Under the pieces are notes generated by a model, which was not told where the DNA came from, did not search any database, and saw nothing but the letters and a program-made list of their open reading frames with translations. A stretch of DNA of 64,000 nt from Candidatus Nitrosopumilus sp. (GTDB taxonomy: Archaea > Thermoproteota > Nitrososphaeria > Nitrososphaerales > Nitrosopumilaceae), in assembly GCA_013215285.1 (NCBI GenBank), contig JABSRD010000007.1:1-64000 (forward strand), in the 5' to 3' direction. Each line of letters opens with the position of its first letter. The first letter of the stretch is position 1. Of this stretch, positions 1-64,000 are shown one piece after another. The position numbers and the translations under genes are program-made.

Positions 1-627
1 AACTCTTACTTGCTCATGTCAGGACAACGAAGACTTGCAGCACTAAAGAGACTGGGTGCAAAAAAGATTCCAGTATTACTACTCACTAACGCTACTAGAT
101 ATGATTTAGAGGATGCAAAGGCTGCATCAGTTGTAGAGAATCTACACCGTAACAAAATGAATGTCAAAGACATGACTGCAGCATGTGTGTTCCTAACAGA
201 ATCAGTAGGTAAAGGCCAAGCTGCAAAATCACTTGGAATATCATCACAAACTCTCAAAAAATACCTAGGATTTGCAGCAGTTCCAGACAAACTAAAAGCA
301 TTTGTTCCAAAAGAGTTATCGCGTGATGATTGTACCAAACTATACCAAATCATTTCAAATGTTCCAAAGGCTGTACATATTGCAGAAAGAATCATTCCAC
401 TGGATCAAAAACTGAGAAAAGAATATCTCAAATCACTGTATTATTCCCCCAGATCATCGCATCTTAAATTATTAAAAAAGGCAAAAGCTGGGTTGTTACA
501 GCAAAGAGTTACCATTCAATTGACTAAAGGAAATGCCATGAAATTAAGAACATTAGCTGCAAGAAACGATCTAGAAGTAAACGATATGGTCGAGAAGATA
601 ATGTCTAGTTATCTAAAGAAAAAATAA
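1..627 (+). CDS. ParB/RepB-like DNA-binding protein (5' end outside window)
   Basis: The reading frame is open to the first base, so the gene starts upstream and only the C-terminal 208 residues are seen. The visible N-terminus carries the ParB box GQRRLAALKRLG followed by IPVLLL, typical of the ParB/Spo0J N-terminal domain. A helix-turn-helix region follows (around AAKSLGISSQTLKKYL). The last 40 residues (RVTIQL ... SSYLKKK) resemble a ribbon-helix-helix or small dimerisation segment. The likely role is DNA binding in chromosome partition or transcription; no parA partner is visible. The family call is firm, the precise role is not. Confidence 0.75.
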   Translation, partial: NSYLLMSGQRRLAALKRLGAKKIPVLLLTNATRYDLEDAKAASVVENLHRNKMNVKDMTAACVFLTESVGKGQAAKSLGISSQTLKKYLGFAAVPDKLKAFVPKELSRDDCTKLYQIISNVPKAVHIAERIIPLDQKLRKEYLKSLYYSPRSSHLKLLKKAKAGLLQQRVTIQLTKGNAMKLRTLAARNDLEVNDMVEKIMSSYLKKK

Positions 628-680
628 ATTTAGGCACAAAACAATCTCGATTTTTAAAAGATTGTTCTCAAATGGTAGTC

Positions 681-1067
681 CTAAATTATCTTTTTAATCG
701 AAGAAATAATCTTCTCTACGCCTTTTTCTTTTCTATTAATTGAAACATAGTATGTAATATCATTTTTATGTAAAATTACAATTATAACTTTTTGGTGTTG
801 TAAAATTACATGTTCCAATTTTCCAAAAGTAATGGATGTATCTTTTCTTAATGACATCAAATTTGATACTATGAAAAACTCATTTTTCAAATGTTCAGAT
901 TTTAATAATGGTTTTAAACTTGGATTGATAATTCCAGTTAATGTTCTACCATACACGTTAATGACTCCAGTATATCTGATATTGTTTGATAATTTCAAAA
1001 TACTTTGACACTGTTTTCTATATTTGATTATCATATCTTTCCATTTATCTGCAGGGGTTTTTACCAT
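681..1067 (-). CDS. hypothetical protein, DUF6659-like
   Basis: This 128-residue protein has alternating strand and helix character, starts MVKTPADKWKDM and ends in a basic helix. It resembles small single-domain proteins common in ammonia-oxidising archaea (DUF6659-type, possibly a roadblock-like fold), but that is from memory of the family's look and was not searched. It has no signal peptide or membrane segment and no catalytic motif. ATG start; it runs in the same direction as the next minus-strand gene, with an AT-rich gap between. Confidence 0.6.
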   Translation of the reverse strand: MVKTPADKWKDMIIKYRKQCQSILKLSNNIRYTGVINVYGRTLTGIINPSLKPLLKSEHLKNEFFIVSNLMSLRKDTSITFGKLEHVILQHQKVIIVILHKNDITYYVSINRKEKGVEKIISSIKKII

Positions 1068-1149
1068 AATTCATGTTAATATTTGAAATTAATAAGGATT
1101 GGTACTGAAAAAATTTAGAAGTTATGGTTAAAAATTATTTTTAATATTT

Positions 1150-1518
1150 CTATGAATTAGATTTTTTTTCTAATTGTTTTTTTAACTCTTGATTTTCTTT
1201 TAATAATTTATTATTTTCAGTTTGAAGAGTTTTAGCTGAATTTTGTCTACTGTAAAGAGGGTGTCCTGGAGGTATAATTGTAGAATTCATAGTTAGTAAT
1301 CCTGATGCATATTGTTGATACATGTGCTGAAATCCTTGAAGTTTTTGATTGATTGTATCTGCTTGTTCTGAAAATTGTTCTTTCATTGGATTTTCATAAA
1401 TTTTGAACATTGGATTTGATATTCCTGGTGGTAATCTTGGAAATTGAAAAGCCATATGAGGAATATTTGGATTTAACCCATACAAGTCTTGTAGGTGTTT
1501 TATTGCTAAATTATCCAC
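1150..1518 (-). CDS. hypothetical protein with C-terminal coiled coil
   Basis: This 122-residue protein is not recognised. The N-terminal half is rich in Pro, Met and Phe (PNIPHMAFQFPRLPPG). The last 30 residues form a heptad-like Asn/Lys/Glu/Leu coiled coil (NNKLLKENQELKKQLEKK), suggesting oligomerisation or scaffold binding. ATG start. A soluble cytoplasmic protein is inferred. Confidence 0.55.
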   Translation of the reverse strand: MDNLAIKHLQDLYGLNPNIPHMAFQFPRLPPGISNPMFKIYENPMKEQFSEQADTINQKLQGFQHMYQQYASGLLTMNSTIIPPGHPLYSRQNSAKTLQTENNKLLKENQELKKQLEKKSNS

Positions 1519-1655
1519 AAAATTAGTCCATATTTGCCATATTTCTGCCTTGCTTTAGGCATTGGATATACTGTGTTGTAAAATCCCAGTCATTTTTGCT
1601 TAAATTGAGCTGATCGCAGATCCTTATAGACTCCCCTTTTTGATCGCCAGTACGT

Positions 1656-1802
1656 ATGACCGGATCAAAAAAGACATGTCTCAAATGTAAAAAAAATATC
1701 ATAGAAGGAGATCTTCATAAAATTGTCATCTATGTTGTTCAAGAAAAATTTACAGAACACCACTATGAGCATGTTGAATGTCCAGACAAATTTACTGTGT
1801 AA
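1656..1802 (+). CDS. putative 48-aa zinc-binding mini-protein
   Basis: An ATG-initiated frame of 48 codons encodes a protein starting MTGSKKTCLKCKKNI, with a CxxC pair near the N-terminus and a His/Cys group (EHHYEHVEC) near the C-terminus. This is the layout of a single treble-clef or zinc-ribbon-like site. It lies in the otherwise empty space between two minus-strand genes. Function is unknown; the cysteine pattern and clean frame support coding. Confidence 0.5.
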   Translation: MTGSKKTCLKCKKNIIEGDLHKIVIYVVQEKFTEHHYEHVECPDKFTV

Positions 1803-1829
1803 AACACCATTCAATTACTTTTAACGCAA

Positions 1830-2639
1830 TCAACCTTTGTGTTCATACACTTTGTAAATATCCCCAGTTATTCTAGAGCGATACTTCCATTCATTTGTAT
1901 CCCACATTATTTGCTTGAACTCTTTTTGTGATGCAGGATGTATTTTTTCAAATACATCATTTCCAATTAAAATTTGGTTAGGCTTTGCCATATTTTGGAT
2001 TTTTGCAGCAATGTTCATTGCAGGTCCCATTAAATCCACATGGGATTGTTCTGCATCAGACCCATATCGCACTACAATATTTTGTCCAAAATCTACTCCA
2101 ATTTTTACCATTAAATCAGGATAATCATATTGATTTAAAATTGGATTAATCCCTTTTTGAATTACTGAAATCATTGACTTTGAACAATTAACTGCATTAT
2201 CTGCTGCAAGTAATCCACTTTCACCTGTAACAAAGTATCCAATTACCGCATCACCTACAAATTTTAGTACATACCCATGATGTTGTCTAATCACTGCTGC
2301 CATTTCTTGTGAAAATGAACTTACAATTATTGCAATTTTTTCTGCAGGTAATTCCAACGTCATAGTAGTTGAACCAACCAAATCAACATAAAGAACAAAC
2401 ATATCTAATTTTGAAAATACATTTTTTCTTAGAAATTTATCTGATTCATCAACTAGCCCCGAATACTCATAGCCTTTTTTCAAAGCACCCCAAACTCGTT
2501 TTTGAGTTTCCAAAATCATAGTTTCTGAATCAAGTACTTGTTCTGGACTTTTGCTAAGAAGCATGTCTATCAAATTATTACTTTGAGTAGGGGTTTCTGA
2601 TTTTGAATCGTTATTTTCTGGTTTTTTATTTTCTGTCAT
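1830..2639 (-). CDS. class III adenylate/guanylate cyclase domain protein
   Basis: This 269-residue soluble protein has a class III nucleotidyl cyclase homology domain at about residues 75-260. The core LYVDLVGST supplies the first metal-binding Asp, and GYVLKFVGDAVIGYF holds the second. Known family members convert ATP or GTP to a cyclic nucleotide, but substrate-specifying residues were not assigned, so cAMP production is inference. The first 70 residues are polar and low in complexity. No fused receiver or membrane sensor is present. A mini zinc-ribbon gene lies immediately upstream on the same strand. Confidence 0.85.
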   Translation of the reverse strand: MTENKKPENNDSKSETPTQSNNLIDMLLSKSPEQVLDSETMILETQKRVWGALKKGYEYSGLVDESDKFLRKNVFSKLDMFVLYVDLVGSTTMTLELPAEKIAIIVSSFSQEMAAVIRQHHGYVLKFVGDAVIGYFVTGESGLLAADNAVNCSKSMISVIQKGINPILNQYDYPDLMVKIGVDFGQNIVVRYGSDAEQSHVDLMGPAMNIAAKIQNMAKPNQILIGNDVFEKIHPASQKEFKQIMWDTNEWKYRSRITGDIYKVYEHKG

Positions 2640-2648
2640 GATTTATCA

Positions 2649-2768
2649 TTATTCTAAAGGAAAATCAACTCCACATTTTGGGCATTTTCCTCTTTTTCCC
2701 TTATATCCCTCATGAAAATACTCTATAATTTCTATACTACAATGAATACACATAATCGATTCACCCAT
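2649..2768 (-). CDS. 39-aa zinc-ribbon mini-protein
   Basis: The frame encodes MGESIMCIHCSIEI ... GKCPKCGVDFPLE. Two CxxC knuckles (CIHC and CPKC) separated by 18 residues make a complete four-cysteine zinc-ribbon site. It sits 9 nt upstream of the cyclase start codon on the same strand, so co-transcription is likely. Function is unknown; nucleic-acid or protein binding is typical of such ribbons. Confidence 0.6.
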   Translation of the reverse strand: MGESIMCIHCSIEIIEYFHEGYKGKRGKCPKCGVDFPLE

Positions 2769-2839
2769 GCCTAAAATTCACATTTTATGTATTTAGATAT
2801 TGATGAAGGTTTAAGGAGAGTAAAAATTGGCTATTTCTC

Positions 2840-3679
2840 GTGCGTTTAGGTACAAGAACACCCAATGAATTCATTCAGAAATTAAATCAAAAAAATGAAA
2901 TGATTCAAAAGTCATACCTTTCAAAAATGACAGATCTGACAAAAATGATTGATGTCAAAGTCATGATGGGTGATACTACAATTACAAAACAAAAAACATT
3001 TGATCCAAAACAAGTTTCAGATTATTTTCAAAAAATCAATAGTACTCTAAAAAACTGGTCTCTTCAGGATGTCTCAATTACAAATAATGAGGATGTTCGA
3101 AGAATTTTTACAAAGTTTGAGATAAGGGAGGGAAATTATTTAATTTCTGGACACATGTCATTACAATTTCATGTATTACTATACTACAAACCAGACCAAA
3201 TAGTAATAGACTCTCAAAAAGAATTATCTGAAGTTGTAGATTTAACAAAAGACAAACAACAACAAATTTCAGATAATAATGATCAATTTGTTTTAGATAA
3301 ACTAAAAGAAATGGGTTACAAAGACTTTGATCATCAAAAATTATTTGAAATATTTTATGAAAATGATGAACTTCGAGAAAAAGTTTTTTCTGAAATTCAA
3401 AAAAATGAGGGTGTGAATTTCCAAGAATTGTCTGAAAAAAAGAAAAAACTATTTGATGAGCTTGACTCTCTTTTAGTTGAAACTTATCAAACATCTTCAG
3501 TGCTAATTGATGATCCTAAATTAATTTCAGGGGAGGAAGGTTGTTTGTTTACTATAGATTTAGAATTTATTAAAAATAAAAATAAAGAGGGATTATTTGA
3601 TCCAAGAAAAATGTCTGAATCAGTTAAAGAAAATATTCAAAGTAGATTAAATGAATTAGAAAATATAATCAAATCATAA
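2840..3679 (+). CDS. hypothetical protein, helix-rich
   Basis: This 279-residue soluble protein is not recognised. It is rich in Lys, Glu, Asp and Gln with long predicted helices and few hydrophobic stretches. The GTG at 2840 is the first in-frame start. However, the strong AAGGAGAG sequence at 2813-2820 is ideally spaced for a TTG at 2827 in another frame, which stops after 13 codons. The true N-terminus may therefore be altered by a frameshift or preceded by a tiny leader frame. No partner genes suggest a function. Confidence 0.55.
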   Translation: MRLGTRTPNEFIQKLNQKNEMIQKSYLSKMTDLTKMIDVKVMMGDTTITKQKTFDPKQVSDYFQKINSTLKNWSLQDVSITNNEDVRRIFTKFEIREGNYLISGHMSLQFHVLLYYKPDQIVIDSQKELSEVVDLTKDKQQQISDNNDQFVLDKLKEMGYKDFDHQKLFEIFYENDELREKVFSEIQKNEGVNFQELSEKKKKLFDELDSLLVETYQTSSVLIDDPKLISGEEGCLFTIDLEFIKNKNKEGLFDPRKMSESVKENIQSRLNELENIIKS

Positions 3680-3861
3680 AACCAAGGAACCGGAAGATGA
3701 GAAATTAATCTCAAAGGGGATTTTCCGATTCCCCGATATAATTTCAACGAGATTCTTGAACTATTTAGGCATTCCTGATAATTCAGGCATAAAATTTGAC
3801 TAAAAATATGATTTTTTTTTATAGAAGAAGTCAAATACGTCGTTTTAGAAGCACATTTCTT

Positions 3862-5070
3862 ATGAATCCATCATATGAAGAAATAGTAAAAGCTGATTCA
3901 ATGCGAGGTAAAGAAATAAAAAAAACACCGTTAATTCATTCTCCAACATTTAGTGATCTCACAGGTTCTGAAATATATCTTAAAGCTGAATTTAGACAAA
4001 AAACTGGTTCGTTTAAAATCAGAGGGGCCTACTACAAAATCAAATCATTATCAGACGAAGAAAAAAAACATGGTGTGGTTGCAGCATCTGCAGGTAATCA
4101 TGCACAAGGTGTAGCTTTTGCAGCATCATTAGAAAAAATACCATGTACTATTGTAATGCCAAAAAATGCATCACCTGCAAAAGTAGCTGCAACTAGAGGG
4201 TATAATGCTGATGTTATCTTAGAAGGTGTAAACTATGATGAATCATCACTAAAAGCAAAAGAAATTGCCAAAGAAACAGGGGCTACTATGATACATGCAT
4301 TTGATGATCCACAAATCATAGCTGCTCAAGGAGTAATCGGATTAGAAATATTAGAAGACTTGCCAGATGTCGATGAAATTTATCTTCCAATAGGTGGTGG
4401 CGGATTAGCTGCTGGAACTTTAATTGCAATCAAAGAAAAAAACCCCAACATCAAAGTTGTTGGAGTTCAATCAAAATCATTCCCATCAATGTATGAATCA
4501 ATCAAACGAGGTTCTTTAACTTCAAGTGAAGGTACAAGTACAATTGCAGATGGTATCTCAGTAAAAACACCTGGACAATTAACATTTACAATAATTAATG
4601 AACTCATTGATGAGATTGTGTTAGTAGATGATGCTGAAATTACTAAAGCAATGTTTTTGTTAATGGAGCGAATGAAATTTGTAGTAGAGCCCGCAGGAGC
4701 AGTGAGTTTAGCATATTTGATTTCAAAAAAACCCGCACCTGGAAAAAAAATAGTCGCAGTTCTAGCTGGTGGCAATGTGGATATGTATCTTTTAGGTCAA
4801 ATTGTGGACAAAGGTTTAGCAGCTATGGGTAGATTACTTGAAATCTCCATGGTACTTCCAGATAAACCAGGTATTTTTAAAGAAATTGTAGATGAAATAG
4901 CCTTGGCTAATGCAAATATTGTAGAAGTGATTCACGATAGACTAAGTTCCAATGTCAATGCAGGCTCTGTAATTGTAAAACTTAGTCTTGAAACTCAGGG
5001 AAAAGAACAAGCGGATTTACTAATTGAAAAATTAAGACATAAAAATATTCAATTTACATTACTTGCTTGA
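3862..5070 (+). CDS. ilvA: threonine ammonia-lyase (threonine dehydratase)
   Basis: This PLP enzyme deaminates L-threonine to 2-oxobutanoate, the entry to isoleucine synthesis or threonine breakdown. The PLP lysine lies in KTGSFKIRGAYYK (residues about 45-57), the phosphate-binding loop is GGGGLAAG, and residues about 330-402 form an ACT-like regulatory domain (ISMVLPDKPGIFKEI). The ATG at 3862 (MNPSYEEIVKA) gives the usual family length of 402; an upstream TTG at 3796 would add 22 unrelated residues. The last codons overlap convergent purE by 17 bases. Confidence 0.92.
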   Translation: MNPSYEEIVKADSMRGKEIKKTPLIHSPTFSDLTGSEIYLKAEFRQKTGSFKIRGAYYKIKSLSDEEKKHGVVAASAGNHAQGVAFAASLEKIPCTIVMPKNASPAKVAATRGYNADVILEGVNYDESSLKAKEIAKETGATMIHAFDDPQIIAAQGVIGLEILEDLPDVDEIYLPIGGGGLAAGTLIAIKEKNPNIKVVGVQSKSFPSMYESIKRGSLTSSEGTSTIADGISVKTPGQLTFTIINELIDEIVLVDDAEITKAMFLLMERMKFVVEPAGAVSLAYLISKKPAPGKKIVAVLAGGNVDMYLLGQIVDKGLAAMGRLLEISMVLPDKPGIFKEIVDEIALANANIVEVIHDRLSSNVNAGSVIVKLSLETQGKEQADLLIEKLRHKNIQFTLLA

Positions 5071-5638
5071 ATTTTTTTTTAGCAAATTTTGACAGACCTT
5101 CTTTTTTTAATTGTTCAGACTCTTTCATAATTGAATCATGTTGATCAGATTTGTGTTTTTTTAATTTCTTTTTTAAATCTGGAAATTCATTTGCAAGAAT
5201 TTTAATTGCATAAATTCCCGCATTACTTGCTTTGTTTACTCCAACAGATACAACTGGAGAGCCTGAAGGCATTTCAGTAATTGATAGTAGTGAATCTAAA
5301 CCTCCAAATGCGGAGAATTTTGGAGCATCTAATTTTTTTTGATGTTTATCATTATACACAAGAATTGGAACACCAATTACTGGGATTATTGTATGTGCTG
5401 CAATCATTCCCGGTAAATGTGCAGCACCACCAGCACCCGCAATAATAATACTAAATCCCATTTTCTCAGCATGTTTTGCATACTCAGCTAATCTAGATGG
5501 AGTTCTATGTGCAGAAACAATTTGATCTTCATGTTTAATTTTAAATTCATCTAAAATTTCGGCAGCACCTTTCATAATTCTGGTGTCAGAACTTGATCCC
5601 ATTATAATTCCAACTAGTGGCTTTTTCGAATATGTCAC
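5054..5638 (-). CDS. purE: 5-(carboxyamino)imidazole ribonucleotide mutase PurE
   Basis: PurE moves the carboxyl group of N5-CAIR to carbon 4, giving CAIR in de novo purine synthesis. The diagnostic motifs MGSSSD (nucleotide/phosphate loop) and SAHRTP (catalytic His) are present, with the Gly-rich AGAGGAAHLPGM loop. The protein is 194 residues, with a Lys-rich C-terminal tail beyond the usual core of about 160. It is divergent from purK, with which it forms the two-step PurK-PurE route; two mini-genes lie between them. Confidence 0.95.
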   Translation of the reverse strand: MTYSKKPLVGIIMGSSSDTRIMKGAAEILDEFKIKHEDQIVSAHRTPSRLAEYAKHAEKMGFSIIIAGAGGAAHLPGMIAAHTIIPVIGVPILVYNDKHQKKLDAPKFSAFGGLDSLLSITEMPSGSPVVSVGVNKASNAGIYAIKILANEFPDLKKKLKKHKSDQHDSIMKESEQLKKEGLSKFAKKKFKQVM

Positions 5639-5726
5639 AATTATTAGAAAAAACTAGAGAGTATTATCTATAACTAATTTTAACAGCATACCAAAAAAAA
5701 TTCTCGTGATTGTGATGAACAATCCC

Positions 5727-5740
5727 AATACGCTTAAGTT
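5727..5740 (+). promoter_or_regulatory. AATACNCTTAAGT promoter box
   Basis: The element AATACGCTTAAGTT begins 37 nt before the start codon of the mini-gene at 5764, the position expected for BRE/TATA of a leaderless archaeal transcript. The same box occurs before three other mini-genes in this window. Confidence 0.6.
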
Positions 5741-5763
5741 TACACAAAATCAAGAATTAATGA

Positions 5764-5910
5764 ATGATAAAAGTTGATGATAAACGACATCAGGAATTAC
5801 TGAACCTAAAAAAAGAATTGGAGAAAAGTAGACCACATGACATCACTGCAATGCGAGATTGGAAACATTCAATGAGTAAAATTCTACAAGAATTAGAATT
5901 ATTCAAGTAA
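5764..5910 (+). CDS. 48-aa hypothetical helical mini-protein
   Basis: The ATG-initiated frame encodes MIKVDDKRHQELLNLKK ... LQELELFK, a charged amphipathic protein likely to form one or two helices. It is preceded at the correct leaderless distance by the AATACNCTTAAGT promoter box, which supports expression. It lies between purE and purK; function is unknown. Confidence 0.55.
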   Translation: MIKVDDKRHQELLNLKKELEKSRPHDITAMRDWKHSMSKILQELELFK

Positions 5911-5911
5911 C

Positions 5912-5925
5912 AATACCCTTAAGTT
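5912..5925 (+). promoter_or_regulatory. AATACNCTTAAGT promoter box
   Basis: AATACCCTTAAGTT starts 35 nt upstream of the GTG at 5947. The spacing matches that at two other mini-genes and supports this GTG as the start of a leaderless gene. Confidence 0.6.
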
Positions 5926-5946
5926 CAAAATTATCAAGGGTTTTTT

Positions 5947-6159
5947 GTGGATCTTTCATCAAAGAAGTTGCCAATTATTTTGATTATAGTGCTAATAGGA
6001 ATTTTGATTGTACAAGTAATGAATAATGATTCGAATAACAGTAAATTAATAGACCCTGAAACCTGTGAGTTATACATTAAAGATTTACAGATTAACCCCA
6101 GACAATACTTGGGAGAATATGACCAAAAATGTGTAGATTTCAAAAATCTTAATCCATAA
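5947..6159 (+). CDS. 70-aa membrane-anchored hypothetical protein
   Basis: GTG-started protein with one N-terminal transmembrane segment at residues about 8-24 (LPIILIIVLIGILIVQV), followed by a polar exterior domain containing two cysteines (TCELY and KCVDF) that could form a disulfide outside the membrane. The AATACNCTTAAGT box 35 nt upstream fixes the start. Function is unknown. Confidence 0.6.
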   Translation: MDLSSKKLPIILIIVLIGILIVQVMNNDSNNSKLIDPETCELYIKDLQINPRQYLGEYDQKCVDFKNLNP

Positions 6160-6242
6160 ATCGATAAATCGACCACAACTAATTCAAAAAATCGTGTAAA
6201 CCAACATTAGATATTTTTAATCCCTGAATATTGATTGGTTTG

Positions 6243-7385
6243 ATGGCAAAGATCCTTGGAATAATTGGTGGAGGCCAACTAGGCATGATGATTACAGAAG
6301 CTGCAAAGAAGATGCCCGAATACATATCAAAAATTATAGTTATTGATCCAACTGAAAATTGCCCCGCATCTCAGGTAGGAGCTGAGCAAATTGTTGCAGA
6401 TTTTAAAAATAAAGAAGCAATTATTGACTTGGCCAACAAGTCAGATATTATTACATATGAAATAGAATCTGGGGATAGTGATGTTTTAAAATCAGTTGAA
6501 AAAAATGCCGAGATAACTCCCTCTCCTGAAACATTAAAAATAATCCAAGATAAATTTTTACAAAAATCATTTCTGTTAGAAAACAATATTCCAATTCCAG
6601 ACTTCATTAAAATAGAAAACATTGAAGATGTGAAAAAAGGATTGAATAAATTTGGATATCCTGCATTACTAAAAGCTAGAAGAGGTGCATATGATGGTCG
6701 AGGTAATTATAAAATCAATTCAGAAGATGAAATTCAAAAAGCATTTGAATATTTTAAAGGTCAAAATTTATTGTTGGAAAAATTTATTCAATTTAAAATG
6801 GAGGTGTCTGTAATTGCATCACGAAATACTAAAGGTCAAATCAAAACATATCCATTGGTAGAAAATATTCATGAAAATAATATTTTACGTGAAACAATTG
6901 CACCTGCCAGAGTTAATGATAAAGTTACAAAAAATGCAGAAGAAATTGCTAAAAAAACAATGACTGTTCTTAAAGGTGCAGGAATATTCTGTATAGAGAT
7001 GTTTGTGACCCAAAATGATGATATAGTGATTAATGAAATCGCACCAAGAGTACATAATTCAGGCCATCATACTTTACAATCAAGTGAAACATCTCAATTT
7101 GAACAGCATCTTAGAGCAATTTTAGGTCTAGATCTGGGAAGTACTAAATTAATTCATAATACTGTCATGTACAATATTTTGGGAACACATGGATTTGAAG
7201 GGGAATATCGCCCATTAGATATTTCAAAAGATAATTTATTTTTAAAAATGTATGGTAAAAAAATATCAAAGCCACTACGAAAACTGGGTCATTTGAATCT
7301 AGTTGGAACAAAAGGGGAATCAATTGATCAGCTAGTACAAAAATTAGAGACGCTCAAAGAAAAAACCGTTATTCAGTCGGTCTGA
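6243..7385 (+). CDS. purK: 5-(carboxyamino)imidazole ribonucleotide synthase PurK
   Basis: PurK uses ATP and bicarbonate to make N5-CAIR from AIR. The N-terminus (KILGIIGGGQLGMMITEAA) is the characteristic pre-ATP-grasp nucleotide loop. The central ATP-grasp fold contains ALLKARRGAYDGRGNY and LLLEKFI, and NEIAPRVHNSGHHT is the family's Mg/substrate motif. The protein has 380 residues, normal for the family. The ATG at 6243 is preferred over an in-frame TTG 12 nt upstream. PurE, its pathway partner, lies just upstream on the other strand. Confidence 0.95.
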   Translation: MAKILGIIGGGQLGMMITEAAKKMPEYISKIIVIDPTENCPASQVGAEQIVADFKNKEAIIDLANKSDIITYEIESGDSDVLKSVEKNAEITPSPETLKIIQDKFLQKSFLLENNIPIPDFIKIENIEDVKKGLNKFGYPALLKARRGAYDGRGNYKINSEDEIQKAFEYFKGQNLLLEKFIQFKMEVSVIASRNTKGQIKTYPLVENIHENNILRETIAPARVNDKVTKNAEEIAKKTMTVLKGAGIFCIEMFVTQNDDIVINEIAPRVHNSGHHTLQSSETSQFEQHLRAILGLDLGSTKLIHNTVMYNILGTHGFEGEYRPLDISKDNLFLKMYGKKISKPLRKLGHLNLVGTKGESIDQLVQKLETLKEKTVIQSV

Positions 7386-7419
7386 TTAGATTTATTAATT
7401 ATTGAAAATGTAATTTGGT

Positions 7420-7812
7420 ATGGCTATTACAATTGCACTAATAATTACAGGTATTGCAGTTGGTTTGCTTGTATTGTATGGTGCCGATATTGTAGTAGGA
7501 TTTAATTCAGATAACGGTGAAGGTTTCATTCCATTTGATCATAAAACAAGAGGGATGGGATTAGGTCTTCCCGCAATGATATTGCCAATTATTGCATATG
7601 TTATTTCAAGAAAAGAGCCATCAAAAGGTCTTGGAATTTTAATAATCATTGCAGGGATTTTGATTATTACTGGAGGAGCTGTTGTAATTGGGAATGCGGA
7701 TATGGCTGCAGCAGCAGAATCTGGAAGAAATGTAATTTCTGAAACAATGCCCATAGTTGTTGCAGGAGTAATACAGATTGGGTTAGGTATACTTAAAATC
7801 AAAAAATCCTAA
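7420..7812 (+). CDS. 130-aa multi-pass membrane protein, unknown function
   Basis: The protein has about four hydrophobic segments (residues about 3-22, 48-62, 72-92 and 110-125) with a short polar loop (FNSDNGEGFIPFDHKTRG). It is not recognised beyond being a small integral membrane protein. ATG start. It sits 34 nt after purK on the same strand but no functional link is evident. Confidence 0.6.
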   Translation: MAITIALIITGIAVGLLVLYGADIVVGFNSDNGEGFIPFDHKTRGMGLGLPAMILPIIAYVISRKEPSKGLGILIIIAGILIITGGAVVIGNADMAAAAESGRNVISETMPIVVAGVIQIGLGILKIKKS

Positions 7813-7822
7813 ATGATTGACA

Positions 7823-7948
7823 TTGCCTACCTGTACAAAATGCAATAATGATGTAAAAAAGGTCTATGATTGTGATCACACTAATTTTGAAGAATATTGC
7901 GTGGAATGTTATACTGAATTACATTACTATTTGACAGAAAAGGAGTGA
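7823..7948 (+). CDS. 41-aa putative zinc-binding mini-protein
   Basis: The TTG-started frame encodes PTCTKCNNDVKKVYDCDH ... CVECYTELH. Two CxxC pairs (CTKC and CVEC) with intervening Cys/His suggest a zinc-binding fold. An alternative TTG six nt upstream is in frame. The stop lies 4 nt before the next gene's ATG, implying an operon. Function is unknown. Confidence 0.5.
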   Translation: MPTCTKCNNDVKKVYDCDHTNFEEYCVECYTELHYYLTEKE

Positions 7949-7952
7949 GGTT

Positions 7953-8198
7953 ATGTTAACTGATAGAGAAATCGCAATTAATTCTCTAGGTAAAACTGAA
8001 GGAGTAAACTCTTTAGCTGAAACACTCGGTAAGGGCTTTGATGATGAGAAATATATAGAATCTTGGAATAAAACTATGAATCTTTTAGGAATTAAAATGC
8101 CACTAAAAGATTTAGAGAAAATATATAATGAATTTGCAAAAAAAATGGAACAGGTAGTTGCTTCAAATGAGGTAAAACCAAGTAAACCAAAAAAATAA
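7953..8198 (+). CDS. 81-aa hypothetical protein
   Basis: A small soluble helical protein (MLTDREIAINSLGKTEG ...) ending in a Lys/Pro tail. It is not recognised. Spacing of 4 nt from the upstream zinc mini-gene suggests co-transcription. Confidence 0.5.
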   Translation: MLTDREIAINSLGKTEGVNSLAETLGKGFDDEKYIESWNKTMNLLGIKMPLKDLEKIYNEFAKKMEQVVASNEVKPSKPKK

Positions 8199-8238
8199 AA
8201 ATACTAAAGATAAAATAGTTCAGATCAAACATAGTGCT

Positions 8239-8850
8239 GTGAAAGAAATTTCCATATCTTCATTATTAGATAGTATGTCAGATACTGGAAACTATGCAGA
8301 TGATATATGGAAAACATGTTTAGATGAAAAAAGAAAAAGATACAAAAGAAAAGATATTAACAATTCATTAAAAAAATTAGAAATTCTTGGGTTTATTAAA
8401 AAAATTAAAATTACAAATACTGATGAATATTATGATAAATTATCATATCCAAATCCTGAGGATTATGCGGGGTTTGTAAATAATATCATGTTTAGTAATG
8501 AATCTCAGATAAAAAAGGCATTAAAAAAATTGGAAAGTAAAAGAGTATTTGAAGATATTTCTAAAGATCTTAATTCATACAAGTTAGGATCACGTGGTAA
8601 AATTGATTATGAAAAATTATTAGATGCATTTTCAAATTTAATGGAACTTGCATCAGCAATATTGCTAGTAAAAGAGACTAGTAGTAATGAAAAATTAAAA
8701 AAATCACTAAAAGTTTGTTATAATGAAATCAAGGAAACCCTAGATCAAACTAATGATGCACTTCTCGTAGGTAGGAAATCAAATGAAATAATCTTGATAG
8801 AAAGACGTTTTGCAGGACGAATTCCAAATAAAGGGTACCTAAAACTATAA
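8239..8850 (+). CDS. hypothetical protein, possible winged-helix domain
   Basis: GTG-started 203-residue protein. The first 65 residues (SSLLDSMSDTGNYADDIW ... INNSLKKLEILGFIKKI) resemble a winged helix in which a recognition helix is followed by GFIKKI. The rest is helical with no membrane segment. DNA binding is an inference from pattern only. It lies 40 nt after the preceding gene. Confidence 0.5.
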   Translation: MKEISISSLLDSMSDTGNYADDIWKTCLDEKRKRYKRKDINNSLKKLEILGFIKKIKITNTDEYYDKLSYPNPEDYAGFVNNIMFSNESQIKKALKKLESKRVFEDISKDLNSYKLGSRGKIDYEKLLDAFSNLMELASAILLVKETSSNEKLKKSLKVCYNEIKETLDQTNDALLVGRKSNEIILIERRFAGRIPNKGYLKL

Positions 8851-9023
8851 AATTTAGGTATGAATTTGGAATGATTAATCAAACTCATGACTCATTTGAT
8901 AAAATTAATTGAATAAAAAATCCATTTTACTAAATTGCGAAAATACAATAATTTTGAATTTACAAGATAATTACAAATTAAAAAATTTAACTATTTTATA
9001 CTCTAAAAATAATACTCAGATAG

Positions 9024-9692
9024 TTGAAAGCAATAATTTTAGCAGGAGGCAGAGGTAAAAGACTAAAACCTATTACGGATTATGTTCCAAAACCCTTAGT
9101 TCCAATAAAAAATATTCCAATTGTTGAATGGCAAATTAAATATTTAAAAAAATTTGGAGTTTCTGAAGTAATCATTTGTAGTGGTTACAAAACAGAGATG
9201 ATTGAAAACTATCTAAATATGAAGAATATGGGAGTCACAGTAAAATTTTCAATTGAAAAATCTCCATTAGGTACAGGTGGTGCAATTAAAAAAGCAGGTA
9301 AAATGATCAAAGATAAATCATTTTTTGTAATTAATGGAGACACAATTACAAATATTGATTTAAAAAAACTCTCAAAAAAACCAAATGCAATAGCTGCAAT
9401 TGAATTAAGAACAAAATTTGGAATTTTAGAAACTGATAATGATAAAATAATAAATTTTAGGGAGAAAAAAGAGATTCAAGACACATGGATGAATGCTGGA
9501 ATTTATCATCTTCAAAAAGATGTACTCAAAGAATTGCCAAATAAAGGGGATATTGAAAAAACATTATTTCCAGATTATGCAAAAAAAGGTAAACTCAATA
9601 TTGTCAAATTTAAAAATGTAAAATGGTATTCAATTGACTCTTTCAAAGATATGGAAGATTGTTCTCTAGAAGTAGAAAAAATAATAAAATAA
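9024..9692 (+). CDS. sugar-nucleotide (NDP-sugar) pyrophosphorylase family protein
   Basis: This 222-residue nucleotidyltransferase begins KAIILAGGRGKRLKPIT and continues PKPLVPI, the classic nucleotide-binding signature of GlmU/RmlA/GMP family enzymes. SPLGTGGAIKKA and FFVINGDT supply the sugar and metal sites. It activates a sugar-1-phosphate with an NTP; the substrate cannot be read from the sequence. It lacks a hexapeptide acyltransferase domain. TTG start. It stands alone, without neighbouring glycan genes. Confidence 0.85.
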   Translation: MKAIILAGGRGKRLKPITDYVPKPLVPIKNIPIVEWQIKYLKKFGVSEVIICSGYKTEMIENYLNMKNMGVTVKFSIEKSPLGTGGAIKKAGKMIKDKSFFVINGDTITNIDLKKLSKKPNAIAAIELRTKFGILETDNDKIINFREKKEIQDTWMNAGIYHLQKDVLKELPNKGDIEKTLFPDYAKKGKLNIVKFKNVKWYSIDSFKDMEDCSLEVEKIIK

Positions 9693-9696
9693 AATT

Positions 9697-9843
9697 TTAT
9701 GCACCAGTTCTGTGCAATGTTACCATCATGTATGCTACTTCTTCAACAAAAGACTCATCATTGCTGGATAAGGTATATTGTGTAGCATCATTCCAAAAGG
9801 TTGTCTTTTGAGATGGGGTTTCAGTAAAAATCTGTTCGTTCAA
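9697..9843 (-). CDS. putative 48-aa mini-protein
   Basis: A minus-strand frame (LNEQIFTETPSQ ... YMMVTLHRTGA) is open between an in-frame TAG and the terminal TAA, with TTG as the only start. The amino-acid make-up is protein-like, and the frame fills most of the gap between two plus-strand genes. It could be the remnant of a longer gene, since no ATG is present. Function is unknown. Confidence 0.35.
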   Translation of the reverse strand: MNEQIFTETPSQKTTFWNDATQYTLSSNDESFVEEVAYMMVTLHRTGA

Positions 9844-9944
9844 TAATTTCTATGTGAATTTTATCTGATAATATCCAGCCTTAATCAAAATTAACCAATT
9901 ACTAAAACAGATACACTAGAATATCCAATTATCCTATTCTTTTC

Positions 9945-10910
9945 ATGCGTATTGCATTTAGTTTAGGCTCATTACTTTCAGTTAATCAAGTTCTAGAGTG
10001 TTCAGAAATCCTATCTAGGACCAGTGTTGACACAATTTGGATTCCCGAAACATGGGGAATGGAGAATTTTTCAATGCTAAGTGCAGTTTCTACCAAAACA
10101 TCAACTCAAAAAATAGGATCATCCATCATCAACATCTATTCTAGAAGCCCATCAGTAATTGCAATGGGTGCAGCAACTGTTGATGAATTATCTGGAGGTC
10201 GAATGATTCTTGGTCTTGGAACAAGCAGTTTACCAATAATTAATGATTTTCATGGTTACAAGTTTGAAAATCCATTACAACGAATGAAAGAATATGTGGA
10301 AATTATTAGGTTAGTGTTATCTGGAAAACAAATAAACTATACTGGAAAATTTTTTGATCTAAAAGGATTTTCATTATTAATAAAACCTAAAAGAGAAACA
10401 ATCCCAATCTATCTGGCAGCAGTAAATCAAAAAATGGTTGACCTTGCATGTGATATTGGGGATGGTGTGATTTTCTATCTGAGACCACTAAATGAAATGA
10501 AAGAAACAATATCTAAAATGCAAACAAGGAAAAAAATAGATATCACATGCCAAATAATTACTTGTGTTGCAGAAGATTCAGAAAATGCAATTGATCGTGC
10601 TAAAAAAACAGTTGCGTTTTATGTTTCAGTAGGTAAAGTATATAGGGAATTTTTAGCAAAAAATGGATTTAAAAATGAAATAAATAACATATTTGATGAA
10701 TTCAAAAAAACAGGATTTAAATTAAATCATGAATTTGTTACAGACTCTATGCTAAAATCATTATGTATATCTGGAAATTCAGAAGAGTGTAAAAAACAAC
10801 TACAGAATTTTAAGGAAACAGGACTTGATTTACCAATAATACAATTTAATCCAGTAGGGGACACATTAGAATCCTTCAAACTATTTGAAAAAACATTTCT
10901 AGATGAGTGA
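9945..10910 (+). CDS. LLM-class (luciferase-like) flavin/F420-dependent oxidoreductase
   Basis: This 321-residue TIM-barrel protein belongs to the luciferase-like monooxygenase / F420-dependent reductase family. Signatures are TIWIPETWG, the conserved ATVDELSGGRMILGLG, and PIYLAAVNQKMVDLACDIGDG. It probably binds F420 or FMN; the substrate is not apparent. The stop overlaps the thiolase start by 8 nt, and thiolase overlaps the DUF35 gene, so the three form one operon and likely act on one acyl-thioester pathway. Confidence 0.85.
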   Translation: MRIAFSLGSLLSVNQVLECSEILSRTSVDTIWIPETWGMENFSMLSAVSTKTSTQKIGSSIINIYSRSPSVIAMGAATVDELSGGRMILGLGTSSLPIINDFHGYKFENPLQRMKEYVEIIRLVLSGKQINYTGKFFDLKGFSLLIKPKRETIPIYLAAVNQKMVDLACDIGDGVIFYLRPLNEMKETISKMQTRKKIDITCQIITCVAEDSENAIDRAKKTVAFYVSVGKVYREFLAKNGFKNEINNIFDEFKKTGFKLNHEFVTDSMLKSLCISGNSEECKKQLQNFKETGLDLPIIQFNPVGDTLESFKLFEKTFLDE

Positions 10911-12021
10911 TATGGTAAAAGTAGGAATTGCAGCATACGGAATAACACCATTTACAAAAAATGATCAAAAAATAGAATCATCTTTACTTGAATCCACAAA
11001 AAATCTTTTTGATGATAATCCAAAAATTGATAGAAATGATATTGATGCAGTTCTGGTATCAACAAATAACAATTCAAAATACCTATCACCAATTTTATCA
11101 GAAATGGCTGGAATTCAGCCTAAAATTGCGCATTCTATAGAAAGTTTGTGTAATTCAGGTACGAATTCAATAGTTTCAGCATATTCATACATTGCATCAG
11201 GTCTTGCAGATGTGGTGTTGATCAGTGGTGCTGAACGATATGATAGTCCGGGACAAATATTAGATTGGGATAATTCTAGAGGGGAATTCAAACATCCAAT
11301 TTTTTGGGCATCTATTTTTACAAAATCATACAAAAGAGAATATCATATTTCAGATGAACAACTAGCTCTCGTTTCAGTAAAAAATCATAAACATGCTAAA
11401 AATAACCCAAATGCAATTTCAAACAAAACATACACCATTGAAGATGTGATGAATTCAAAAAAACTTACAGATGATCTTAAACTATTGGATTGTTCGAGAC
11501 CATGTACTGGCAGCGCATCCATCATTCTTGCATCTGAGGAAACAACAAAGAAACTAACTGATTCACCAGTTTGGATTACGGGCATTGGTCAAAAAATAAC
11601 ATCTGCAGGATTTACAAAAAATAAATCCCTTAGTTCAATGGAGTCAACTAAACTTGCAGGTAATAGTGCATTACAAATGGCAAAACATAACATTTCAGAT
11701 ATTGATGTAGTTGAAGTACATGATGCATTTTCTGTTTGTGAACCAATGGCATTAGAATCACTAGGATTTGTCAATATTGGGAATGGTACTAGTATGATAA
11801 GGGAATTGTATGATACAAATAATTTTAAAGTTAATCCAAGAGGGGGATTAATTGGTTCAGGACATCCACTTGGAGCAACAGGTATTGCTCAAACTATAGA
11901 AATTACACAACAACTACAATCAATTGCAGGAAAAAGGCAAGTTGATAATGCAAAAATTGGATTAGTACATAACATGTCAGCAGCTGCTACATCATCCACA
12001 GTATTGGTTTTAGAAAAATGA
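10903..12021 (+). CDS. thiolase family protein (acetyl-CoA acetyltransferase/SCP2-type)
   Basis: This 372-residue thiolase-fold enzyme has the nucleophile in SIESLCNSGTNSI (about residue 85), the VEVHDAF His motif and the GGLIGSGHPLGATG CoA-site motif near the C-terminus. Members make or cleave carbon-carbon bonds of acyl-CoA; here acetoacetyl-CoA formation for isoprenoids is a candidate role, as in other archaea where thiolase, DUF35 protein and HMG-CoA synthase interact. ATG at 10903; another ATG at 10912 is possible. Flanked and overlapped by its operon partners. Confidence 0.88.
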   Translation: MSDMVKVGIAAYGITPFTKNDQKIESSLLESTKNLFDDNPKIDRNDIDAVLVSTNNNSKYLSPILSEMAGIQPKIAHSIESLCNSGTNSIVSAYSYIASGLADVVLISGAERYDSPGQILDWDNSRGEFKHPIFWASIFTKSYKREYHISDEQLALVSVKNHKHAKNNPNAISNKTYTIEDVMNSKKLTDDLKLLDCSRPCTGSASIILASEETTKKLTDSPVWITGIGQKITSAGFTKNKSLSSMESTKLAGNSALQMAKHNISDIDVVEVHDAFSVCEPMALESLGFVNIGNGTSMIRELYDTNNFKVNPRGGLIGSGHPLGATGIAQTIEITQQLQSIAGKRQVDNAKIGLVHNMSAAATSSTVLVLEK

Positions 12022-12326
12022 ATTTTGAAACAGAGTTAGCTAATGGAATATTTTGTATTCCCGAATGTAGTATTTGTAAAAAAATCGTTTGGCCCCCTAC
12101 TGAATTTTGTAATCATTGTTTCGGTACAATATCTCTAAAAAAGGGTGATTTTATAGGTAAAATCATTGAATTTTCAAAACAAAATGAAGAGTATTTTTGT
12201 TTGGTGGAATTTGAAAATACAATTAGAATAATATGTAAAATGACACAGACACCATTAATTGATCAGTCGGTAAAAATTACAAAATGTGGGATTAGTGATG
12301 GGAGTTATTTTTTCCACATTAATTGA
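12018..12326 (+). CDS. DUF35 zinc-ribbon/OB-fold acyl-CoA-binding protein
   Basis: This 102-residue protein has an N-terminal rubredoxin-like zinc ribbon (CSICKKIVWPPTEFCNHC, two CxxC pairs) and a C-terminal OB fold, the standard DUF35 layout. In characterised archaeal complexes DUF35 proteins bridge thiolase and HMG-CoA synthase. The 4-nt ATGA overlap with the thiolase stop implies translational coupling and a shared complex. It is slightly short for the family but both parts are present. Confidence 0.88.
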   Translation: MNFETELANGIFCIPECSICKKIVWPPTEFCNHCFGTISLKKGDFIGKIIEFSKQNEEYFCLVEFENTIRIICKMTQTPLIDQSVKITKCGISDGSYFFHIN

Positions 12327-13146
12327 ATTTTGTATAGATGTAAGGTGTTTCAACAGTTTGATCAAACGTCCAAACAGTAGGTAAAGAAACAGTATCAATT
12401 ACAGATAAGTCATGTTTGTCAATTAATGAACTCCATCCACCATTAGTCAAATTTTGAGATAATTCTTTTTTTGAATTAGTTCCAGCAAATACTATTCCAG
12501 TATTTTTTCTTAAATTTGTATTAGAATTAATTTTATCGATAACACTTGTTGCTAAAATATCCCCGCCCATTTGTGGTAAACCACCGATAAAAAATATAGG
12601 ATCTGTTAATTCTAATTCAGAATAATTAAACTCTAATGCATCAGCACAGTATGGATTAAAATTTTGATTGATGTCTTTTGTAATTGTTTTTTGTAGTTCT
12701 ACTAACACATCATCAATTTCAATACTGTGAGTGGTCAACCCTAAAATTTTTCCACAAAATGCAATTCGCCCATCTCCTGAACCAATATCTACTAACTCTG
12801 TATACCCTAAATGATTTGCAACAGATGCCAAAATATATGCAGACATCACCCATGTCGGATAAAATGGCTGACAGCTAGAACCATGTTTTATGCTGTTTAA
12901 CCAATATTGATTGATATCACCTTCATAAACAGTACATGTTACTCCGTTAATTTTTTCATCGTATGAGTTAAAGTAAATTGGATTTTTTTGAGTAAAATTA
13001 TGAAGTAATTCTAAATGCAATTCATCAATTGGGAATTGGTTAGATGTAGATGCAGGAATTACTTCCTGAATGTGAGCACTTCCAGTATAGCTTTTTGCAA
13101 AATCTTGTTTAATTTGAACTAGATTTTTGATAATGGTATCAAACAT
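12319..13146 (-). CDS. class I SAM-dependent methyltransferase-like protein
   Basis: This 275-residue protein has a Rossmann-type SAM motif I (LVDIGSGDGRIAF, about residues 122-134) followed by an acidic residue at the end of strand 2 (SIEID). The C-terminal half contains PIFFIGGLPQMGGDIL in the place of motif IV. The substrate is not predictable. It is convergent with the DUF35 gene, overlapping by 8 nt. Its N-terminal 110 residues are not recognised. Confidence 0.7.
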   Translation of the reverse strand: MFDTIIKNLVQIKQDFAKSYTGSAHIQEVIPASTSNQFPIDELHLELLHNFTQKNPIYFNSYDEKINGVTCTVYEGDINQYWLNSIKHGSSCQPFYPTWVMSAYILASVANHLGYTELVDIGSGDGRIAFCGKILGLTTHSIEIDDVLVELQKTITKDINQNFNPYCADALEFNYSELELTDPIFFIGGLPQMGGDILATSVIDKINSNTNLRKNTGIVFAGTNSKKELSQNLTNGGWSSLIDKHDLSVIDTVSLPTVWTFDQTVETPYIYTKFN

Positions 13147-13192
13147 GAATTCTGTGGAATTATGGGGTTTGATAAACTCATTGTAATTGAAA

Positions 13193-13390
13193 TTATTTTT
13201 TTGATGAAATAAAAGATATTTCTTGTTCTACTTTTTTTATTTGATCAATTGTTGTTGTTTTGAATTTTTCGATATCCTCAACTTCTTTTTTTGATGGATC
13301 ATCAATTAATTGAAAATCTAGATGTTTCAAAGTATTTAGATAAAAATCTCGTTGTTCTAATAATTTCTCAATAATTATTTCAGACAACAA
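13193..13390 (-). CDS. 65-aa coiled-coil hypothetical protein
   Basis: A small charged protein, likely one helical hairpin (IEKLLEQRDFYLNTLKHL then KTTTIDQIKKVEQEISF). It has no catalytic motif and is not recognised. ATG start; the same direction and a 46-nt gap place it upstream of the methyltransferase gene. Confidence 0.5.
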   Translation of the reverse strand: MLSEIIIEKLLEQRDFYLNTLKHLDFQLIDDPSKKEVEDIEKFKTTTIDQIKKVEQEISFISSKK

Positions 13391-13549
13391 TGAATCTAAC
13401 CATCTAAACTATTTAGAGATTAAAAAATAATGTAATACATCAAAAGATCTTAAACTAAAACACATGTACTTGAATACCAATAACTACCATTAGATACCTA
13501 TGAATAAATGATGATCATACTTAATTATAATCATTAGTTATGAGGAATA

Positions 13550-13654
13550 ATGCCTAAATGTAGATACTGTAAAAATGAGTTTGTTACTAACGGGTCTAGT
13601 TTTTGTTCTGGAGATTGTACTCATATTCACGCAAACAGATATTTTTTACATTAG
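13550..13654 (+). CDS. 34-aa zinc-finger mini-protein
   Basis: The frame encodes MPKCRYCKNEFVTNGSSF followed by CSGDCTHIHANRYFLH. The CxxC plus CxxxC spacing matches a four-cysteine zinc finger, and the tail resembles DUF2116/TRASH-like short fingers. ATG start in an otherwise empty gap. Function is unknown. Confidence 0.55.
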   Translation: MPKCRYCKNEFVTNGSSFCSGDCTHIHANRYFLH

Positions 13655-13781
13655 TTTATGTTGAATTCTAAAGTTACAAATAAAATTACAAATGTATTAT
13701 TAGTATTAAGAAACTAATCTGTCAACTTATGGTTAGTTATTGTGTAATTACCAATTCACTATACCTAATACAGGAATCAAT

Positions 13782-14345
13782 ATGGTATTGAAAGTAAAAT
13801 TATCCACATTAACAATAACTAAAGAAAAATTTAGCAAACCCATTAACAAAAATAATCAAAAAGCTGCAAAAATGCGTCGTCAAAGAGGGTATCACTGGGA
13901 AGACACCATAGTAAAACGATTTAGAAATACTGAAAACTGGAAAGCATTTAGACTAGGATCCCCCAGTATTGCATTACCTGACGTATTAGCAATAAACAAC
14001 AAAGAAAGCACGATATTTACTATTGAAGCAAAATCTGGAACAAGTACATCACTTCCAGTTCCAGCAGACCAAATTGAACGATGTTTGGATTGGATTAAGA
14101 CATTTAGTGTGTATGAGAGAAAAAATGTACTTTTAGCATTCAAATTCCTTTCAAAAAAAAGGATAGGATTGGGAATCTATGAAAGTCGGGAATTGAGAGA
14201 ATTTTTCAAGATTTGGGATGAATCCCTAGAAATTACAGATTGTGTATGTACGTATGAAGGGAAACTTTTTGCAAAAATTGATGGTACACGAAAAGAGATA
14301 TTTCTCAAAGAATGTAAAATGCCTTTTAAAACTAAACAAAGATAG
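13782..14345 (+). CDS. Holliday junction resolvase-like nuclease (Hjc type)
   Basis: This 187-residue protein carries an archaeal PD-(D/E)xK core. HWEDTIVKRFRN is the N-terminal Glu helix, FRLGSPSIALPDVLAI holds the metal Asp, and IFTIEAKSGTS is the ExK pair, followed by a VPADQIERCLDWI helix. Hjc-like enzymes cut four-way DNA junctions in recombination and repair, although the family also covers uncharacterised nucleases. The ATG at 13782 is chosen; a TTG at 13740 would add 14 residues and an ATG at 13872 would shorten it. Confidence 0.75.
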   Translation: MVLKVKLSTLTITKEKFSKPINKNNQKAAKMRRQRGYHWEDTIVKRFRNTENWKAFRLGSPSIALPDVLAINNKESTIFTIEAKSGTSTSLPVPADQIERCLDWIKTFSVYERKNVLLAFKFLSKKRIGLGIYESRELREFFKIWDESLEITDCVCTYEGKLFAKIDGTRKEIFLKECKMPFKTKQR

Positions 14346-14388
14346 AAATTCAATTCATTTAATTTTCAAATCATTTTTTAAGGATAGA

Positions 14389-14871
14389 ATGCGAGCGTGT
14401 TTGTTGTCTGAAGATAAAAACACAGAATCATCTGAAAAAATCACAGAATCATTTGAAATAGCCAAAGAATCTCTTTTAGAAACAATTTCTGATGCAGAAG
14501 TTAATTCTAGAATTAGTTTTGAGGAATTTACAGATGAAAGACTCTTGGTTAGTCATAATGCCATGGGAACAAAGCAAATGAAAATCAAAATAATTGAAGT
14601 ATCTGATGAAAATCAGCCACAAAAATGGAGATTTGGTGACCGTGTTAAAGTGATAAAAATTCTAGTGACAATAAAACATCTAACAACACAACAAGTAGAG
14701 GAGGCAGAATTTGATATTGAGGCAATAGAGCGAGAAATAATGGAAAAAAGACACTACTCATCAACAAATAGATGGGTTCCTGCAGAAGATATTCAGAATG
14801 GGTATGTTAAGAGAGACAAACACACTAGACTAATCAGTGATGCTCACTCATTGGATTATATCATATTTTAG
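14389..14871 (+). CDS. hypothetical protein downstream of the resolvase-like gene
   Basis: From the ATG at 14389 the product has 160 residues (MRACLLSEDKNTESS ...) and no recognised domain. A longer frame opens at 14242 but would overlap the nuclease gene by more than 100 nt, so the internal ATG is preferred. The mixed alpha/beta sequence ends LISDAHSLDYIIF. Co-transcription with the nuclease is likely from the 43-nt gap. Confidence 0.55.
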   Translation: MRACLLSEDKNTESSEKITESFEIAKESLLETISDAEVNSRISFEEFTDERLLVSHNAMGTKQMKIKIIEVSDENQPQKWRFGDRVKVIKILVTIKHLTTQQVEEAEFDIEAIEREIMEKRHYSSTNRWVPAEDIQNGYVKRDKHTRLISDAHSLDYIIF

Positions 14872-14915
14872 TAACACAATAAGATATGGCCATCAGTCTT
14901 TGAAACAAATAAAAT

Positions 14916-15167
14916 TTAGTTAATTCCCAAATGTTGTTTAATTTTTCCAACATCTTCACCAACCATGGCAATTTGACTACCCAAAGCCCAAAGTGAATTT
15001 CGAGCCTGAATATTCTGGTTATTCAAATATTTTATCAGTGTTATAGTAAATTCAGTATTATTTGTCTTTTCAAGATAAGAAATAATTTCAGCAATCATTT
15101 GAGGAGGCATACCATGATCTAATTTTTCAATTAGTTGTTTACACTCATCATCATTTTGAATTTCCAC
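14916..15167 (-). CDS. 83-aa hypothetical protein
   Basis: A small acidic protein that appears all-helical (HGMPPQMIAEIISYLEKT ... KYLNNQNIQARNSLWALG), with a repeat-like feel reminiscent of HEAT/ARM helices. Too short to assign. ATG start. Confidence 0.45.
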   Translation of the reverse strand: MEIQNDDECKQLIEKLDHGMPPQMIAEIISYLEKTNNTEFTITLIKYLNNQNIQARNSLWALGSQIAMVGEDVGKIKQHLGIN

Positions 15168-15252
15168 ATACTTGATACACTACACTTTTAGTTAAAGAAA
15201 TTGGTTTTATTTTAGAATAATTTAATATAATAAATAAAAATTAAAAAACTAA

Positions 15253-15642
15253 ATGTCTAATGAAGAATTAATTAAACAATTCTATATTGCATTCAAAAAT
15301 AAAGATGAACTCACATATCTAAAATTATGTGATGATAACATAGAATGGATCACATCTGAAGGAATGCCAAATGGTGGGATATACACCGGGGGAAAAGAGG
15401 TATTTGAGAATTATTTTCCAAATATGCTAGCAAATTTTAAAGAATTCCATGCCATTCCTGATCAAATTTTAAACTTGGAAAATCACATAATGGTTAATGG
15501 GCGATATCAGGGGGTTACAAAACATGATAAAAAATTTGATGTTGCTTTTTCACACATATTTCTAATTAAAGAAAATAAAATAAAACAATTTAGACAATTT
15601 ACAGACACACAAAAAATTCAAGATGCGTTAAGAATATCATAA
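15253..15642 (+). CDS. SnoaL-like / nuclear transport factor 2-fold protein
   Basis: This 129-residue protein has the SnoaL/ketosteroid-isomerase-like cone fold pattern. It starts with the helix EELIKQFYIAFKNKDE, then DDNIEWITSEG and GGKEVFENYF, and ends in the strand pair FSHIFLIKENKIKQFRQFTD. Members bind small hydrophobic ligands or act as cyclases or isomerases; this one's ligand is unknown. Family-typical length. Confidence 0.8.
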   Translation: MSNEELIKQFYIAFKNKDELTYLKLCDDNIEWITSEGMPNGGIYTGGKEVFENYFPNMLANFKEFHAIPDQILNLENHIMVNGRYQGVTKHDKKFDVAFSHIFLIKENKIKQFRQFTDTQKIQDALRIS

Positions 15643-15758
15643 AACATCATAGTGTCCATAACATCAAAGGGGATTTTCTTAAAGAGTAGTTAATAGATCT
15701 TTCTTCATGATTTAATCCCTGAAAAACATTATAAACAAAAGAATTTGAAAATGATGTA

Positions 15759-16076
15759 ATGAGTACAAAGGAATTTGATGTAAACGGAACTGATTACAAA
15801 ATTGTGATTACAGAGCAAGTGATTGGCCATGTGAATAATCTCAAAGATCTCTATAATGCAGCATATGAGGATCCTGAGAGTTTTGATGATGTTAGTGCCG
15901 AAATTTCAAGTACAATTAATGAAATTGCCAGCACTGTAGAACCTACAGCAGAAGATAGTGATCTTGACGGATTAATTCAAGAAATCATCAAAGCCGTTGA
16001 TACAAAGGCAGACCAAATTACAAAAGAATTACAATCAAAACCAAAAGCTACAAAGAAATCAAAATCTAAAAAATAA
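15759..16076 (+). CDS. 105-aa hypothetical acidic protein with Lys-rich tail
   Basis: A soluble helical protein with an acidic middle (YEDPESFDDVSAEISS) and a basic C-terminal tail (KPKATKKSKSKK) like that of nucleic-acid-associated proteins. It is not recognised. ATG start. Confidence 0.5.
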   Translation: MSTKEFDVNGTDYKIVITEQVIGHVNNLKDLYNAAYEDPESFDDVSAEISSTINEIASTVEPTAEDSDLDGLIQEIIKAVDTKADQITKELQSKPKATKKSKSKK

Positions 16077-16144
16077 TCCCATTTGACCTGAAACTCATAA
16101 AAAATTATAGTACATGTTATATTCTGAATAATTCCAACAATACC

Positions 16145-16261
16145 ATGTCAAAAAGCTGTGAATGTGGTATTTGTGGTCATCATAGTGAATCAGAGTGTAT
16201 TGAGAAAGAATGCAAGTGTTGTTTAAATTTCCATGAAAGATCTGGCCCTAAACGAAAATAA
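16145..16261 (+). CDS. 38-aa cysteine-rich mini-protein
   Basis: The frame encodes MSKSCECGICGHHSESEC followed by IEKECKCCLNFHERSGPKRK. Seven cysteines and three histidines in 38 residues suggest binding of one or two zinc ions. It is convergent with a second Cys-rich mini-gene 10 nt away. Function is unknown. Confidence 0.55.
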   Translation: MSKSCECGICGHHSESECIEKECKCCLNFHERSGPKRK

Positions 16262-16271
16262 TTATTTTAGA

Positions 16272-16373
16272 TTAGCTTTTGTAACAACTACATTTCTTTG
16301 ATGTATGTCTGAAACATCCAAACAGTCTATGATCTATACATCCACATAAAATACATTTTTTTTCAGTAGTCAT
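16272..16373 (-). CDS. 33-aa cysteine-rich mini-protein
   Basis: The minus-strand frame encodes MTTEKKCILCGCIDHRLF then GCFRHTSKKCSCYKS. Six cysteines arranged CxxCxC ... CSC suggest metal binding. Its ATG overlaps the stop of the upstream 125-aa gene by 4 nt, a classic translational-coupling arrangement that supports both genes being real. Function is unknown. Confidence 0.5.
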   Translation of the reverse strand: MTTEKKCILCGCIDHRLFGCFRHTSKKCSCYKS

Positions 16374-16747
16374 ATTTTTTCAATTAATTCCTTAACAACT
16401 TCCATCATGTGTTTATCTTCTAATGCTTCCAATATTTTTAACCTCATATTTTTTACCCTGTTTAGATCATTAGAATAAAGTGAGGACATGGTTTCAATCT
16501 CTTTTTCAAAATAATAGTTATCTAAATAATGTTGAAATTTGGATTTTAATGTTTTAAAATCAGATGCAATAATTTTATCTTCATCAATTTTATTTAAAAT
16601 AACTTTGATGAACCCATTAATCCTTAGATGTTCTTTTTTAATAATATCTAGATCACCTGGATTATCTTTGATTTGTTTTAGAGTAGAATGTGAATCAAGG
16701 ATCTTGATGAGTATATTTTGTAGATATTCATGATATGTGACCATCAT
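16370..16747 (-). CDS. 125-aa hypothetical helical protein
   Basis: A predicted all-helical soluble protein (LQNILIKILDSHSTLKQI ... MEVVKELIEKI), reminiscent of four-helix bundles such as hemerythrin-like or PadR-tail folds but lacking the His ligands to call one. It is coupled through a 4-nt overlap to a downstream Cys-rich mini-protein. Confidence 0.5.
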   Translation of the reverse strand: MMVTYHEYLQNILIKILDSHSTLKQIKDNPGDLDIIKKEHLRINGFIKVILNKIDEDKIIASDFKTLKSKFQHYLDNYYFEKEIETMSSLYSNDLNRVKNMRLKILEALEDKHMMEVVKELIEKI

Positions 16748-16833
16748 TATTTTTTAGATTAATCCAATCTATAGTTTAGGAAAAATATCTAGAGTTATGT
16801 GAAAATTACACATTTGCTTTAAATTATCACCAT

Positions 16834-18189
16834 ATGGCTGTAATGACAATGCAGAGTGATGCGTATCTCAAATGTATTGATCCACAATGTGGTTTAGAGT
16901 ATCCAATTAGCAGTACTAATGTGAATTGTGAGAAAGATCACATGTTGGATGTAAAGTATAGTAAAAAACCATCAGAAGATCTCAAAGAAGTTTTTGCCAA
17001 TAGGGGCAGAATGGATGGAGATGTAATTTTTAATGAAAGTGGAGTTTGGAAATTTCGTGAATTACTAAATTTTTGTCAAATTGATACATTCAATGTTGAA
17101 GAATGTTCAAAATACCTAGTATCCCTAGATGGAGCTGAAGGACGACAATCAAAACCATATCACATGTCAAAAGCAGCTAAATTTGTTGAAATTTCAACTG
17201 AAAATTTTTGGTTACAACCTGAGGGGTATAACCCAAGTGGATCATTCAAAGATAATGGTATGGCAACAGCTGTAACTCATGCCAAATTAGTTAATGCTAA
17301 AAAAATTGTTTGTGCGTCTACAGGAAACACATCAGCTTCTGCTGGAATGTTTGCAGCAAATGAAGGAATTGAATGTGATGTGTATATTCCCGCAGGACAA
17401 ATTGCACCCGGAAAACTAAGTCAAGCATATCAATTCGGTGCACAAATAGTAGAAGTTGATGGAAATTTTGATGATGCGTTAAAACAATCATTAGATGATG
17501 CAAAAAAATTTGGCGGATACACTGTTAATTCAATCAACCCATTTAGAATAGAAGGACAAAAAACAATTCCATTTAGAGCATTAGAATATTTGAAGTGGGA
17601 AGCACCAGATTGGATTGTGTATCCTGGAGGAGCATTAGGAAATACATCTAGTTGTGGGAAGGCATTAATGGAATTATACGATTGGGGTTGGATTAAAAAA
17701 ATTCCAAGAATTGCAGTGATTAATGCAGAAGGTGCAAGTACATTATCTGATTTGTATAACGGTAAATTTGAAGGAGAGGAGTTACGATGGAATAAAGGAA
17801 AATCAAACACCGAATTAATTAACAGATATTATGCGGATTTAGACGCAAAAAATCTTAGACCACATACTAAAGCCACTGCAATTCAAATTGGAAGACCTGC
17901 AAACATAATGAAGGGTTTACGTGCATTGGAATATACCAACGGAGTAGTAACAACTGTTTCTGATTCTGAAATGCTTGATGGAATGGCAGTAGTTGGATTA
18001 AATGGATTTGATTGTGAAATGGCATCAGGTGCAACAGTTGTTGGAATTAAAAAACTAATTTCTGAGGAAATAATTAAAAAAGATGATGTTGTAGTTGGAA
18101 TCCTTACAGGTCGTCAAAAAGATGCAATGATCCCAGTAGATTATCACAAAAATCATGAAAATACATTTGCAATACCTCCAAAAAATTAA
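16834..18189 (+). CDS. thrC: threonine synthase
   Basis: This PLP enzyme converts O-phosphohomoserine to threonine. The lysine lies in NPSGSFKDNGM (about residue 136), with CASTGNTSAS as the phosphate-cup motif and GGALGNTSSCGKAL as the Gly-rich loop. The N-terminal KCIDPQCGLEYPI region is a zinc-ribbon-like cap seen in archaeal ThrC. Length 451. A CTTTAAATT TATA-like box lies about 25 nt upstream of the ATG at 16834, consistent with a leaderless transcript. It functionally precedes IlvA at 3.9 kb. Confidence 0.92.
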   Translation: MAVMTMQSDAYLKCIDPQCGLEYPISSTNVNCEKDHMLDVKYSKKPSEDLKEVFANRGRMDGDVIFNESGVWKFRELLNFCQIDTFNVEECSKYLVSLDGAEGRQSKPYHMSKAAKFVEISTENFWLQPEGYNPSGSFKDNGMATAVTHAKLVNAKKIVCASTGNTSASAGMFAANEGIECDVYIPAGQIAPGKLSQAYQFGAQIVEVDGNFDDALKQSLDDAKKFGGYTVNSINPFRIEGQKTIPFRALEYLKWEAPDWIVYPGGALGNTSSCGKALMELYDWGWIKKIPRIAVINAEGASTLSDLYNGKFEGEELRWNKGKSNTELINRYYADLDAKNLRPHTKATAIQIGRPANIMKGLRALEYTNGVVTTVSDSEMLDGMAVVGLNGFDCEMASGATVVGIKKLISEEIIKKDDVVVGILTGRQKDAMIPVDYHKNHENTFAIPPKN

Positions 18190-18336
18190 TTTGTCATTTT
18201 AGGCTCAATAATTTTAGTTTTAACATCTTAAGAGTTAAATCCAAGTTTTTTGAATTGATTGTATCCTAAAGATGGTGTTAAAAAACTAAATGAGTAATAG
18301 GTATATTTATTCTAAGAAAATTTTTTGGAGGAAATC

Positions 18337-19602
18337 ATGGTAGAATCATGGATAAATTTATGGCCAGAAGCTGTAACATTAGCTGTTCTAATTGGATTAT
18401 CTGGATTTTTCAGTGGGTTGGAAGTTGCACTAGTAGGAATAAGGAAATCAAAAGTTGTTCAATTATACAAAGAAGGTAAGAAAGGATCAAAAGCACTACA
18501 CAAATTAAAAATGAATCCTAGTTGGATGATGTCAAGTGTTAATCTGGGTAACAATCTTGTAAATGTAGGTGCATCAGCTCTTGCAACTAGTACTGCAATC
18601 AGAATATTTGGTAATGATGGATTAGGGATTGCAGTAGGATTAATGACATTTTTGATTCTAGTCTTTGGTGAAATTACTCCAAAAACTTACTGTAATGCAA
18701 ATTCAACTAGAATTGCACTACGATATGCTCCAGTATTATTGGCATTTAGCTATGTATTTTATCCCGTAGTCAAATTCTTTGAAATCATTACAAGAGGTGT
18801 AGTAAAAATAACTGGAAGTAGTCATACCCCTCCACCAATAACTGAAGATGATATTAGAGGAGTAATTGACCAAGGATTGGAAGAAAAAGCTCTTGAAAAA
18901 GATGAGATGGAATTAGTTCATGGTGCTTTAAAATTTGATGATACGGTAATTCGTTCAGTAATGACTCCTAGAACAAAGATGTTTTCATTAAACTCCAAAA
19001 TGTTGCTTTCTGAAGCACTACCGCAAATTAATCAAAAAGGGTATTCAAGAATTCCAATATTCAAAGATAGTGCAGATGATGTTGTAGGATTTATTCATGT
19101 AAGAGATGTGCTCAAAGAATTAGAAAAAGACAACAAACTGGTCACACTTGAAGAAATTGCAAGAAAGCCTGTTTTTGCATCTCAAGAGAAAATGGTTAGT
19201 TCTTTACTAAAAGAAATGAAAGGACGAAAAACACACATGGCAATTGTAATTGATGAGCATGGGGGGGTTGAAGGATTAGTAACATTAGAAGACTTGCTTG
19301 AGGAGATAGTTGGTGAAATAGAAGACGAAACAGATCTTACTAGACCTAAAGGGTATGAAAGAATTGATCAAGATACAATAATTACAAATGGAGATATCGA
19401 AATTGATGTTATCAATGAAATTTTCAAAACAAAAGTTCCTGAAGGTGATGATTATGCATCATTGAATGGGTTGCTTCATGAAAGATTACAAGATATTCCA
19501 CAAGAAGGAGACAAAGTAGAAGTTGATAATCTTAGGATAATTGTAGAAAAAGTTTCAAAAAATATACCTCAAAAAATTAGAATTGAAAGAATAAGAAATT
19601 AA
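18337..19602 (+). CDS. CNNM/CorC (hemolysin C) family transporter-like protein
   Basis: The 421-residue protein has an N-terminal DUF21 membrane domain of about four segments (residues about 8-165, including LAVLIGLSGFFSGLEVAL). A CBS pair follows (from VMTPRTKMFSL to LVTLEDLLEEIVGEIED), and then a C-terminal CorC_HlyC domain. Relatives move Mg or Na ions or regulate that movement. GGAG at 18327-18330 places the start at the ATG at 18337 rather than the TTG at 18325. The gene is convergent with GAPDH, overlapping by 4 nt. Confidence 0.88.
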   Translation: MVESWINLWPEAVTLAVLIGLSGFFSGLEVALVGIRKSKVVQLYKEGKKGSKALHKLKMNPSWMMSSVNLGNNLVNVGASALATSTAIRIFGNDGLGIAVGLMTFLILVFGEITPKTYCNANSTRIALRYAPVLLAFSYVFYPVVKFFEIITRGVVKITGSSHTPPPITEDDIRGVIDQGLEEKALEKDEMELVHGALKFDDTVIRSVMTPRTKMFSLNSKMLLSEALPQINQKGYSRIPIFKDSADDVVGFIHVRDVLKELEKDNKLVTLEEIARKPVFASQEKMVSSLLKEMKGRKTHMAIVIDEHGGVEGLVTLEDLLEEIVGEIEDETDLTRPKGYERIDQDTIITNGDIEIDVINEIFKTKVPEGDDYASLNGLLHERLQDIPQEGDKVEVDNLRIIVEKVSKNIPQKIRIERIRN

Positions 19603-20651
19603 TATTTTTTAGTAAAGTGTTCTTCTAGTTTTTGCTTTTTCTCATTCATGTGGAAAATTGATTCAGTATGAGTAAATGCATCAACATATGATTTTTCAAA
19701 CAACATTGCTTGCATCAACATATGATTTTCAGGTATAACTATTCCCGTTTGATCATCTGAGTACATCATTTGTACAGTGTCCCCTATTGAAGTAGTCATG
19801 TTAGCATGAATGTGTATCATGTTTGTGTCCTTGAAATTAAAACCCATTTTTTGAGCATAATCTCTAACATCTTTAGTACCTTTTGCAGTCCATAATGTTG
19901 CGACACCAAATTCATTTGTAAAAATTTCATGAATTTCTGAGGGTTTGGGAGATGTATCTTTGAATCGAATATCTATAATGTGTAAATGCATTTGTCTTGT
20001 TGGGACTTTGATTGCTCTAACATAAAGTGGTGCATCTTTTCCAAAATACATTTTTACATCATCACCATGATGAGGAGATTCAGTCATTTCTATGGTGTCT
20101 GAAAGAGTTTTTTCAGTTTGTTCAATATCGGCCCATCGTCTAATCAGCGTAACATCAAATCTAGTTAATTTATCTCCAAATTTGTCTCTCAACGGTTGTA
20201 AAATTTTTCCCATTCCAGTAACATTACAACTACCTTGCATAACGTGTCTTTTCCCTATTGCTTTGTCATAATTTGCTCTAGAATTAAATAATAAATCAGA
20301 AACAGACTCATCACCAGTAGTTGATTCCCCGCCCTGATAGATAGCTGGAATATTTTTTGGTTCATAAAGAGATTTTTTATTTTTGTAACCATGTCCACCG
20401 GGGGATGCATCAAATACTAAATCACATTCATCTAGTGCAGATTCGATTGATCCTGTAATTTTATAATTTGAAAAATCATTTAATTTTTTTTCTGGAACAT
20501 AGACATTCAAACCTCTAGAAATTGCCACATTTACTTTTTCATCAGGCGAATATTTTCCAACTCCAATTACTGTAATCTCTGGATCATCTTTAAGAAAAGA
20601 AGTGATTCTACTGCCAATGGAACCATATCCATTAACAAACACTTTCTTCAT
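19599..20651 (-). CDS. gap: type II (archaeal) glyceraldehyde-3-phosphate dehydrogenase
   Basis: This 350-residue enzyme starts with the Rossmann motif VNGYGSIGSR and has the catalytic Cys in MQGSCNVTGMG (about residue 142), the archaeal equivalent of SCNTT. It interconverts glyceraldehyde-3-phosphate and 1,3-bisphosphoglycerate with NAD(P). In autotrophic ammonia oxidisers it would serve gluconeogenesis. GVGKYSPDEKVNVAISRGL matches the family's coenzyme region. Length is family-typical. Confidence 0.9.
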   Translation of the reverse strand: MKKVFVNGYGSIGSRITSFLKDDPEITVIGVGKYSPDEKVNVAISRGLNVYVPEKKLNDFSNYKITGSIESALDECDLVFDASPGGHGYKNKKSLYEPKNIPAIYQGGESTTGDESVSDLLFNSRANYDKAIGKRHVMQGSCNVTGMGKILQPLRDKFGDKLTRFDVTLIRRWADIEQTEKTLSDTIEMTESPHHGDDVKMYFGKDAPLYVRAIKVPTRQMHLHIIDIRFKDTSPKPSEIHEIFTNEFGVATLWTAKGTKDVRDYAQKMGFNFKDTNMIHIHANMTTSIGDTVQMMYSDDQTGIVIPENHMLMQAMLFEKSYVDAFTHTESIFHMNEKKQKLEEHFTKKY

Positions 20652-20866
20652 GTTTGTTTACATGTTAGACCCATTTATTTAGATTAGCCGTCGAGGTCAT
20701 GCCTTTTAGAGTGCCGAATAGCTTACGGGGTTTACTTTTTACGTCAAATGTTAATTTGATTCTAAATCCTGATATGCTTATGTTCATATAATATTCATCA
20801 ATAAACTAAACAAATTTTTAATTTCGTCATGATCATTCTTTTATTATTCACACTGAATAATTCTGT

Positions 20867-21049
20867 GTGGTAACTATCAGATGTGATGACTGTGGTTTTG
20901 ATTGTGAATTTACCACAACAGGGAATGTTGAGAAAGTGGTCTTTGATTATTGGGATCATATGAACAATGAACATGGAATTGAATATTCACCAGAAACTTT
21001 AGCGAAATATGTGAAAAAGAAAATCCCAGTCAAAATTCCAGCAAGTTAG
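20867..21049 (+). CDS. DUF1059-like small protein (copy 1)
   Basis: A 60-residue protein starting MVTIRCDDCGFDCEF and continuing YWDHMNNEHGIEYSPETL. The C-x2-C-x3-C plus HMxxxHG pattern matches DUF1059-type small putative metal-binding proteins. GTG start. A second, similar copy lies at 30.16 kb with the same C/H spacing, so this is a family in the genome. Function is unknown. Confidence 0.7.
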   Translation: MVTIRCDDCGFDCEFTTTGNVEKVVFDYWDHMNNEHGIEYSPETLAKYVKKKIPVKIPAS

Positions 21050-21190
21050 AGAAAAGATTGTGGGATTATTTTTATTTTTTAAACTCCAATACGCTTTACT
21101 TCAAAAATAAATGGGGTATTTGCCATGTACTTAGATTGAATTGAGAATATGCTCAGTTTATTTTCTTAATCAATAAATTAAAAATTAAAT

Positions 21191-21301
21191 TTACAAGAAA
21201 GGATTACCTAAAAATCCATTTGCTAGTAGGATAATTCCAGTTATTACCAAACATCCAACTATGAAAATTCCAGCTAAAACTATACCGTCTTTTTTATTCA
21301 T
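21191..21301 (-). CDS. 36-aa single-pass membrane mini-protein
   Basis: The frame encodes MNKKDGIVLAGIFIVGC then LVITGIILLANGFLGNPFL. A Lys/Asp N-terminus precedes one hydrophobic helix, as in other mini-membrane proteins of this window (38.44, 43.38 and 45.59 kb). The coding call rests on the clean frame, ATG and positive-inside pattern. Confidence 0.5.
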   Translation of the reverse strand: MNKKDGIVLAGIFIVGCLVITGIILLANGFLGNPFL

Positions 21302-21398
21302 TATACATTAAAAATTAATTTTATTGTTTGTTTAACACTTTCGCTATACTGGAAATAGATTTGTCACGTAGTAAATTCAGTCTAATGATTTTTTATGG

Positions 21399-21611
21399 TT
21401 ACAAATTAGATACAAATTGATAGATCACTATAGCACCTACAGATACTACAATTATTCCACCAATAATTATGGCATATTTTTTTAAAGTTTCATTTTTTTC
21501 AAATTTAGTATTAGCTATTCGTTTAGCCTCCAAATGATGTTCCTCACAACGAAATTTCCCCTCATATTCTCGAACAGCAATCTTATCACAATCAACGCAT
21601 TTTTTATCCAT
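21399..21611 (-). CDS. zinc-binding plus membrane-anchor small protein
   Basis: From the ATG at 21611 the 70-residue product has an N-terminal CVDCDKIAVREYEGKFRCEEHH zinc site (four Cys/His ligands in B-box-like spacing: CxxC and CxxHH), written here across two strands of the fold, then a linker and a C-terminal transmembrane helix at residues about 47-67. A longer TTG start at 21635 would add eight residues. Cytoplasmic zinc domain with membrane tail is inferred. Confidence 0.6.
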   Translation of the reverse strand: MDKKCVDCDKIAVREYEGKFRCEEHHLEAKRIANTKFEKNETLKKYAIIIGGIIVVSVGAIVIYQFVSNL

Positions 21612-21757
21612 GTTATTGTTTTTGAATTTCAACAATGTTTAAAATTTTTGATTAGTTTACGATCAAATCAGGATTATATCCAAAAAATAGACTTCAAAGA
21701 AAAATTTGATAACGAATTCACATATAATAACAAAAATGACATTAACAGTAATAAAAA

Positions 21758-23584
21758 TTGGATAAAAATTTTCTGATAACAAAACTAGTAGAACTCATAG
21801 AAGAATCAAAAGGTGATGAAGGACGAAATCACTACATTCTAGAGAGAATCAAAGAAAACAAGGAGATAATTCATTCAGATAAAATATATCTTGAAAGAAT
21901 TTTAGAAATAAAAATTTCAGAAGTTACTACTGATATAAAAAAGACATATCATAAAATTCCAAAAAAAGATATATCAGTTTTTCTAAATCCCAATTTAATA
22001 AAATGTACTACATGTGATAAAGAAATTAAATTAGATGAAAAATCAGTAAGATATCAAAATTTTTGGCATCATGAATCATGTTACAAAGTAAATTCAAAAC
22101 ATAATGAAAGAAAAACAAAGAATGTTGATAAAAAAATTAAACCAAAAAAAGACCCAGTAATGTTTATTCTAGTGGGTTTGATTTTTGTATTTTTGGTTGG
22201 TTCTGTGTATTTTATTTTGGGACCAATCAGTATGGTGGCAATGGGGTTAGGTGGAGGACTAACAGTGTATCACATGCTTGGTGCAACAGGGAAACTATAT
22301 TCTAGAAATAAGCCAGGTACTAAAGGACCATCCATATTTTTGATGTTCTTACTAGGATCTCCATTTGTAATTGGTGCAATGATTGCATATGAAGGCTATT
22401 CTTTACTAGAATCACCTACAAGAATCATTCTACTATGGGCAATGACGATTTCATTTTGGTCAACAATGTTATTTGTACCAATGGCAGCGCTAAGTAAGTA
22501 CAGAGAAGATATTCAACCAGATGTAAAATCATATCCAAAAGTTTCAGTGATTATTCCTGCATATAATGAAGAAAAAGTTATTGCAAATACTATAGAGGCA
22601 CTTATCGAAACAAAATATCCTAAAAAAGAAATTATTTTTGTAGATGATGGAAGTAAAGACAATACACTACGTATTGCAACAAGATACAAAGACCAAATCA
22701 AGATTCTTCATAAAGAAAATGGTGGAAAAGCTACTGCATTAAACTACGGGATACAGTACACAACAGGTGAAATCATAGTAATAGTTGATGCTGACACCAT
22801 AATTGGCAGACATTCACTAAAAGAAATTGTAAAGGGTTTTGAGGTAAATGATCATGTTGCAGCAGTAGCTGGAAACATCAAAGTACGAAATGCAACAAAT
22901 TGGATTACAAGGTGTCAAGCACTTGAATACATTACAGGAATTCAAATTGTCAGACGAGCATTTGATGTATTTGGTTCAATTACAATAGTTCCCGGAGCCT
23001 TGGGTGCATTCAAGAAATCATACCTAATGGAAGCTGGGCCATATGGAAAAGATACAATTGTAGAGGATTTTGATCAGACCATAAAATTACTAAAGGCAGG
23101 ACTAATCACACAAGGAAGTTCAAAAGCTACTGCATACACTGAAGCTCCAAACACAATACGTGATTTCATAGCACAAAGAAAGAGGTGGTATCGTGGAAAT
23201 ATGCAAGTGCTGAAAAGACATTCAGATGGATTAACTAATCCGCGATATGGATATTTACAGAAATTATCTCTACCATACCTATTCTTAGGAATGGTAATTA
23301 CACCAATCATTGGATTTACCGCAACTGCAAATGCAATTTTAGGTGTAATTATGGGGGATGGATGGTATGTTTTGCAAGTTTTACTAATCTTTACAACAGT
23401 TCATTATTTGATGACAGCGTTAGCTTTGAGAATTGATGGTGGGGATCAAAAATTATTGTGGCATGCGGGGTTTTTGGTATTTGGGTTTAAACAAATTGTA
23501 GATGCATTGTTACTAAAAGCAATTATAGAACAATTAAGAAACACAAAAGCTACTTGGACCAGTGCAAAAAGGATAGGAGTATGA
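21758..23584 (+). CDS. membrane GT2 glycosyltransferase with N-terminal zinc domain
   Basis: This 608-residue processive-type synthase resembles PgaC/IcaA, hyaluronan and cellulose synthases. The N-terminal soluble part (to about residue 125) has a LIM-like site (CTTC then HHESC). Four or so membrane segments follow, then a GT2 catalytic domain with DDGS near residue 296, DADT near 343, VEDFD near 435 and QRKRW near 472, and C-terminal membrane segments. It probably polymerises an N-acetylated or plain hexose and extrudes it. The gene overlaps the deacetylase gene by ATGA, indicating a surface-polysaccharide operon. Confidence 0.88.
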   Translation: MDKNFLITKLVELIEESKGDEGRNHYILERIKENKEIIHSDKIYLERILEIKISEVTTDIKKTYHKIPKKDISVFLNPNLIKCTTCDKEIKLDEKSVRYQNFWHHESCYKVNSKHNERKTKNVDKKIKPKKDPVMFILVGLIFVFLVGSVYFILGPISMVAMGLGGGLTVYHMLGATGKLYSRNKPGTKGPSIFLMFLLGSPFVIGAMIAYEGYSLLESPTRIILLWAMTISFWSTMLFVPMAALSKYREDIQPDVKSYPKVSVIIPAYNEEKVIANTIEALIETKYPKKEIIFVDDGSKDNTLRIATRYKDQIKILHKENGGKATALNYGIQYTTGEIIVIVDADTIIGRHSLKEIVKGFEVNDHVAAVAGNIKVRNATNWITRCQALEYITGIQIVRRAFDVFGSITIVPGALGAFKKSYLMEAGPYGKDTIVEDFDQTIKLLKAGLITQGSSKATAYTEAPNTIRDFIAQRKRWYRGNMQVLKRHSDGLTNPRYGYLQKLSLPYLFLGMVITPIIGFTATANAILGVIMGDGWYVLQVLLIFTTVHYLMTALALRIDGGDQKLLWHAGFLVFGFKQIVDALLLKAIIEQLRNTKATWTSAKRIGV

Positions 23585-24930
23585 AATTAAATAAATTGTT
23601 TACATTATTAGTACTGGTAACATTTGTTTTAATAATTTCATTTGATAATGTATATGCTGAAGAATCCCAAATAATTCAAGTTGAAATAAAATACACGAAT
23701 GGTGATAGAGCAGATTATAATGGGATGAAATTAATTGTTTATCAAGATTTTAACAAATCTCCAATCTTAGAAAAAACATTAGAGAATAATCCTGATGTAA
23801 TCACATTACCTGAGAATCATAAATACAAAATTGAAGTGTATGCTAATGGAATGTATGCAGATGTAGGATATGTTGAATTAAAAAATGATCCAAAAAAATT
23901 AGAAATTAACATTCCATTATCTGGAGGAATAAAATTTGAAATTTATTATCAAGATGGAAAAACTCCAATTCAAGGAGCAAGGGTTGTGATTAAATCCAGT
24001 GACAACACAGAATGGAGACAAGGAATTACAAATGACCAAGGAGAAACTTTACGATACTGGATCCAATCAACAATAAAACAAGATGATCATTATATTGCAG
24101 ATGTTTTTCTCGGGGAATTACTTTTAAAATCATATTTTCCAATAAAATTACAATCAGGTCTATCTCAAGATGAAAAAATAATTATAAACATTCCCGATGT
24201 GGTTGAAGATTTAATCACCATAACACTATACAAAGATGCCACAACAAAGATTTCTCCATCTGATGAGAAATTAAAAGTGAATTTGATAAACCTGCATAAT
24301 GACGAAACAATCTCAAGTGAGGTTAATTTTAGAGGTCAGGCTCAATTTTCTAACCTAAAATCAGGAACATATGTAGCAAAAATCACACCTAATCACGATA
24401 ATTTGTGGCCAGAATCTAATATGGAGATTATTGGGAGTCTAAACCAATTTAATATTTTTAAAATTCAAAATGAAAAATCAAATCAAGAAATTATAATTCC
24501 AATTGAAACTTGTAACTGTGTTGCATTTAGATTTGATGATGTACAAGATTATTGGTTAAATGATGTTCAAATCCAATTCATGGATGTGTTTGTAGAAAAA
24601 GAAATCCCATTAACAGTTGGAATTATTGCAGATTCATTCGGAGATGACATCAAGTTATTTAATTTTGTTAATGATAATCATGAAAATAATTTTGAAATAG
24701 CAAGTCATGGAATGGGAAATATTCCATTTACTGAATTTTCAAAAGAAGAACAAGATGATATACTAAAACAATCAGTTCAAAGTATTGAAGATAAACTTGG
24801 CATTACACCAAAAATTTTTGTTCCTCCACAAAATAGATTCAATGAGGATACAAAACAAGTTCTAGTGAATAATGGGTTTACACATATTAGTTCAAGTTTA
24901 TTGCATGGAGATTCCCCCCATTCCCATTAA
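23581..24930 (+). CDS. polysaccharide deacetylase family protein, N-terminal part (frameshifted)
   Basis: This secreted protein has a signal peptide (KLFTLLVLVTFVLIISF, residues about 5-21), repeated beta-rich domains (to about residue 305), then a NodB-like deacetylase start with FRFDDVQDY (about residue 317) and the ASHGMGN His. The frame ends DSPHSH-stop at a run of six Cs (24914-24919). One extra C would continue as PPFPLKGEGLYRFP into the frame of the next entry. The ATG overlaps the GT2 stop. It would deacetylate the polymer made by the synthase; whether the split is real, programmed or a sequencing error is undecided. Confidence 0.75.
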   Translation: MKLNKLFTLLVLVTFVLIISFDNVYAEESQIIQVEIKYTNGDRADYNGMKLIVYQDFNKSPILEKTLENNPDVITLPENHKYKIEVYANGMYADVGYVELKNDPKKLEINIPLSGGIKFEIYYQDGKTPIQGARVVIKSSDNTEWRQGITNDQGETLRYWIQSTIKQDDHYIADVFLGELLLKSYFPIKLQSGLSQDEKIIINIPDVVEDLITITLYKDATTKISPSDEKLKVNLINLHNDETISSEVNFRGQAQFSNLKSGTYVAKITPNHDNLWPESNMEIIGSLNQFNIFKIQNEKSNQEIIIPIETCNCVAFRFDDVQDYWLNDVQIQFMDVFVEKEIPLTVGIIADSFGDDIKLFNFVNDNHENNFEIASHGMGNIPFTEFSKEEQDDILKQSVQSIEDKLGITPKIFVPPQNRFNEDTKQVLVNNGFTHISSSLLHGDSPHSH

Positions 24931-24941
24931 AGGGTGAAGGA

Positions 24942-25496
24942 TTGTATAGATTTCCAGAAATTGGTACCACAGGAATATTTGATCCTGAAAATAACATCTT
25001 TGTAGGAATAACTCATGAAGAAACATTTTCCGATACACTAAATGGATTAGAAAAATATGGATTTGCAGTTATTGTGTCACATCCACAAGAATTTTCCACA
25101 GTAATTAATGGAACATATACTAATCAAATAAATGATTCTCAAATTTCTGAATTAGAAAAACTTATTGAAAAAATTCAACAAAAAGGAATTAAAATCGTTC
25201 CAATTGGGAAAATAAATTTAGATTCACAAAGTATTGTTCCAAAATGGGTTAAGAATAACGCTGGATGGTGGGCAGTAGGTGACATTGATGATGAAACATT
25301 TGTGCAAGGAATTCAATATTTAGTTCAGGAAAAAATCATCCTAGTCTCAGAAGATTCCAAAATAGGCTCTAATGAACAGAACATTCCATCATGGATTAAG
25401 AGTAATGCAGGATTGTGGGCCGATGGTTCAATAGATGATGAAGCATTTGTGCAAGGAATTCAATATTTGATTAAAAATGGGATTATTACATATTAA
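24942..25496 (+). CDS. C-terminal part of the frameshifted deacetylase
   Basis: This continues the preceding gene in another frame. Residues about 1-100 complete the deacetylase barrel (ITHEETFSDTL, AVIVSHPQEF with the second metal His). The C-terminus carries two repeats of about 35 residues (PKWVKNNAGWWAVGDIDDE and PSWIKSNAGLWADGSIDDE, each followed by FVQGIQYL), a motif recurring at the ends of thaumarchaeal secreted proteins and likely cell-surface related. The TTG at 24942 is formal; the natural product probably starts at 23581. The last 11 nt overlap the convergent response-regulator gene. Confidence 0.7.
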   Translation: MYRFPEIGTTGIFDPENNIFVGITHEETFSDTLNGLEKYGFAVIVSHPQEFSTVINGTYTNQINDSQISELEKLIEKIQQKGIKIVPIGKINLDSQSIVPKWVKNNAGWWAVGDIDDETFVQGIQYLVQEKIILVSEDSKIGSNEQNIPSWIKSNAGLWADGSIDDEAFVQGIQYLIKNGIITY

Positions 25497-26439
25497 CTTT
25501 GTAGTTTATGCTTGTTTTCCATCTAGCTTCTTCTAATTCAAATCTATTTTCACATTTTAAACAAAGATACTCAATTGAAATTTCAGGAAAGAATTCTTTG
25601 CAGTTATTGCAAATGTAATGATTTTTCATTATTCTATAATCCACACCTAGTGCTTTTATTTCCTTTTTACAATTAGGGCATTTATCATTTTCATAAGTAT
25701 TTTCTTCAGTAATATTTCCACAATCATAATGTTCAATTAATTTACCTAACTTGAAGTTTGAACTCTTACAATTAGGACAGAAAAATACTTGAGAAGTTTT
25801 AACTGAATCACATTGATTACATGCAATTTCTTTTTTCTCACCCATTTTAGTTATTTTTCCATCTTGTTCTAATTTTTCAAGATAAGTATCTACAAATTCA
25901 TGAGTGAATCCAAGTATAGCTGTAATTTTATTTATACTGATTTGGTTTGTAGATTTTAAAATAAAATTAACATGATCAATAGTTTTTACTTCCATTTGTT
26001 TTTCAGCTTGTTTTAGCATTTCTTCTTGTTCTGATTCTTTTACAAAAAATGTTTGTTCTTTTTCAATTGTTTCAATGATTTCTTTTAGACTTTCAAATCT
26101 TATTGGTTTTTCAAGATATTGATAAATTCCTAAACGAATTAGTTCTTTAATTCCTTCATCATCTTTTTCTGTAGCAGTTTCTAAAATTACTCTAACATCA
26201 GGTTTTATTTCAAGTATTTGAGTTAAAACAGAACGAGCATCCATATCAGGTAACATAAAATCAAGTAATACAATTGGGGGTTTATTTTGAGCAATAAGAT
26301 CGTTGAATGTTGTAATTGCTGCACCGCCAGTAGTACAAATATGAATATCTGTGTAATCTAATTTTTCCAAATAACTCTTCAAAAGCAATCCAATTGCAGG
26401 ACTATCTTCTACAATCAAAATGTCATTTTTAGAACTCAT
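25486..26439 (-). CDS. response regulator with TackOD1-like zinc output domain
   Basis: This 317-residue protein has an N-terminal receiver domain (residues about 5-125: ILIVEDSPA acidic pocket, phospho-acceptor Asp in VLLDFMLPD, Lys in YLEKPI). A short coiled linker and a winged-helix-like stretch follow, then a C-terminal output region with repeated CxxC knuckles (CNQC, CPNC, CPNC, CNNC, CLKC). This layout matches the thaumarchaeal TackOD1 output domain. No histidine kinase is adjacent. It is convergent with the polysaccharide operon. Confidence 0.82.
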   Translation of the reverse strand: MSSKNDILIVEDSPAIGLLLKSYLEKLDYTDIHICTTGGAAITTFNDLIAQNKPPIVLLDFMLPDMDARSVLTQILEIKPDVRVILETATEKDDEGIKELIRLGIYQYLEKPIRFESLKEIIETIEKEQTFFVKESEQEEMLKQAEKQMEVKTIDHVNFILKSTNQISINKITAILGFTHEFVDTYLEKLEQDGKITKMGEKKEIACNQCDSVKTSQVFFCPNCKSSNFKLGKLIEHYDCGNITEENTYENDKCPNCKKEIKALGVDYRIMKNHYICNNCKEFFPEISIEYLCLKCENRFELEEARWKTSINYKVNM

Positions 26440-26509
26440 CGCAATATTTCCAGTTTAACGTAAAATAAATCGTTTATAAAATATTGAGTAGTTTATCTTG
26501 CCATATAGC

Positions 26510-27229
26510 ATGAATATTTACATAATTTTTACAATATTTACCATTTCAAGTCTAGGTTTTGGAGTAAATTTTGTAACAGCACAAGTGGATCCCATTACAG
26601 ATATTGGATTTTTACAATCAGGAATACTAGATACTGTTGAAAATCAATTTCACATTAGCAATGAAATTAACATTAGAGAATTTTTTAATGGAAATATAGT
26701 TCGTGTTTCAGGACAAACAATTGAAGGGTTTCCATACATTACATACTCTAAGGTAATTAATGATAAAATCAATACACATGGAATGATTTTCATTAATGGT
26801 GAATTTGTTAAATTATCCTTTGAAGAAAAAGTTGAACAAATAATTAATATTGAAAAAGCAGAAGACATTTCAATTTTAGTACAATATACTCAAAGAGTTT
26901 ATTCAGAAAAATTCATACAAATAGATATTAAAATTTATGATAAAGATCAAAACAAGTTAAATGATTTTAATCAAAATTATGGATTTATTTCAAATACAGA
27001 TATCAAAATTGTAATTTTAGATGAAGAAGGTGGCGAGTTCTATTCAGTTAATGGAACAAATAATGACCGAGGATTGTTCTCTGCCGAATTTTTAATTCCA
27101 GAAAATTCACAAAGACAAACACTATCTGTAACAATTAATGCAGAAAATGAAAATTCTATCTCATCAAAAATTTTACAGGTATTTAGTTTAGGTCAAATAC
27201 CTGATGATGGAAGTTCATCAACACCATAA
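26510..27229 (+). CDS. secreted beta-rich hypothetical protein
   Basis: From the ATG at 26510 the 239-residue protein has a signal peptide (IYIIFTIFTISSLGFG, cleavage near VTAQ). The remainder is beta-rich and contains NDRGLFSAEFLIPENSQRQT, similar to Ig-like or carboxypeptidase-regulatory-like segments. The TTG 12 nt upstream is less likely. It ends with a Ser/Thr/Pro tail. A surface or exported protein of unknown role; it starts 70 nt from the divergent response regulator. Confidence 0.6.
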   Translation: MNIYIIFTIFTISSLGFGVNFVTAQVDPITDIGFLQSGILDTVENQFHISNEINIREFFNGNIVRVSGQTIEGFPYITYSKVINDKINTHGMIFINGEFVKLSFEEKVEQIINIEKAEDISILVQYTQRVYSEKFIQIDIKIYDKDQNKLNDFNQNYGFISNTDIKIVILDEEGGEFYSVNGTNNDRGLFSAEFLIPENSQRQTLSVTINAENENSISSKILQVFSLGQIPDDGSSSTP

Positions 27230-27273
27230 CCATAGAACAAAAGTCTAAATTGGTCTGAAAATTTTACCATTCA

Positions 27274-27978
27274 ATGTTACATGGTCCATCGCTTGCAATA
27301 GGGGCAGCAATTGCATCAGTTGTAATAATTATAGCATTTTTAGGATTTCAAGGGATTTCAAATGAAACTGAATTAACAATACAGCCAACTCCTACTGCTC
27401 AAGTATCAGGCCCACCAAAAATTACAATGGAGACATTTTTAGATAATGGTTCTCCAATACTTGGAAGTCCTGATGCTCCCGTAACACTAGTAGAATTTGG
27501 AGACTATCAATGTCATTTTTGTAATGTTTTCTTTCATTCAACTGAGGATGATATTCTCAAAAATTATGTAGAGACCGGAAAGGTGCGAATGATTTTCAAA
27601 GATTACAATATCATTGGTCCTGATTCAATTACTGCATCACATGGGGCACATTGTGCAAATGATCAAGGATCATTCTGGGAATATCATGATATTTTGTATT
27701 CAAACTGGACCGGTGAGAATAATGGATGGGCATCATCTGAAAATCTCTTAAAATTTGCCAAAGAAATTAACTTGGACATTGATGAGTGGTCTGAATGTAT
27801 GATTAATGTACCACATTCTCAAAAAATTCTTGCAAGTAATAATGATGCAAAAGATCTTGGAATAACTGGAACCCCTGCATTTTTTGTAATTGGACCTGAT
27901 GGTAAAGTTACAAAGTTGTTTGGAGCACAACCATACAAAGTATTTCAAAAAACATTTGAAATAGAATTAAAAAAATAG
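27274..27978 (+). CDS. DsbA-like thiol oxidoreductase, membrane-anchored
   Basis: A 234-residue protein with an N-terminal transmembrane anchor (LAIGAAIASVVIIIAFLGF), a Pro/Thr linker, and a DsbA-family thioredoxin fold. The active site is CHFC in VEFGDYQCHFC (about residue 86), with the cis-Pro in GITGTPAFFVIG. It likely makes or reduces disulfides in extracytoplasmic proteins; CHFC is nearer the DsbA/DsbG type. It follows the secreted protein by 44 nt. Confidence 0.85.
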   Translation: MLHGPSLAIGAAIASVVIIIAFLGFQGISNETELTIQPTPTAQVSGPPKITMETFLDNGSPILGSPDAPVTLVEFGDYQCHFCNVFFHSTEDDILKNYVETGKVRMIFKDYNIIGPDSITASHGAHCANDQGSFWEYHDILYSNWTGENNGWASSENLLKFAKEINLDIDEWSECMINVPHSQKILASNNDAKDLGITGTPAFFVIGPDGKVTKLFGAQPYKVFQKTFEIELKK

Positions 27979-28088
27979 AAGTCTCGATCAATTTACGAGT
28001 AATTTATTTTGAAAATTACTAAAATTCCCTTCCTAGTTTGTCATAATTAACACAATAACCTTATTAACCAATCATCGGAGGCAGGCTT

Positions 28089-29483
28089 ATGGCAGCTGGG
28101 ATAGACGACATTGCAATATACATTCCAAGATTATACATTGATGCGTCTGATTTTGCAAAAGCTAGAGGTTTAGACCCTGTAAAATTACAAAAAGGTCTCG
28201 GAGTTTCTCAAATGGCAATTGTTGATGCTAATCAAGACCCAGCATGTCTTGCAGCAAATGCATGTTTGAAAATTATGCAAAACAATAAACTATCTCCTGA
28301 AGATATTGGCAGACTATACGTATCAACTGAATCAGCGTTTGATGAATCAAAGGCAATGAACTCTTATGTTATTGGAATGCTTGAGCAAGTTTATGGTCAA
28401 GGTTCATTTGAGCACTGTGGCGGTATTGAAACTAAATTTGCATGTGTTAGTGGCTCTTATGCTCTTTATGACAATGCAAACTGGATTAGAGCTGATGAAG
28501 CAGATGGAAAGGCTGCACTTGTGGTAGTATCAGATATTGCAAAGTATGATATGGGTTCTAGTGGTGAGATGACCCAAGGGGCAGGTTCTGTAGTAATGCT
28601 CCTAAATGACAAGCCAAGATTATTAGAATTTGATCCTAAAGTTACTGCTACATCAATTAAGGACGAATATGATTTTTATCGACCATTTGGAAAAGAGACC
28701 CCAATTGTTCATGGCCAATACTCTAACATGCTATACATGATTCAAGTAAGAAAAGCATTAGAGGCATACAAGAAAAAAGTTATCAAAACAGGACTAATCA
28801 AGATGGAGTCAGGTGACACCATACTAGATCACATGGATTACATCAACATGCACTTACCATACAGTAACATGGGGAAAAAGGCATTAGCATATTTAGTTAG
28901 ACATGAATGGCGTCAACTTCCAAGATGGAAGAGAATTTTAAAAGAAATTGGAATGGAGGAGCCAGTTCCAAAGGATCCACGTGGAACAATTGAATCAGTA
29001 TTGGGTGACCAGGAATTTATGACAAAAGACCATGAATTTACAAAACTATTCACAAAGACTCAAGAATATCAAGAAGTGTATGAAGCAAAACTTTCAAGTT
29101 CACTTATTGCATCTACAATGATTGGTAATTTGTATACAGCATCATTATACTTGGGATTCAGAAGTAGTTTAGAATTTGAATATCAAAAAGGAGTTGATTT
29201 ACTAGGAAAACGAGTTGGGTTTGGATCATATGGTAGTGGAAGTAGTGCAATGGTGTTTAGTGGAGTCATTCAACCAGGGTTTGAAGAAGTTGTAAAGAAC
29301 ATGAACTTGGAATCAGAATTAGGGGATAGACGAAGACTAACACTAGATGAATACGAAGATTTACATGAGAATAAATTAACTCCAGAGAATTCAATGATTC
29401 ATTCAAAGAAAGAATTTGTTCTAGTAGATGTAAAAACAGATGAAGAATCTAGAGGCGAAAGACGTTATGTCTTTAATGAGTAA
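28089..29483 (+). CDS. hydroxymethylglutaryl-CoA synthase
   Basis: HMG-CoA synthase condenses acetyl-CoA and acetoacetyl-CoA for the mevalonate pathway that makes archaeal lipids. The nucleophilic Cys is in ETKFACVSGSYAL (about residue 120), the SSTE-like motif appears as YVSTESAFDESK, and the C-terminal GFGSYGSGSSAM loop is conserved. Length 464 is longer than most archaeal forms. A clear GGAGG at 28077-28081 precedes the ATG, in contrast to the many leaderless genes here. It pairs functionally with thiolase/DUF35. Confidence 0.92.
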   Translation: MAAGIDDIAIYIPRLYIDASDFAKARGLDPVKLQKGLGVSQMAIVDANQDPACLAANACLKIMQNNKLSPEDIGRLYVSTESAFDESKAMNSYVIGMLEQVYGQGSFEHCGGIETKFACVSGSYALYDNANWIRADEADGKAALVVVSDIAKYDMGSSGEMTQGAGSVVMLLNDKPRLLEFDPKVTATSIKDEYDFYRPFGKETPIVHGQYSNMLYMIQVRKALEAYKKKVIKTGLIKMESGDTILDHMDYINMHLPYSNMGKKALAYLVRHEWRQLPRWKRILKEIGMEEPVPKDPRGTIESVLGDQEFMTKDHEFTKLFTKTQEYQEVYEAKLSSSLIASTMIGNLYTASLYLGFRSSLEFEYQKGVDLLGKRVGFGSYGSGSSAMVFSGVIQPGFEEVVKNMNLESELGDRRRLTLDEYEDLHENKLTPENSMIHSKKEFVLVDVKTDEESRGERRYVFNE

Positions 29484-29527
29484 ATAATTATACTATTAAT
29501 ACAAGTTTCAGCATAATATTCTTAGAA

Positions 29528-29680
29528 ATGGCACTCGATTATATTCCAGATACAATATCCGAGGATCAATTCTTTGAGAAAGTATATGGAAAGACAAAAT
29601 CAGATAGAACCATAACCACAACACAGACTCACATTAGACACTTCAAATTTTTATTATTGACGCCCATTTACTATCATTAA
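29528..29680 (+). pseudogene. possible tyrosine-recombinase N-terminal fragment
   Basis: An ATG frame of 50 codons (MALDYIPDTISEDQFF then EKVYGKTKSDRTITTTQTHI) resembles the N-terminal SAM-like core-binding part of archaeal integrases, ending at TAA after HFKFLLLTPIYYH. One extra T in the preceding run would continue the frame as FFIIDAHLLSLSEDYIRKLL before another stop. This suggests a decayed gene, but no catalytic Arg/His/Tyr region follows. Confidence 0.35.
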
Positions 29681-29789
29681 GCGAAGATTATATCAGAAAA
29701 TTGCTTATCGAACAATTATTCTGTGAGGTTTTCTGTTGTCTACTACAGATTCAATTTTTCAACGCATTTGACCGAAATTCCTGCATGCA

Positions 29790-29933
29790 CTATTCAGATT
29801 TTGTTTTACCACATCTCACACATGAAATAGTTCCGTTTTGGGAATATCTATGACCACATTGATCTACTCCCCAGAAGTCACCATATTGATAGTGTGTCAG
29901 ATATTCTTGAATTTGGTCACCATTAAGACTCAT
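29790..29933 (-). CDS. 47-aa zinc-binding mini-protein
   Basis: The frame encodes MSLNGDQIQEYLTHYQYGD, then FWGVDQCGHRYSQNG and TISCVRCGKTKSE. CGH plus CVRC gives a plausible four-ligand zinc site. ATG start. Function is unknown. It overlaps no other likely gene except the tail of the possible recombinase remnant region. Confidence 0.5.
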   Translation of the reverse strand: MSLNGDQIQEYLTHYQYGDFWGVDQCGHRYSQNGTISCVRCGKTKSE

Positions 29934-30039
29934 ACTAATAGAATATCAGAATAGGATATTACATATCGTTAGCAGTGTTGCTAAAAAATTCTAATCTCAG
30001 CTAACAGAATGTAATGTAGTAAAAACTCCTAGTAATACC

Positions 30040-30165
30040 ATGAAACAACAAACAATATCATGTGAAATCTGCAATGCGGGTTCTGCAATATTGGTGTATG
30101 ATGAGAGATACAGTGGTTTCAGAGGGACATGCGTGCTATGTGGTGGGAATTGGCCAGAATCATGA
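30040..30165 (+). CDS. 41-aa zinc-ribbon mini-protein
   Basis: The frame encodes MKQQTISCEICNAGSAI and YDERYSGFRGTCVLCGGNWP. Two CxxC pairs (CEIC and CVLC) separated by about 19 residues form a complete zinc ribbon. Its stop overlaps the next gene's start (ATGA), indicating an operon with the DUF1059-like gene. Function is unknown. Confidence 0.6.
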   Translation: MKQQTISCEICNAGSAILVYDERYSGFRGTCVLCGGNWPES

Positions 30166-30338
30166 TGAGAGAAATCGTTGTTAGATGTGATGAACGCGGT
30201 TTTGATTGTCATTATTCTACAATAGGTGATATCTACAAAGTAATCTTTGATTATGGAGATCACATGAAAAAGGAACATGGTATTGAATATTCTCCAGGAA
30301 CTTTAGAAACATATCTGAAAAAGAGAAAATATAATTAA
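30162..30338 (+). CDS. DUF1059-like small protein (copy 2)
   Basis: A 58-residue protein starting MMREIVVRCDERGFDCHYST and continuing FDYGDHMKKEHGIEYSPGTL. Closely related to the copy at 20.9 kb, with Cys-x6-Cys and HMKKEHG, but one Cys of the first copy's CDDC has changed (CDER). Translation starts at overlapping ATGs at 30162 and 30165, coupled to the zinc-ribbon stop. Function is unknown. Confidence 0.65.
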   Translation: MMREIVVRCDERGFDCHYSTIGDIYKVIFDYGDHMKKEHGIEYSPGTLETYLKKRKYN

Positions 30339-30371
30339 ATTCCAGTTAGATAAGATTATCTGGAATTTTTT

Positions 30372-30716
30372 TTATTCAGTAGAATTTTGCTGTTCTGCAG
30401 CAGATCTAATTCGAATTACATCTAGTACGTCATAAATGAATATTTTGCCATCTCCAGGCTTTCCTGTAAAAGCATGAGTTGCAATTGAGTTAACAATTTT
30501 GTGCAGTTCTTCTTCAATACATACAATCTCAATTTTTCTTTTTGGAACCAAATCATCTGCCTCATAATCTACGTCACCTTCAGACCGAATCATCCCCACC
30601 TGGTCACCTCTTCCCCGAACTTCATATGTAGTCATTCCTTTAACTCCTAATTTTGTTAGAACACTTTTTACTTCTTGAAATTTTGTATCCCGAATAATAG
30701 CTTCAATTTTTTTCAT
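30372..30716 (-). CDS. nitrogen regulatory protein PII (GlnB/GlnK family)
   Basis: The 114-residue protein matches PII: KIEAIIRDTKFQEVKSVL, GVKGMTTYEVRGRGDQ, the T-loop DVDYEADDLVPKRKIEIVC, and TGKPGDGKIFIYDVLDVIRIR (the ATP- and 2-oxoglutarate-binding C-loop). It senses energy and nitrogen status through ATP/ADP and 2-oxoglutarate. A T-loop Tyr is present in a non-standard context. No ammonium transporter gene adjoins it, so its target is not shown here. Confidence 0.9.
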   Translation of the reverse strand: MKKIEAIIRDTKFQEVKSVLTKLGVKGMTTYEVRGRGDQVGMIRSEGDVDYEADDLVPKRKIEIVCIEEELHKIVNSIATHAFTGKPGDGKIFIYDVLDVIRIRSAAEQQNSTE

Positions 30717-31038
30717 AGTTATTTTGAATTAAACTATGATAAAAAAGATCAACAAGGATTTTTAAGAAAAAATCTAGCACTAGTGATACATTTCATGTTC
30801 AAATCATAACTTATGCTGTAGTAACTACTGATCCTAATTCTTGTCAGGAAAGAGAAGTATTGTTTCTTGGATATACATAATGGTCTAATTTAGATACTAC
30901 AAACAAAATTTCTGTGTTGGATAAATAACATATTTTTTTAAAATCTATATCGATTAGAAATTAGATATCTCATAATCATATACAAGATTACGAAATCAAA
31001 TATTTCATATAAGACAAATTTTTCATTATAACAGAATA
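30717..31038. other. intergenic, no gene seen
   Basis: AT-rich 322-nt space between divergent genes. It should hold the promoters of the PII gene and of the 31.04-kb gene. I see no convincing small frame, hairpin or repeat. Confidence 0.6.
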
Positions 31039-31587
31039 ATGCAAGAAGAACCAAATCCAGTAAAAGATTATCTGTTTGAGTATATAGAAAAATCATCCAC
31101 CATTCAGGAATTAATGATACAAAAAAAATTTGATCTTGTAATTGATGAGATTATTCATAATTGTTATGACAAAATAATTTCAATGGGGAATAAAGATGAA
31201 GTAGTAGGGGTTTTAGCAACAGGAATGCTGCATTATTTACTTACAAATGCACTTCTCAATAGCCAAAGAAAGATAGACTATCAAGGAGTGGCACTAGATA
31301 TCGTTATTCCCGATATCAAAACATTAGAAAAAGACTCAAAAAAGACATTACTAATTTGTATCCCAAAATCATCTGATAAGAAAATCATTGATGAAAAAAT
31401 ATCACAGTTAGAAAAGATTCAACCCGATAAAGAGAACATTTGGGTAGTGTTATCTGAAGATATATCATTAAACAAAAAAACATTCATTCTATCTAAAGAG
31501 AGTAATTCATTCTCAAAGATAATTTTTGAGATTGCACAATTTAGTAACGTTACCGGTGCAAACAAGTTTAAAATTTTACGAATATAA
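31039..31587 (+). CDS. 182-aa hypothetical protein beside the biotin genes
   Basis: This soluble protein is not recognised. The N-terminal half is helical (PVKDYLFEYIEKSSTIQEL ...). The second half is alpha/beta with GVALDIVIPDIKTLEKD followed by KKTLLICIPK, a spacing loosely like a PD-(D/E)xK core, though the key acid-x-Lys is absent. It is convergent with bioD by a 16-nt gap, which may be coincidence. ATG start. Confidence 0.55.
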   Translation: MQEEPNPVKDYLFEYIEKSSTIQELMIQKKFDLVIDEIIHNCYDKIISMGNKDEVVGVLATGMLHYLLTNALLNSQRKIDYQGVALDIVIPDIKTLEKDSKKTLLICIPKSSDKKIIDEKISQLEKIQPDKENIWVVLSEDISLNKKTFILSKESNSFSKIIFEIAQFSNVTGANKFKILRI

Positions 31588-31603
31588 AAAAATATTTCAG
31601 TAA

Positions 31604-32287
31604 TTATTTCAATAATGATTTCAAATCAATATTCTTTTTGAAAATACGATACAATGAAGTATCACTCATGTTTTTAATGAATGGGATAGAACCTAAAACT
31701 TTGACACCAGTAAGGTTTTGCAAGTCACGTTTTAATTCTGGAATAGGGTAACCCTTATCAAAATTATTAATTATGATTCCTTTGATTGGAATTTTATATT
31801 TTTCACACATCTTTACAGTCATTATAGTATGATTTACAGTTCCAACTTTACTTTTAGTTACAATTACTGTAGGAATTTTCATTTCTTTGATTAGATTTGT
31901 AATATAGTAATTTTTGAGAATAGGAGTCATGATTCCACCCATCCCTTCAACTAGAATCATATCATGAAGTTTTGTTAATTTTTTGAAACTAGATAGTATG
32001 GTAGAAACTTTTGGTTTTGTTTTGAGTGTCTTCCATGTAGTGTATGGTGATGCAGGGATTGGAAAAAATTGTGGATTTACTAAATTTTCAGGATCACAGG
32101 CTTGTGCAGCACGGGATAATATTACAACATCCTCAGATTTGTAACCTTTTTTTTGTGCAGTTCCTGCAGCAAATGGTTTCATCACACCAACATCAATTCC
32201 CATCTTACGAAATGCTACTGCTAGTCCTGCAGTGATGTAGGTTTTCCCAACATCAGTATCAGTACCTGTAATGAATAGTGATTTCAA
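31604..32287 (-). CDS. bioD: dethiobiotin synthetase BioD
   Basis: BioD closes the ureido ring of dethiobiotin from DAPA, CO2 and ATP. The P-loop is in FITGTDTDVGKTYIT (residues 5-19), with the family Lys/Met motif in GVMKPFAAGT and VEGMGGIMTP. Length 227 is normal. It is transcribed away from bioA, with three mini-genes between. Confidence 0.93.
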   Translation of the reverse strand: MKSLFITGTDTDVGKTYITAGLAVAFRKMGIDVGVMKPFAAGTAQKKGYKSEDVVILSRAAQACDPENLVNPQFFPIPASPYTTWKTLKTKPKVSTILSSFKKLTKLHDMILVEGMGGIMTPILKNYYITNLIKEMKIPTVIVTKSKVGTVNHTIMTVKMCEKYKIPIKGIIINNFDKGYPIPELKRDLQNLTGVKVLGSIPFIKNMSDTSLYRIFKKNIDLKSLLK

Positions 32288-32441
32288 TAAAATAGATACA
32301 AAATATTACTTGATTAACGCATCGGTGAGATTATTTCATCTGAATATTTTTTTAGATATAATTACGCATGAAAAAGTACATTTATGATGAATGAATACTT
32401 AACATCTAAATAATTTTAGAATGTGAAGACGTTATTCAAAG

Positions 32442-32579
32442 ATGGCTGAAAAAAAATCAAAGAAAAAAGATGGAAGAAAACAGAAAGGACAAAAGTCATC
32501 TGAATTAAGACAACGAGTTGATAAATACAAAAGTGAACAACAAAGAAAGAAAAAAGGAAAAAAACCAAAAAAGTATTAA
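32442..32579 (+). CDS. 45-aa highly basic mini-protein
   Basis: The frame encodes MAEKKSKKKDGRKQKGQK then SSELRQRVDKYKSEQQRKKK. Nearly half the residues are Lys or Arg, suggesting nucleic-acid or ribosome association. ATG start. It is the first of three mini-genes in a row upstream of bioA. Function is unknown. Confidence 0.55.
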   Translation: MAEKKSKKKDGRKQKGQKSSELRQRVDKYKSEQQRKKKGKKPKKY

Positions 32580-32589
32580 ATTCTAATTC

Positions 32590-32603
32590 AATACTCTTAA
32601 GTT
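32590..32603 (+). promoter_or_regulatory. AATACNCTTAAGT promoter box
   Basis: AATACTCTTAAGTT begins exactly 35 nt before the ATG at 32625, matching the TATA/BRE position of a leaderless transcript. Confidence 0.6.
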
Positions 32604-32624
32604 TAGAATAATTTCAGAAAAGTC

Positions 32625-32732
32625 ATGAGTTTTAGAGCAAGTGTATTTTCAAAAAAAGAACTAGTAGTAATTACTGGAATTTCAATTATTGCTGCATCAA
32701 TTTTGTACATTTCATATACCACACTGAGATAA
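32625..32732 (+). CDS. 35-aa single-pass membrane mini-protein
   Basis: The frame encodes MSFRASVFSKKELVVITGIS then IIAASILYISYTTLR. A basic N-terminus is followed by one hydrophobic helix. It has the shared AATACNCTTAAGT promoter box 35 nt upstream. Function is unknown. Confidence 0.55.
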   Translation: MSFRASVFSKKELVVITGISIIAASILYISYTTLR

Positions 32733-32736
32733 CATC

Positions 32737-32750
32737 AATACTCTTAAGTC
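32737..32750 (+). promoter_or_regulatory. AATACNCTTAAGT promoter box
   Basis: AATACTCTTAAGTC begins exactly 35 nt before the ATG at 32772. The match to the box 147 nt upstream covers 13 of 14 bases. Confidence 0.6.
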
Positions 32751-32771
32751 AAGAATTCTGTAAAAAAAATC

Positions 32772-32891
32772 ATGGATCTTAATGAAATACTAACTAAGGA
32801 AAGAGATTCTCTAAGAGATGAAAATATTGAATTAAGTAAAAAAGTAAAAGAACTTGAATTGAAAATAAAAAAGTTAGAAAAAAATGAATAA
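32772..32891 (+). CDS. 39-aa coiled-coil mini-protein
   Basis: The frame encodes MDLNEILTKERDSLRDENIE then LSKKVKELELKIKKLEKNE, a regular leucine heptad (L at every seventh position from about residue 14). It is likely a dimerising leucine zipper. The AATACNCTTAAGT box supports transcription. Function is unknown. Confidence 0.55.
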   Translation: MDLNEILTKERDSLRDENIELSKKVKELELKIKKLEKNE

Positions 32892-32961
32892 ATTTTGAAT
32901 CAATAAGATTTAGTCAAGATTAATCGTTTAATTATTAAGATCTGAAACATTACAGAATCAG

Positions 32962-34278
32962 TTGAAAAGTTCTGTTTGGCACCCAAACACCCAGATGAAA
33001 GAATGGGGTTCTTTTGATAAAATTACTAGTGCCAAAGGGGTGTGGTTAATTGATTCTAAGGGAAATAAAATGATTGATGGGGTCGCATCAATGTGGTGTA
33101 ATGTCTGGGGACATTCCAATCCTCAACTAGTAAAAGCAATCACCACTCAAAGCAAAAAACTGCAACATTCATCCATGTTTAATCTTACAAACGAGCCTGC
33201 AGAACAATTAGCAGAAAAATTAGTAAAAATATCTCCTGGAATGTACAAGGTATTCTATTCAGATAATGGTTCATCTGCAATGGAGATTGCAATAAAAATT
33301 GCTTTACAATATTGGAAAAATATTGGTGAGAAAAAGAAAACAGAAATTGCCACAGTAAAAAATGGATACCACGGGGATACGTTTGGAGCAATGTCAGTAG
33401 GATATGTTCCAGAATTTTTTGGTAAATTTAAAAAACAATTATTCTCAACCATACAATTTCCAGTTCCAAACAAATACAGAACACCAAAAGGATTTACCAT
33501 TTCAGACTATCAAAATTATTGTTTAGATAAAATTGAAAATAAATTATCAAAAAATAACAATATTGCAGCTTTTATCATGGAGAGTGGTGCACAAGTTGCA
33601 GGCGGCGTAATTATTTATCCAAAAGGATTTCAAAAAAAGATCAGCCAATTATGTAAAAAATATGGTGTGTTGTTTGTTTTAGATGAAATTGCAACAGGTT
33701 TTGGACGATTAGGATCTATGATACAATATGAAAAACAAAAAAGTATTCCAGACATTGTATCATATGGAAAAATGTTAACTGGGGGATATCTAACAATGGC
33801 TGCAACATTAACTAACAAGAAAATTTATGATTCATTTTTAGGTGAATTTAATGACTGGAAACATCTATTTCATGGTCACACATACACTGGAAATCCAATT
33901 GCTACAGCAGTAGCTAATGAAAATCTCAAAATGTATCAAAAGAATCATTTGATAAAAAAGATTCAGAAAACATCGAAAATATTTGAAAAATTCTATCAAG
34001 AAATTTCAGAAATTGATATTGTTGGAGACATCAGACACAAAGGGATGCTGATGGGAATTGAATTAGTAAAAAACAAAGCAAGAAAGACTCCAATTAATCC
34101 TAAAAAATCAATAAACAAGATATTTTTTGAAGAGGGTAAAAGGAATGGAATCTATCTTAGAACACTTGGGAATATAGTCATGCTTGTTCCACCATTAGCA
34201 ATTTCAGAAAAAGAGCTAAATTTGCTCCTAAATAGAACCATAAAAACAATCAAAGCTGCAAGATCAAAGGTAATTTGA
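32962..34278 (+). CDS. bioA: adenosylmethionine-8-amino-7-oxononanoate aminotransferase BioA
   Basis: BioA transfers the SAM amino group to KAPA, giving DAPA. The N-terminal SVWHPNTQM motif matches family VWHPFTQM and supports TTG at 32962 as the start. DEIATGFGRLG carries the PLP Asp region, and the Schiff-base Lys lies in SYGKMLTGGYL. Length 438. A BirA-type operator lies immediately after its stop, before bioB. Confidence 0.93.
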   Translation: MKSSVWHPNTQMKEWGSFDKITSAKGVWLIDSKGNKMIDGVASMWCNVWGHSNPQLVKAITTQSKKLQHSSMFNLTNEPAEQLAEKLVKISPGMYKVFYSDNGSSAMEIAIKIALQYWKNIGEKKKTEIATVKNGYHGDTFGAMSVGYVPEFFGKFKKQLFSTIQFPVPNKYRTPKGFTISDYQNYCLDKIENKLSKNNNIAAFIMESGAQVAGGVIIYPKGFQKKISQLCKKYGVLFVLDEIATGFGRLGSMIQYEKQKSIPDIVSYGKMLTGGYLTMAATLTNKKIYDSFLGEFNDWKHLFHGHTYTGNPIATAVANENLKMYQKNHLIKKIQKTSKIFEKFYQEISEIDIVGDIRHKGMLMGIELVKNKARKTPINPKKSINKIFFEEGKRNGIYLRTLGNIVMLVPPLAISEKELNLLLNRTIKTIKAARSKVI

Positions 34279-34280
34279 CT

Positions 34281-34308
34281 GTTAACCCCCCAAATCTCTA
34301 AGGTTAAC
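34281..34308 (+). promoter_or_regulatory. BirA-type operator before bioB
   Basis: GTTAACC (34281-34287), a 14-nt spacer, then GGTTAAC (34302-34308) form a perfect dyad. This spacing and the half-sites match the bacterial/archaeal biotin repressor (BirA) signal described for biotin regulons. It starts 3 nt after bioA and ends 13 nt before the GTTATAAAC TATA box of bioB, 42 nt from its ATG. A regulator would therefore control bioB-bioF. BirA itself is not in the window. Confidence 0.75.
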
Positions 34309-34320
34309 CTTTCCATTATT

Positions 34321-34329
34321 GTTATAAAC
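34321..34329 (+). promoter_or_regulatory. bioB TATA box
   Basis: GTTATAAAC lies 21-29 nt before the bioB ATG, the placement expected for a leaderless archaeal gene. Confidence 0.55.
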
Positions 34330-34349
34330 AGAAATATTGTAAAACAAAC

Positions 34350-35327
34350 ATGAGTGCTCTAGAATTTATCAAAGAGTGTCAAGAAAAAGTGTTTTCAGGA
34401 ATTGGTGTTTCTTCAGATGATGCTAAAAAATTATTTAACATTCCAGATGAGAGTATTCAAGATTTAGCAGAATGTGCAAATGAGATTACTAGAGATTTTA
34501 ATGGTGACAAAGTAGATGTTGAACAAATAAACAATATTAAAAAAAATGCATGCAGTGAGGATTGTACATTTTGTGGACAATCAGCATTTTTTGATACAGG
34601 TATTGAGACATATCAATTGCCAACTCCACAAGAAGTAGTTAGTAAAGCACAAAAAGCAAAAGACGAAGGTGCTGAATCATATTGTTTGGTTGCTGCATGG
34701 AGAGAGCCATCAGTAAAAGATTTTGAAGGTGTTTGTAAAATTATTACAGAAGTTAATGATAAGGTTGGAATAAGTATAGAGTGTAGTTTAGGTTTTCTCA
34801 CTAAACAACAAGCAGAAAAACTAAAAGAATTACATGTAAAAAGATATAATCATAATTTAGAGACTGCAAAATCAAAATTTGCAGAAATTTGTACAACGCA
34901 CACATATGAAGATAGACTAAAAACATTAGGGATTGCAAGTGATGCAGGATTAGAATTATGCACTGGTGGAATCATTGGTCTTGGTGAAACAAGAGCACAA
35001 AGATTAGAGTTGTCATTAGAATTAGCTAGATTATTTCCTGAAGAGGTAACAATTAACATACTAGTTCCAATTCCTGGAACTCCACTAGAATTACAAACTA
35101 ATCTTGCAGAGTCTGAAATTATCAGAATATTTTCAGTTATTAGATTTCTATTACCTGAATCAGTAATCAAAATTTCTGGAGGTCGGGAAGAAAAGCTAGA
35201 TGATTCAGGAGAAAAATTACTTCAAAGTGGAGCTAATGGAATTATTACTGCAGGATATCTAATTTTAGAAGGAAATGAGCCTGAAAAAGACCGTAAAATG
35301 ATAGAAAAAATTGGCCTCAAAGCATAA
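34350..35327 (+). CDS. bioB: biotin synthase BioB
   Basis: This radical-SAM enzyme inserts sulfur into dethiobiotin. The 4Fe-4S cluster cysteines are in CSEDCTFCGQS (CxxxCxxC, about residue 70). Further family motifs are CSLGFLTKQQ, RYNHNLETA and GGIIGLGETRAQR. Length 325. ATG start. Its final 17 nt overlap bioF, so both are on one transcript controlled by the upstream BirA-type operator. Confidence 0.95.
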   Translation: MSALEFIKECQEKVFSGIGVSSDDAKKLFNIPDESIQDLAECANEITRDFNGDKVDVEQINNIKKNACSEDCTFCGQSAFFDTGIETYQLPTPQEVVSKAQKAKDEGAESYCLVAAWREPSVKDFEGVCKIITEVNDKVGISIECSLGFLTKQQAEKLKELHVKRYNHNLETAKSKFAEICTTHTYEDRLKTLGIASDAGLELCTGGIIGLGETRAQRLELSLELARLFPEEVTINILVPIPGTPLELQTNLAESEIIRIFSVIRFLLPESVIKISGGREEKLDDSGEKLLQSGANGIITAGYLILEGNEPEKDRKMIEKIGLKA

Positions 35328-36462
35328 ACTCAACTTTATTGATTCCAAGATACGAGAAATTAGAAAAAATAATCTCTATAGAAAATTACAGTATGGAAAA
35401 ACACAAGGCTCACACATTACAATTAATGGTAAAAAATTACTCAATTTGTGCTCAAATGACTATCTAGGAATACCAACTAGCACAATTCAGATTAAGCAAT
35501 TACAATCAAGTTCAAGACTAGTTTCAGGAAACGATGAATCATACAAAAAGCTAGAAAAAAGTCTTGCAAAACACAAATCACAACAAAACAGTTTGATTTT
35601 TCCTACAGGATATATGGCAAATCTTGGAGTAATTTCATCTGTTGCACAAAAAGGAGATGTAATTCTTAGTGATGAGTTGAATCATGCCAGTATCATTGAG
35701 GCATGTAAGTTATCAGATGCAAAAGTTACAATTTACAAACATAATGATATGGATGATTTACAAAAGAAACTAAAAGTAAAAGGAAAAAACAAGTTTATCA
35801 TTACTGAAGGGATATTCAGCATGGATGGAGATTTTTCATCACTAAAACAAATTACAGAAATTGCAGAAAAAAGCAAAGCAATTACAATTGTAGATGATGC
35901 ACACGGGGACTTTGTTGTGGGGAGTGATGGAAAGGGAACACCAAATTATTTTAGAGTGTCAAAGAAAATTGATGTATACATTAGCAGTCTAAGTAAAGGA
36001 CTAGGATCATTTGGTGGGTATGTTGCATCACAAAATAATGTAATTGATTTATGTATTAATAAATCAAAATCATTTATCTACACATCTGCACTGCCATCAT
36101 TTCTAATTAATTATACAACAAAGAGGTTTGAATCAAACAGAGAAAGACAAAAAATAAAACTAGAAAAAAATATCAAACAACTGTCAACTGGTCTAAAACA
36201 AATTGGGTTTAAAATTAATTCAAAAACACATATCATTCCAATAATTATCGGAAATGAAAAAACAGCAATGGACTTTGGTAAATTCTTAAAAGATAATGGG
36301 GTATTTGCACAACCAATCAGATATCCCACAGTTCCAAAAAATCAAGCAAGGTTACGAATTTCAGTTACTGCATGGCTAACTGCAAATGACATTGAATCCG
36401 CCTTGAATGTTTTTGAAAAGGCGTTAAAAAAATTCAGAACAATACAGTCCAGTTCATCTTAG
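35311..36462 (+). CDS. bioF: 8-amino-7-oxononanoate synthase BioF
   Basis: A PLP enzyme that condenses pimeloyl-thioester with alanine to KAPA. LCSNDYLGIP near residue 47 is the family signature; DDAHGDFVVG and SSLSKGLGSFGG (Schiff-base Lys) are present. Length 383. TTG at 35311 is the first start, overlapping bioB by 17 nt; an internal start is not excluded. The window shows no recognisable bioC, bioH or bioW for the pimeloyl part. Confidence 0.93.
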   Translation: MASKHKLNFIDSKIREIRKNNLYRKLQYGKTQGSHITINGKKLLNLCSNDYLGIPTSTIQIKQLQSSSRLVSGNDESYKKLEKSLAKHKSQQNSLIFPTGYMANLGVISSVAQKGDVILSDELNHASIIEACKLSDAKVTIYKHNDMDDLQKKLKVKGKNKFIITEGIFSMDGDFSSLKQITEIAEKSKAITIVDDAHGDFVVGSDGKGTPNYFRVSKKIDVYISSLSKGLGSFGGYVASQNNVIDLCINKSKSFIYTSALPSFLINYTTKRFESNRERQKIKLEKNIKQLSTGLKQIGFKINSKTHIIPIIIGNEKTAMDFGKFLKDNGVFAQPIRYPTVPKNQARLRISVTAWLTANDIESALNVFEKALKKFRTIQSSSS

Positions 36463-36550
36463 GCTCACATGTTTTGATAATGTAGGCTCAGAATGTTTGT
36501 TATTAGTATTACAACCGATTGGATATAATCCTAAACATGGGAATGAGTGC

Positions 36551-37012
36551 ATGAATTGGAAACAGGCAAGAAAAAGAAGGGCTTTAGCCTCAGTTGTTAC
36601 ATCGGCCATTATGATGTCAGCAGTAGTCATATTGGGAAGTGCAGGTGTTGTGTGGAGTCAAACTTCTTTAACATCACAACAAGTGGAAATGACAAATGTT
36701 GTGAATAATTACACTAACAAACTAAATGAATCAATGGTGTTTGAGTATGTTTATTGTAGTGATGATCCCTGTGAAACAATTATTGTTGTAATAACTAATA
36801 CAGGCAATATAGGATTAAGTGTTTCTGAAATAATTATTTCAGATAAAGTGTCAGGGTTTAGTAAAATTCATGCCGTATCAAATGGGGCAATGGGGCCAGA
36901 TGAGAGTATTGCCATCCCAATTAACGATGGATCATTTTCATCATACAATGTGTTAAACATCATGTCAAAAACAGACAGAGGAAACATAATCCAGACACAA
37001 ATCAGTACATAA
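36551..37012 (+). CDS. type IV pilin-like/archaellin-like secreted protein
   Basis: From the ATG at 36551 the 153-residue protein has a class III signal peptide: basic KQARKRRALASVV, then a long hydrophobic helix (SAIMMSAVVILGSAGVV). PibD-type processing near the RRA-L junction is inferred. The exterior part is beta-rich with a CSDDPC disulfide candidate and Asn-linked sequons. An upstream start at 36497 would place 18 non-signal residues ahead. It is followed within 43 nt by a second pilin-like gene. Confidence 0.75.
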   Translation: MNWKQARKRRALASVVTSAIMMSAVVILGSAGVVWSQTSLTSQQVEMTNVVNNYTNKLNESMVFEYVYCSDDPCETIIVVITNTGNIGLSVSEIIISDKVSGFSKIHAVSNGAMGPDESIAIPINDGSFSSYNVLNIMSKTDRGNIIQTQIST

Positions 37013-37054
37013 TACTTTATTACATCATTATAATTTTTGTAGAGTTGTAGATTA

Positions 37055-38344
37055 ATGAGAAACAGAAGAGCTCTTAGCAGTGTTATTGGAATGATCTTTT
37101 TAGTAATAGTTTTGAGTTCAACAATTGGCTATTTTACATACGGTATTGGTTTAATCGAGAAATTAAATGATGAAGTGTTAGCTAAAGGATTGGAAATGCA
37201 AGATAAAACAAAAGAAAGTTTTGAAATTATACATGTTGGAATTGATGGGGACAAATTTAATTTTACAGTTCAAAATACAGGATCATTTCCAATAAACATT
37301 ACAAGGTTATGGGTCAACAATGTAACTGATAGTTCATGGCCACTACAAAATTTTACAGTGAATAAAATAGTTTCACCTGATCAGGTATTAAATAATGTAG
37401 GTCAAAATATAGACCTCTACACATTAGAATCACAATCATACTCATTAAGATTAGTAACAGAAAGAGGCAATCTATTCAATGCCAGAGTATTATCTCCACA
37501 AAGCAATATACTTGAAATGAATTTATTTTCAGCCCCACGCACTGTTTTTAGCGGACAGAATGTAACAATATGGTATGGTGTAACTAACAATGCCACAGAT
37601 GGAAGTATACTACAATCAATTACTCCACAAATAGAAGACCCAGTGGATGTTACTGGAAGTGCAAGTGCAATATATCAAGAAGGCCCCACCCCAACAACAA
37701 AAGAAAGTTTAACACAAGGTGATACAGTTTTCTTCAAATGGATCTATAAAATTACCGGTTCTTCAGGAGAAAAAATAACATTCAATGCTACAGTAAATAA
37801 TGCAAAACAAGGAAACTATGTTACAGAACAAATTGATGTTATGGATGTCAGTATTGATTCTGTATTAGTACAAAACGCAGGTTTACTTCAAGTAGAATAT
37901 GAATCACTTGAATGGGCACAAGGTACGGGAGATTGGTCAAATGGATGGAATTTAGATACCAACACAGACACAGTATGGAGAATAAATGTAACGAACAATG
38001 ATCCTACTGACACATTCTATATTGGAGAAGATACAGCTTTAGTATTACTTCCTGTTGGAGGTACAACAAGAGCATTCTACATAGGAGATAATGCTACTGC
38101 AAATCCACCAACAATTACCGCATACACTAGTCTTGACCAAAGCATAGCACCAGGCGAAGAATTAAGAGTTTATTTTGGTGCAACAACAGCTGGCGGTCTC
38201 ACTGAACAAGGTACTCCTTCTCAAAAAGGAATTAATCAGTCACCGATATTGGTATTTGGAGAAATGTGTACTGGTGGAAGTTGTCCGGGTGCAGGTACAG
38301 ATTATGGCCAAACCATCCCATTTTTAGGAATATTATTAAAATAA
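37055..38344 (+). CDS. large pilin-like secreted surface protein
   Basis: The 429-residue protein begins MRNRRALSSVIGMIFLVIVL, a class III prepilin leader like archaeal pilins, then a long beta-rich ectodomain with many N-glycosylation sequons (NVTN, NFTV, NATV) and a CTGGSC pair near the end. It likely forms or decorates surface filaments together with the preceding protein; no pilus ATPase or PibD gene lies in the window. Confidence 0.75.
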   Translation: MRNRRALSSVIGMIFLVIVLSSTIGYFTYGIGLIEKLNDEVLAKGLEMQDKTKESFEIIHVGIDGDKFNFTVQNTGSFPINITRLWVNNVTDSSWPLQNFTVNKIVSPDQVLNNVGQNIDLYTLESQSYSLRLVTERGNLFNARVLSPQSNILEMNLFSAPRTVFSGQNVTIWYGVTNNATDGSILQSITPQIEDPVDVTGSASAIYQEGPTPTTKESLTQGDTVFFKWIYKITGSSGEKITFNATVNNAKQGNYVTEQIDVMDVSIDSVLVQNAGLLQVEYESLEWAQGTGDWSNGWNLDTNTDTVWRINVTNNDPTDTFYIGEDTALVLLPVGGTTRAFYIGDNATANPPTITAYTSLDQSIAPGEELRVYFGATTAGGLTEQGTPSQKGINQSPILVFGEMCTGGSCPGAGTDYGQTIPFLGILLK

Positions 38345-38437
38345 GACCAAACAAAATATCGTTTTATCTAATCAGTATTAGTAAATCTTAAAACAATAAT
38401 TGTAACATGTTGAAAACGGAATTAACTTTTTAAGAAA

Positions 38438-38542
38438 TTAACGCATTGCGTCAAAACCACCCAATGCAGGTGAGCCGATAATTACTGCAAACGTAATAAT
38501 CACGCCTAAAACAACACCAATAATGATGAAACGCTTGTTCAT
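38438..38542 (-). CDS. 34-aa single-pass membrane mini-protein
   Basis: The frame encodes MNKRFIIIGVVLGVIITFAV then IIGSPALGGFDAMR: a basic start, one hydrophobic helix and a short polar tail. Divergent from ccdA. Its coding call rests on the clean frame and the positive-inside pattern shared with other mini-genes here. Confidence 0.5.
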   Translation of the reverse strand: MNKRFIIIGVVLGVIITFAVIIGSPALGGFDAMR

Positions 38543-38636
38543 ATCAAAAATAATAACATCCCAGTTAAAAATGGATTGTATAGAATTGGAATAAATCTGG
38601 AAGAACCCTTTAAAGGAAAAATTGTAATTTTAATGC

Positions 38637-39371
38637 GTGGCAGAGATAACTATAGTAATTGCTGCGCTAGCAGGATTGGGATCATTTGTTGCTCCATGTA
38701 TTTTACCTATGATTCCAGCATTTCTTGCATACATTTCAGGTGCTACACTTTCAGAATTAAATCAAAAGGATGGTTCTAAGATAATTACAATTAACAGAAC
38801 AAAAATTATTTTAAATTCAGTATTTTTTGTTCTAGGATTTTCAGTGTTATTTTCAACATTGGGAGTTATAATTAATAGTATATTTTCATCATCAGCTGTA
38901 AAGTTAGTTGAGGAGTTAAACCAGATTGCCGGAGTAATAATTGTAGGGTTTGGTGTGTTTTTGATTTTATCAATGAAGATAAACAAACTAAACATTGAAA
39001 AGAAATTCATTCCAAAAATGACAAAGGTCAGTTACCCAATGTCATTTGTATTTGGTTTGGCATTTGCAGTAGGATGGACTCCATGTGTGGGCCCAATACT
39101 TGGAACCATTCTCACAGTAGCTGCAACTACACCATCTATTGCATTTAATTTACTTTTAGTGTATTCATTAAGTTTAGGAATTCCATTTATTTTGATAGGG
39201 ATATTTTATTCTAGAGCAACTAGAATTATTCGCTCAATGAGTAAGCATCTAAAATATTATAATTTACTATTAGGAGGATTCATCATAGTTTTAGGAATTC
39301 TAGTATTTACAAATCAATTGGCATATATTGCAAATTTCCCACTTCTCAATGAACTTATACTATTAGGATGA
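38637..39371 (+). CDS. CcdA-like cytochrome c biogenesis/thiol transporter
   Basis: This 244-residue protein has about six membrane segments and the CcdA/DsbD signature: FVAPCILPMIPAFLAYISG in the first helix and GWTPCVGPILG in a later one, each with the redox Cys next to Pro. It passes electrons from cytoplasmic thioredoxin outward. GTG start. It lies 4 nt before a TlpA-like thioredoxin gene, its expected partner. Confidence 0.9.
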   Translation: MAEITIVIAALAGLGSFVAPCILPMIPAFLAYISGATLSELNQKDGSKIITINRTKIILNSVFFVLGFSVLFSTLGVIINSIFSSSAVKLVEELNQIAGVIIVGFGVFLILSMKINKLNIEKKFIPKMTKVSYPMSFVFGLAFAVGWTPCVGPILGTILTVAATTPSIAFNLLLVYSLSLGIPFILIGIFYSRATRIIRSMSKHLKYYNLLLGGFIIVLGILVFTNQLAYIANFPLLNELILLG

Positions 39372-39375
39372 TAAA

Positions 39376-40485
39376 ATGAAATCAGAAGTAAAAACAGCAT
39401 TAATCTTTGGAATAATCATTGTTGTAGGAATAGGAATAATGAGTATAGTGTTCTCCACCTTTGATGAGCAAGTAATACCCTCAAACGTGCTTACAGATGG
39501 TGATTTACTATCTGAAATTGACAAATCAAAATTCAAACAAGCCCCAGATTTAGTAGGAATTGCACATTATCTAAACACAACACCTGAAAAATTGAGTGAT
39601 GATATGGAAGGTAAAGTGGTACTGTATGATATTTGGACATACAGTTGTATCAATTGCATCAGAACACTCCCATACATCACTTCATGGAGTGACAAATATT
39701 CTGATCAAGAATTTTTAGTAATTGGAATTCATTCCCCTGAATTTGAATTTGAAAAAAATCCTGAAAATGTTCAGATGGCAGTAGACAAACATGGAATAAC
39801 CTATCCAGTGGTATTAGATAATGACATGGAAACATGGAAAGCATTTGAAAATAGATATTGGCCAAGAAAATACATTGCAGATCATGAAGGGTATATCAGA
39901 TATGATCATATCGGAGAAGGAGGATACAAAGAAACTGAGAAAGTTATTCAGCAACTCTTAGAAGAAAGACAAACATCCCTTGGAATTCAAATGGCATCAG
40001 CTAGTACACTAGTAGATATTGAAGAGTTTGAACATACAATGTTTAGAACTCCAGAATTATATTTTGGATATACATTTGCACAAAATAGAAATCAGTTAGG
40101 AAGTGAAGAAGGGTTTCAACCAGGAAAAATTGTAACATACTCAGATAATGCTAACATAGATTTGCACAAGTTCTATCTAACTGGAGATTGGAAAAATCAT
40201 GAAGATAGTATGGAATTAATTTCTGAAACTGGAACAATCAAAGTACTATACAATGCAAAAGAGGTAAACATTGTAACAGATGGTAATGCAGAACTAGAGA
40301 TATTCCTAGATGAGATTCCGCTAAATGAAAAGTACTCTGGTAAAGATATTCCAATAGGAAATAGTCTAATTGTTTCAGATCCTGACTTGTACAATATCAT
40401 CAGTAGTGAGAATAGTGCATCTCACATAATGGAGATAAACATCAAGGGTAAAGGGTTCCAAATGTTCACATTTACCTTTGGATAG
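39376..40485 (+). CDS. TlpA-like thioredoxin, DipZ C-terminal-like
   Basis: A 369-residue, membrane-anchored (residues about 8-27) thioredoxin-fold protein. The active site is WTYSCINCIRTLP (CINC, about residue 95), and the cis-Pro region is near RYWPRKYI. The last 160 residues (YFGYTFAQNRNQLGS ... ) resemble the carbohydrate-binding-like domain of DipZ. Together with CcdA it forms a two-gene equivalent of fused DipZ. Its stop codon is part of a long hairpin. Confidence 0.85.
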   Translation: MKSEVKTALIFGIIIVVGIGIMSIVFSTFDEQVIPSNVLTDGDLLSEIDKSKFKQAPDLVGIAHYLNTTPEKLSDDMEGKVVLYDIWTYSCINCIRTLPYITSWSDKYSDQEFLVIGIHSPEFEFEKNPENVQMAVDKHGITYPVVLDNDMETWKAFENRYWPRKYIADHEGYIRYDHIGEGGYKETEKVIQQLLEERQTSLGIQMASASTLVDIEEFEHTMFRTPELYFGYTFAQNRNQLGSEEGFQPGKIVTYSDNANIDLHKFYLTGDWKNHEDSMELISETGTIKVLYNAKEVNIVTDGNAELEIFLDEIPLNEKYSGKDIPIGNSLIVSDPDLYNIISSENSASHIMEINIKGKGFQMFTFTFG

Positions 40486-40520
40486 TGTAACCCAAGGGTC
40501 ATGTAACCCCAGTTACACTA
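40483..40520 (+). terminator. stop-codon-containing hairpin
   Basis: TAGTGTAAC (40483-40491) pairs with GTTACACTA (40512-40520). An inner stem GGGT (40496-40499) / ACCC (40506-40509) closes a 6-nt loop. The 5' arm begins with the TAG stop of the preceding gene. It could terminate transcription or stabilise the 3' end; archaeal terminators are usually only T runs, so termination is inference. Confidence 0.45.
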
Positions 40521-40579
40521 GCTGAGGTGACAAATTCCTTTAAAACAAAAATTTTAATGGATAACGAGGAAAATAAGGT

Positions 40580-41230
40580 TTGATAAGTAACTCTTGGGAC
40601 AACTCATCTGGAGAAAGTATTTCTCAAAAAGTAATGGGTAAAGTAAAGCCTGATGAACCACTAAAAAACAAAATTGATTTTGCACAAAAAAAATTACAAT
40701 TACAAATATCAAAATTAGAAGGAATTAATGAAAAATTACAAACAAAACAAGATATGATCTTTGGAAAAATAGTCAAAGCTCAAAGAAATAATAAATCAGC
40801 TTATGCTCAAGCATATGCTGGAGAACTAGCACAAGTAAGAAAAATGAAAAATATGGTAAGTGGTGCAAAGCTTTCCATGGAACAAGTAAAACTTAGATTA
40901 GATACAGTATCAGAACTTGGAGATATTGTTGTAACACTTAGTCCATGTATGTCAATCATAAAGGGATTAGCTCCATCAATAAGTGGAATAATGCCTGAAG
41001 CAAATGCATCAATGCAAGACTTGTCATCAATACTTGGTGAAGTCATGTCAGGATCAACAATGAGTTTAGGAAATGATATGACTGTGAGTAGTGAGACAAA
41101 TGCAGATACTCTTGCAATTCTTGAAGAAGCACATAGTGTAATTGCAGGTCAAACAAAATCATCAATTCCAGAGGTTCCAGAAGATCTCAAACAACAAATC
41201 ATGGATAAAAAATCAGATATTCTTATCTAA
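40580..41230 (+). CDS. ESCRT-III / Snf7-family protein (CdvB paralogue)
   Basis: This 216-residue protein has the basic helical core of ESCRT-III: long charged helices (IDFAQKKLQLQISKLEG, QRNNKSAYAQAYAGELAQVRKMKNM), then a more acidic C-terminal part ending in PEVPEDLKQQIMDK (MIM-like tail for Vps4/CdvC). It resembles thaumarchaeal CdvB paralogues that remodel membranes in cell division. TTG start. cdvA and cdvC are not nearby, so it is an isolated paralogue. Confidence 0.82.
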   Translation: MISNSWDNSSGESISQKVMGKVKPDEPLKNKIDFAQKKLQLQISKLEGINEKLQTKQDMIFGKIVKAQRNNKSAYAQAYAGELAQVRKMKNMVSGAKLSMEQVKLRLDTVSELGDIVVTLSPCMSIIKGLAPSISGIMPEANASMQDLSSILGEVMSGSTMSLGNDMTVSSETNADTLAILEEAHSVIAGQTKSSIPEVPEDLKQQIMDKKSDILI

Positions 41231-41261
41231 AATATTTTAAATTATTATTTTTAATGTAATT

Positions 41262-41603
41262 TTATTTTGATTTCTTTTTGCTTTTCTGCACTAAGATTTT
41301 TTTTATTCTAGAAATTGTAGGATAACTGTATCCACGTCGACGATAATTAGCAATCATCATTTTCCAATTTTTTAATCTCCATTGAGCTTGCTCAGTAGTA
41401 ACTGAATGGACTTCCTTTTTGATAATGCTTTTTCGTCCAACCTTTAGAGTTCCAGCATCTTTTGCAGACCATCTATTTTTTGCAAATTTTAGTCCAGATA
41501 ATATTTCAGGTACTGGCATTTCTTTGAAATACTCTTTGAGTTTTTTTAGTTCAGCATCTGTAGGTTTTTTGGAAATTGGTAATTCTACAATTACTTTAAT
41601 CAT
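41262..41603 (-). CDS. 113-aa hypothetical basic protein
   Basis: The protein has a strand/helix start (MIKVIVELPISKKPTDAELKK), a basic middle, and a Lys-rich end (KKILVQKSKKKSK). It may bind nucleic acid. A CTTAAG element at 41625-41630, about 25 nt upstream, is placed like a TATA box. Not recognised. Confidence 0.55.
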   Translation of the reverse strand: MIKVIVELPISKKPTDAELKKLKEYFKEMPVPEILSGLKFAKNRWSAKDAGTLKVGRKSIIKKEVHSVTTEQAQWRLKNWKMMIANYRRRGYSYPTISRIKKILVQKSKKKSK

Positions 41604-41769
41604 AAAAAATCTAGAATCTTATACCTTAAGAGAATCATGCTAAACCAGAATTAACTAAAACAGGGAATAATTACAAAAAAATTGACAACTAGTAACAGTA
41701 CAATGAGATCATATTACTAATTTCTTTTAAAATAATATTGAGGTATTAATCACAAAACATAGAGAATTA

Positions 41770-42330
41770 TTGGAATTAATAAAAAACGCAGAATTATTTG
41801 CAAAAAACAAACATGCAGGAATGATGAAAAAGGATGGAATGACATCACACTCTAAACATCTGGAAGGAGTAGTGAATAGACTCAAAAGTTTAGGAGTCAT
41901 AGATGAAGAATTGCTCTGTACAGGATGGCTTCATGATACAATAGAGGATACAGAAACTACTTTTGATGATTTGTTTGAAAAATTTGGGCAAAGAATTGCA
42001 GTATTAGTAATGTCATTATCAAAAGATAACACACTTCCAAGAAAACAAAGAGAGCGAATCTATGTTAAAAAACTCAAAGAATCATCTATGGATGCAAAAC
42101 TAATCAAACTGTGTGACATATCAACGAATCTTAGTGATTTAAAAAATTCAGACATCTCAAAATCAAAAAAGCTACGTAGTGTTAGACAAATAAGACATTA
42201 TCTTATTGTAATTAGAAATGATCTATTAGAAAATAAAAATTATCCAAAAATTGTTACACTATTAGAAAGTGTTAATCAGAATCTAAAACAGTTTGGTCAA
42301 AGGACCATTCACTTACAGATCAAATCATAA
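41770..42330 (+). CDS. HD-domain (p)ppGpp-hydrolase-like protein
   Basis: The 186-residue single-domain protein matches RelA/SpoT-type HD hydrolases (Mesh1-like). SHSKHLEGVV and GWLHDTIEDTETTFDDL give the HD metal residues, and LIKLCDISTNLSDL matches the later Asp motif. It lacks synthetase, TGS and ACT domains. Hydrolysis of (p)ppGpp or related nucleotides is known for the family; archaeal function is unproven. TTG start at 41770; the upstream in-frame TAG limits extension. Confidence 0.78.
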   Translation: MELIKNAELFAKNKHAGMMKKDGMTSHSKHLEGVVNRLKSLGVIDEELLCTGWLHDTIEDTETTFDDLFEKFGQRIAVLVMSLSKDNTLPRKQRERIYVKKLKESSMDAKLIKLCDISTNLSDLKNSDISKSKKLRSVRQIRHYLIVIRNDLLENKNYPKIVTLLESVNQNLKQFGQRTIHLQIKS

Positions 42331-42431
42331 AAAGAATATTTTGAATTTAGCAGGCGTCAGGAAAGTAAGATCAAACTAATTACAAATTTTTAATAAATTA
42401 GGATTAAATACTAAGAAATTGTAATCAAATT

Positions 42432-42512
42432 ATGAATATTAGAAAAAGTCTTGCAAAATTCTGTATTATGAAAAAAGTACGTGACAAGGCAGATGAGACT
42501 GACGAGAAATAA
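42432..42512 (+). CDS. 26-aa putative mini-protein
   Basis: The ATG frame encodes MNIRKSLAKFCIMKKV then RDKADETDEK: a basic amphipathic helix with an acidic tail. It lies alone in a 400-nt gap. Too short to be sure that it is translated. Confidence 0.3.
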   Translation: MNIRKSLAKFCIMKKVRDKADETDEK

Positions 42513-42732
42513 AATATTATTTTTATTTTAAAAAAATCATAGAAACAGAGTTTGTTTTAACTCCAATCATACCACACATTAATCAATCAAATTACGACTA
42601 GAATTAAGATTACTTTATTGAAAATAGTAAATATCATTCAAAAAATGTGATAGGTGTTTATCTAAATTTAGATGAAAAAATAATTTTACAACGGTTTAAG
42701 TATATAGGACCTTTTTCAAATTTTAGAAAGAT

Positions 42733-43074
42733 ATGTCATACGACAGAGAAAGAGAAATGTTTGACGCAAAATGCGGAGACTGTGGAAATGATTGTAAAGT
42801 ACCATTTCAACCAAAAGAAGACAGACCTGTATATTGCAGAGAATGTTTCCAAAATCACAAACCAGAGCCAAGAAGTGGCGGCGATAGATTCGGTGGAAGA
42901 TCCGGCGGCTATGGTGGCGATAGAGGAGGTTCTAGATTTGGTAGAAGAGACGACAGACCACGAGAAATGTTTGACGCAAAATGCGGAGACTGTGGAAATG
43001 ATTGTAAAGTACCATTTCAACCAAAAGAAGACAGACCTGTATATTGCAGAGAATGTTTCCAAAATCACAGATAG
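42733..43074 (+). CDS. tandem CxxC-x17-CxxC zinc-ribbon protein with RGG linker
   Basis: The 113-residue protein holds two copies of a CGDC ... CREC zinc-ribbon domain (the TIGR04272-type CxxC-x17-CxxC domain), separated by a Gly/Arg/Ser-rich linker (GGDRFGGRSGGYGGDRGG) typical of RNA-binding RGG boxes. The domains are encoded by an exact 108-bp direct repeat, 42752-42859 and 42962-43069. RNA or nucleic-acid binding, for example in cold adaptation, is inferred. Confidence 0.8.
   Translation: MSYDREREMFDAKCGDCGNDCKVPFQPKEDRPVYCRECFQNHKPEPRSGGDRFGGRSGGYGGDRGGSRFGRRDDRPREMFDAKCGDCGNDCKVPFQPKEDRPVYCRECFQNHR
42752..43069 (+). repeat. exact 108-bp direct repeat within the zinc-ribbon gene
   Basis: Two copies, 42752-42859 and 42962-43069, are identical at all 108 positions read by eye, including third codon positions. 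They encode the two zinc-ribbon domains. Full identity implies recent duplication or ongoing gene conversion. Confidence 0.9.
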
Positions 43075-43159
43075 AGTTTGCAAATTATTTTGAGTAACTC
43101 TCAAAACTCTTTATTTTATCAAAACAAAGATTTAGAATCTGTCACGATGAGTAAATTGT

Positions 43160-43363
43160 ATGAGTAATACACCAACAAGAAATGAGATTCAAGTTGGGAA
43201 AATTGTTCAGATAATACAAAAACAAGACCAACGTACAGGCAATCTAACTGAAGGTACAGTAAAAAGAATTCTTACTTCAAGTAATGTTCACCATCATGGA
43301 ATTAAAGTAAAGTTGGATAATGGAAAAATAGGACGTGTTCAGAATATTATATCAAATAATTGA
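43160..43363 (+). CDS. YwbE-family (DUF2196) small protein
   Basis: The 67-residue protein matches YwbE. It starts RNEIQVGKIVQIIQKQDQRT and continues GNLTEGTVKRILTSS, HHHGIKVKLDNGKIGRV. It is a small beta-barrel of unknown biological role, possibly nucleic-acid binding. ATG start at 43160. It lies 85 nt downstream of the tandem zinc-ribbon gene. Confidence 0.85.
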   Translation: MSNTPTRNEIQVGKIVQIIQKQDQRTGNLTEGTVKRILTSSNVHHHGIKVKLDNGKIGRVQNIISNN

Positions 43364-43378
43364 ATAGGTAATCATAAA

Positions 43379-43498
43379 CTAACAGTTCAAACCGATAAGA
43401 GAATTTTTACACAGAGTCATATACATCCCCAATCCAAAAATAATGGTAGCAAAAATTGCCAAAGGAATCAAAATGAAAATTTTAGTTTTAAGACCCAT
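43379..43498 (-). CDS. 39-aa single-pass membrane mini-protein
   Basis: The frame encodes MGLKTKIFILIPLAIFATII then FGLGMYMTLCKNSLIGLNC: a basic start, a hydrophobic helix and two Cys in the tail. It lies just downstream of the DUF371 gene on the same strand. Function is unknown. Confidence 0.5.
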   Translation of the reverse strand: MGLKTKIFILIPLAIFATIIFGLGMYMTLCKNSLIGLNC

Positions 43499-43535
43499 GA
43501 ACAAACTAAAATAAATGGCTATAAAATTGTCACAA

Positions 43536-43952
43536 TCATTCCACAATTATTGTGAATGTACCAATAGTTTTTGGATTTTGTAATAATGACACCATTTCTC
43601 TAGGTAAAAGATCAGATGCTTTATCACATTTTACAGCCAAAGTTCTAGGGCAGATGAAATTACTTTTTCTAATTACAATATCATTAGAATGTGTAAGAAT
43701 TAGGTCTGGATGTCCCATTCCTTTAATGAGAAATTCATGATCTCCTACAGAAATCAAAAAAGTCACCATAATGTTTGGATCTTTGAGTTTATTTTTCAGA
43801 TCTTCTGGCAAGTCAGCACAACTAGATGTTGCATTTACACCCACAATACAATCACCTTGAGGTGTTAGATGAGACTCTTTTGTAATTTCTATAGTCATTT
43901 GATGGTTTGATCTAATGTTTTCATGTCCAGAAAATTTAATTTCATATCTCAC
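43536..43952 (-). CDS. DUF371 family protein
   Basis: The 138-residue protein carries the archaeal DUF371 hallmarks: FSGHENIRSNHQMTIEITK, HLTPQGDCIVGVNA and GHPDLILTHSNDIVIRKS. It is a conserved archaeal beta-rich protein with no assigned function. ATG start; it is divergent from the proteasome gene by 51 nt. Confidence 0.88.
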   Translation of the reverse strand: MRYEIKFSGHENIRSNHQMTIEITKESHLTPQGDCIVGVNATSSCADLPEDLKNKLKDPNIMVTFLISVGDHEFLIKGMGHPDLILTHSNDIVIRKSNFICPRTLAVKCDKASDLLPREMVSLLQNPKTIGTFTIIVE

Positions 43953-44003
43953 GCCGAATTAGACAGGCTAGACTTAAATTAAACTTTCAAAGCATTGAAT
44001 CAA

Positions 44004-44741
44004 ATGCTTCCTGCACAACAAGGTTACGATAGAACAATCACAGTGTTCTCACCGGACGGTAGACTATACCAAGTAGAATACGCTATTGAAACTGTCCGAA
44101 GAGGAACAATTGCAGTAGGTGTAAAATGTAAAGATGGTATTATTATCGCAGTAGAAGAAAAGCCAAGAAAGTTACAGATTTCAGATATTGCACAAAAAGT
44201 GTTCCAAATAGATGATCACGTTGGAGTTGCTGCAGCAGGATATATTCCAGATGCACGAAGTCAAGTAGACAATGCACGATTCTTTTCTCAAAGTAATAAA
44301 ATGATTTATGATGAACCAGTTGAAGTTGAAACAATTGCAAAACATCTAGCTGATCAATGTCAACAATATACACAGTATGCAGGTGTGAGACCTTTCGGTG
44401 TTTCACTTATTTTAGGTGGAGTAGTAAACAAGAAACCAGAATTATATCTAACTGATCCTAGTGGAACTTACATTTCATATGATGCAATTGCAATTGGATC
44501 AGGTTCTGATCAAGTAACTGACTTTTTAGAAAAAACATACAAGAATGATCTTTCTTTAGATGAAGCAGCAGCATTAGCTACTGCAGGAATTTATCTATCA
44601 AGTGAAGACAAAGAAGGTGTAGACCACATCAGAATGGCACGTATCAATGTAGAAACAGGGTTGTTTGAAATAGTTTCAAAAGAGGAAATTGCAAATTATG
44701 CTAAAGTTGCCAAAGAGAAATATCCACACGAACAAAAATAA
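44004..44741 (+). CDS. psmA: proteasome subunit alpha
   Basis: The 245-residue protein forms the outer rings of the 20S proteasome. AQQGYDRTITVFSPDGRLYQVEYAIE is typical (split here: AQQGYDRTITVF, SPDGRLYQVEYA), followed by GTIAVGVKCKDG and the IGSGSDQVTDFL region. The ATG at 44004 is chosen because the CTTAAATT TATA box at 43973 is 31 nt upstream; a TTG at 43995 would add three residues. Gate-regulating N-terminus is intact. Confidence 0.95.
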   Translation: MLPAQQGYDRTITVFSPDGRLYQVEYAIETVRRGTIAVGVKCKDGIIIAVEEKPRKLQISDIAQKVFQIDDHVGVAAAGYIPDARSQVDNARFFSQSNKMIYDEPVEVETIAKHLADQCQQYTQYAGVRPFGVSLILGGVVNKKPELYLTDPSGTYISYDAIAIGSGSDQVTDFLEKTYKNDLSLDEAAALATAGIYLSSEDKEGVDHIRMARINVETGLFEIVSKEEIANYAKVAKEKYPHEQK

Positions 44742-44773
44742 CCATTTTAAAGAATTTGTGAGATGAAAGTACA

Positions 44774-45589
44774 TTGAAACTATCTGTTGCTATCCCAGAA
44801 TCCTCATTATCTGATGAATCTCTTAAAATAGACAAGACTCGAAAAATATCAGTTCTAGCAAGAGCTTGTGCTATTTTCAAAGTAGATACAATCTTTGTTT
44901 ATCAAGATGGTGGAAACTACAAACAAGATGGAGGATTAATGGTAATGATTTTAAGATATTTAGAGACGCCACAGTTTTTGAGAAAAAGGATATTTCCCAA
45001 AATGAATGACTTGAAATTTGCAGGGGTGTTACAACCACTAAAAATTCCAAGTCACATTACACCTGCAAATCCAAAAAAAATTGTTAGAGGGGATGTAAGA
45101 GAAGGAATTGTAGTTAGTATAAAGGGAAAAAAATTTGTTGATGTTGGAGTGAACCAATTAATTCCATTTTTTGGTCAGACACCAGTTGGAAAAAGAGTTA
45201 CAGTTCAATTCAAAGAAGGTTATCCAAAATTATCTGTAAAAGAGATTAACAAAGATGAGGCTACATCATATTGGGGATATTCAGTTAAAGAAAGATCAAA
45301 TTTATTTGGATTACTAACAGAGTGGAAAGGAAATGTCATTATCACATCTAGAAAAGGAAAAACTGCAACAAAAGAACAAATTGCAAAATATACAACATCA
45401 GACAAACCGACACTAGTAGTATTTGGATCACCTGAAAAAGGAATTCATGAAATTATTGGAGGAAAAATGAAAAATGTGCAAAATGCAAAGTCTCTAAACT
45501 TTTTTCCAAACCAAGCTACTGAGACGGTTCGTTTAGAAGAAGCATTACTTGGAACATTATCAATAATTAATGCTCAAAGCACATCATAA
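44774..45589 (+). CDS. SPOUT-type RNA methyltransferase (COG2106-like)
   Basis: The 271-residue protein belongs to the archaeal/eukaryotic SPOUT family related to SPOUT1/C9orf114. KLSVAIPESSLSDESLK starts the SPOUT core, VFGSPEKGIHEIIGG is the SAM-binding knot loop, and TETVRLEEALLGTLSI is the C-terminal helix. A small OB-like insert (VREGIVVSIKGKKFVDVG) splits the domain. The target RNA is unknown; its place just before rpl3 is typical of archaea. Confidence 0.85.
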   Translation: MKLSVAIPESSLSDESLKIDKTRKISVLARACAIFKVDTIFVYQDGGNYKQDGGLMVMILRYLETPQFLRKRIFPKMNDLKFAGVLQPLKIPSHITPANPKKIVRGDVREGIVVSIKGKKFVDVGVNQLIPFFGQTPVGKRVTVQFKEGYPKLSVKEINKDEATSYWGYSVKERSNLFGLLTEWKGNVIITSRKGKTATKEQIAKYTTSDKPTLVVFGSPEKGIHEIIGGKMKNVQNAKSLNFFPNQATETVRLEEALLGTLSIINAQSTS

Positions 45590-45590
45590 C

Positions 45591-45701
45591 ATGGCAGAAA
45601 GAAAAAACTTCTTACGATTAGCTATCGGAATGGGTGGTGTAGGTATTATTATTGGAATCTACACAATGTGGAATATGTTATTAGAAGTGTTAGAACCGTA
45701 A
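45591..45701 (+). CDS. 36-aa single-pass membrane mini-protein
   Basis: The frame encodes MAERKNFLRLAIGMGGVGII then IGIYTMWNMLLEVLEP. A basic N-terminus, one hydrophobic helix and an acidic end. It starts 1 nt after the SPOUT gene stop, so it is probably in the same operon. Function is unknown. Confidence 0.55.
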   Translation: MAERKNFLRLAIGMGGVGIIIGIYTMWNMLLEVLEP

Positions 45702-45716
45702 CAATTTAGGAATAGT

Positions 45717-45748
45717 TGGTTAACCACCAAATAACTATTGGTTAACCA
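45717..45748 (+). promoter_or_regulatory. BirA-type dyad operator upstream of rpl3
   Basis: Two TGGTTAACCA palindromes lie 22 bp apart (45717-45726 and 45739-45748). Read as a dyad they give GTTAACC (45719-45725), a 14-nt spacer, and GGTTAAC (45740-45746), the same half-sites and spacing as the site before bioB. It ends 12 nt before the TATA-like TTTAATAG, so a regulator could act on the ribosomal operon promoter. The binding protein is inferred, not shown. Confidence 0.6.
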
Positions 45749-45760
45749 TGTCTCACATGG

Positions 45761-45768
45761 TTTAATAG
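45761..45768 (+). promoter_or_regulatory. rpl3 operon TATA-like box
   Basis: TTTAATAG is centred about 30 nt upstream of the rpl3 ATG at 45794, the expected TATA position for a nearly leaderless transcript. Confidence 0.5.
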
Positions 45769-45793
45769 AGGGAAATCGAGGTTCGAGATTACA

Positions 45794-46789
45794 ATGGGAG
45801 CTCGTAAACGACATTCACCACGTAGAGGAAGTCTTGCATATTCACCTAGAATACGTGCAAAAAGCATGGAAGCAAGAATTCGAGCATGGCCAAAACTAAA
45901 TTCAGATGAACCAAAAATTCTAGCTCATTGTGGTTTCAAAGCAGGGTGTGTCCAAGTTGTAAGTATTGATGATCGTGATAAAACACCAAATGCAGGAAAA
46001 CAACTTGTAAGTCTTGGAACAGTACTTGTAACTCCACCAGTATTGATTTTAGGAATTAGAGGATATTCAAAAGATCACACCGGATTACATGCAGAGTTTG
46101 ATGTGTATGCAGAGGATATTCCAAAACACATCGCAAAAGAAATTTCACTAAAAAATAATGATAAAGATGCAGTAGACAATGCAGAGAAAAGATTAAAGAG
46201 AATTAAAGAAATATTTGCAATCGTTGCAGTATCACCACGTTCTGCAGGGTTGGAACAAAAAAAGCCATATATTTTTGAAGCATTAGTTAGTGGCGGGGAT
46301 ATACCAAAACAATTTGCTCACGTTAAAGAAGTTCTAGGAAAAGAAATAAAGATTGATCAAATTTTTGAGACAGGTGTAACAGTAGATGTTGCAGCAATTA
46401 CTAAAGGTAAAGGATGGCAAGGTGTAATTCAAAGATGGGGTGTAAAAAAGAAACAACACAAATCAAGAAAGACAGTAAGAGAAGTCGGTTCACTGGGTCC
46501 AATTTCACCACAGAGTGTCATGTATACAGTTCCAAGAGCTGGACAAATGGGATTCCATCAAAGAACAGAATATGATAAACGAATTTTGGTAATGGGTAAT
46601 ACTAATGATGAAAAAATAAAAATTAATCCAGATGGTGGATACAAACACTTTGGATTAGTTAAAGGAGACTTTATCATTCTAAAAGGATCAGTTCCAGGAA
46701 CGTATAGAAGATTAATCAAACTAAGAAGTCAAATCAGAAATGCCCCAGCAAAAGTTAAGAAACCAAATATTTTGGAGGTAGTCATATGA
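45794..46789 (+). CDS. rpl3: 50S ribosomal protein L3 (uL3)
   Basis: The 331-residue archaeal/eukaryotic-type L3 begins GARKRHSPRRGSLAYSPRIR and contains the conserved TKGKGWQGVIQRWGVKKKQHK loop region (KGKGWQGVIQRWG) that reaches the peptidyl transferase centre. First gene of the ribosomal cluster; its stop overlaps the L4 ATG by 4 nt. Confidence 0.97.
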   Translation: MGARKRHSPRRGSLAYSPRIRAKSMEARIRAWPKLNSDEPKILAHCGFKAGCVQVVSIDDRDKTPNAGKQLVSLGTVLVTPPVLILGIRGYSKDHTGLHAEFDVYAEDIPKHIAKEISLKNNDKDAVDNAEKRLKRIKEIFAIVAVSPRSAGLEQKKPYIFEALVSGGDIPKQFAHVKEVLGKEIKIDQIFETGVTVDVAAITKGKGWQGVIQRWGVKKKQHKSRKTVREVGSLGPISPQSVMYTVPRAGQMGFHQRTEYDKRILVMGNTNDEKIKINPDGGYKHFGLVKGDFIILKGSVPGTYRRLIKLRSQIRNAPAKVKKPNILEVVI

Positions 46790-47601
46790 TGAAAACTACA
46801 ACTTACACAGCTACTGGGACAAAAGACGGTGAAATAGAACTTCCACTAATATTTTCAACTCCATTTAGAAGAGACTTGATTCACAAAGCTTTCACTAATT
46901 TAACATCACACAAATTCCAACCACAGGGAAGACATCCAAGTGCAGGTCAAGATGTAGTTGCAGACTCAAATGATCCTCCAACAGGTCAAGGTGTATCTCG
47001 TGTTGCCAGAATGCAAGGTGGTGGTGGCGGAAGACAAGGTCAAGGTGCAGAAGTTGCATCAACTAGAAGTGGAAGACAAGCACATCCACCAATTGTAGGT
47101 AAAGTAATTTACAAAAAATTAAACAAAAAAGAGAATAAACTAGCATTATGTTCTGCAATTGCTGCAACTGCATCAAAAGAACGTATAGCATTTAGAGGTC
47201 ATAAAATTGAAGGAATCGAATCATTCCCGATGGTAATATCTGATGACATTGAATCAGTTACTAAAACAAGTGAAATGACAAAAATTCTAGAAACACTAAA
47301 TCTTACACAAGATGTCAAAAGACTAGACGCAAGAAAACCACGTTCTGGACAATCAAGACTTAGAGGTAGAAGTAAAAAAGTAGGAAAAAGTGTTTTGTTT
47401 GTAACTAAAGATGTATCAAATTTATCAAAAGCAGTAGGTACAATTCCAGGAGTAGAAGCAAGAAATGTTAAAGATTTAAGCATACTAGATTTGGCTCCAG
47501 GGTCTGATCCAATTAGATTAACAGTGTATTCCAAATCAGCAATTGAAGAGATTGGAAAAATAAAATCAACACATTTGGAGATAATGGTGAAAAAACAATG
47601 A
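46786..47601 (+). CDS. rpl4: 50S ribosomal protein L4 (uL4)
   Basis: The 271-residue protein has the long Gly/Arg-rich internal loop (RVARMQGGGGGRQGQGAEVA) that lines the exit tunnel, and TRSGRQAHPPIVGKV. It is coupled by overlap to L3 and to L23. An alternative ATG lies one codon later. Confidence 0.95.
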   Translation: MMKTTTYTATGTKDGEIELPLIFSTPFRRDLIHKAFTNLTSHKFQPQGRHPSAGQDVVADSNDPPTGQGVSRVARMQGGGGGRQGQGAEVASTRSGRQAHPPIVGKVIYKKLNKKENKLALCSAIAATASKERIAFRGHKIEGIESFPMVISDDIESVTKTSEMTKILETLNLTQDVKRLDARKPRSGQSRLRGRSKKVGKSVLFVTKDVSNLSKAVGTIPGVEARNVKDLSILDLAPGSDPIRLTVYSKSAIEEIGKIKSTHLEIMVKKQ

Positions 47602-47864
47602 ACATAGATCAAGCAATGAGAATTATTGTGAAACCATACATTACAGAAAAAACATTTGCAATGGTTGAAAATGAAAGTAAGATTTGTTTTATTGTAGAGA
47701 GATCAGCTAAAAAACCTGAAATTGCAGAAGCAGTAATGACACTTTACAATGAAAAAGTCATCAAGGTGAACACTGCAAGAACAATTTATGGTAAAAAGGC
47801 AATTGTTCAATTTCAAAGTACTGACAAAGCAAGGGATTTGGCAACAAAGATAGGAATGCTATAA
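47598..47864 (+). CDS. rpl23: 50S ribosomal protein L23 (uL23)
   Basis: The 88-residue protein shows the L23 core (IIVKPYITEKTFAMVE, VERSAKKPEIAEAV, VKVNTARTIYGKKAIVQF). It binds near the tunnel exit and helps dock SRP. ATG overlaps the L4 stop by 4 nt. The gap to S19 (44 nt) holds no rpl2, which usually follows here. Confidence 0.95.
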   Translation: MNIDQAMRIIVKPYITEKTFAMVENESKICFIVERSAKKPEIAEAVMTLYNEKVIKVNTARTIYGKKAIVQFQSTDKARDLATKIGML

Positions 47865-47908
47865 TATGGACCGTAAAATTTCAAGAACAACAACAGGAGA
47901 GATGAAAA

Positions 47909-48304
47909 ATGGTTAAAGAATTTTTGTACAGAGGTATTCCAAATCAAGAATTAGAAAGTTTGTCACTAGAAAAATTATTCCAAATATTCAATTCCAGACA
48001 AAGACGATCACTCACCAGAGGAATCACAGATGGAAAAAGAAAATTAATTGAAGAAATAAAGTCTGCAAAAGCAGGAAAATTAAAAACTCCTATCAAAACT
48101 CATTTGAGAGATTTGATTGTTCTACCATATATGGTTGGTGTTACAGTAAATGTTTTCTCAGGAAAAGAATTTCGACCAGTGTTAATCAAAACTGAAATGA
48201 TTGGTCATTATTTGGGGGAATATGTCATAACTAACAAAAAGGTCTCACATGGTGCACCAGGTGTGGGAGCTTCAAGATCCAGTCTGTATGTGCCATTAAA
48301 GTGA
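47909..48304 (+). CDS. rps19: 30S ribosomal protein S19 (uS19)
   Basis: The 131-residue archaeal S19 has YRGIPNQELESLSLEKLFQ and the signature VFSGKEFRPVLIKTEMIGHY with LGEYVITNKKVSHGAPGVGA. GGAGAG ends 8 nt upstream of the ATG at 47909 and lies inside a 16-codon frame (47866-47916) that is probably not meaningful. Confidence 0.96.
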   Translation: MVKEFLYRGIPNQELESLSLEKLFQIFNSRQRRSLTRGITDGKRKLIEEIKSAKAGKLKTPIKTHLRDLIVLPYMVGVTVNVFSGKEFRPVLIKTEMIGHYLGEYVITNKKVSHGAPGVGASRSSLYVPLK

Positions 48305-48309
48305 TTATT

Positions 48310-48768
48310 ATGAGTAGATTCAAGTACGCTTTCCAAAATTATGATGCAACAAGACATGTACGTTCATCATTAAGAGAAAAAGACATTTCACACAAACATG
48401 CACGTGAAGTAGCAGTTGCAATCAAAGGATTGTCAATTGACAAAGCAAGAGATTACTTGATGGCAGTGATTAACAAAGAAAGAGCAATTTCATTTGGACG
48501 ATTCAAAAATCAAGTAGGACACAAATCAGATCCTGGAATGATGTCAGGACGTTATCCACAAAAAACAGCAAAAGAATTCATCAAAGTTTTAGATAATTTA
48601 GAATCAAATGCAGAATACAAAGGAATGGATTTAGATAGATTGAGAATTATAAATGCAACTGTTCACAAAGGAGTAACGGTAAAGAGGTTCATCCCAAGAG
48701 CAATGGGAAGAGCAACTCCAAAGAATGATGTACTAACACATGTAGAATTGGTGGCCCAGGAGATTTAG
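48310..48768 (+). CDS. rpl22: 50S ribosomal protein L22 (uL22)
   Basis: From the ATG at 48310 the protein has 152 residues, with [19 protein letters not shown] at the start and RRF-like tunnel loop [20 protein letters not shown] at the end. An in-frame GTG at 48301 overlapping the S19 stop by 4 nt is an alternative start. Confidence 0.95.
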
Positions 48769-48770
48769 AA

Positions 48771-49538
48771 ATGTCTGCAGTGAAAAATGTAATTAAAGAT
48801 AACTACAACATGATGCTTCTCAAAGATTATCTAAGAAAAGCAATCAAAGATGCAGGATTTTCACATGCTGAAATATCAAAAACACCAACAGGTACTAGAG
48901 TTGCATTACATGTAACAAGACCAGGTATAGTTATTGGGAGAAAAGGTTCTGGAATTAGAGAACTAACAGAAAGACTTGCAACAGACTTTGGATTAAAAAA
49001 CCCACAAATCTCAGTTGTCGAGATTGAAAAACCAGATTTATCACCAAGTGTAATGTGTAATAGAATGGCATCACATCTTGAACGTGGAACAGCATTTAGA
49101 AGAGCAACAATGTGGACATTAAAACAAATTATGGAAAGTGGTGCAATGGGAGTTCAAATTACAATTTCTGGAAAACTTAGAGGCGACCGTTCAGCATTTG
49201 AAAAACATACACAAGGAATCTTGCCAAGAGCAGGTCATCATGCAGAAGTTATTGTAGATGAAGACATTGCACACGTAAAAACAGCAATGGGTTTAATCGG
49301 AATCAGAATTAGAATTGCAATTAAAGAAAAGTTAATCCCTGAATTTGAAATGATTACAGAGAAACCAAAGAAAGGTAAAGACAAGTCTGAAAAGAAAGTA
49401 GACACTGAAAAGAAAGTAGACACTGAAAAGAAAGTAGATCCAACTAGAGCAAAATCAGAAACAGAACAAATCAATATTGAAGAAGAAAAAATGAAGACTG
49501 TTGACACCATGGAAGAAGAGGAGGCCAAATTGAAATGA
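48771..49538 (+). CDS. rps3: 30S ribosomal protein S3 (uS3) with repeated acidic-basic tail
   Basis: Residues 1-195 are normal S3: the KH domain with [14 protein letters not shown] and the C-terminal domain with [21 protein letters not shown] tail of about 60 residues follows, containing three repeats of EKKVDT encoded by an 18-bp tandem repeat from 49389, and ending in acidic residues. The tail is likely disordered. ATG lies 2 nt after the L22 stop. Confidence 0.95.
49389..49440 (+). repeat. 18-bp tandem repeat in rps3
   Basis: The unit GAAAAGAAAGTAGACACT occurs at 49389-49406 and 49407-49424 exactly, and in a partial third copy from 49425. It encodes EKKVDT and could vary in copy number between strains. 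Confidence 0.85.
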
Positions 49539-49741
49539 CCAGAATTAGCATGAAGACAATTGGCAATCTAAATGATAAAGATCTTAAAAAAAGAATTCAA
49601 GAAACAAGAAGTGAACTTGCAAAACTTAGAGTTGATGGTTCTAAAGGTACATTACGAAAAGAAAGTGGTAAGCTAAAACCATTACGTCATGATATTGCAA
49701 GAATGTTAACTGGATTAAATGGGAGAACCGAGAAGAAATGA
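49535..49741 (+). CDS. rpl29: 50S ribosomal protein L29 (uL29)
   Basis: The 68-residue helical hairpin protein has [21 protein letters not shown] and [14 protein letters not shown]. It overlaps the S3 stop by 4 nt and the Rnp1 start by 4 nt. Confidence 0.93.
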
Positions 49742-50004
49742 TTACAGCTGATAACATCACATCACATGAATTCATAGGATTAGACACAGAGATCACACAA
49801 TCAACAAATCCCCAAGTAGTAGGATTAAATGGAAGGATTATCAATGAAACAAAATCGATGTTCACAATAAATACCGATAAAGGCGTAAAATCAATTGCAA
49901 AATCCCAAAATATTTGGAAATTCTCAATTGATAATCAAGATGTAATAGTTGACGGAACAAAAATTGCAAAAAGACCATTTGATAGAATTGGAGGAAAGAA
50001 ATGA
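49738..50004 (+). CDS. rnp1: ribonuclease P protein component 1 (Rnp1/Pop4-like)
   Basis: The 88-residue protein matches the archaeal P29 subunit: the Sm-like beta barrel with GLDTEITQSTNPQVVGLNGR and NETKSMFTINTDKGVKSIAK. It joins RNase P RNA to mature tRNA 5' ends. The location between L29 and S17 is the standard archaeal position. Confidence 0.92.
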   Translation: MITADNITSHEFIGLDTEITQSTNPQVVGLNGRIINETKSMFTINTDKGVKSIAKSQNIWKFSIDNQDVIVDGTKIAKRPFDRIGGKK

Positions 50005-50324
50005 CACTTAATATCGGATTAAAAGTAAATGCGCCAAAAAGAGAATGTGAAGATATTCACTGTCCATTTCATGGAAATCTCTCAATTAGAGGAAAACTCT
50101 TTGATGGAAAAGTTACAGGTAGTAAAGCCAAACAAACAATCACATTACAAAAAGAGTCACCAATTTACTTTAGTAAATTCAAACGATATGCAAGAGGTAA
50201 AAGCACAATTCATGCACACGTTCCAGGTTGTATTGATGTAGAATCTGGAAACCATGTGTTAACTGCAGAGTGCAGGCCAATCTCAAAATCAGTATCATAT
50301 GTTGTTGTGGAGGTTAAAGCATAA
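50001..50324 (+). CDS. rps17: 30S ribosomal protein S17 (uS17)
   Basis: The 107-residue archaeal S17 has CPFHGNLSIRGKLFDGKVTG and the conserved FSKFKRYARGKSTIHAHVPG region. It overlaps Rnp1 by 4 nt and L14 by 1 nt. Confidence 0.95.
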   Translation: MTLNIGLKVNAPKRECEDIHCPFHGNLSIRGKLFDGKVTGSKAKQTITLQKESPIYFSKFKRYARGKSTIHAHVPGCIDVESGNHVLTAECRPISKSVSYVVVEVKA

Positions 50325-50746
50325 TGGCAAAGCAAGCAGGTAAAGGGGTACAAGAATTCCGTCCATACGTTACAAGATCAATTCCAGTGGGCGCACAAAT
50401 TGTATGTGCAGATAATTCAGGTGCTAAAATTTTAGAAGTAATCAATGTTCCAAGACATAAAACAAGAGCATCAAGACTTCCAGCAGCAGCTGTTGGAGAC
50501 TATTGTAATGTTGTAGTAAAGAAAGGACCAGCAGAGTTAAGAAAACAAGTGTATGGTGCAGTTATTGTTAGACAAAAATATGCAGTTCGAAGATTAAACG
50601 GTACAAGAGTTTGTTTTGAAGATAATGCAGCAGTATTAATCACTCCAGAAGGAGAAACAAAAGGAACAGACATCAAAGGACCAGTTGCAGCAGAAGCTAC
50701 AGAAAAATGGCCAAGAGTAGCTAACTTGGCATCAATGGTGGTATGA
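50324..50746 (+). CDS. rpl14: 50S ribosomal protein L14 (uL14)
   Basis: The 140-residue protein has [40 protein letters not shown] and [20 protein letters not shown], all L14 hallmarks. It lies in the middle of the overlapping ribosomal transcript. Confidence 0.96.
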
Positions 50747-50750
50747 TAAA

Positions 50751-51218
50751 ATGAAACCAACAAAAATGCGCAATCAAATGATTTATCAGGCAACATTCCA
50801 AACAAGAAGTAAACAACTTGGAAGTGCATTATCAAAAGACTTGCATAAGAAATATGGTAAACGAAGTGTCCGTGTAATTGAAGGAGACAGTGTAACAATC
50901 CTTAGAGGGGAATTCAAAGGAGTTGATGGTAAAATTTCAAAAATATCTACAGAAAAAACTAGTGTTGCAATAGATGGAGTAAAAAAAGAAAAAACAAAAG
51001 GTGAGAAATTTGATGTTTACATTCATACATCAAATCTAGTAGTAACTTTGCTTAATTCCAGTGATAAATGGCGAATTGCAAAACTTGAAGGAAAAGATCC
51101 AAGAAAACAACCTAAAATTCCAGAAAAAGAAGCACCAAAGAAAGAAGAACCAGTAAAAGTCGAATCTAAAGAAACAAAAGTGGCTGAGAAAACCACAAAA
51201 AAGGAAGTTGAGAAATAA
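50751..51218 (+). CDS. rpl24: 50S ribosomal protein L24 (uL24)
   Basis: The first 110 residues are archaeal L24, including [20 protein letters not shown] (KOW motif). The tail of about 40 residues is Lys/Glu/Pro-rich and low in complexity ([18 protein letters not shown]), like that of S3. It overlaps S4e by 1 nt. Confidence 0.94.
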
Positions 51219-51934
51219 TGGTAAGTATTGCAGGAAGTAAAAAACTCAAACGTCAAATGGCTCCACAGTTCTGGGGAATTGCCAGAAAAGCAAAAAGATT
51301 TGTAATTACAGTAAAACCAGGTCCACACAAAAAAAGTGAGTCTATTCCAACAGCAGTATTTCTAAGAGACACATTAAACTTAGTTACTACTCTTAGAGAA
51401 GCAAAAACTGCAATATATTCAGGTAAAGTAAAAGTTGATGGAGTTGTAAGAAAATCACTTCATCATGCAATTGGACTAATGGATGTAGTTGAATTAGAAA
51501 ATGTACCAGAAATTTATCGTCTAGTTCCAACACAGGGAAAACTTCTAAAACCAATTACAATTAATGACTCAGAAAAAACAAAAAAACTTGTTAGAGTGTC
51601 TAGTAAAACTACAATCAATAATGGAAAAACACAAATTGGATTCCATGATGGTCGTTCAATTATTTCAGATGAAAAACTTAATGTTGGCGATACTTGTTTG
51701 ATACAAATTCCAGAAATGAAAATTATCCAAGTAATAAAATTAGAAGCAGGTTCTAAAGGTCTAGTAGTTAGAGGGACTAACGCAGGACAAATAGGTAATA
51801 TTGAAACTGTAGAAGAAGGAACATTCATTCTTCCAAAAAGAGTTATTCTTACATTAGGTGAAAGAAAAATCGAAATTCCAGCTGAACTAATAATGCCAAT
51901 AGGTAAAGGGGAACCAGTAATTCAATTACAGTGA
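51218..51934 (+). CDS. rps4e: 30S ribosomal protein S4e
   Basis: The 238-residue protein matches archaeal/eukaryotic S4e: GSKKLKRQMAPQFWGIARKA, an S4-like RNA-binding stretch (AKTAIYSGKVKVDGVVRKSL), and a C-terminal KOW-like region. Found only in archaea and eukaryotes, it supports the archaeal assignment. Confidence 0.95.
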   Translation: MVSIAGSKKLKRQMAPQFWGIARKAKRFVITVKPGPHKKSESIPTAVFLRDTLNLVTTLREAKTAIYSGKVKVDGVVRKSLHHAIGLMDVVELENVPEIYRLVPTQGKLLKPITINDSEKTKKLVRVSSKTTINNGKTQIGFHDGRSIISDEKLNVGDTCLIQIPEMKIIQVIKLEAGSKGLVVRGTNAGQIGNIETVEEGTFILPKRVILTLGERKIEIPAELIMPIGKGEPVIQLQ

Positions 51935-51938
51935 TAAT

Positions 51939-52460
51939 ATGTCTCAAACAACAGAATCCCCAATGCGAAAAATATCTTTAGAGAAGATAGTTATGAACAT
52001 GGGTGTAGGTAAATCTGGCGATGCAATTGAAATTGCAAAGAACGCATTACATCAAATTGCAGGAAAAAAACCATCATCACGTAATGCACGAGAAACACAA
52101 AGAGATTGGGGAATAAGAAAAGGTGAAGCAATCGGTGCAGCAGTAACTATTAGAGGTGAAGATGCAGTGGCACTAGCAAAAAGATTGTTTGAAGCAAAAG
52201 GAAATATCGTTAAAGGTAAATCATTTGATAATTTTGGAAATTATTCATTTGGAATTAATGAACACATCGACATTCCAGGAGTAAAGTATGATCCACACAT
52301 CGGAATTTTAGGTCTTGGAATTTCAATGACATTAGCTAGACCAGGTTTTGGAATTAGAAAAAGAAGTAAACACAAAGTGAGTATTGGAAAAGCACATACA
52401 ATTTCAAGTCAAGAAGCAAAGGATTATCTAGTAAAAGAGTTTGGAGTGACAGTAGAATAA
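51939..52460 (+). CDS. rpl5: 50S ribosomal protein L5 (uL5)
   Basis: The 173-residue L5 has EKIVMNMGVGKSGDAIEIAK, a 5S-rRNA-binding loop, and DIPGVKYDPHIGILGLGISM. An internal ATG at 51963 (MRKISLEK) is a possible shorter start. Its stop overlaps the S14 start by one nt. Confidence 0.95.
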   Translation: MSQTTESPMRKISLEKIVMNMGVGKSGDAIEIAKNALHQIAGKKPSSRNARETQRDWGIRKGEAIGAAVTIRGEDAVALAKRLFEAKGNIVKGKSFDNFGNYSFGINEHIDIPGVKYDPHIGILGLGISMTLARPGFGIRKRSKHKVSIGKAHTISSQEAKDYLVKEFGVTVE

Positions 52461-52639
52461 TGCCTAAAGATAGATCATACGAATTTACTGGAAGAAAGAA
52501 ACATGACTTTGGTAGAGGATCAAGATGGTGTAAAAGATGCGGAGATTATACAGCAGTTATTCAAAAATATGATTTAATGTTATGCAGACGATGTTTTAGA
52601 GAAGTTGCAGTGTCTTTGGGGTTTAGGAAAAATCGGTGA
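52460..52639 (+). CDS. rps14: 30S ribosomal protein S14 (uS14), zinc-binding
   Basis: The 59-residue S14 has GRGSRWCKRCGDYTAVIQK then LMLCRRCFREVA, giving two CxxC pairs (zinc form). It ends SLGFRKNR, a strong S14 C-terminus. It is too short for many length cutoffs but is clearly real between L5 and S8. Confidence 0.95.
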   Translation: MPKDRSYEFTGRKKHDFGRGSRWCKRCGDYTAVIQKYDLMLCRRCFREVAVSLGFRKNR

Positions 52640-52643
52640 TATT

Positions 52644-53036
52644 ATGCCTTCAACTAATGTTTTAGCAAATCTGTTTGTTACACTATACAATAACGAAGCA
52701 CGAAGAAATACATCATGTATAGTACTCCCAACTTCAAAACTAGGAATTGAAGTTCTAAAAACACTTCAAAAAGATGGCTATGTGGGTGAATTTGAGCATA
52801 TTGATGATAAAAGAGGCGGAAAATGGAAAATAAAGCTATTAGCAAAAATTACAAAATGTGGAGCAATTTCTCCAAGATTCAAAGTAAAAAATGACGAGTT
52901 TAACAGTTGGGAGCAACAATATCTACCAGCATATGATAGAGGAATGCTTCTAGTTACAACAAATCAAGGCGTAATGTCTCACCATGAAGCAACAGAAAAA
53001 GGAATTGGAGGATTTTTGATAGGATATGTCTACTGA
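52644..53036 (+). CDS. rps8: 30S ribosomal protein S8 (uS8)
   Basis: From the ATG at 52644 (MPSTNVLANLFVTLYNNEAR) the protein has 130 residues and the C-terminal signature TTNQGVMSHHEATEKGIGGF. An open frame 13 codons longer overlaps S14 and is less likely. It overlaps L6 by 11 nt. Confidence 0.95.
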   Translation: MPSTNVLANLFVTLYNNEARRNTSCIVLPTSKLGIEVLKTLQKDGYVGEFEHIDDKRGGKWKIKLLAKITKCGAISPRFKVKNDEFNSWEQQYLPAYDRGMLLVTTNQGVMSHHEATEKGIGGFLIGYVY

Positions 53037-53583
53037 GCAACTCGAAAAATTTCAAGACGAAGTAGAAATTCCAGAAGGGGTTACAGTTACACAAACAAAA
53101 CACATGTTATCGTTTGTTGGTCCATTAGGTAAGACATACAAAAGTTTTAGAAGAATTCCAGTGGATATAGAAATTAAAGATAACAAAGTGATTCTAAAGT
53201 CAAAAGAGTACAAAAAAAAGGACTATGCAATTTTACATACTGCAAAATCCATCATTAGAAATATTTGTGAAGGTCTAATTATCGGGTATTCAATTAAAAT
53301 GAAAGTTGTATATGCACACTTTCCAATTACAGTAAAAATTGAAGGGAAAACAATCATAATTGAGAATTTTCAAGGAGAACGGGCACCAAGAAAAACACAC
53401 ATTGTCGGAAACACCAAAGTTATTCCAAAAGGTGATGACGTACTTCTTACTGGAGAAGTTTGGACAGATATTACACAAACTGCTGCCAACATTGAATTAA
53501 AGACCAAGGTGAAAAACAAAGATCACAGAGTATTCTTAGATGGTATCTATGGATATGAAAAGAAAAAAGGCATAGACAAGTAA
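53026..53583 (+). CDS. rpl6: 50S ribosomal protein L6 (uL6)
   Basis: The 185-residue L6 has two repeated domains, PEGVTVTQTKHMLSFVGPLG and the C-terminal VKIEGKTIIIENFQGERAPR. It is the last ribosomal gene of the cluster; the usual archaeal continuation (L32e, L19e, L18, S5, L30, L15, secY) is absent. Confidence 0.95.
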   Translation: MSTEQLEKFQDEVEIPEGVTVTQTKHMLSFVGPLGKTYKSFRRIPVDIEIKDNKVILKSKEYKKKDYAILHTAKSIIRNICEGLIIGYSIKMKVVYAHFPITVKIEGKTIIIENFQGERAPRKTHIVGNTKVIPKGDDVLLTGEVWTDITQTAANIELKTKVKNKDHRVFLDGIYGYEKKKGIDK

Positions 53584-53595
53584 ATTTTTAATTCT

Positions 53596-53881
53596 ATGAC
53601 TCTTGATCCTGAATTTACAAAACAAACAACTAATCTAATTGAGCAAACTTTAGAATTATACAAATCATCTGGTGCATCACCAAGAATTGGGGAAACATGG
53701 GACTGCAAATGTTGGAGATTTTTTGTGTGGTTTTTTTGTAGGTGAAATGGTAGGTTCTGCACTTAGTGCTTTTCAAATTGTTCATCAAAGAGAACCAACA
53801 GCGGATGAACATTTAGAAATTATTGAATTAGTTGAAAGTCATTCAAATGAAATCAAAGAATTTTTTGCCAAATTTAACTAA
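53596..53881 (+). pseudogene. small conserved-looking protein broken by a G-run frameshift
   Basis: The first frame encodes MTLDPEFTKQTTNLIEQTLE and LYKSSGASPRIG, then stops soon after a run of four Gs at 53689-53692. Removing one G joins it to the frame KHGTANVGDFLCGFFVGEMV ... EIKEFFAKFN, a coherent 94-residue helical protein. The interval length is 3n+1, consistent with one inserted base. It lies 12 nt after rpl6. A sequencing error is as likely as true inactivation; function is unknown. Confidence 0.6.
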
Positions 53882-53953
53882 AAAATTATCATTCAAGTGC
53901 TTAATTTTCAGAGTCGTAAGAATTAAATCACTTTTACCAAGGTACAAACTTGT

Positions 53954-54027
53954 GCCGCCCTAGCTCAGCGTGGTAGAGCATCCGGCTGTTAACCGGATGG
54001 TCGCCAGTTCAAGTCTGGCGGGCGGCG
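53954..54027 (+). tRNA. tRNA-Asn (GTT)
   Basis: The 74-nt cloverleaf has acceptor GCCGCCC/GGGCGGC with discriminator G, a D arm with GCTC/GAGC, an anticodon stem TCCGG/CCGGA around loop CTGTTAA (anticodon GTT), and a T arm GCCAG/CTGGC with TTCAAGT. CCA is not encoded. No intron is present. Confidence 0.95.
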
Positions 54028-54031
54028 CTTA

Positions 54032-54053
54032 TTTCTAAACTCGAGTTTAGAAA
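54032..54053. repeat. 22-bp palindrome, copy 1
   Basis: A perfect palindrome with left arm TTTCTAAACTC and right arm GAGTTTAGAAA, followed by CATT. It begins 5 nt after the tRNA. Same element as at 54102, 54837 and 57174. Confidence 0.8.
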
Positions 54054-54101
54054 CATTGGTTTTTGAGATATACAAGTTATTACTAATCACAATTAATTAT
54101 A

Positions 54102-54123
54102 TTTCTAAATTCGAATTTAGAAA
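54102..54123. repeat. 22-bp palindrome, copy 2
   Basis: Left arm TTTCTAAATTC, right arm GAATTTAGAAA, perfect palindrome, then CATT. It lies 92 nt upstream of the 54215 zinc-ribbon gene. Confidence 0.8.
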
Positions 54124-54214
54124 CATTGATCGGTTAATACTAGTTAGTGTACACTATTAGACAACATAGATCTAATAGATGATCGCATATCTAGAATAGT
54201 GCAGGGGGATTACA

Positions 54215-54463
54215 TTGGCCAGAACTAGAAGGGCTAACAGGTATTGTGTGGATTGTGGTGCAAGACTGGTATATTATCCAAGATTATCTAATCCAAAGGC
54301 GCCAAATGAACATAGAGTACTAGTTTATGCATGTCCAGATTGTACTGATGACTTTGAAAAACCAAAAATGTTTTCAATTAGACGTAATCAAGTTACAGAT
54401 CCATTAGAAACAGTAGAAATAGAAATCACGCAGTTACAGAAGAAAGTAATAACTGCAAAATAA
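54215..54463 (+). CDS. 82-aa zinc-ribbon protein
   Basis: The protein has a basic start (ARTRRANRYCVDCGARLVYY) and a second knuckle (CPDC), giving a CxxC-x28-CxxC zinc ribbon, then a polar tail. TTG start at 54215. It resembles archaeal small ribbon proteins tied to translation or transcription, but none is named here. A small membrane protein gene follows 11 nt later. Confidence 0.65.
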   Translation: MARTRRANRYCVDCGARLVYYPRLSNPKAPNEHRVLVYACPDCTDDFEKPKMFSIRRNQVTDPLETVEIEITQLQKKVITAK

Positions 54464-54474
54464 TTGTAAACAAC

Positions 54475-54795
54475 ATGTCATATCCAGAAAAACAAAGAAG
54501 TAATTGGTGGTATCTTGCACCAATTATTGCAGGAGTGATTGGTGGAATAATTGCATATTTTGTATTGAGAAATGATGATCCTGTTAAAGGTAAAACTTGC
54601 ATATGTATTTCGATTACTATAGGATTTGGATTTATTGGTGGAATAATATCGTATTTTATCTTAAGAAAAGATAATCAATCGAGAGCAAAATTATTTCTAT
54701 ATGCAGGCATTATTCTTGGAATTTTAGGAATTGTTCTAGGATTAATTGTGGGACCAACAGATGTTTTGGATCCAGGCTTTAATGTAAACGTCTAG
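54475..54795 (+). CDS. 106-aa three-pass membrane protein
   Basis: Three hydrophobic segments (residues about 13-31, 42-62 and 74-92) have repeated GGIIAYFVLR and GGIISYFILR motifs, so the first two helices look duplicated. Positively charged short loops follow them. Topology and function are unknown. ATG start. Confidence 0.6.
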   Translation: MSYPEKQRSNWWYLAPIIAGVIGGIIAYFVLRNDDPVKGKTCICISITIGFGFIGGIISYFILRKDNQSRAKLFLYAGIILGILGIVLGLIVGPTDVLDPGFNVNV

Positions 54796-54836
54796 TGAAT
54801 GTTTTGAATTTGTTTTACAAGTAGAGATTTCCATTA

Positions 54837-54858
54837 TTTCTAAATTCGAATTTAGAAA
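54837..54858. repeat. 22-bp palindrome, copy 3
   Basis: Identical to copy 2 over all 22 bases and followed by CATT. It lies 30 nt upstream of the ATG at 54889, overlapping the expected promoter of that gene. Confidence 0.8.
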
Positions 54859-54888
54859 CATTATAAATTTAGACTAGTAAGCATATTG

Positions 54889-55374
54889 ATGGAGTCATAT
54901 AGGACTAGTTTGAATTGTTTAATCATGAGTGCGTCTAGAATGCAAGATAATGTTGCGAGATGGTTGACTCATGAAAGTATGTCTTTTGAAGGAGTAAAAT
55001 CATCTGAAAATTTATTTCAAGTTTTAGTAAAGCATGCAAGACAATATGGAATTCCAGTGGATATTTTTGAGCCAAAATCACAACCAGGAGTACTAGTAAT
55101 TGGAGCTAAAGTGATTATGAAGAATAGTCAGATTTCACGATATTTGGGATTTAATGAAGAAGAGAAAGAAAAATTTGAACAAAAAGTAACTAATTTTTGT
55201 AACTCAATTCAAGTTATCAGTAAAATTATTACAGAGGATGGAAAACAAAAAGTTGGAGTGTATGTGGTGTTAGATGACAAAGAAAACATCAATCAACAGA
55301 CAGTTTTTGATGCATTGGATAGAGTATCAGAAATGCATGAAAAAACATCCAGGTTTTTGTTAAAAACGTTTTAA
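54889..55374 (+). CDS. 161-aa hypothetical protein
   Basis: An alpha/beta protein starting MESYRTSLNCLIMSASRM with VLVIGAKVIMKNSQISRYLG in the middle and an acidic C-terminal helix. It is loosely like archaeal DUF2299-type proteins, but this is uncertain. ATG at 54889 (a TTG precedes at 54886). A palindrome sits at the promoter position. Confidence 0.55.
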   Translation: MESYRTSLNCLIMSASRMQDNVARWLTHESMSFEGVKSSENLFQVLVKHARQYGIPVDIFEPKSQPGVLVIGAKVIMKNSQISRYLGFNEEEKEKFEQKVTNFCNSIQVISKIITEDGKQKVGVYVVLDDKENINQQTVFDALDRVSEMHEKTSRFLLKTF

Positions 55375-55435
55375 AAAAATAGACGATTTATCAGTTCTAC
55401 GCGGGCCTTATATCGAAAATACACCATTCTAAGAT

Positions 55436-55582
55436 ATGAAACAGAAAACAACAAAATCAAGAGAACTAACCATTTCCTCAGCAGAGCTGTCAAGATTTGG
55501 TATGGGTGTTATGAGCAGAGCTCTAAAAGTAGTGAATGCCGCAAAAAAAGGCAAGATTACAATTAAACTCGAAAAGCAATAA
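55436..55582 (+). CDS. 48-aa basic mini-protein
   Basis: The frame encodes MKQKTTKSRELTISSAELSR, FGMGVMSRALKVVNAAKKGK and ITIKLEKQ, a basic helix-rich protein. A GGGGGT/ACCCCC hairpin lies 18 nt after its stop. Function is unknown. Confidence 0.55.
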   Translation: MKQKTTKSRELTISSAELSRFGMGVMSRALKVVNAAKKGKITIKLEKQ

Positions 55583-55600
55583 ACCCAAGTTTATCATTTT

Positions 55601-55618
55601 GGGGGTCAAAACACCCCC
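55601..55618 (+). terminator. GGGGGT/ACCCCC hairpin
   Basis: Stem GGGGGT (55601-55606), loop CAAAAC, stem ACCCCC (55613-55618), followed by CTATTTT. It is a strong G/C stem in an AT-rich genome, 18 nt after the 48-aa gene; terminator or 3' stabiliser are possible roles. Confidence 0.45.
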
Positions 55619-55688
55619 CTATTTTAGAAAAATGTGTGTCCAAGAACACATACAGAAGATAAAATGATAATTCACCACACATGAAAAC

Positions 55689-55814
55689 ATGATGACTGAA
55701 GGATTTCAAATAGTCAATGATGTGTTTGCGCAATTTAGAGAAACATTATCAGGGTTATTTTTACAAGTAGTTGCTCTGATCAATCCAATAGTTGAAAATG
55801 TACTAAAATCGTGA
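55689..55814 (+). CDS. 41-aa amphipathic/hydrophobic mini-protein
   Basis: The frame encodes MMTEGFQIVNDVFAQFRETL then SGLFLQVVALINPIVENVLK, probably one amphipathic and one hydrophobic helix. It lies in a hairpin-rich, gene-poor stretch; coding is uncertain. An ATGTGT/ACACAT hairpin lies about 45 nt upstream. Confidence 0.4.
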   Translation: MMTEGFQIVNDVFAQFRETLSGLFLQVVALINPIVENVLKS

Positions 55815-56248
55815 TTTTCCTGAATTATGCCTAAGTGTTAAACCCCCCTCTTAATTTTACTCATAGAGGCACAATACCATTTTATCAAAAACAGGTAAAA
55901 AGTGGGGGGGATGAACACTTGTGCCTAGCTGTGAAAAGCAAGTATCAAACCACCAAGATGTACCAGCTAAACATGCATGATCTTTAATTCCTAGGCGTAA
56001 AAGCTAAACCCCTTTATTTTACACTAATTTTGGGAAAAATTTCAGAAATTTGGCAGAAAATTTACCATAAATTGACCAAAATGGAATCATCAATCAAGGC
56101 GAATTTCCGACCATTTTATGTCGTAATTAATGGTGATAATATCAGAGTTTAGGCCCTACCCCTCTCTCAATTGTGCTATTTTGCACCGGGCCTAAACACT
56201 TTTTTCAATCTGCGTTGCAACTATATACCAAAATAATTCAGAAATTTT
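55815..56248. other. 434-nt hairpin-bearing intergenic region
   Basis: No convincing protein frame. It contains C-runs (AAACCCCCCTC, AAACCCCTTT), a G-run (GGGGGGG near 55905), and a nested hairpin. In the hairpin TTTAGGCCC (56148-56156) pairs with GGGCCTAAA (56188-56196), and inside it GTGC (56173-56176) pairs with GCAC (56183-56186). The hairpin ends 52 nt before the next gene and could be a leader element or part of an untranslated RNA. Confidence 0.45.
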
Positions 56249-56734
56249 ATGGCACGAATTGGCATCATAATTGTAATTGCTGCAGTAATAGTTTCAATGG
56301 GGGCTGCGATGTACATGTATGCAGAATACCAAACAAACTACATCACAGCAGTTGCAGGTGAAACAGTTACTGTTGGACCAGTAGAGTATACCATAACATT
56401 TGAGGGAACACATGAAGGTGACAAGAAAACTATACCTGAAAATACATTTGTAATGATTGGAATTGTTGCAAAAAATATTGCTGATGAAAAAACAATGATT
56501 TCAGGGGGACAATTCTACTTTGTTGATGAAAAAGAGCAAAAACACAAGGCAGTTTATGGTGAATTTTCATCAAAAGACTTGCGATTGGAATGGTTAGAAC
56601 CAAACAAACCAATTGAAAAAACAACACAGTTTGATATTCTATTTGATGAAGAAAAACAATACAAAATAATCATAAGACCGCAAAAAGAACAATCAACTGT
56701 TGATACAGCTGTAATTTGCATTACAAATTGTTGA
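56249..56734 (+). CDS. membrane-anchored DUF4352-like extracellular domain protein
   Basis: The 161-residue protein has an N-terminal anchor (IIIVIAAVIVSMGAAMYMY) and a beta-sandwich exterior domain with TVGPVEYTITFEGTHEG, VMIGIVAKNIADEKTMIS and QFYFVDEKEQKHKAVYG, as in DUF4352/TRF2-like domains. CITNC ends the protein, a possible disulfide. ATG at 56249. Function is unknown; binding or envelope stress roles are common for such domains. Confidence 0.65.
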   Translation: MARIGIIIVIAAVIVSMGAAMYMYAEYQTNYITAVAGETVTVGPVEYTITFEGTHEGDKKTIPENTFVMIGIVAKNIADEKTMISGGQFYFVDEKEQKHKAVYGEFSSKDLRLEWLEPNKPIEKTTQFDILFDEEKQYKIIIRPQKEQSTVDTAVICITNC

Positions 56735-56836
56735 TCGTTAATTTTACAAAATCAAAAAAAGTGTCAAATTATACTATTGTTAGCGTAGTATTGTGTGACT
56801 TTTACCATATAACACCGATTACTTTAGGAAAAAGTT

Positions 56837-57124
56837 ATGGTAGCATCTAAAGCCAATAGGGCAACAGCAGCTAAAAAAGCAGCAAGAACTCGAAAGAGAA
56901 ATGCAGCTAATAAAGCAGCAGAAGCCACAAAAGCAGCAGCAGCTCGTAAAAGAAAAGCAGCAGCAACTCGTAGGAAAAATGCCGGTAAAAGAGCAGCTCC
57001 AAAAAGAAAGGCAGCAACTAAGAGAAGAACTGCAGCTAAAAGAAAAGCAGCTCCAAAGAGAAAGGCAGCAACTAAACGCAGAGCCGCTCCAAAGAGAAAG
57101 GCAGCAACTAAACGTCGTCGTTAA
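56837..57124 (+). CDS. Lys/Ala/Arg-rich histone H1-like protein
   Basis: The 95-residue protein is almost only Ala, Lys and Arg with repeats of APKRKAATKRR (three full copies at the C-terminus). Such sequence is typical of H1-tail-like DNA-binding proteins in bacteria and archaea. It probably compacts DNA or RNA non-specifically. ATG start. The repeats make the DNA internally repetitive, from about 56990 to 57120. Confidence 0.75.
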   Translation: MVASKANRATAAKKAARTRKRNAANKAAEATKAAAARKRKAAATRRKNAGKRAAPKRKAATKRRTAAKRKAAPKRKAATKRRAAPKRKAATKRRR

Positions 57125-57173
57125 GCCTGTCTATGCACCCTTTTTTCTAATTCGACACTCTCAATATATTATA

Positions 57174-57195
57174 TTTCAAAACTCGAGTTTAGAAA
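57174..57195. repeat. 22-bp palindrome, copy 4
   Basis: Left arm TTTCAAAACTC, right arm GAGTTTAGAAA, so one mismatch from a perfect palindrome, followed by CATT as in the other copies. It lies in the convergent gap between the H1-like and PPOX genes, which argues against a purely promoter role. Confidence 0.75.
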
Positions 57196-57207
57196 CATTC
57201 TAAATTG

Positions 57208-57612
57208 CTACTCTTGAATTTTTAATTCAGGTAAAACAAAAACTTTGATTGGTTTTATTTTTAGAATAATTCTTTTTTCATCATCACGTTTGAAAGGATA
57301 GTGTTCTCGCCCCATGTATTGTTGTGTAAGTTTATCAGCATGTAAATAATTATAATCAGGAATTAGTTCCTCAACAGTTCCACGAATTGTGGTCATGTCA
57401 AGAGGGTTATCTTTTGATACAACAGATACTGCAACACGCGGATCACGTAAAATATTTTTGTGTTTTATTCTACCTTCTGCAGTATTTATCAAAATATATC
57501 CATCTTCATAGTTTGCCCAAACCGGGGATACTTGTGGAGACCCGTCACTCATTACAGTTGCAATGAAAACAAGGTTTTTTTTAGAAAATAATTTTTCCGC
57601 TTTTTCATTCAT
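57208..57612 (-). CDS. PPOX-class F420-dependent oxidoreductase
   Basis: The 134-residue split-barrel flavin/F420-binding protein begins NLVFIATVMSDGSPQVSPVW and has INTAEGRIKHKNILRDPRVA, the conserved loop of the pyridoxamine-phosphate-oxidase-like family. Ammonia-oxidising archaea make F420, which fits. Substrate unknown. Its start overlaps the ArsR stop by one nt, so the two genes form an operon. Confidence 0.88.
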   Translation of the reverse strand: MNEKAEKLFSKKNLVFIATVMSDGSPQVSPVWANYEDGYILINTAEGRIKHKNILRDPRVAVSVVSKDNPLDMTTIRGTVEELIPDYNYLHADKLTQQYMGREHYPFKRDDEKRIILKIKPIKVFVLPELKIQE

Positions 57613-58115
57613 TATTTTTTGCCAGAATTTTCAAGCACACTAGTCATCGCTCTATTCATTATTTCCATTATCAAGTATTGAGAATATTCTGCAGATTTTT
57701 TGGTCTTAGATTTAGAAGTTTTTGATCCCAATCCTTTGAGAATTTTTTCAATTTTGCTTGAGGTGTTGTCAATTATCTTTGAATATTTTGAATCAAAGTC
57801 CTCAGGAGTTTGAAAACCCAGTAATTTTGTTGAAGTGCTATAGAATTTTGTAATTGCGCCTCTGGATTCTTCAATTCGTACAATCTCGATTAACCCAGAT
57901 ACTTTTAGAATTTCAAGATGGTGACGAACAGTGGTCAATGCTTTTTTGAATCCTGCTTTTTTTAGGGCAGTTGTAATTTGATCAGCAGATAATGATTGGT
58001 GATACAAAATTTCCACAACTTTAGCACGTGAAGGGTCTTCAATTGCACGTGCGTGTTCAATACTTGTCGTAACGGTACGATTTACTTTAATTGGCTTTTC
58101 TAGTAATGTAGACAT
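57612..58115 (-). CDS. ArsR-family winged-helix transcriptional regulator
   Basis: The 167-residue protein has an ArsR-like winged helix: ARAIEDPSRAKVVEILYHQS, LSADQITTALKKAGF, KALTTVRHHLEILKVSGLIE (recognition helix) and the wing IVRIEESRGAITKFY. A long helical C-terminus may dimerise. No cysteine metal site is evident. A GATCT-AAA-AGATC dyad at 58137-58149 lies at the promoter position, a candidate autoregulatory operator. Confidence 0.8.
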   Translation of the reverse strand: MSTLLEKPIKVNRTVTTSIEHARAIEDPSRAKVVEILYHQSLSADQITTALKKAGFKKALTTVRHHLEILKVSGLIEIVRIEESRGAITKFYSTSTKLLGFQTPEDFDSKYSKIIDNTSSKIEKILKGLGSKTSKSKTKKSAEYSQYLIMEIMNRAMTSVLENSGKK

Positions 58116-58465
58116 ACTAAATTTACCTTCAAATCCGATCTAAAAGATCCGCGTATCATATTTTTTTGTCTAATCGCATCAATTTTTTTTTGTTATAATA
58201 AAAGCTAGACCATTACCAAAATGATTGTGACGGATACAAGAAAATAGTAATATAATGAATAAAGTTGATAGCGATACAACTAACATAGTATTGGTAAAAT
58301 AATTATTGTAGCGGTTTCAAAAATATTGTAAAATATCAAAAAATGTAGGATCTGAAAAGATATGTCAGAAAATAGTAGTCCATATGACGATAATTTGCCA
58401 CAGGGTCAAAAATAAAATTCGAGTTAGAGTTAGCTTCTAGTCAACATTAAATACACAATAAAGAA
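58116..58465. other. 350-nt intergenic region with candidate ArsR operator
   Basis: The dyad GATCT-AAA-AGATC (58137-58149) lies 22-34 nt upstream of the ArsR start. The rest is AT-rich with homopolymer T runs; a 17-codon ATG frame at 58361-58414 is too short to support. No RNA gene seen. Confidence 0.5.
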
Positions 58466-59290
58466 TTACAAAGATTTGCCAGATAATTTTTCATATGCTG
58501 TAACATAGCGTTCAGTCATTTTAGAGATAATCTCTTGTGGAATTTCTGGTGCAACTGGTTCATTACCTGCATCACGTGTATCATCAAATTGTTTTTGGTA
58601 ACCATTGGCAGTTAACCAATCACGTAATAGTTGTTTATCATATGCTTCCTGTATTTTTCCGATTTCAAATGTGTCTTTTGGCCATAACCGATATTCATCA
58701 GGACCAATTGAATCGCCTAAAGTTATTTGTCCATCAAGTAATCCAAATTCTAATTTCAAATCAGCCAAAATAAAACCAACATCATTAGCAATGCTAGCCA
58801 TCTTTTTGTAAATATCTATAGAAGTTTTTTCTAACCAGTTGTATTGTTCCTCAGTTACTAGGTTCATGTCCAATGCTTTTGTTTTATCAATTGGAATGTC
58901 ATGCTCAGATTTAGTAGTAGGATCAAATAGTGGTTCAGGTAGTTTTGCAGCTAACGTAGTATCAGTTCCATCAGGCACGTTAACTTCACCTTTTTCCCAA
59001 CGACTCACCAAACTTCCATAAAAATAACCTCTAACGACGCATTCTATTGGAAGCATTTTCATTTTTTTTACAACAATCTCAGTATCAGATTCTCTACGAA
59101 TGAAATGGTTTGGAATATCTAATTTGTTAAACCAAAATTCTGCAAATTTACATAAAACTTCCCCTTTTTGTGGAATGTCTTGATTAAATTTTACATCATA
59201 TGCTGAAACTCTATCAGAAAATTTGAAGAGAATCGTATTTTCATCGATATTATAGAGGTCTTTTACCTTTCCACTAGTAAGAAACTTCAA
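58466..59290 (-). CDS. purC: phosphoribosylaminoimidazole-succinocarboxamide synthase PurC
   Basis: PurC joins CAIR and aspartate with ATP to give SAICAR. The [20 protein letters not shown] start, [17 protein letters not shown] region and [20 protein letters not shown] motif are diagnostic. At 274 residues it is the longer yeast/archaeal-like form. ATG start. Confidence 0.95.
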
Positions 59291-59601
59291 GCATTCACAC
59301 TTGATTTTGTTGTGATTTAACTGATAGTAAAAAGGTCATGAAGTCAGCATGCCAAGTTTCTTAGGCTTGAAAAAAGAACCAATCGACCGAAGAAGTTAAT
59401 AGATCGCAAATGTCATAATTATTGAAGGTTAGAGATTCCCTGAAAGTGTACACAAAACAGGCACATCTTGATCTTCTTAATTATTAATTCAGCTAAAACT
59501 ATTCTTGCTAAAATAAAGTCTAAATTAGACTCAAAAAGAGTTTAGGATTTCTTTTTTAATAATTGTAAAAATTTACTAAACTACCAACCAATTAAAATTG
59601 A
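59291..59601. other. 311-nt intergenic region
   Basis: No gene is supported. A 16-codon ATG frame near 59349 may be a decayed start. An imperfect hairpin with GACTC-AAAAA-GAG and a following T run near 59526-59560 could end transcription from the left; this is weak. Promoter for purC should be at its left end. Confidence 0.4.
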
Positions 59602-59880
59602 TTACTTTACGTCAACACCATTCCAAAATGCTACCATTCCCTTTATTTTTGTAGCAGCATCATTTGGTTCTGTGTAATACCAAGCACAGTCTTTGTTAGT
59701 TTTTCCGTTAACTGTGATTGAATAATAATTAGCCTTTCCTTTCCAACCACACATAGTAGTTAGTTCAGTTTTTTTATAAAATTCTTCTTTAATTGAATCA
59801 ATTGGAAAATAATGATTTCCTTCAACTACAACTGTATCATCACTTTCAGCAATTACAGTATCATTCCAAATTGCTTGCAT
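59602..59880 (-). CDS. DUF427 family protein
   Basis: The 92-residue protein has the DUF427 pattern: QAIWNDTVIAESDDTVVVEG, HYFPIDSIKEEF, CGWKGKANYYSITVNG and CAWYYTEP with AFWNGV at the end. The beta-tent fold is known but the function is not. ATG start. It lies downstream of purF on the same strand, 37 nt after it. Confidence 0.9.
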   Translation of the reverse strand: MQAIWNDTVIAESDDTVVVEGNHYFPIDSIKEEFYKKTELTTMCGWKGKANYYSITVNGKTNKDCAWYYTEPNDAATKIKGMVAFWNGVDVK

Positions 59881-59917
59881 GTTTAGTAATCCAATTTTAT
59901 CTATTTAAAAAAATTCC

Positions 59918-61387
59918 CTATTCACCTTTAAACTCTTTTCTGCTCTTAAATTCAGGTTTAATTCCAAGTGAATCGTAATTACCCGATGAGCAGGTAAAAC
60001 ACATAGAATCAATTGGAATACCAATAGCGGCTGCAAGATTTTCAGCATCATTATATCCTAAAAAGTCAGCACCAATATTTTTTCTCACCATTTCAGTAGT
60101 CTCTTCTTGGGTCATTTCCTTTCCATTAGAAAATGTTGCAAGTTCTTCTTGTGATGGGAAATCAATTCCAGCATAACATGGAAATTTAATTTGTGGGTAT
60201 GTAATTACCATGCTAATTTTTTTAGCACCTGCTCGTCGTAGTGCTTTGATTATTGCTTTTGAGCTTGTACCCCTAACTAGACTATCATCAATTACAATTA
60301 CATGCTGGCCTTCAATAATTTCTTTAATTGGGATAATCCACCGATTAATTTCAATTCTGTCTGATTGATGGGGTTCAATGAAACTGCGTAATGGACCTTT
60401 TTTGCTATATCTATCTTTGAGTAAACCTTCATCAAATTGTACACCAAGTTCTTGGGCATATCCCAAAGCTGCAGGACGAGCTGAATCAGGTACAGGTATT
60501 ACTAAATCTGCATCTTTAATTGGGAATTTTTTTGCTAAAAATTTACCAATATTTTTTCTTGCAACATAGATGTTGGTTCCCTCCATGTTACTTGAGGGAT
60601 GTGCAAAATAAGTAAATTCAAAAGAACAATGTGCGCGAGATTTATCATCAGAAAACCTTTCAGTCTCTAAACCATTTTTACTTAATTTAATTAATTCACC
60701 AGGATTTACATTTCGTTCCATCTTAGCACCTACTGCAGATATTGCAGATGATTCAGATGCAACAATGTAAGTATCGTCATCCTCTTTATGACCTAAAACC
60801 ATTGGACGAAATCCTTTTGGATCACGTGCAGCATAAACAGAATTATCATCAGAAATAAATGTAAAACAATAAGATCCAACCATTTCATTTTTAAGAATTG
60901 AAAGTGCTTTCCCCATATCCCCGTTTTCAGAAATTAATGCAACTAGTCTCTGGGCTGCAACTAGTGTATCACTTGCATTTTGAGGAGTGAATGAACAACC
61001 ACCGACTAAATTTGATAATTCCTGAGCATTTGCAATTGTTCCATTATGTGCAATACAGAGATCTTTTACTTTGAGAGGCTGTGCATTTTCAAGTGAACTT
61101 TTCCCCATTGTGGAATAACGAACATGTCCAATAACTGAGGATGAAGCATATTCTTCTGTAATTGATTTGAATTCAGATGATGCTGCAGAAACTAGACCCA
61201 ATCTCTTGAGCGGTATTTTATTTGGGATTGCAATACCCCATGCTTCCTGGCCCCTATGTTGAAGTGCCCTTAATGCATCAATTGCCATCGGAACAACATT
61301 AGTTCCACTTAGACTAAAAATTCCAACAACACCACAATTCTCTTTTGGTTTATCATCAATGCAGTTCATTGTGTGGTCTTCATCCAT
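59918..61387 (-). CDS. purF: amidophosphoribosyltransferase PurF
   Basis: PurF makes phosphoribosylamine from PRPP and glutamine, the first step of purine synthesis. The N-terminal Ntn glutamine amidotransferase nucleophile is the Cys of ENCGVVGIFS (about residue 18, needing propeptide removal). The PRTase loop is VIVIDDSLVRGTSSKA, and a C-terminal CFTCSSG group may bind an Fe-S cluster. Start overlaps purL by 8 nt. Length 489. Confidence 0.95.
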   Translation of the reverse strand: MDEDHTMNCIDDKPKENCGVVGIFSLSGTNVVPMAIDALRALQHRGQEAWGIAIPNKIPLKRLGLVSAASSEFKSITEEYASSSVIGHVRYSTMGKSSLENAQPLKVKDLCIAHNGTIANAQELSNLVGGCSFTPQNASDTLVAAQRLVALISENGDMGKALSILKNEMVGSYCFTFISDDNSVYAARDPKGFRPMVLGHKEDDDTYIVASESSAISAVGAKMERNVNPGELIKLSKNGLETERFSDDKSRAHCSFEFTYFAHPSSNMEGTNIYVARKNIGKFLAKKFPIKDADLVIPVPDSARPAALGYAQELGVQFDEGLLKDRYSKKGPLRSFIEPHQSDRIEINRWIIPIKEIIEGQHVIVIDDSLVRGTSSKAIIKALRRAGAKKISMVITYPQIKFPCYAGIDFPSQEELATFSNGKEMTQEETTEMVRKNIGADFLGYNDAENLAAAIGIPIDSMCFTCSSGNYDSLGIKPEFKSRKEFKGE

Positions 61388-63545
61388 GCAATACCAAATC
61401 CCTTAACGAATTTAACCAAGTTTTTTGTGCCTTATCAACTCTTAGATCTATGATAGACTTTGCTCCATTGCTAAATTGAATTTTCTCGCCTCCAAAGATA
61501 CCAACAGTTTTGAATGAAACTTTATTCTTTTTTAGAATATTTTCTAATTTTTTGATGTTTTTCTTTTCAATAGTTACTAAATAACGAGAATGACTTTCAG
61601 AGAAGAGTATTCTATCTACAGGTAATTTTGCTCCAGGTACTGTATCCAAAGAGACTTTACAACCAATTTGATCAATCATGCAAAGTTCAGATACTGCAAC
61701 TGCCAATCCACCTTTAGAACAATCATGTACAGATTTTGGAAGTTCCTGTTTAATTATTTCTAATACGGATTTCATATTTTTCTTTGATTCTGAAAAATCA
61801 ACTGTAGGACATGTTCCACCAATAAACTTGTGAATGTATTCAAAGTATTCAGAACCACCAAGCTCATCTTTAGTATTTCCTATCATTACAAGATAATCTC
61901 CTTTAGTAATTTTTTGATGAACAAGTGGTTTTTTGTCAATTAACCCCAAGATACCAATTAACGGAGTTGGTTTTATTGGGCCTGCAGGAGTTTCATTATA
62001 CAGGCTCACTTTTCCTCCAATACAAGGTATTTTGAAATCTTTTGCAAAGTCAGTTAATCCTTTTAATGATTCTAAAAAGGTCCAAAATATTTCAGGATCT
62101 TTTGGGCTTCCAAATTGAAGATGATCAAGCATTCCAATGGGTTTTGCACCAGTACATACAACATTTCTACATGCTTCCTCAAAACATCCAATTGCGCCTT
62201 CACGAGGATTAATGTAACATTGTTTTGGATTTCCATCAATTTTAACAGAAAGATATTTTCCATTATCTAATCGTAATACAGATGCATCACCGCCAGGCTT
62301 TATGACAGTACGAATACCAACCTCATGATCATATTGACTATACACCCAAATTTTGCTTGCAATGTTAGGGGATGCTAAAAATTTCATCATGGTTTTTGAG
62401 TAATCAGTAATTGGTTTGAATTTCTTTTCTTGTGTAATAGTTTTCAAATATTCAGGTTTTTTTGATGGTAAATCAAGTAGTGTAGCATTTGCAACAATGT
62501 CTGCAGATAAATTAGCAAATGTCTTTTTACCTTTTTTTACATGTACTTTATTATCAAATTTAACGCTACCAATAACAGAGCAACCAATACGGAATTTTTT
62601 ACAAATATCTTGTAATTTTTTTAATTTAGTTTTGTTTGTAATAATTAGCATTCTTTCCTGAGATTCTGAAACCATAATTTCATCTGGGCGCATATCAGAT
62701 TCTCTAGTATGAACTTTATCTACATCCATCTCAATTCCAATATCTAATGCATCAGCAGTTTCTGAAATAGCACACGATAGTCCTCCACCACCCAAATCTT
62801 TCAGGGCATGAATTAGTTTTTCATTTCTTGCCTCAAGTATTGCATCTATGATTAATTTCTCGATGAATGGATCAGGGATTTGCACTGCAGAACGATCTTC
62901 AGACTCTAAGGAATCAGATGCAAATTGGGAACCTCCAATACCATCCCTTCCTGTAGAACCACCAAGTAGTACTACAACATCGCCTTTCTTTGCATGATTT
63001 TTGATTAAATTTTCTTTTTTACCAAATCCCACACATGCCACATCAACTAATGCGTAATTTTGATAGCATTCATCAAACTCTACCTCTCCGCCAATTGTCG
63101 GAATTCCTAAACAATTTCCATAATCTGCAACTCCTGTAACTGCATTTTTAAAAAGCCATCTTGCTTGTTTGTCTTTTTCAATATTTCCAAAACGTAATCC
63201 ATCAAAAATTGCAATAGGGCGAGTTCCAGCTGATAAAATATCTCTAACTACACCACCTACTCCAGTTGCAGCTCCGCCATAAGGTTCCACTGCAGAAGGA
63301 TGGTTATGACTCTCAATGTGGGCAGTTACAACATAACCGCCACCTACATCCAATACACCAGAATCATATCCTTTCTCATTAATTACAAGGGGTCCAGTCA
63401 TTGGTAACATTTTGAGATGTTTCTTTGATGATTTGTAAGAGCAATGCTCAGACCATTCAGCAGCTACAATTTGTAGTTCAGTGGATGTTGGATCTCGGCC
63501 AATTTTGGATTTCAGTTCAGATAGTTCTCGGGATTCTAAACTCAA
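61380..63545 (-). CDS. purL: phosphoribosylformylglycinamidine synthase subunit PurL
   Basis: The 721-residue small-type PurL uses ammonia from PurQ to convert FGAR to FGAM with [19 protein letters not shown] and [19 protein letters not shown] (split [18 protein letters not shown]) are the family signatures, with [13 protein letters not shown] later. TTG start overlaps the purQ stop (TTGA), so the two are translated together. No PurS gene was seen in the window. Confidence 0.96.
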
Positions 63546-64000
63546 TTATTAACACCCATTTTTACTAAAAGTGATTCAAATATTTTAGAAGAGGGTTTAC
63601 TGTCAATAGGATTTATTTCAGATTCAACAGCACGTTCTGGATGAGGCATCATACCAACAACATTTCCAGATTCATTGCATACACCTGCAATTCTATTTGA
63701 TGAACCATTTACAATTTTACTATATCTAAACACAATTTGATTTTTTTTCTTTAATTGTTTTAAAACATCATCGTCAACATAGTATCTACCCTCCCCATTT
63801 GCAATAGGAATTGGAATTTTTTCATTTAGTTTAAACTGATTTGTAAATGGAGTCTGGTTATTTTCAACAATCAAATCAGTCCATTCACACATAAAATTGA
63901 GGGACTCATTTTTTAGTAAAACACCTGGAAGTAGTCCAGATTCTACAAGAATTTGAAATCCATTACATACACCTAAAATTGGAATTCCTTTATCTGCTAA
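63542..64000 (-). CDS. purQ: phosphoribosylformylglycinamidine synthase subunit PurQ (5' end outside window)
   Basis: The frame stays open to the right edge, so at least 152 residues of the class I glutaminase are seen. The nucleophile motif GVCNGFQIL lies in the part near the edge, and [13 protein letters not shown] gives the catalytic His/Glu. It supplies ammonia to PurL. The N-terminus is outside the window. Confidence 0.94.

Follow-up and report, generated by a model that had tools for sequence, protein, structure and literature searches.

The window, that is, the whole 64,000-nucleotide stretch of DNA analysed here, carries a group of biotin genes and a ribosomal-protein cluster headed by rpl3. 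The promoters of bioB and rpl3 contain the same dyad, GTTAACC-N14-GGTTAAC, each followed by a TATA-like box. The features are as follows.

32962..34278, + strand: bioA-like class III aminotransferase, ending directly 5' of the bioB dyad (Pfam PF00202)
34281..34308, no strand: candidate dyad operator before bioB, GTTAACC-N14-GGTTAAC (from sequence; dyad in 62 of 81 family bioB upstream regions)
34322..34328, + strand: bioB TATA-like box TTATAAA (from sequence)
34350..35327, + strand: bioB, biotin synthase (Pfam Radical_SAM and BATS)
35311..36462, + strand: bioF-like aminotransferase (Pfam PF00155)
45717..45748, no strand: candidate dyad operator before rpl3, T-G-GTTAACC-N14-GGTTAAC-C-A, core at 45719-45746 (from sequence and clade conservation)
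45761..45767, + strand: rpl3 TATA-like box TTTAATA, within a conserved GGTTTAWTA block (from sequence)
45794..46789, + strand: rpl3, ribosomal protein L3, head gene of the ribosomal-protein cluster (Pfam PF00297, E 1e-71)
46786..53583, + strand: remainder of the cluster as identified so far, L4, S19, L22, S3, S17, L14, L24, S4e, L5 and L6 (Pfam)

The rpl3 dyad lies in the intergenic stretch 5' of the gene. It is exact at 45719-45746; the span given in the preliminary description, 45717-45748, adds a flanking T and A that are conserved at rpl3. The same description held that the half-sites and spacer repeat those of the bioB site, and the copy at 34281-34308 is indeed exact. The gap between the dyad and the TATA-like box, put there at about 12-13 nt, is 13 nt at bioB, but 14 nt at rpl3, as read from the sequence. 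The bioB dyad starts immediately after the bioA stop codon (34278-34281 of the window) and the operator is therefore inside the bio cluster. In genomes of genus g19 the bioB dyad is situated between divergent bioA and bioB.

Positions 45591-45701 on the + strand, between a gene for a SPOUT-type methyltransferase and the rpl3 dyad, hold a short 36-codon open frame that includes a hydrophobic stretch (MAERKNFLRLAIGMGGVGIIIGIYTMWNMLLEVLEP). A stretch resembling it seems to be present upstream of rpl3 in a g3 genome (L145).

BirA and the dyad at bioB

The only gene in the genome with a biotin ligase domain (PF03099) encodes BirA. The protein matches BPL_LplA_LipB with 75 bits and BPL_C with 30 bits, both above the Pfam cut-off, and its N-terminus matches HTH_11 with 49 bits (cut-off 25). 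From residue 14 on, and so for nearly the full length of the protein, it aligns with BirA repressors of solved structure. Judged by these matches, the ligase is of Group II, with its N-terminal HTH intact.

The published BirA consensus is TTGTAAACC-[N14/15]-GGTTTACAA (PMC545781). Set against GTAAACC-N14/15-GGTTTAC, both window sites have the same frame and spacing and differ by one base per half-site (GTTAACC/GGTTAAC); the likeness to the BirA operator repeat is one of architecture, not of letter identity. In the 62 bioB upstream regions of the family that carry a dyad, the left half-site is GTTAACC or GTAAACC, the spacer is 14-16 nt long, and the right half-site is GGTTAAC or GGTTTAC. At bioB, GTAAACC-N14-GGTTTAC is exact in most members of g6, g9 and g21.

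The HTH has been lost or has degenerated in eight genomes (G015, G033, G049, G004, G026, G006, G010 and G023), and none of the eight has a bioB dyad, although in G010 the readable sequence upstream of bioB is limited to 90 nt. The rpl3 dyad is likewise found in none of the eight HTH-less genomes in which the rpl3 upstream region was read. Within genus g2, G001 retains both the HTH and the bioB dyad, whereas its sister G023 is without either. The reverse exception is G016, where the HTH is intact and no site was found. Loss or decay of the HTH is recurrent, having taken place in about five lineages (g5, g7, g11, g15 and G023; L228-L236), and these constitute a natural series for the loss of the regulator.

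The half-site sequence also varies with the recognition helix. A helix with the motif SRVA is accompanied by GGTTAAC, one with SRAA mostly by GTAAACC/GGTTTAC. Exceptions include g20, which has SRTA; g3, g12, g17 and g22 have one half-site of each type. The SRAA genera are related, and therefore the number of independent helix/half-site events is small. By four tests, namely the fit to the consensus, the presence of an HTH-bearing ligase, absence of the dyad where the HTH is lost, and co-variation of helix and half-site, the bioB dyad is very probably a BirA operator.

Occurrence of the dyad in the genome and the family

The preliminary description found no other such dyad in the window, and this extends to the entire genome (1.66 Mb, 99% complete), where GTTAACC-N14-GGTTAAC has two exact copies, the ones before rpl3 and bioB already noted. 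There are no N14 copies with one mismatch and four with two mismatches, giving six matches at up to two mismatches compared to ten for a reversed-pattern control. None of the four is at a plausible promoter, and they were rejected as operators. Spacers of 13-17 nt yielded no additional sites in this genome. Spacers of 13-17 nt and a looser core, TTAACY-N14/15-RGTTAA, were also discarded: their matches were nearly always fewer than those of the control and, when positions alone were compared, no extra place visibly recurred. A third conserved target of the dyad was not found in the genomes scanned.

The exact dyad is present in 41 of the 151 Nitrosopumilaceae genomes, compared to a single genome for the reversed pattern, which puts it far above the chance frequency that the preliminary description had set as a check. 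All 30 exact-match loci read across the family are at one of two promoters, 12 at bioB and 18 at rpl3, and for most places read there are two exact sites per genome. In some of the genomes behind the 12 bioB loci the dyad separates divergent bioA and bioB genes.

No close relative read was without the rpl3 dyad, a point that the same description had asked to be checked. It was found in every sampled genome of g1, g4, g13, g14 and g18, with 13-14 of the 14 core bases matching and a spacer that is exactly 14 nt long. At least 12 of the 14 core bases are matched at N14 in 76 of 80 named rpl3 records, among which are Nitrosopumilus and Nitrosarchaeum species. In a tree of BirA, a single supported clade (99/97) unites the rows of g1, g4, g14 and g18; g13 is not in the tree. 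The 100 distinct rpl3 promoters of the Nitrosopumilus/Nitrosarchaeum clade have a near-invariant GTTAAC/GTTAAC and a spacer whose length is always 14, while its sequence is free apart from being AT-rich. The flanks are a T at -2 and an A at +29, each conserved to 99%. An alternative description of the site as a tandem palindrome (GGTTAACC repeated 22 nt apart) was rejected, because only on the inner side of each GTTAAC is the adjoining base conserved.

The rpl3 upstream regions read in other genera that retain the BirA HTH lack the dyad, so the link between rpl3 and BirA is clade-specific. A lone GGTTAAC is located between the TATA box and the rpl3 start in g3, g6, g8, g12, g17, g19, g21 and g22 (e.g. 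L144, L162, L172 and L173). It takes the form GGTTTAC in g6, g8 and g21, and matches the right half-site of each genus's bioB dyad. In g17, a near half-site, GTTATCC/T, precedes the lone motif by 15 nt, and the pair therefore spans the TATA box.

Outside the family, a class sample scanned with the GTTAACC pattern had no site at rpl3 or bioB. The matches that did occur there (G190, G204 and G218) were not accepted as the same operator, because they are not at either gene. An exact GTTAACC-N14-GGTTAAC is also common to two genomes of another family, with a near-identical spacer (TTTTGTTC.AGCG), at positions 1501-1528 of both loci (L363 and L364), away from bioB and rpl3. This shared dyad seems to be a separate conserved element or else a repeat.

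Candidate control of the ribosomal-protein cluster

The rpl3 dyad is likely to be a true operator of the organism's own Group II BirA, which would hence control the promoter that heads the main ribosomal-protein cluster as well as the biotin genes. If so, it follows that one biotinyl-AMP-sensing protein would preside over the biotin genes and the rpl3 cluster, and ribosome synthesis is probably tied to biotin or carboxylase status. The biotin enzyme of these archaea is the CO2-fixing acetyl-CoA/propionyl-CoA carboxylase (PMC3732383).

In the scheme that we infer for binding, ligand dependence and direction of control, biotinyl-AMP would build up once the carboxylase is fully biotinylated, and BirA would dimerise. 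The dimer would occupy the dyad, roughly 14 to 42 nt before the TATA box and adjoining the BRE, and would impede recruitment of TFB/TBP, so that transcription of bioB and of the rpl3 cluster would fall together. New apo-carboxylase would drain biotinyl-AMP and release both promoters. In the E. coli system, accumulation of biotinyl-AMP is a sign of a fully loaded carboxylase and low demand. The direction of control is presumed to be the same at bioB and rpl3 because the two sites have the same position relative to the TATA box. We lean slightly towards repression, because repression is what BirA does at the biotin operons for which it has been described (PMC545781) and because accumulated biotinyl-AMP marks a loaded carboxylase.

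Activation by the same protein is possible, with BirA bound upstream of the BRE and recruiting TFB/TBP at both promoters. The distance from dyad to TATA box is constant at the two promoters, and archaeal sites upstream of BRE/TATA usually activate, e.g. those of TrmBL1/Tgr, Ptr2 and TFB-RF1 (PMC4158304); these precedents make activation a serious rival. However, activation runs against the described behavior of BirA at biotin operons, and biotin switching bioB on would be positive feedback. The usual activation from such a position is thus awkward to reconcile with feedback repression of bioB.

The preliminary description left two options, that BirA or a relative also acts at ribosome genes, or that the bioB site is one of the sites of a wider regulator. 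The first is favored, since the dyad tracks the BirA HTH both in its presence and in its half-site sequence. The second would have a protein other than BirA recognize GTTAACC-N14-GGTTAAC and co-control bioB and rpl3. An identical motif before two unrelated functions, at the same position relative to the TATA box, would agree with such a protein, as would the flank bases and spacer rule, which are unlike between the two sites. Nevertheless, in about five losses of the BirA HTH the bioB dyad has gone with it, and the half-site sequence of the dyad follows the BirA recognition helix. Because no further conserved targets were found in the genomes scanned, the protein does not appear to be a wide regulator, and this option is unlikely.

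Nitrosarchaeum and the wider significance

The BirA reading of the rpl3 dyad can be compared in Nitrosarchaeum (g14) with the idea that only the bioB site is a BirA operator, and that a second protein, sharing the core by coincidence, binds at rpl3. The flanking T and A are 99% conserved at rpl3 only, and the spacer is strictly N14 there compared to N14-16 at bioB, features that could reflect another protein or a tuned affinity. In Nitrosarchaeum, however, the dyad is absent from all eight bioB regions read and is retained at rpl3. A zero-mismatch search with GTWAACY-N14-RGTTWAC in six of these genomes returned only the rpl3 site, and one-mismatch matches were fewer than in the control. The dN/dS ratio from a codon alignment of Nitrosarchaeum BirA is nevertheless 0.025 for the HTH compared to 0.109 for the ligase domain. 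The corresponding values in g1, where both sites are present, are 0.031 and 0.119. Given that rpl3 has the one consensus site left in the six genomes scanned, selection on the Nitrosarchaeum HTH would go unexplained without BirA there; a second protein is accordingly very unlikely. That the genome is AT-rich and that three-mismatch matches are common in the window might suggest a chance resemblance or a generic promoter element, but this is refuted by the conservation (two exact genome copies, both at promoters; 41 compared to 1 of 151 genomes; 30 of 30 loci at bioB or rpl3; near-invariance in 100 distinct promoters) and has a negligible probability.

Since the bioB dyad is lost and the HTH is still under strong purifying selection, retention of the Nitrosarchaeum HTH is most simply explained by its having the rpl3 dyad as target. 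G013 and G129 share the pattern, having kept the rpl3 dyad and lost that at bioB. In G129, a Nitrosopumilus genome, the bioB gene that has lost its dyad (L115) has the opposite orientation to bioA and bioF. We put at about even the chances that BirA of Nitrosopumilus and Nitrosarchaeum is a ribosome regulator which in Nitrosarchaeum has no biotin-gene operator, its HTH being maintained solely for the rpl3 cluster and ribosome synthesis tracking biotinylation of the CO2-fixing carboxylase.

The arrangement is similar to the known BirA regulon of Group II ligase/repressors in half-site architecture, the 14/15 spacer, the HTH-bearing ligase, the bioB site and the number of sites, one or two per genome. 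It differs in that most of these archaea have GTTAACC, not GTAAACC, and in that the conserved target besides bioB is a ribosomal-protein cluster instead of a gene for biotin or a carboxylase. In E. coli O157, ChIP-seq placed BirA outside the biotin genes, at the fur promoter, with 55 further candidate sites in that one species (PMC4382993). A non-biotin promoter is likewise the predicted target here; however, it is a single full-operator site at ribosomal genes, conserved in a clade and known from sequence. The archaeal regulators of the TrmBL1/Tgr and Ptr2 type (PMC4158304) also have operators immediately upstream of BRE/TATA, but belong to another protein family and use another motif. In the literature searched, no regulator of an archaeal ribosomal-protein operon linked to BirA was found.

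The strict conservation of a biotin-gene switch at rpl3 in marine ammonia-oxidizing archaea suggests that their biotin sensor also governs ribosome production. If this is true, a vitamin-loading enzyme would set the output of ribosomes in a microbial group that is among the most abundant in the ocean, and an archaeal ribosomal-protein operon would have a concrete, testable transcriptional regulator.
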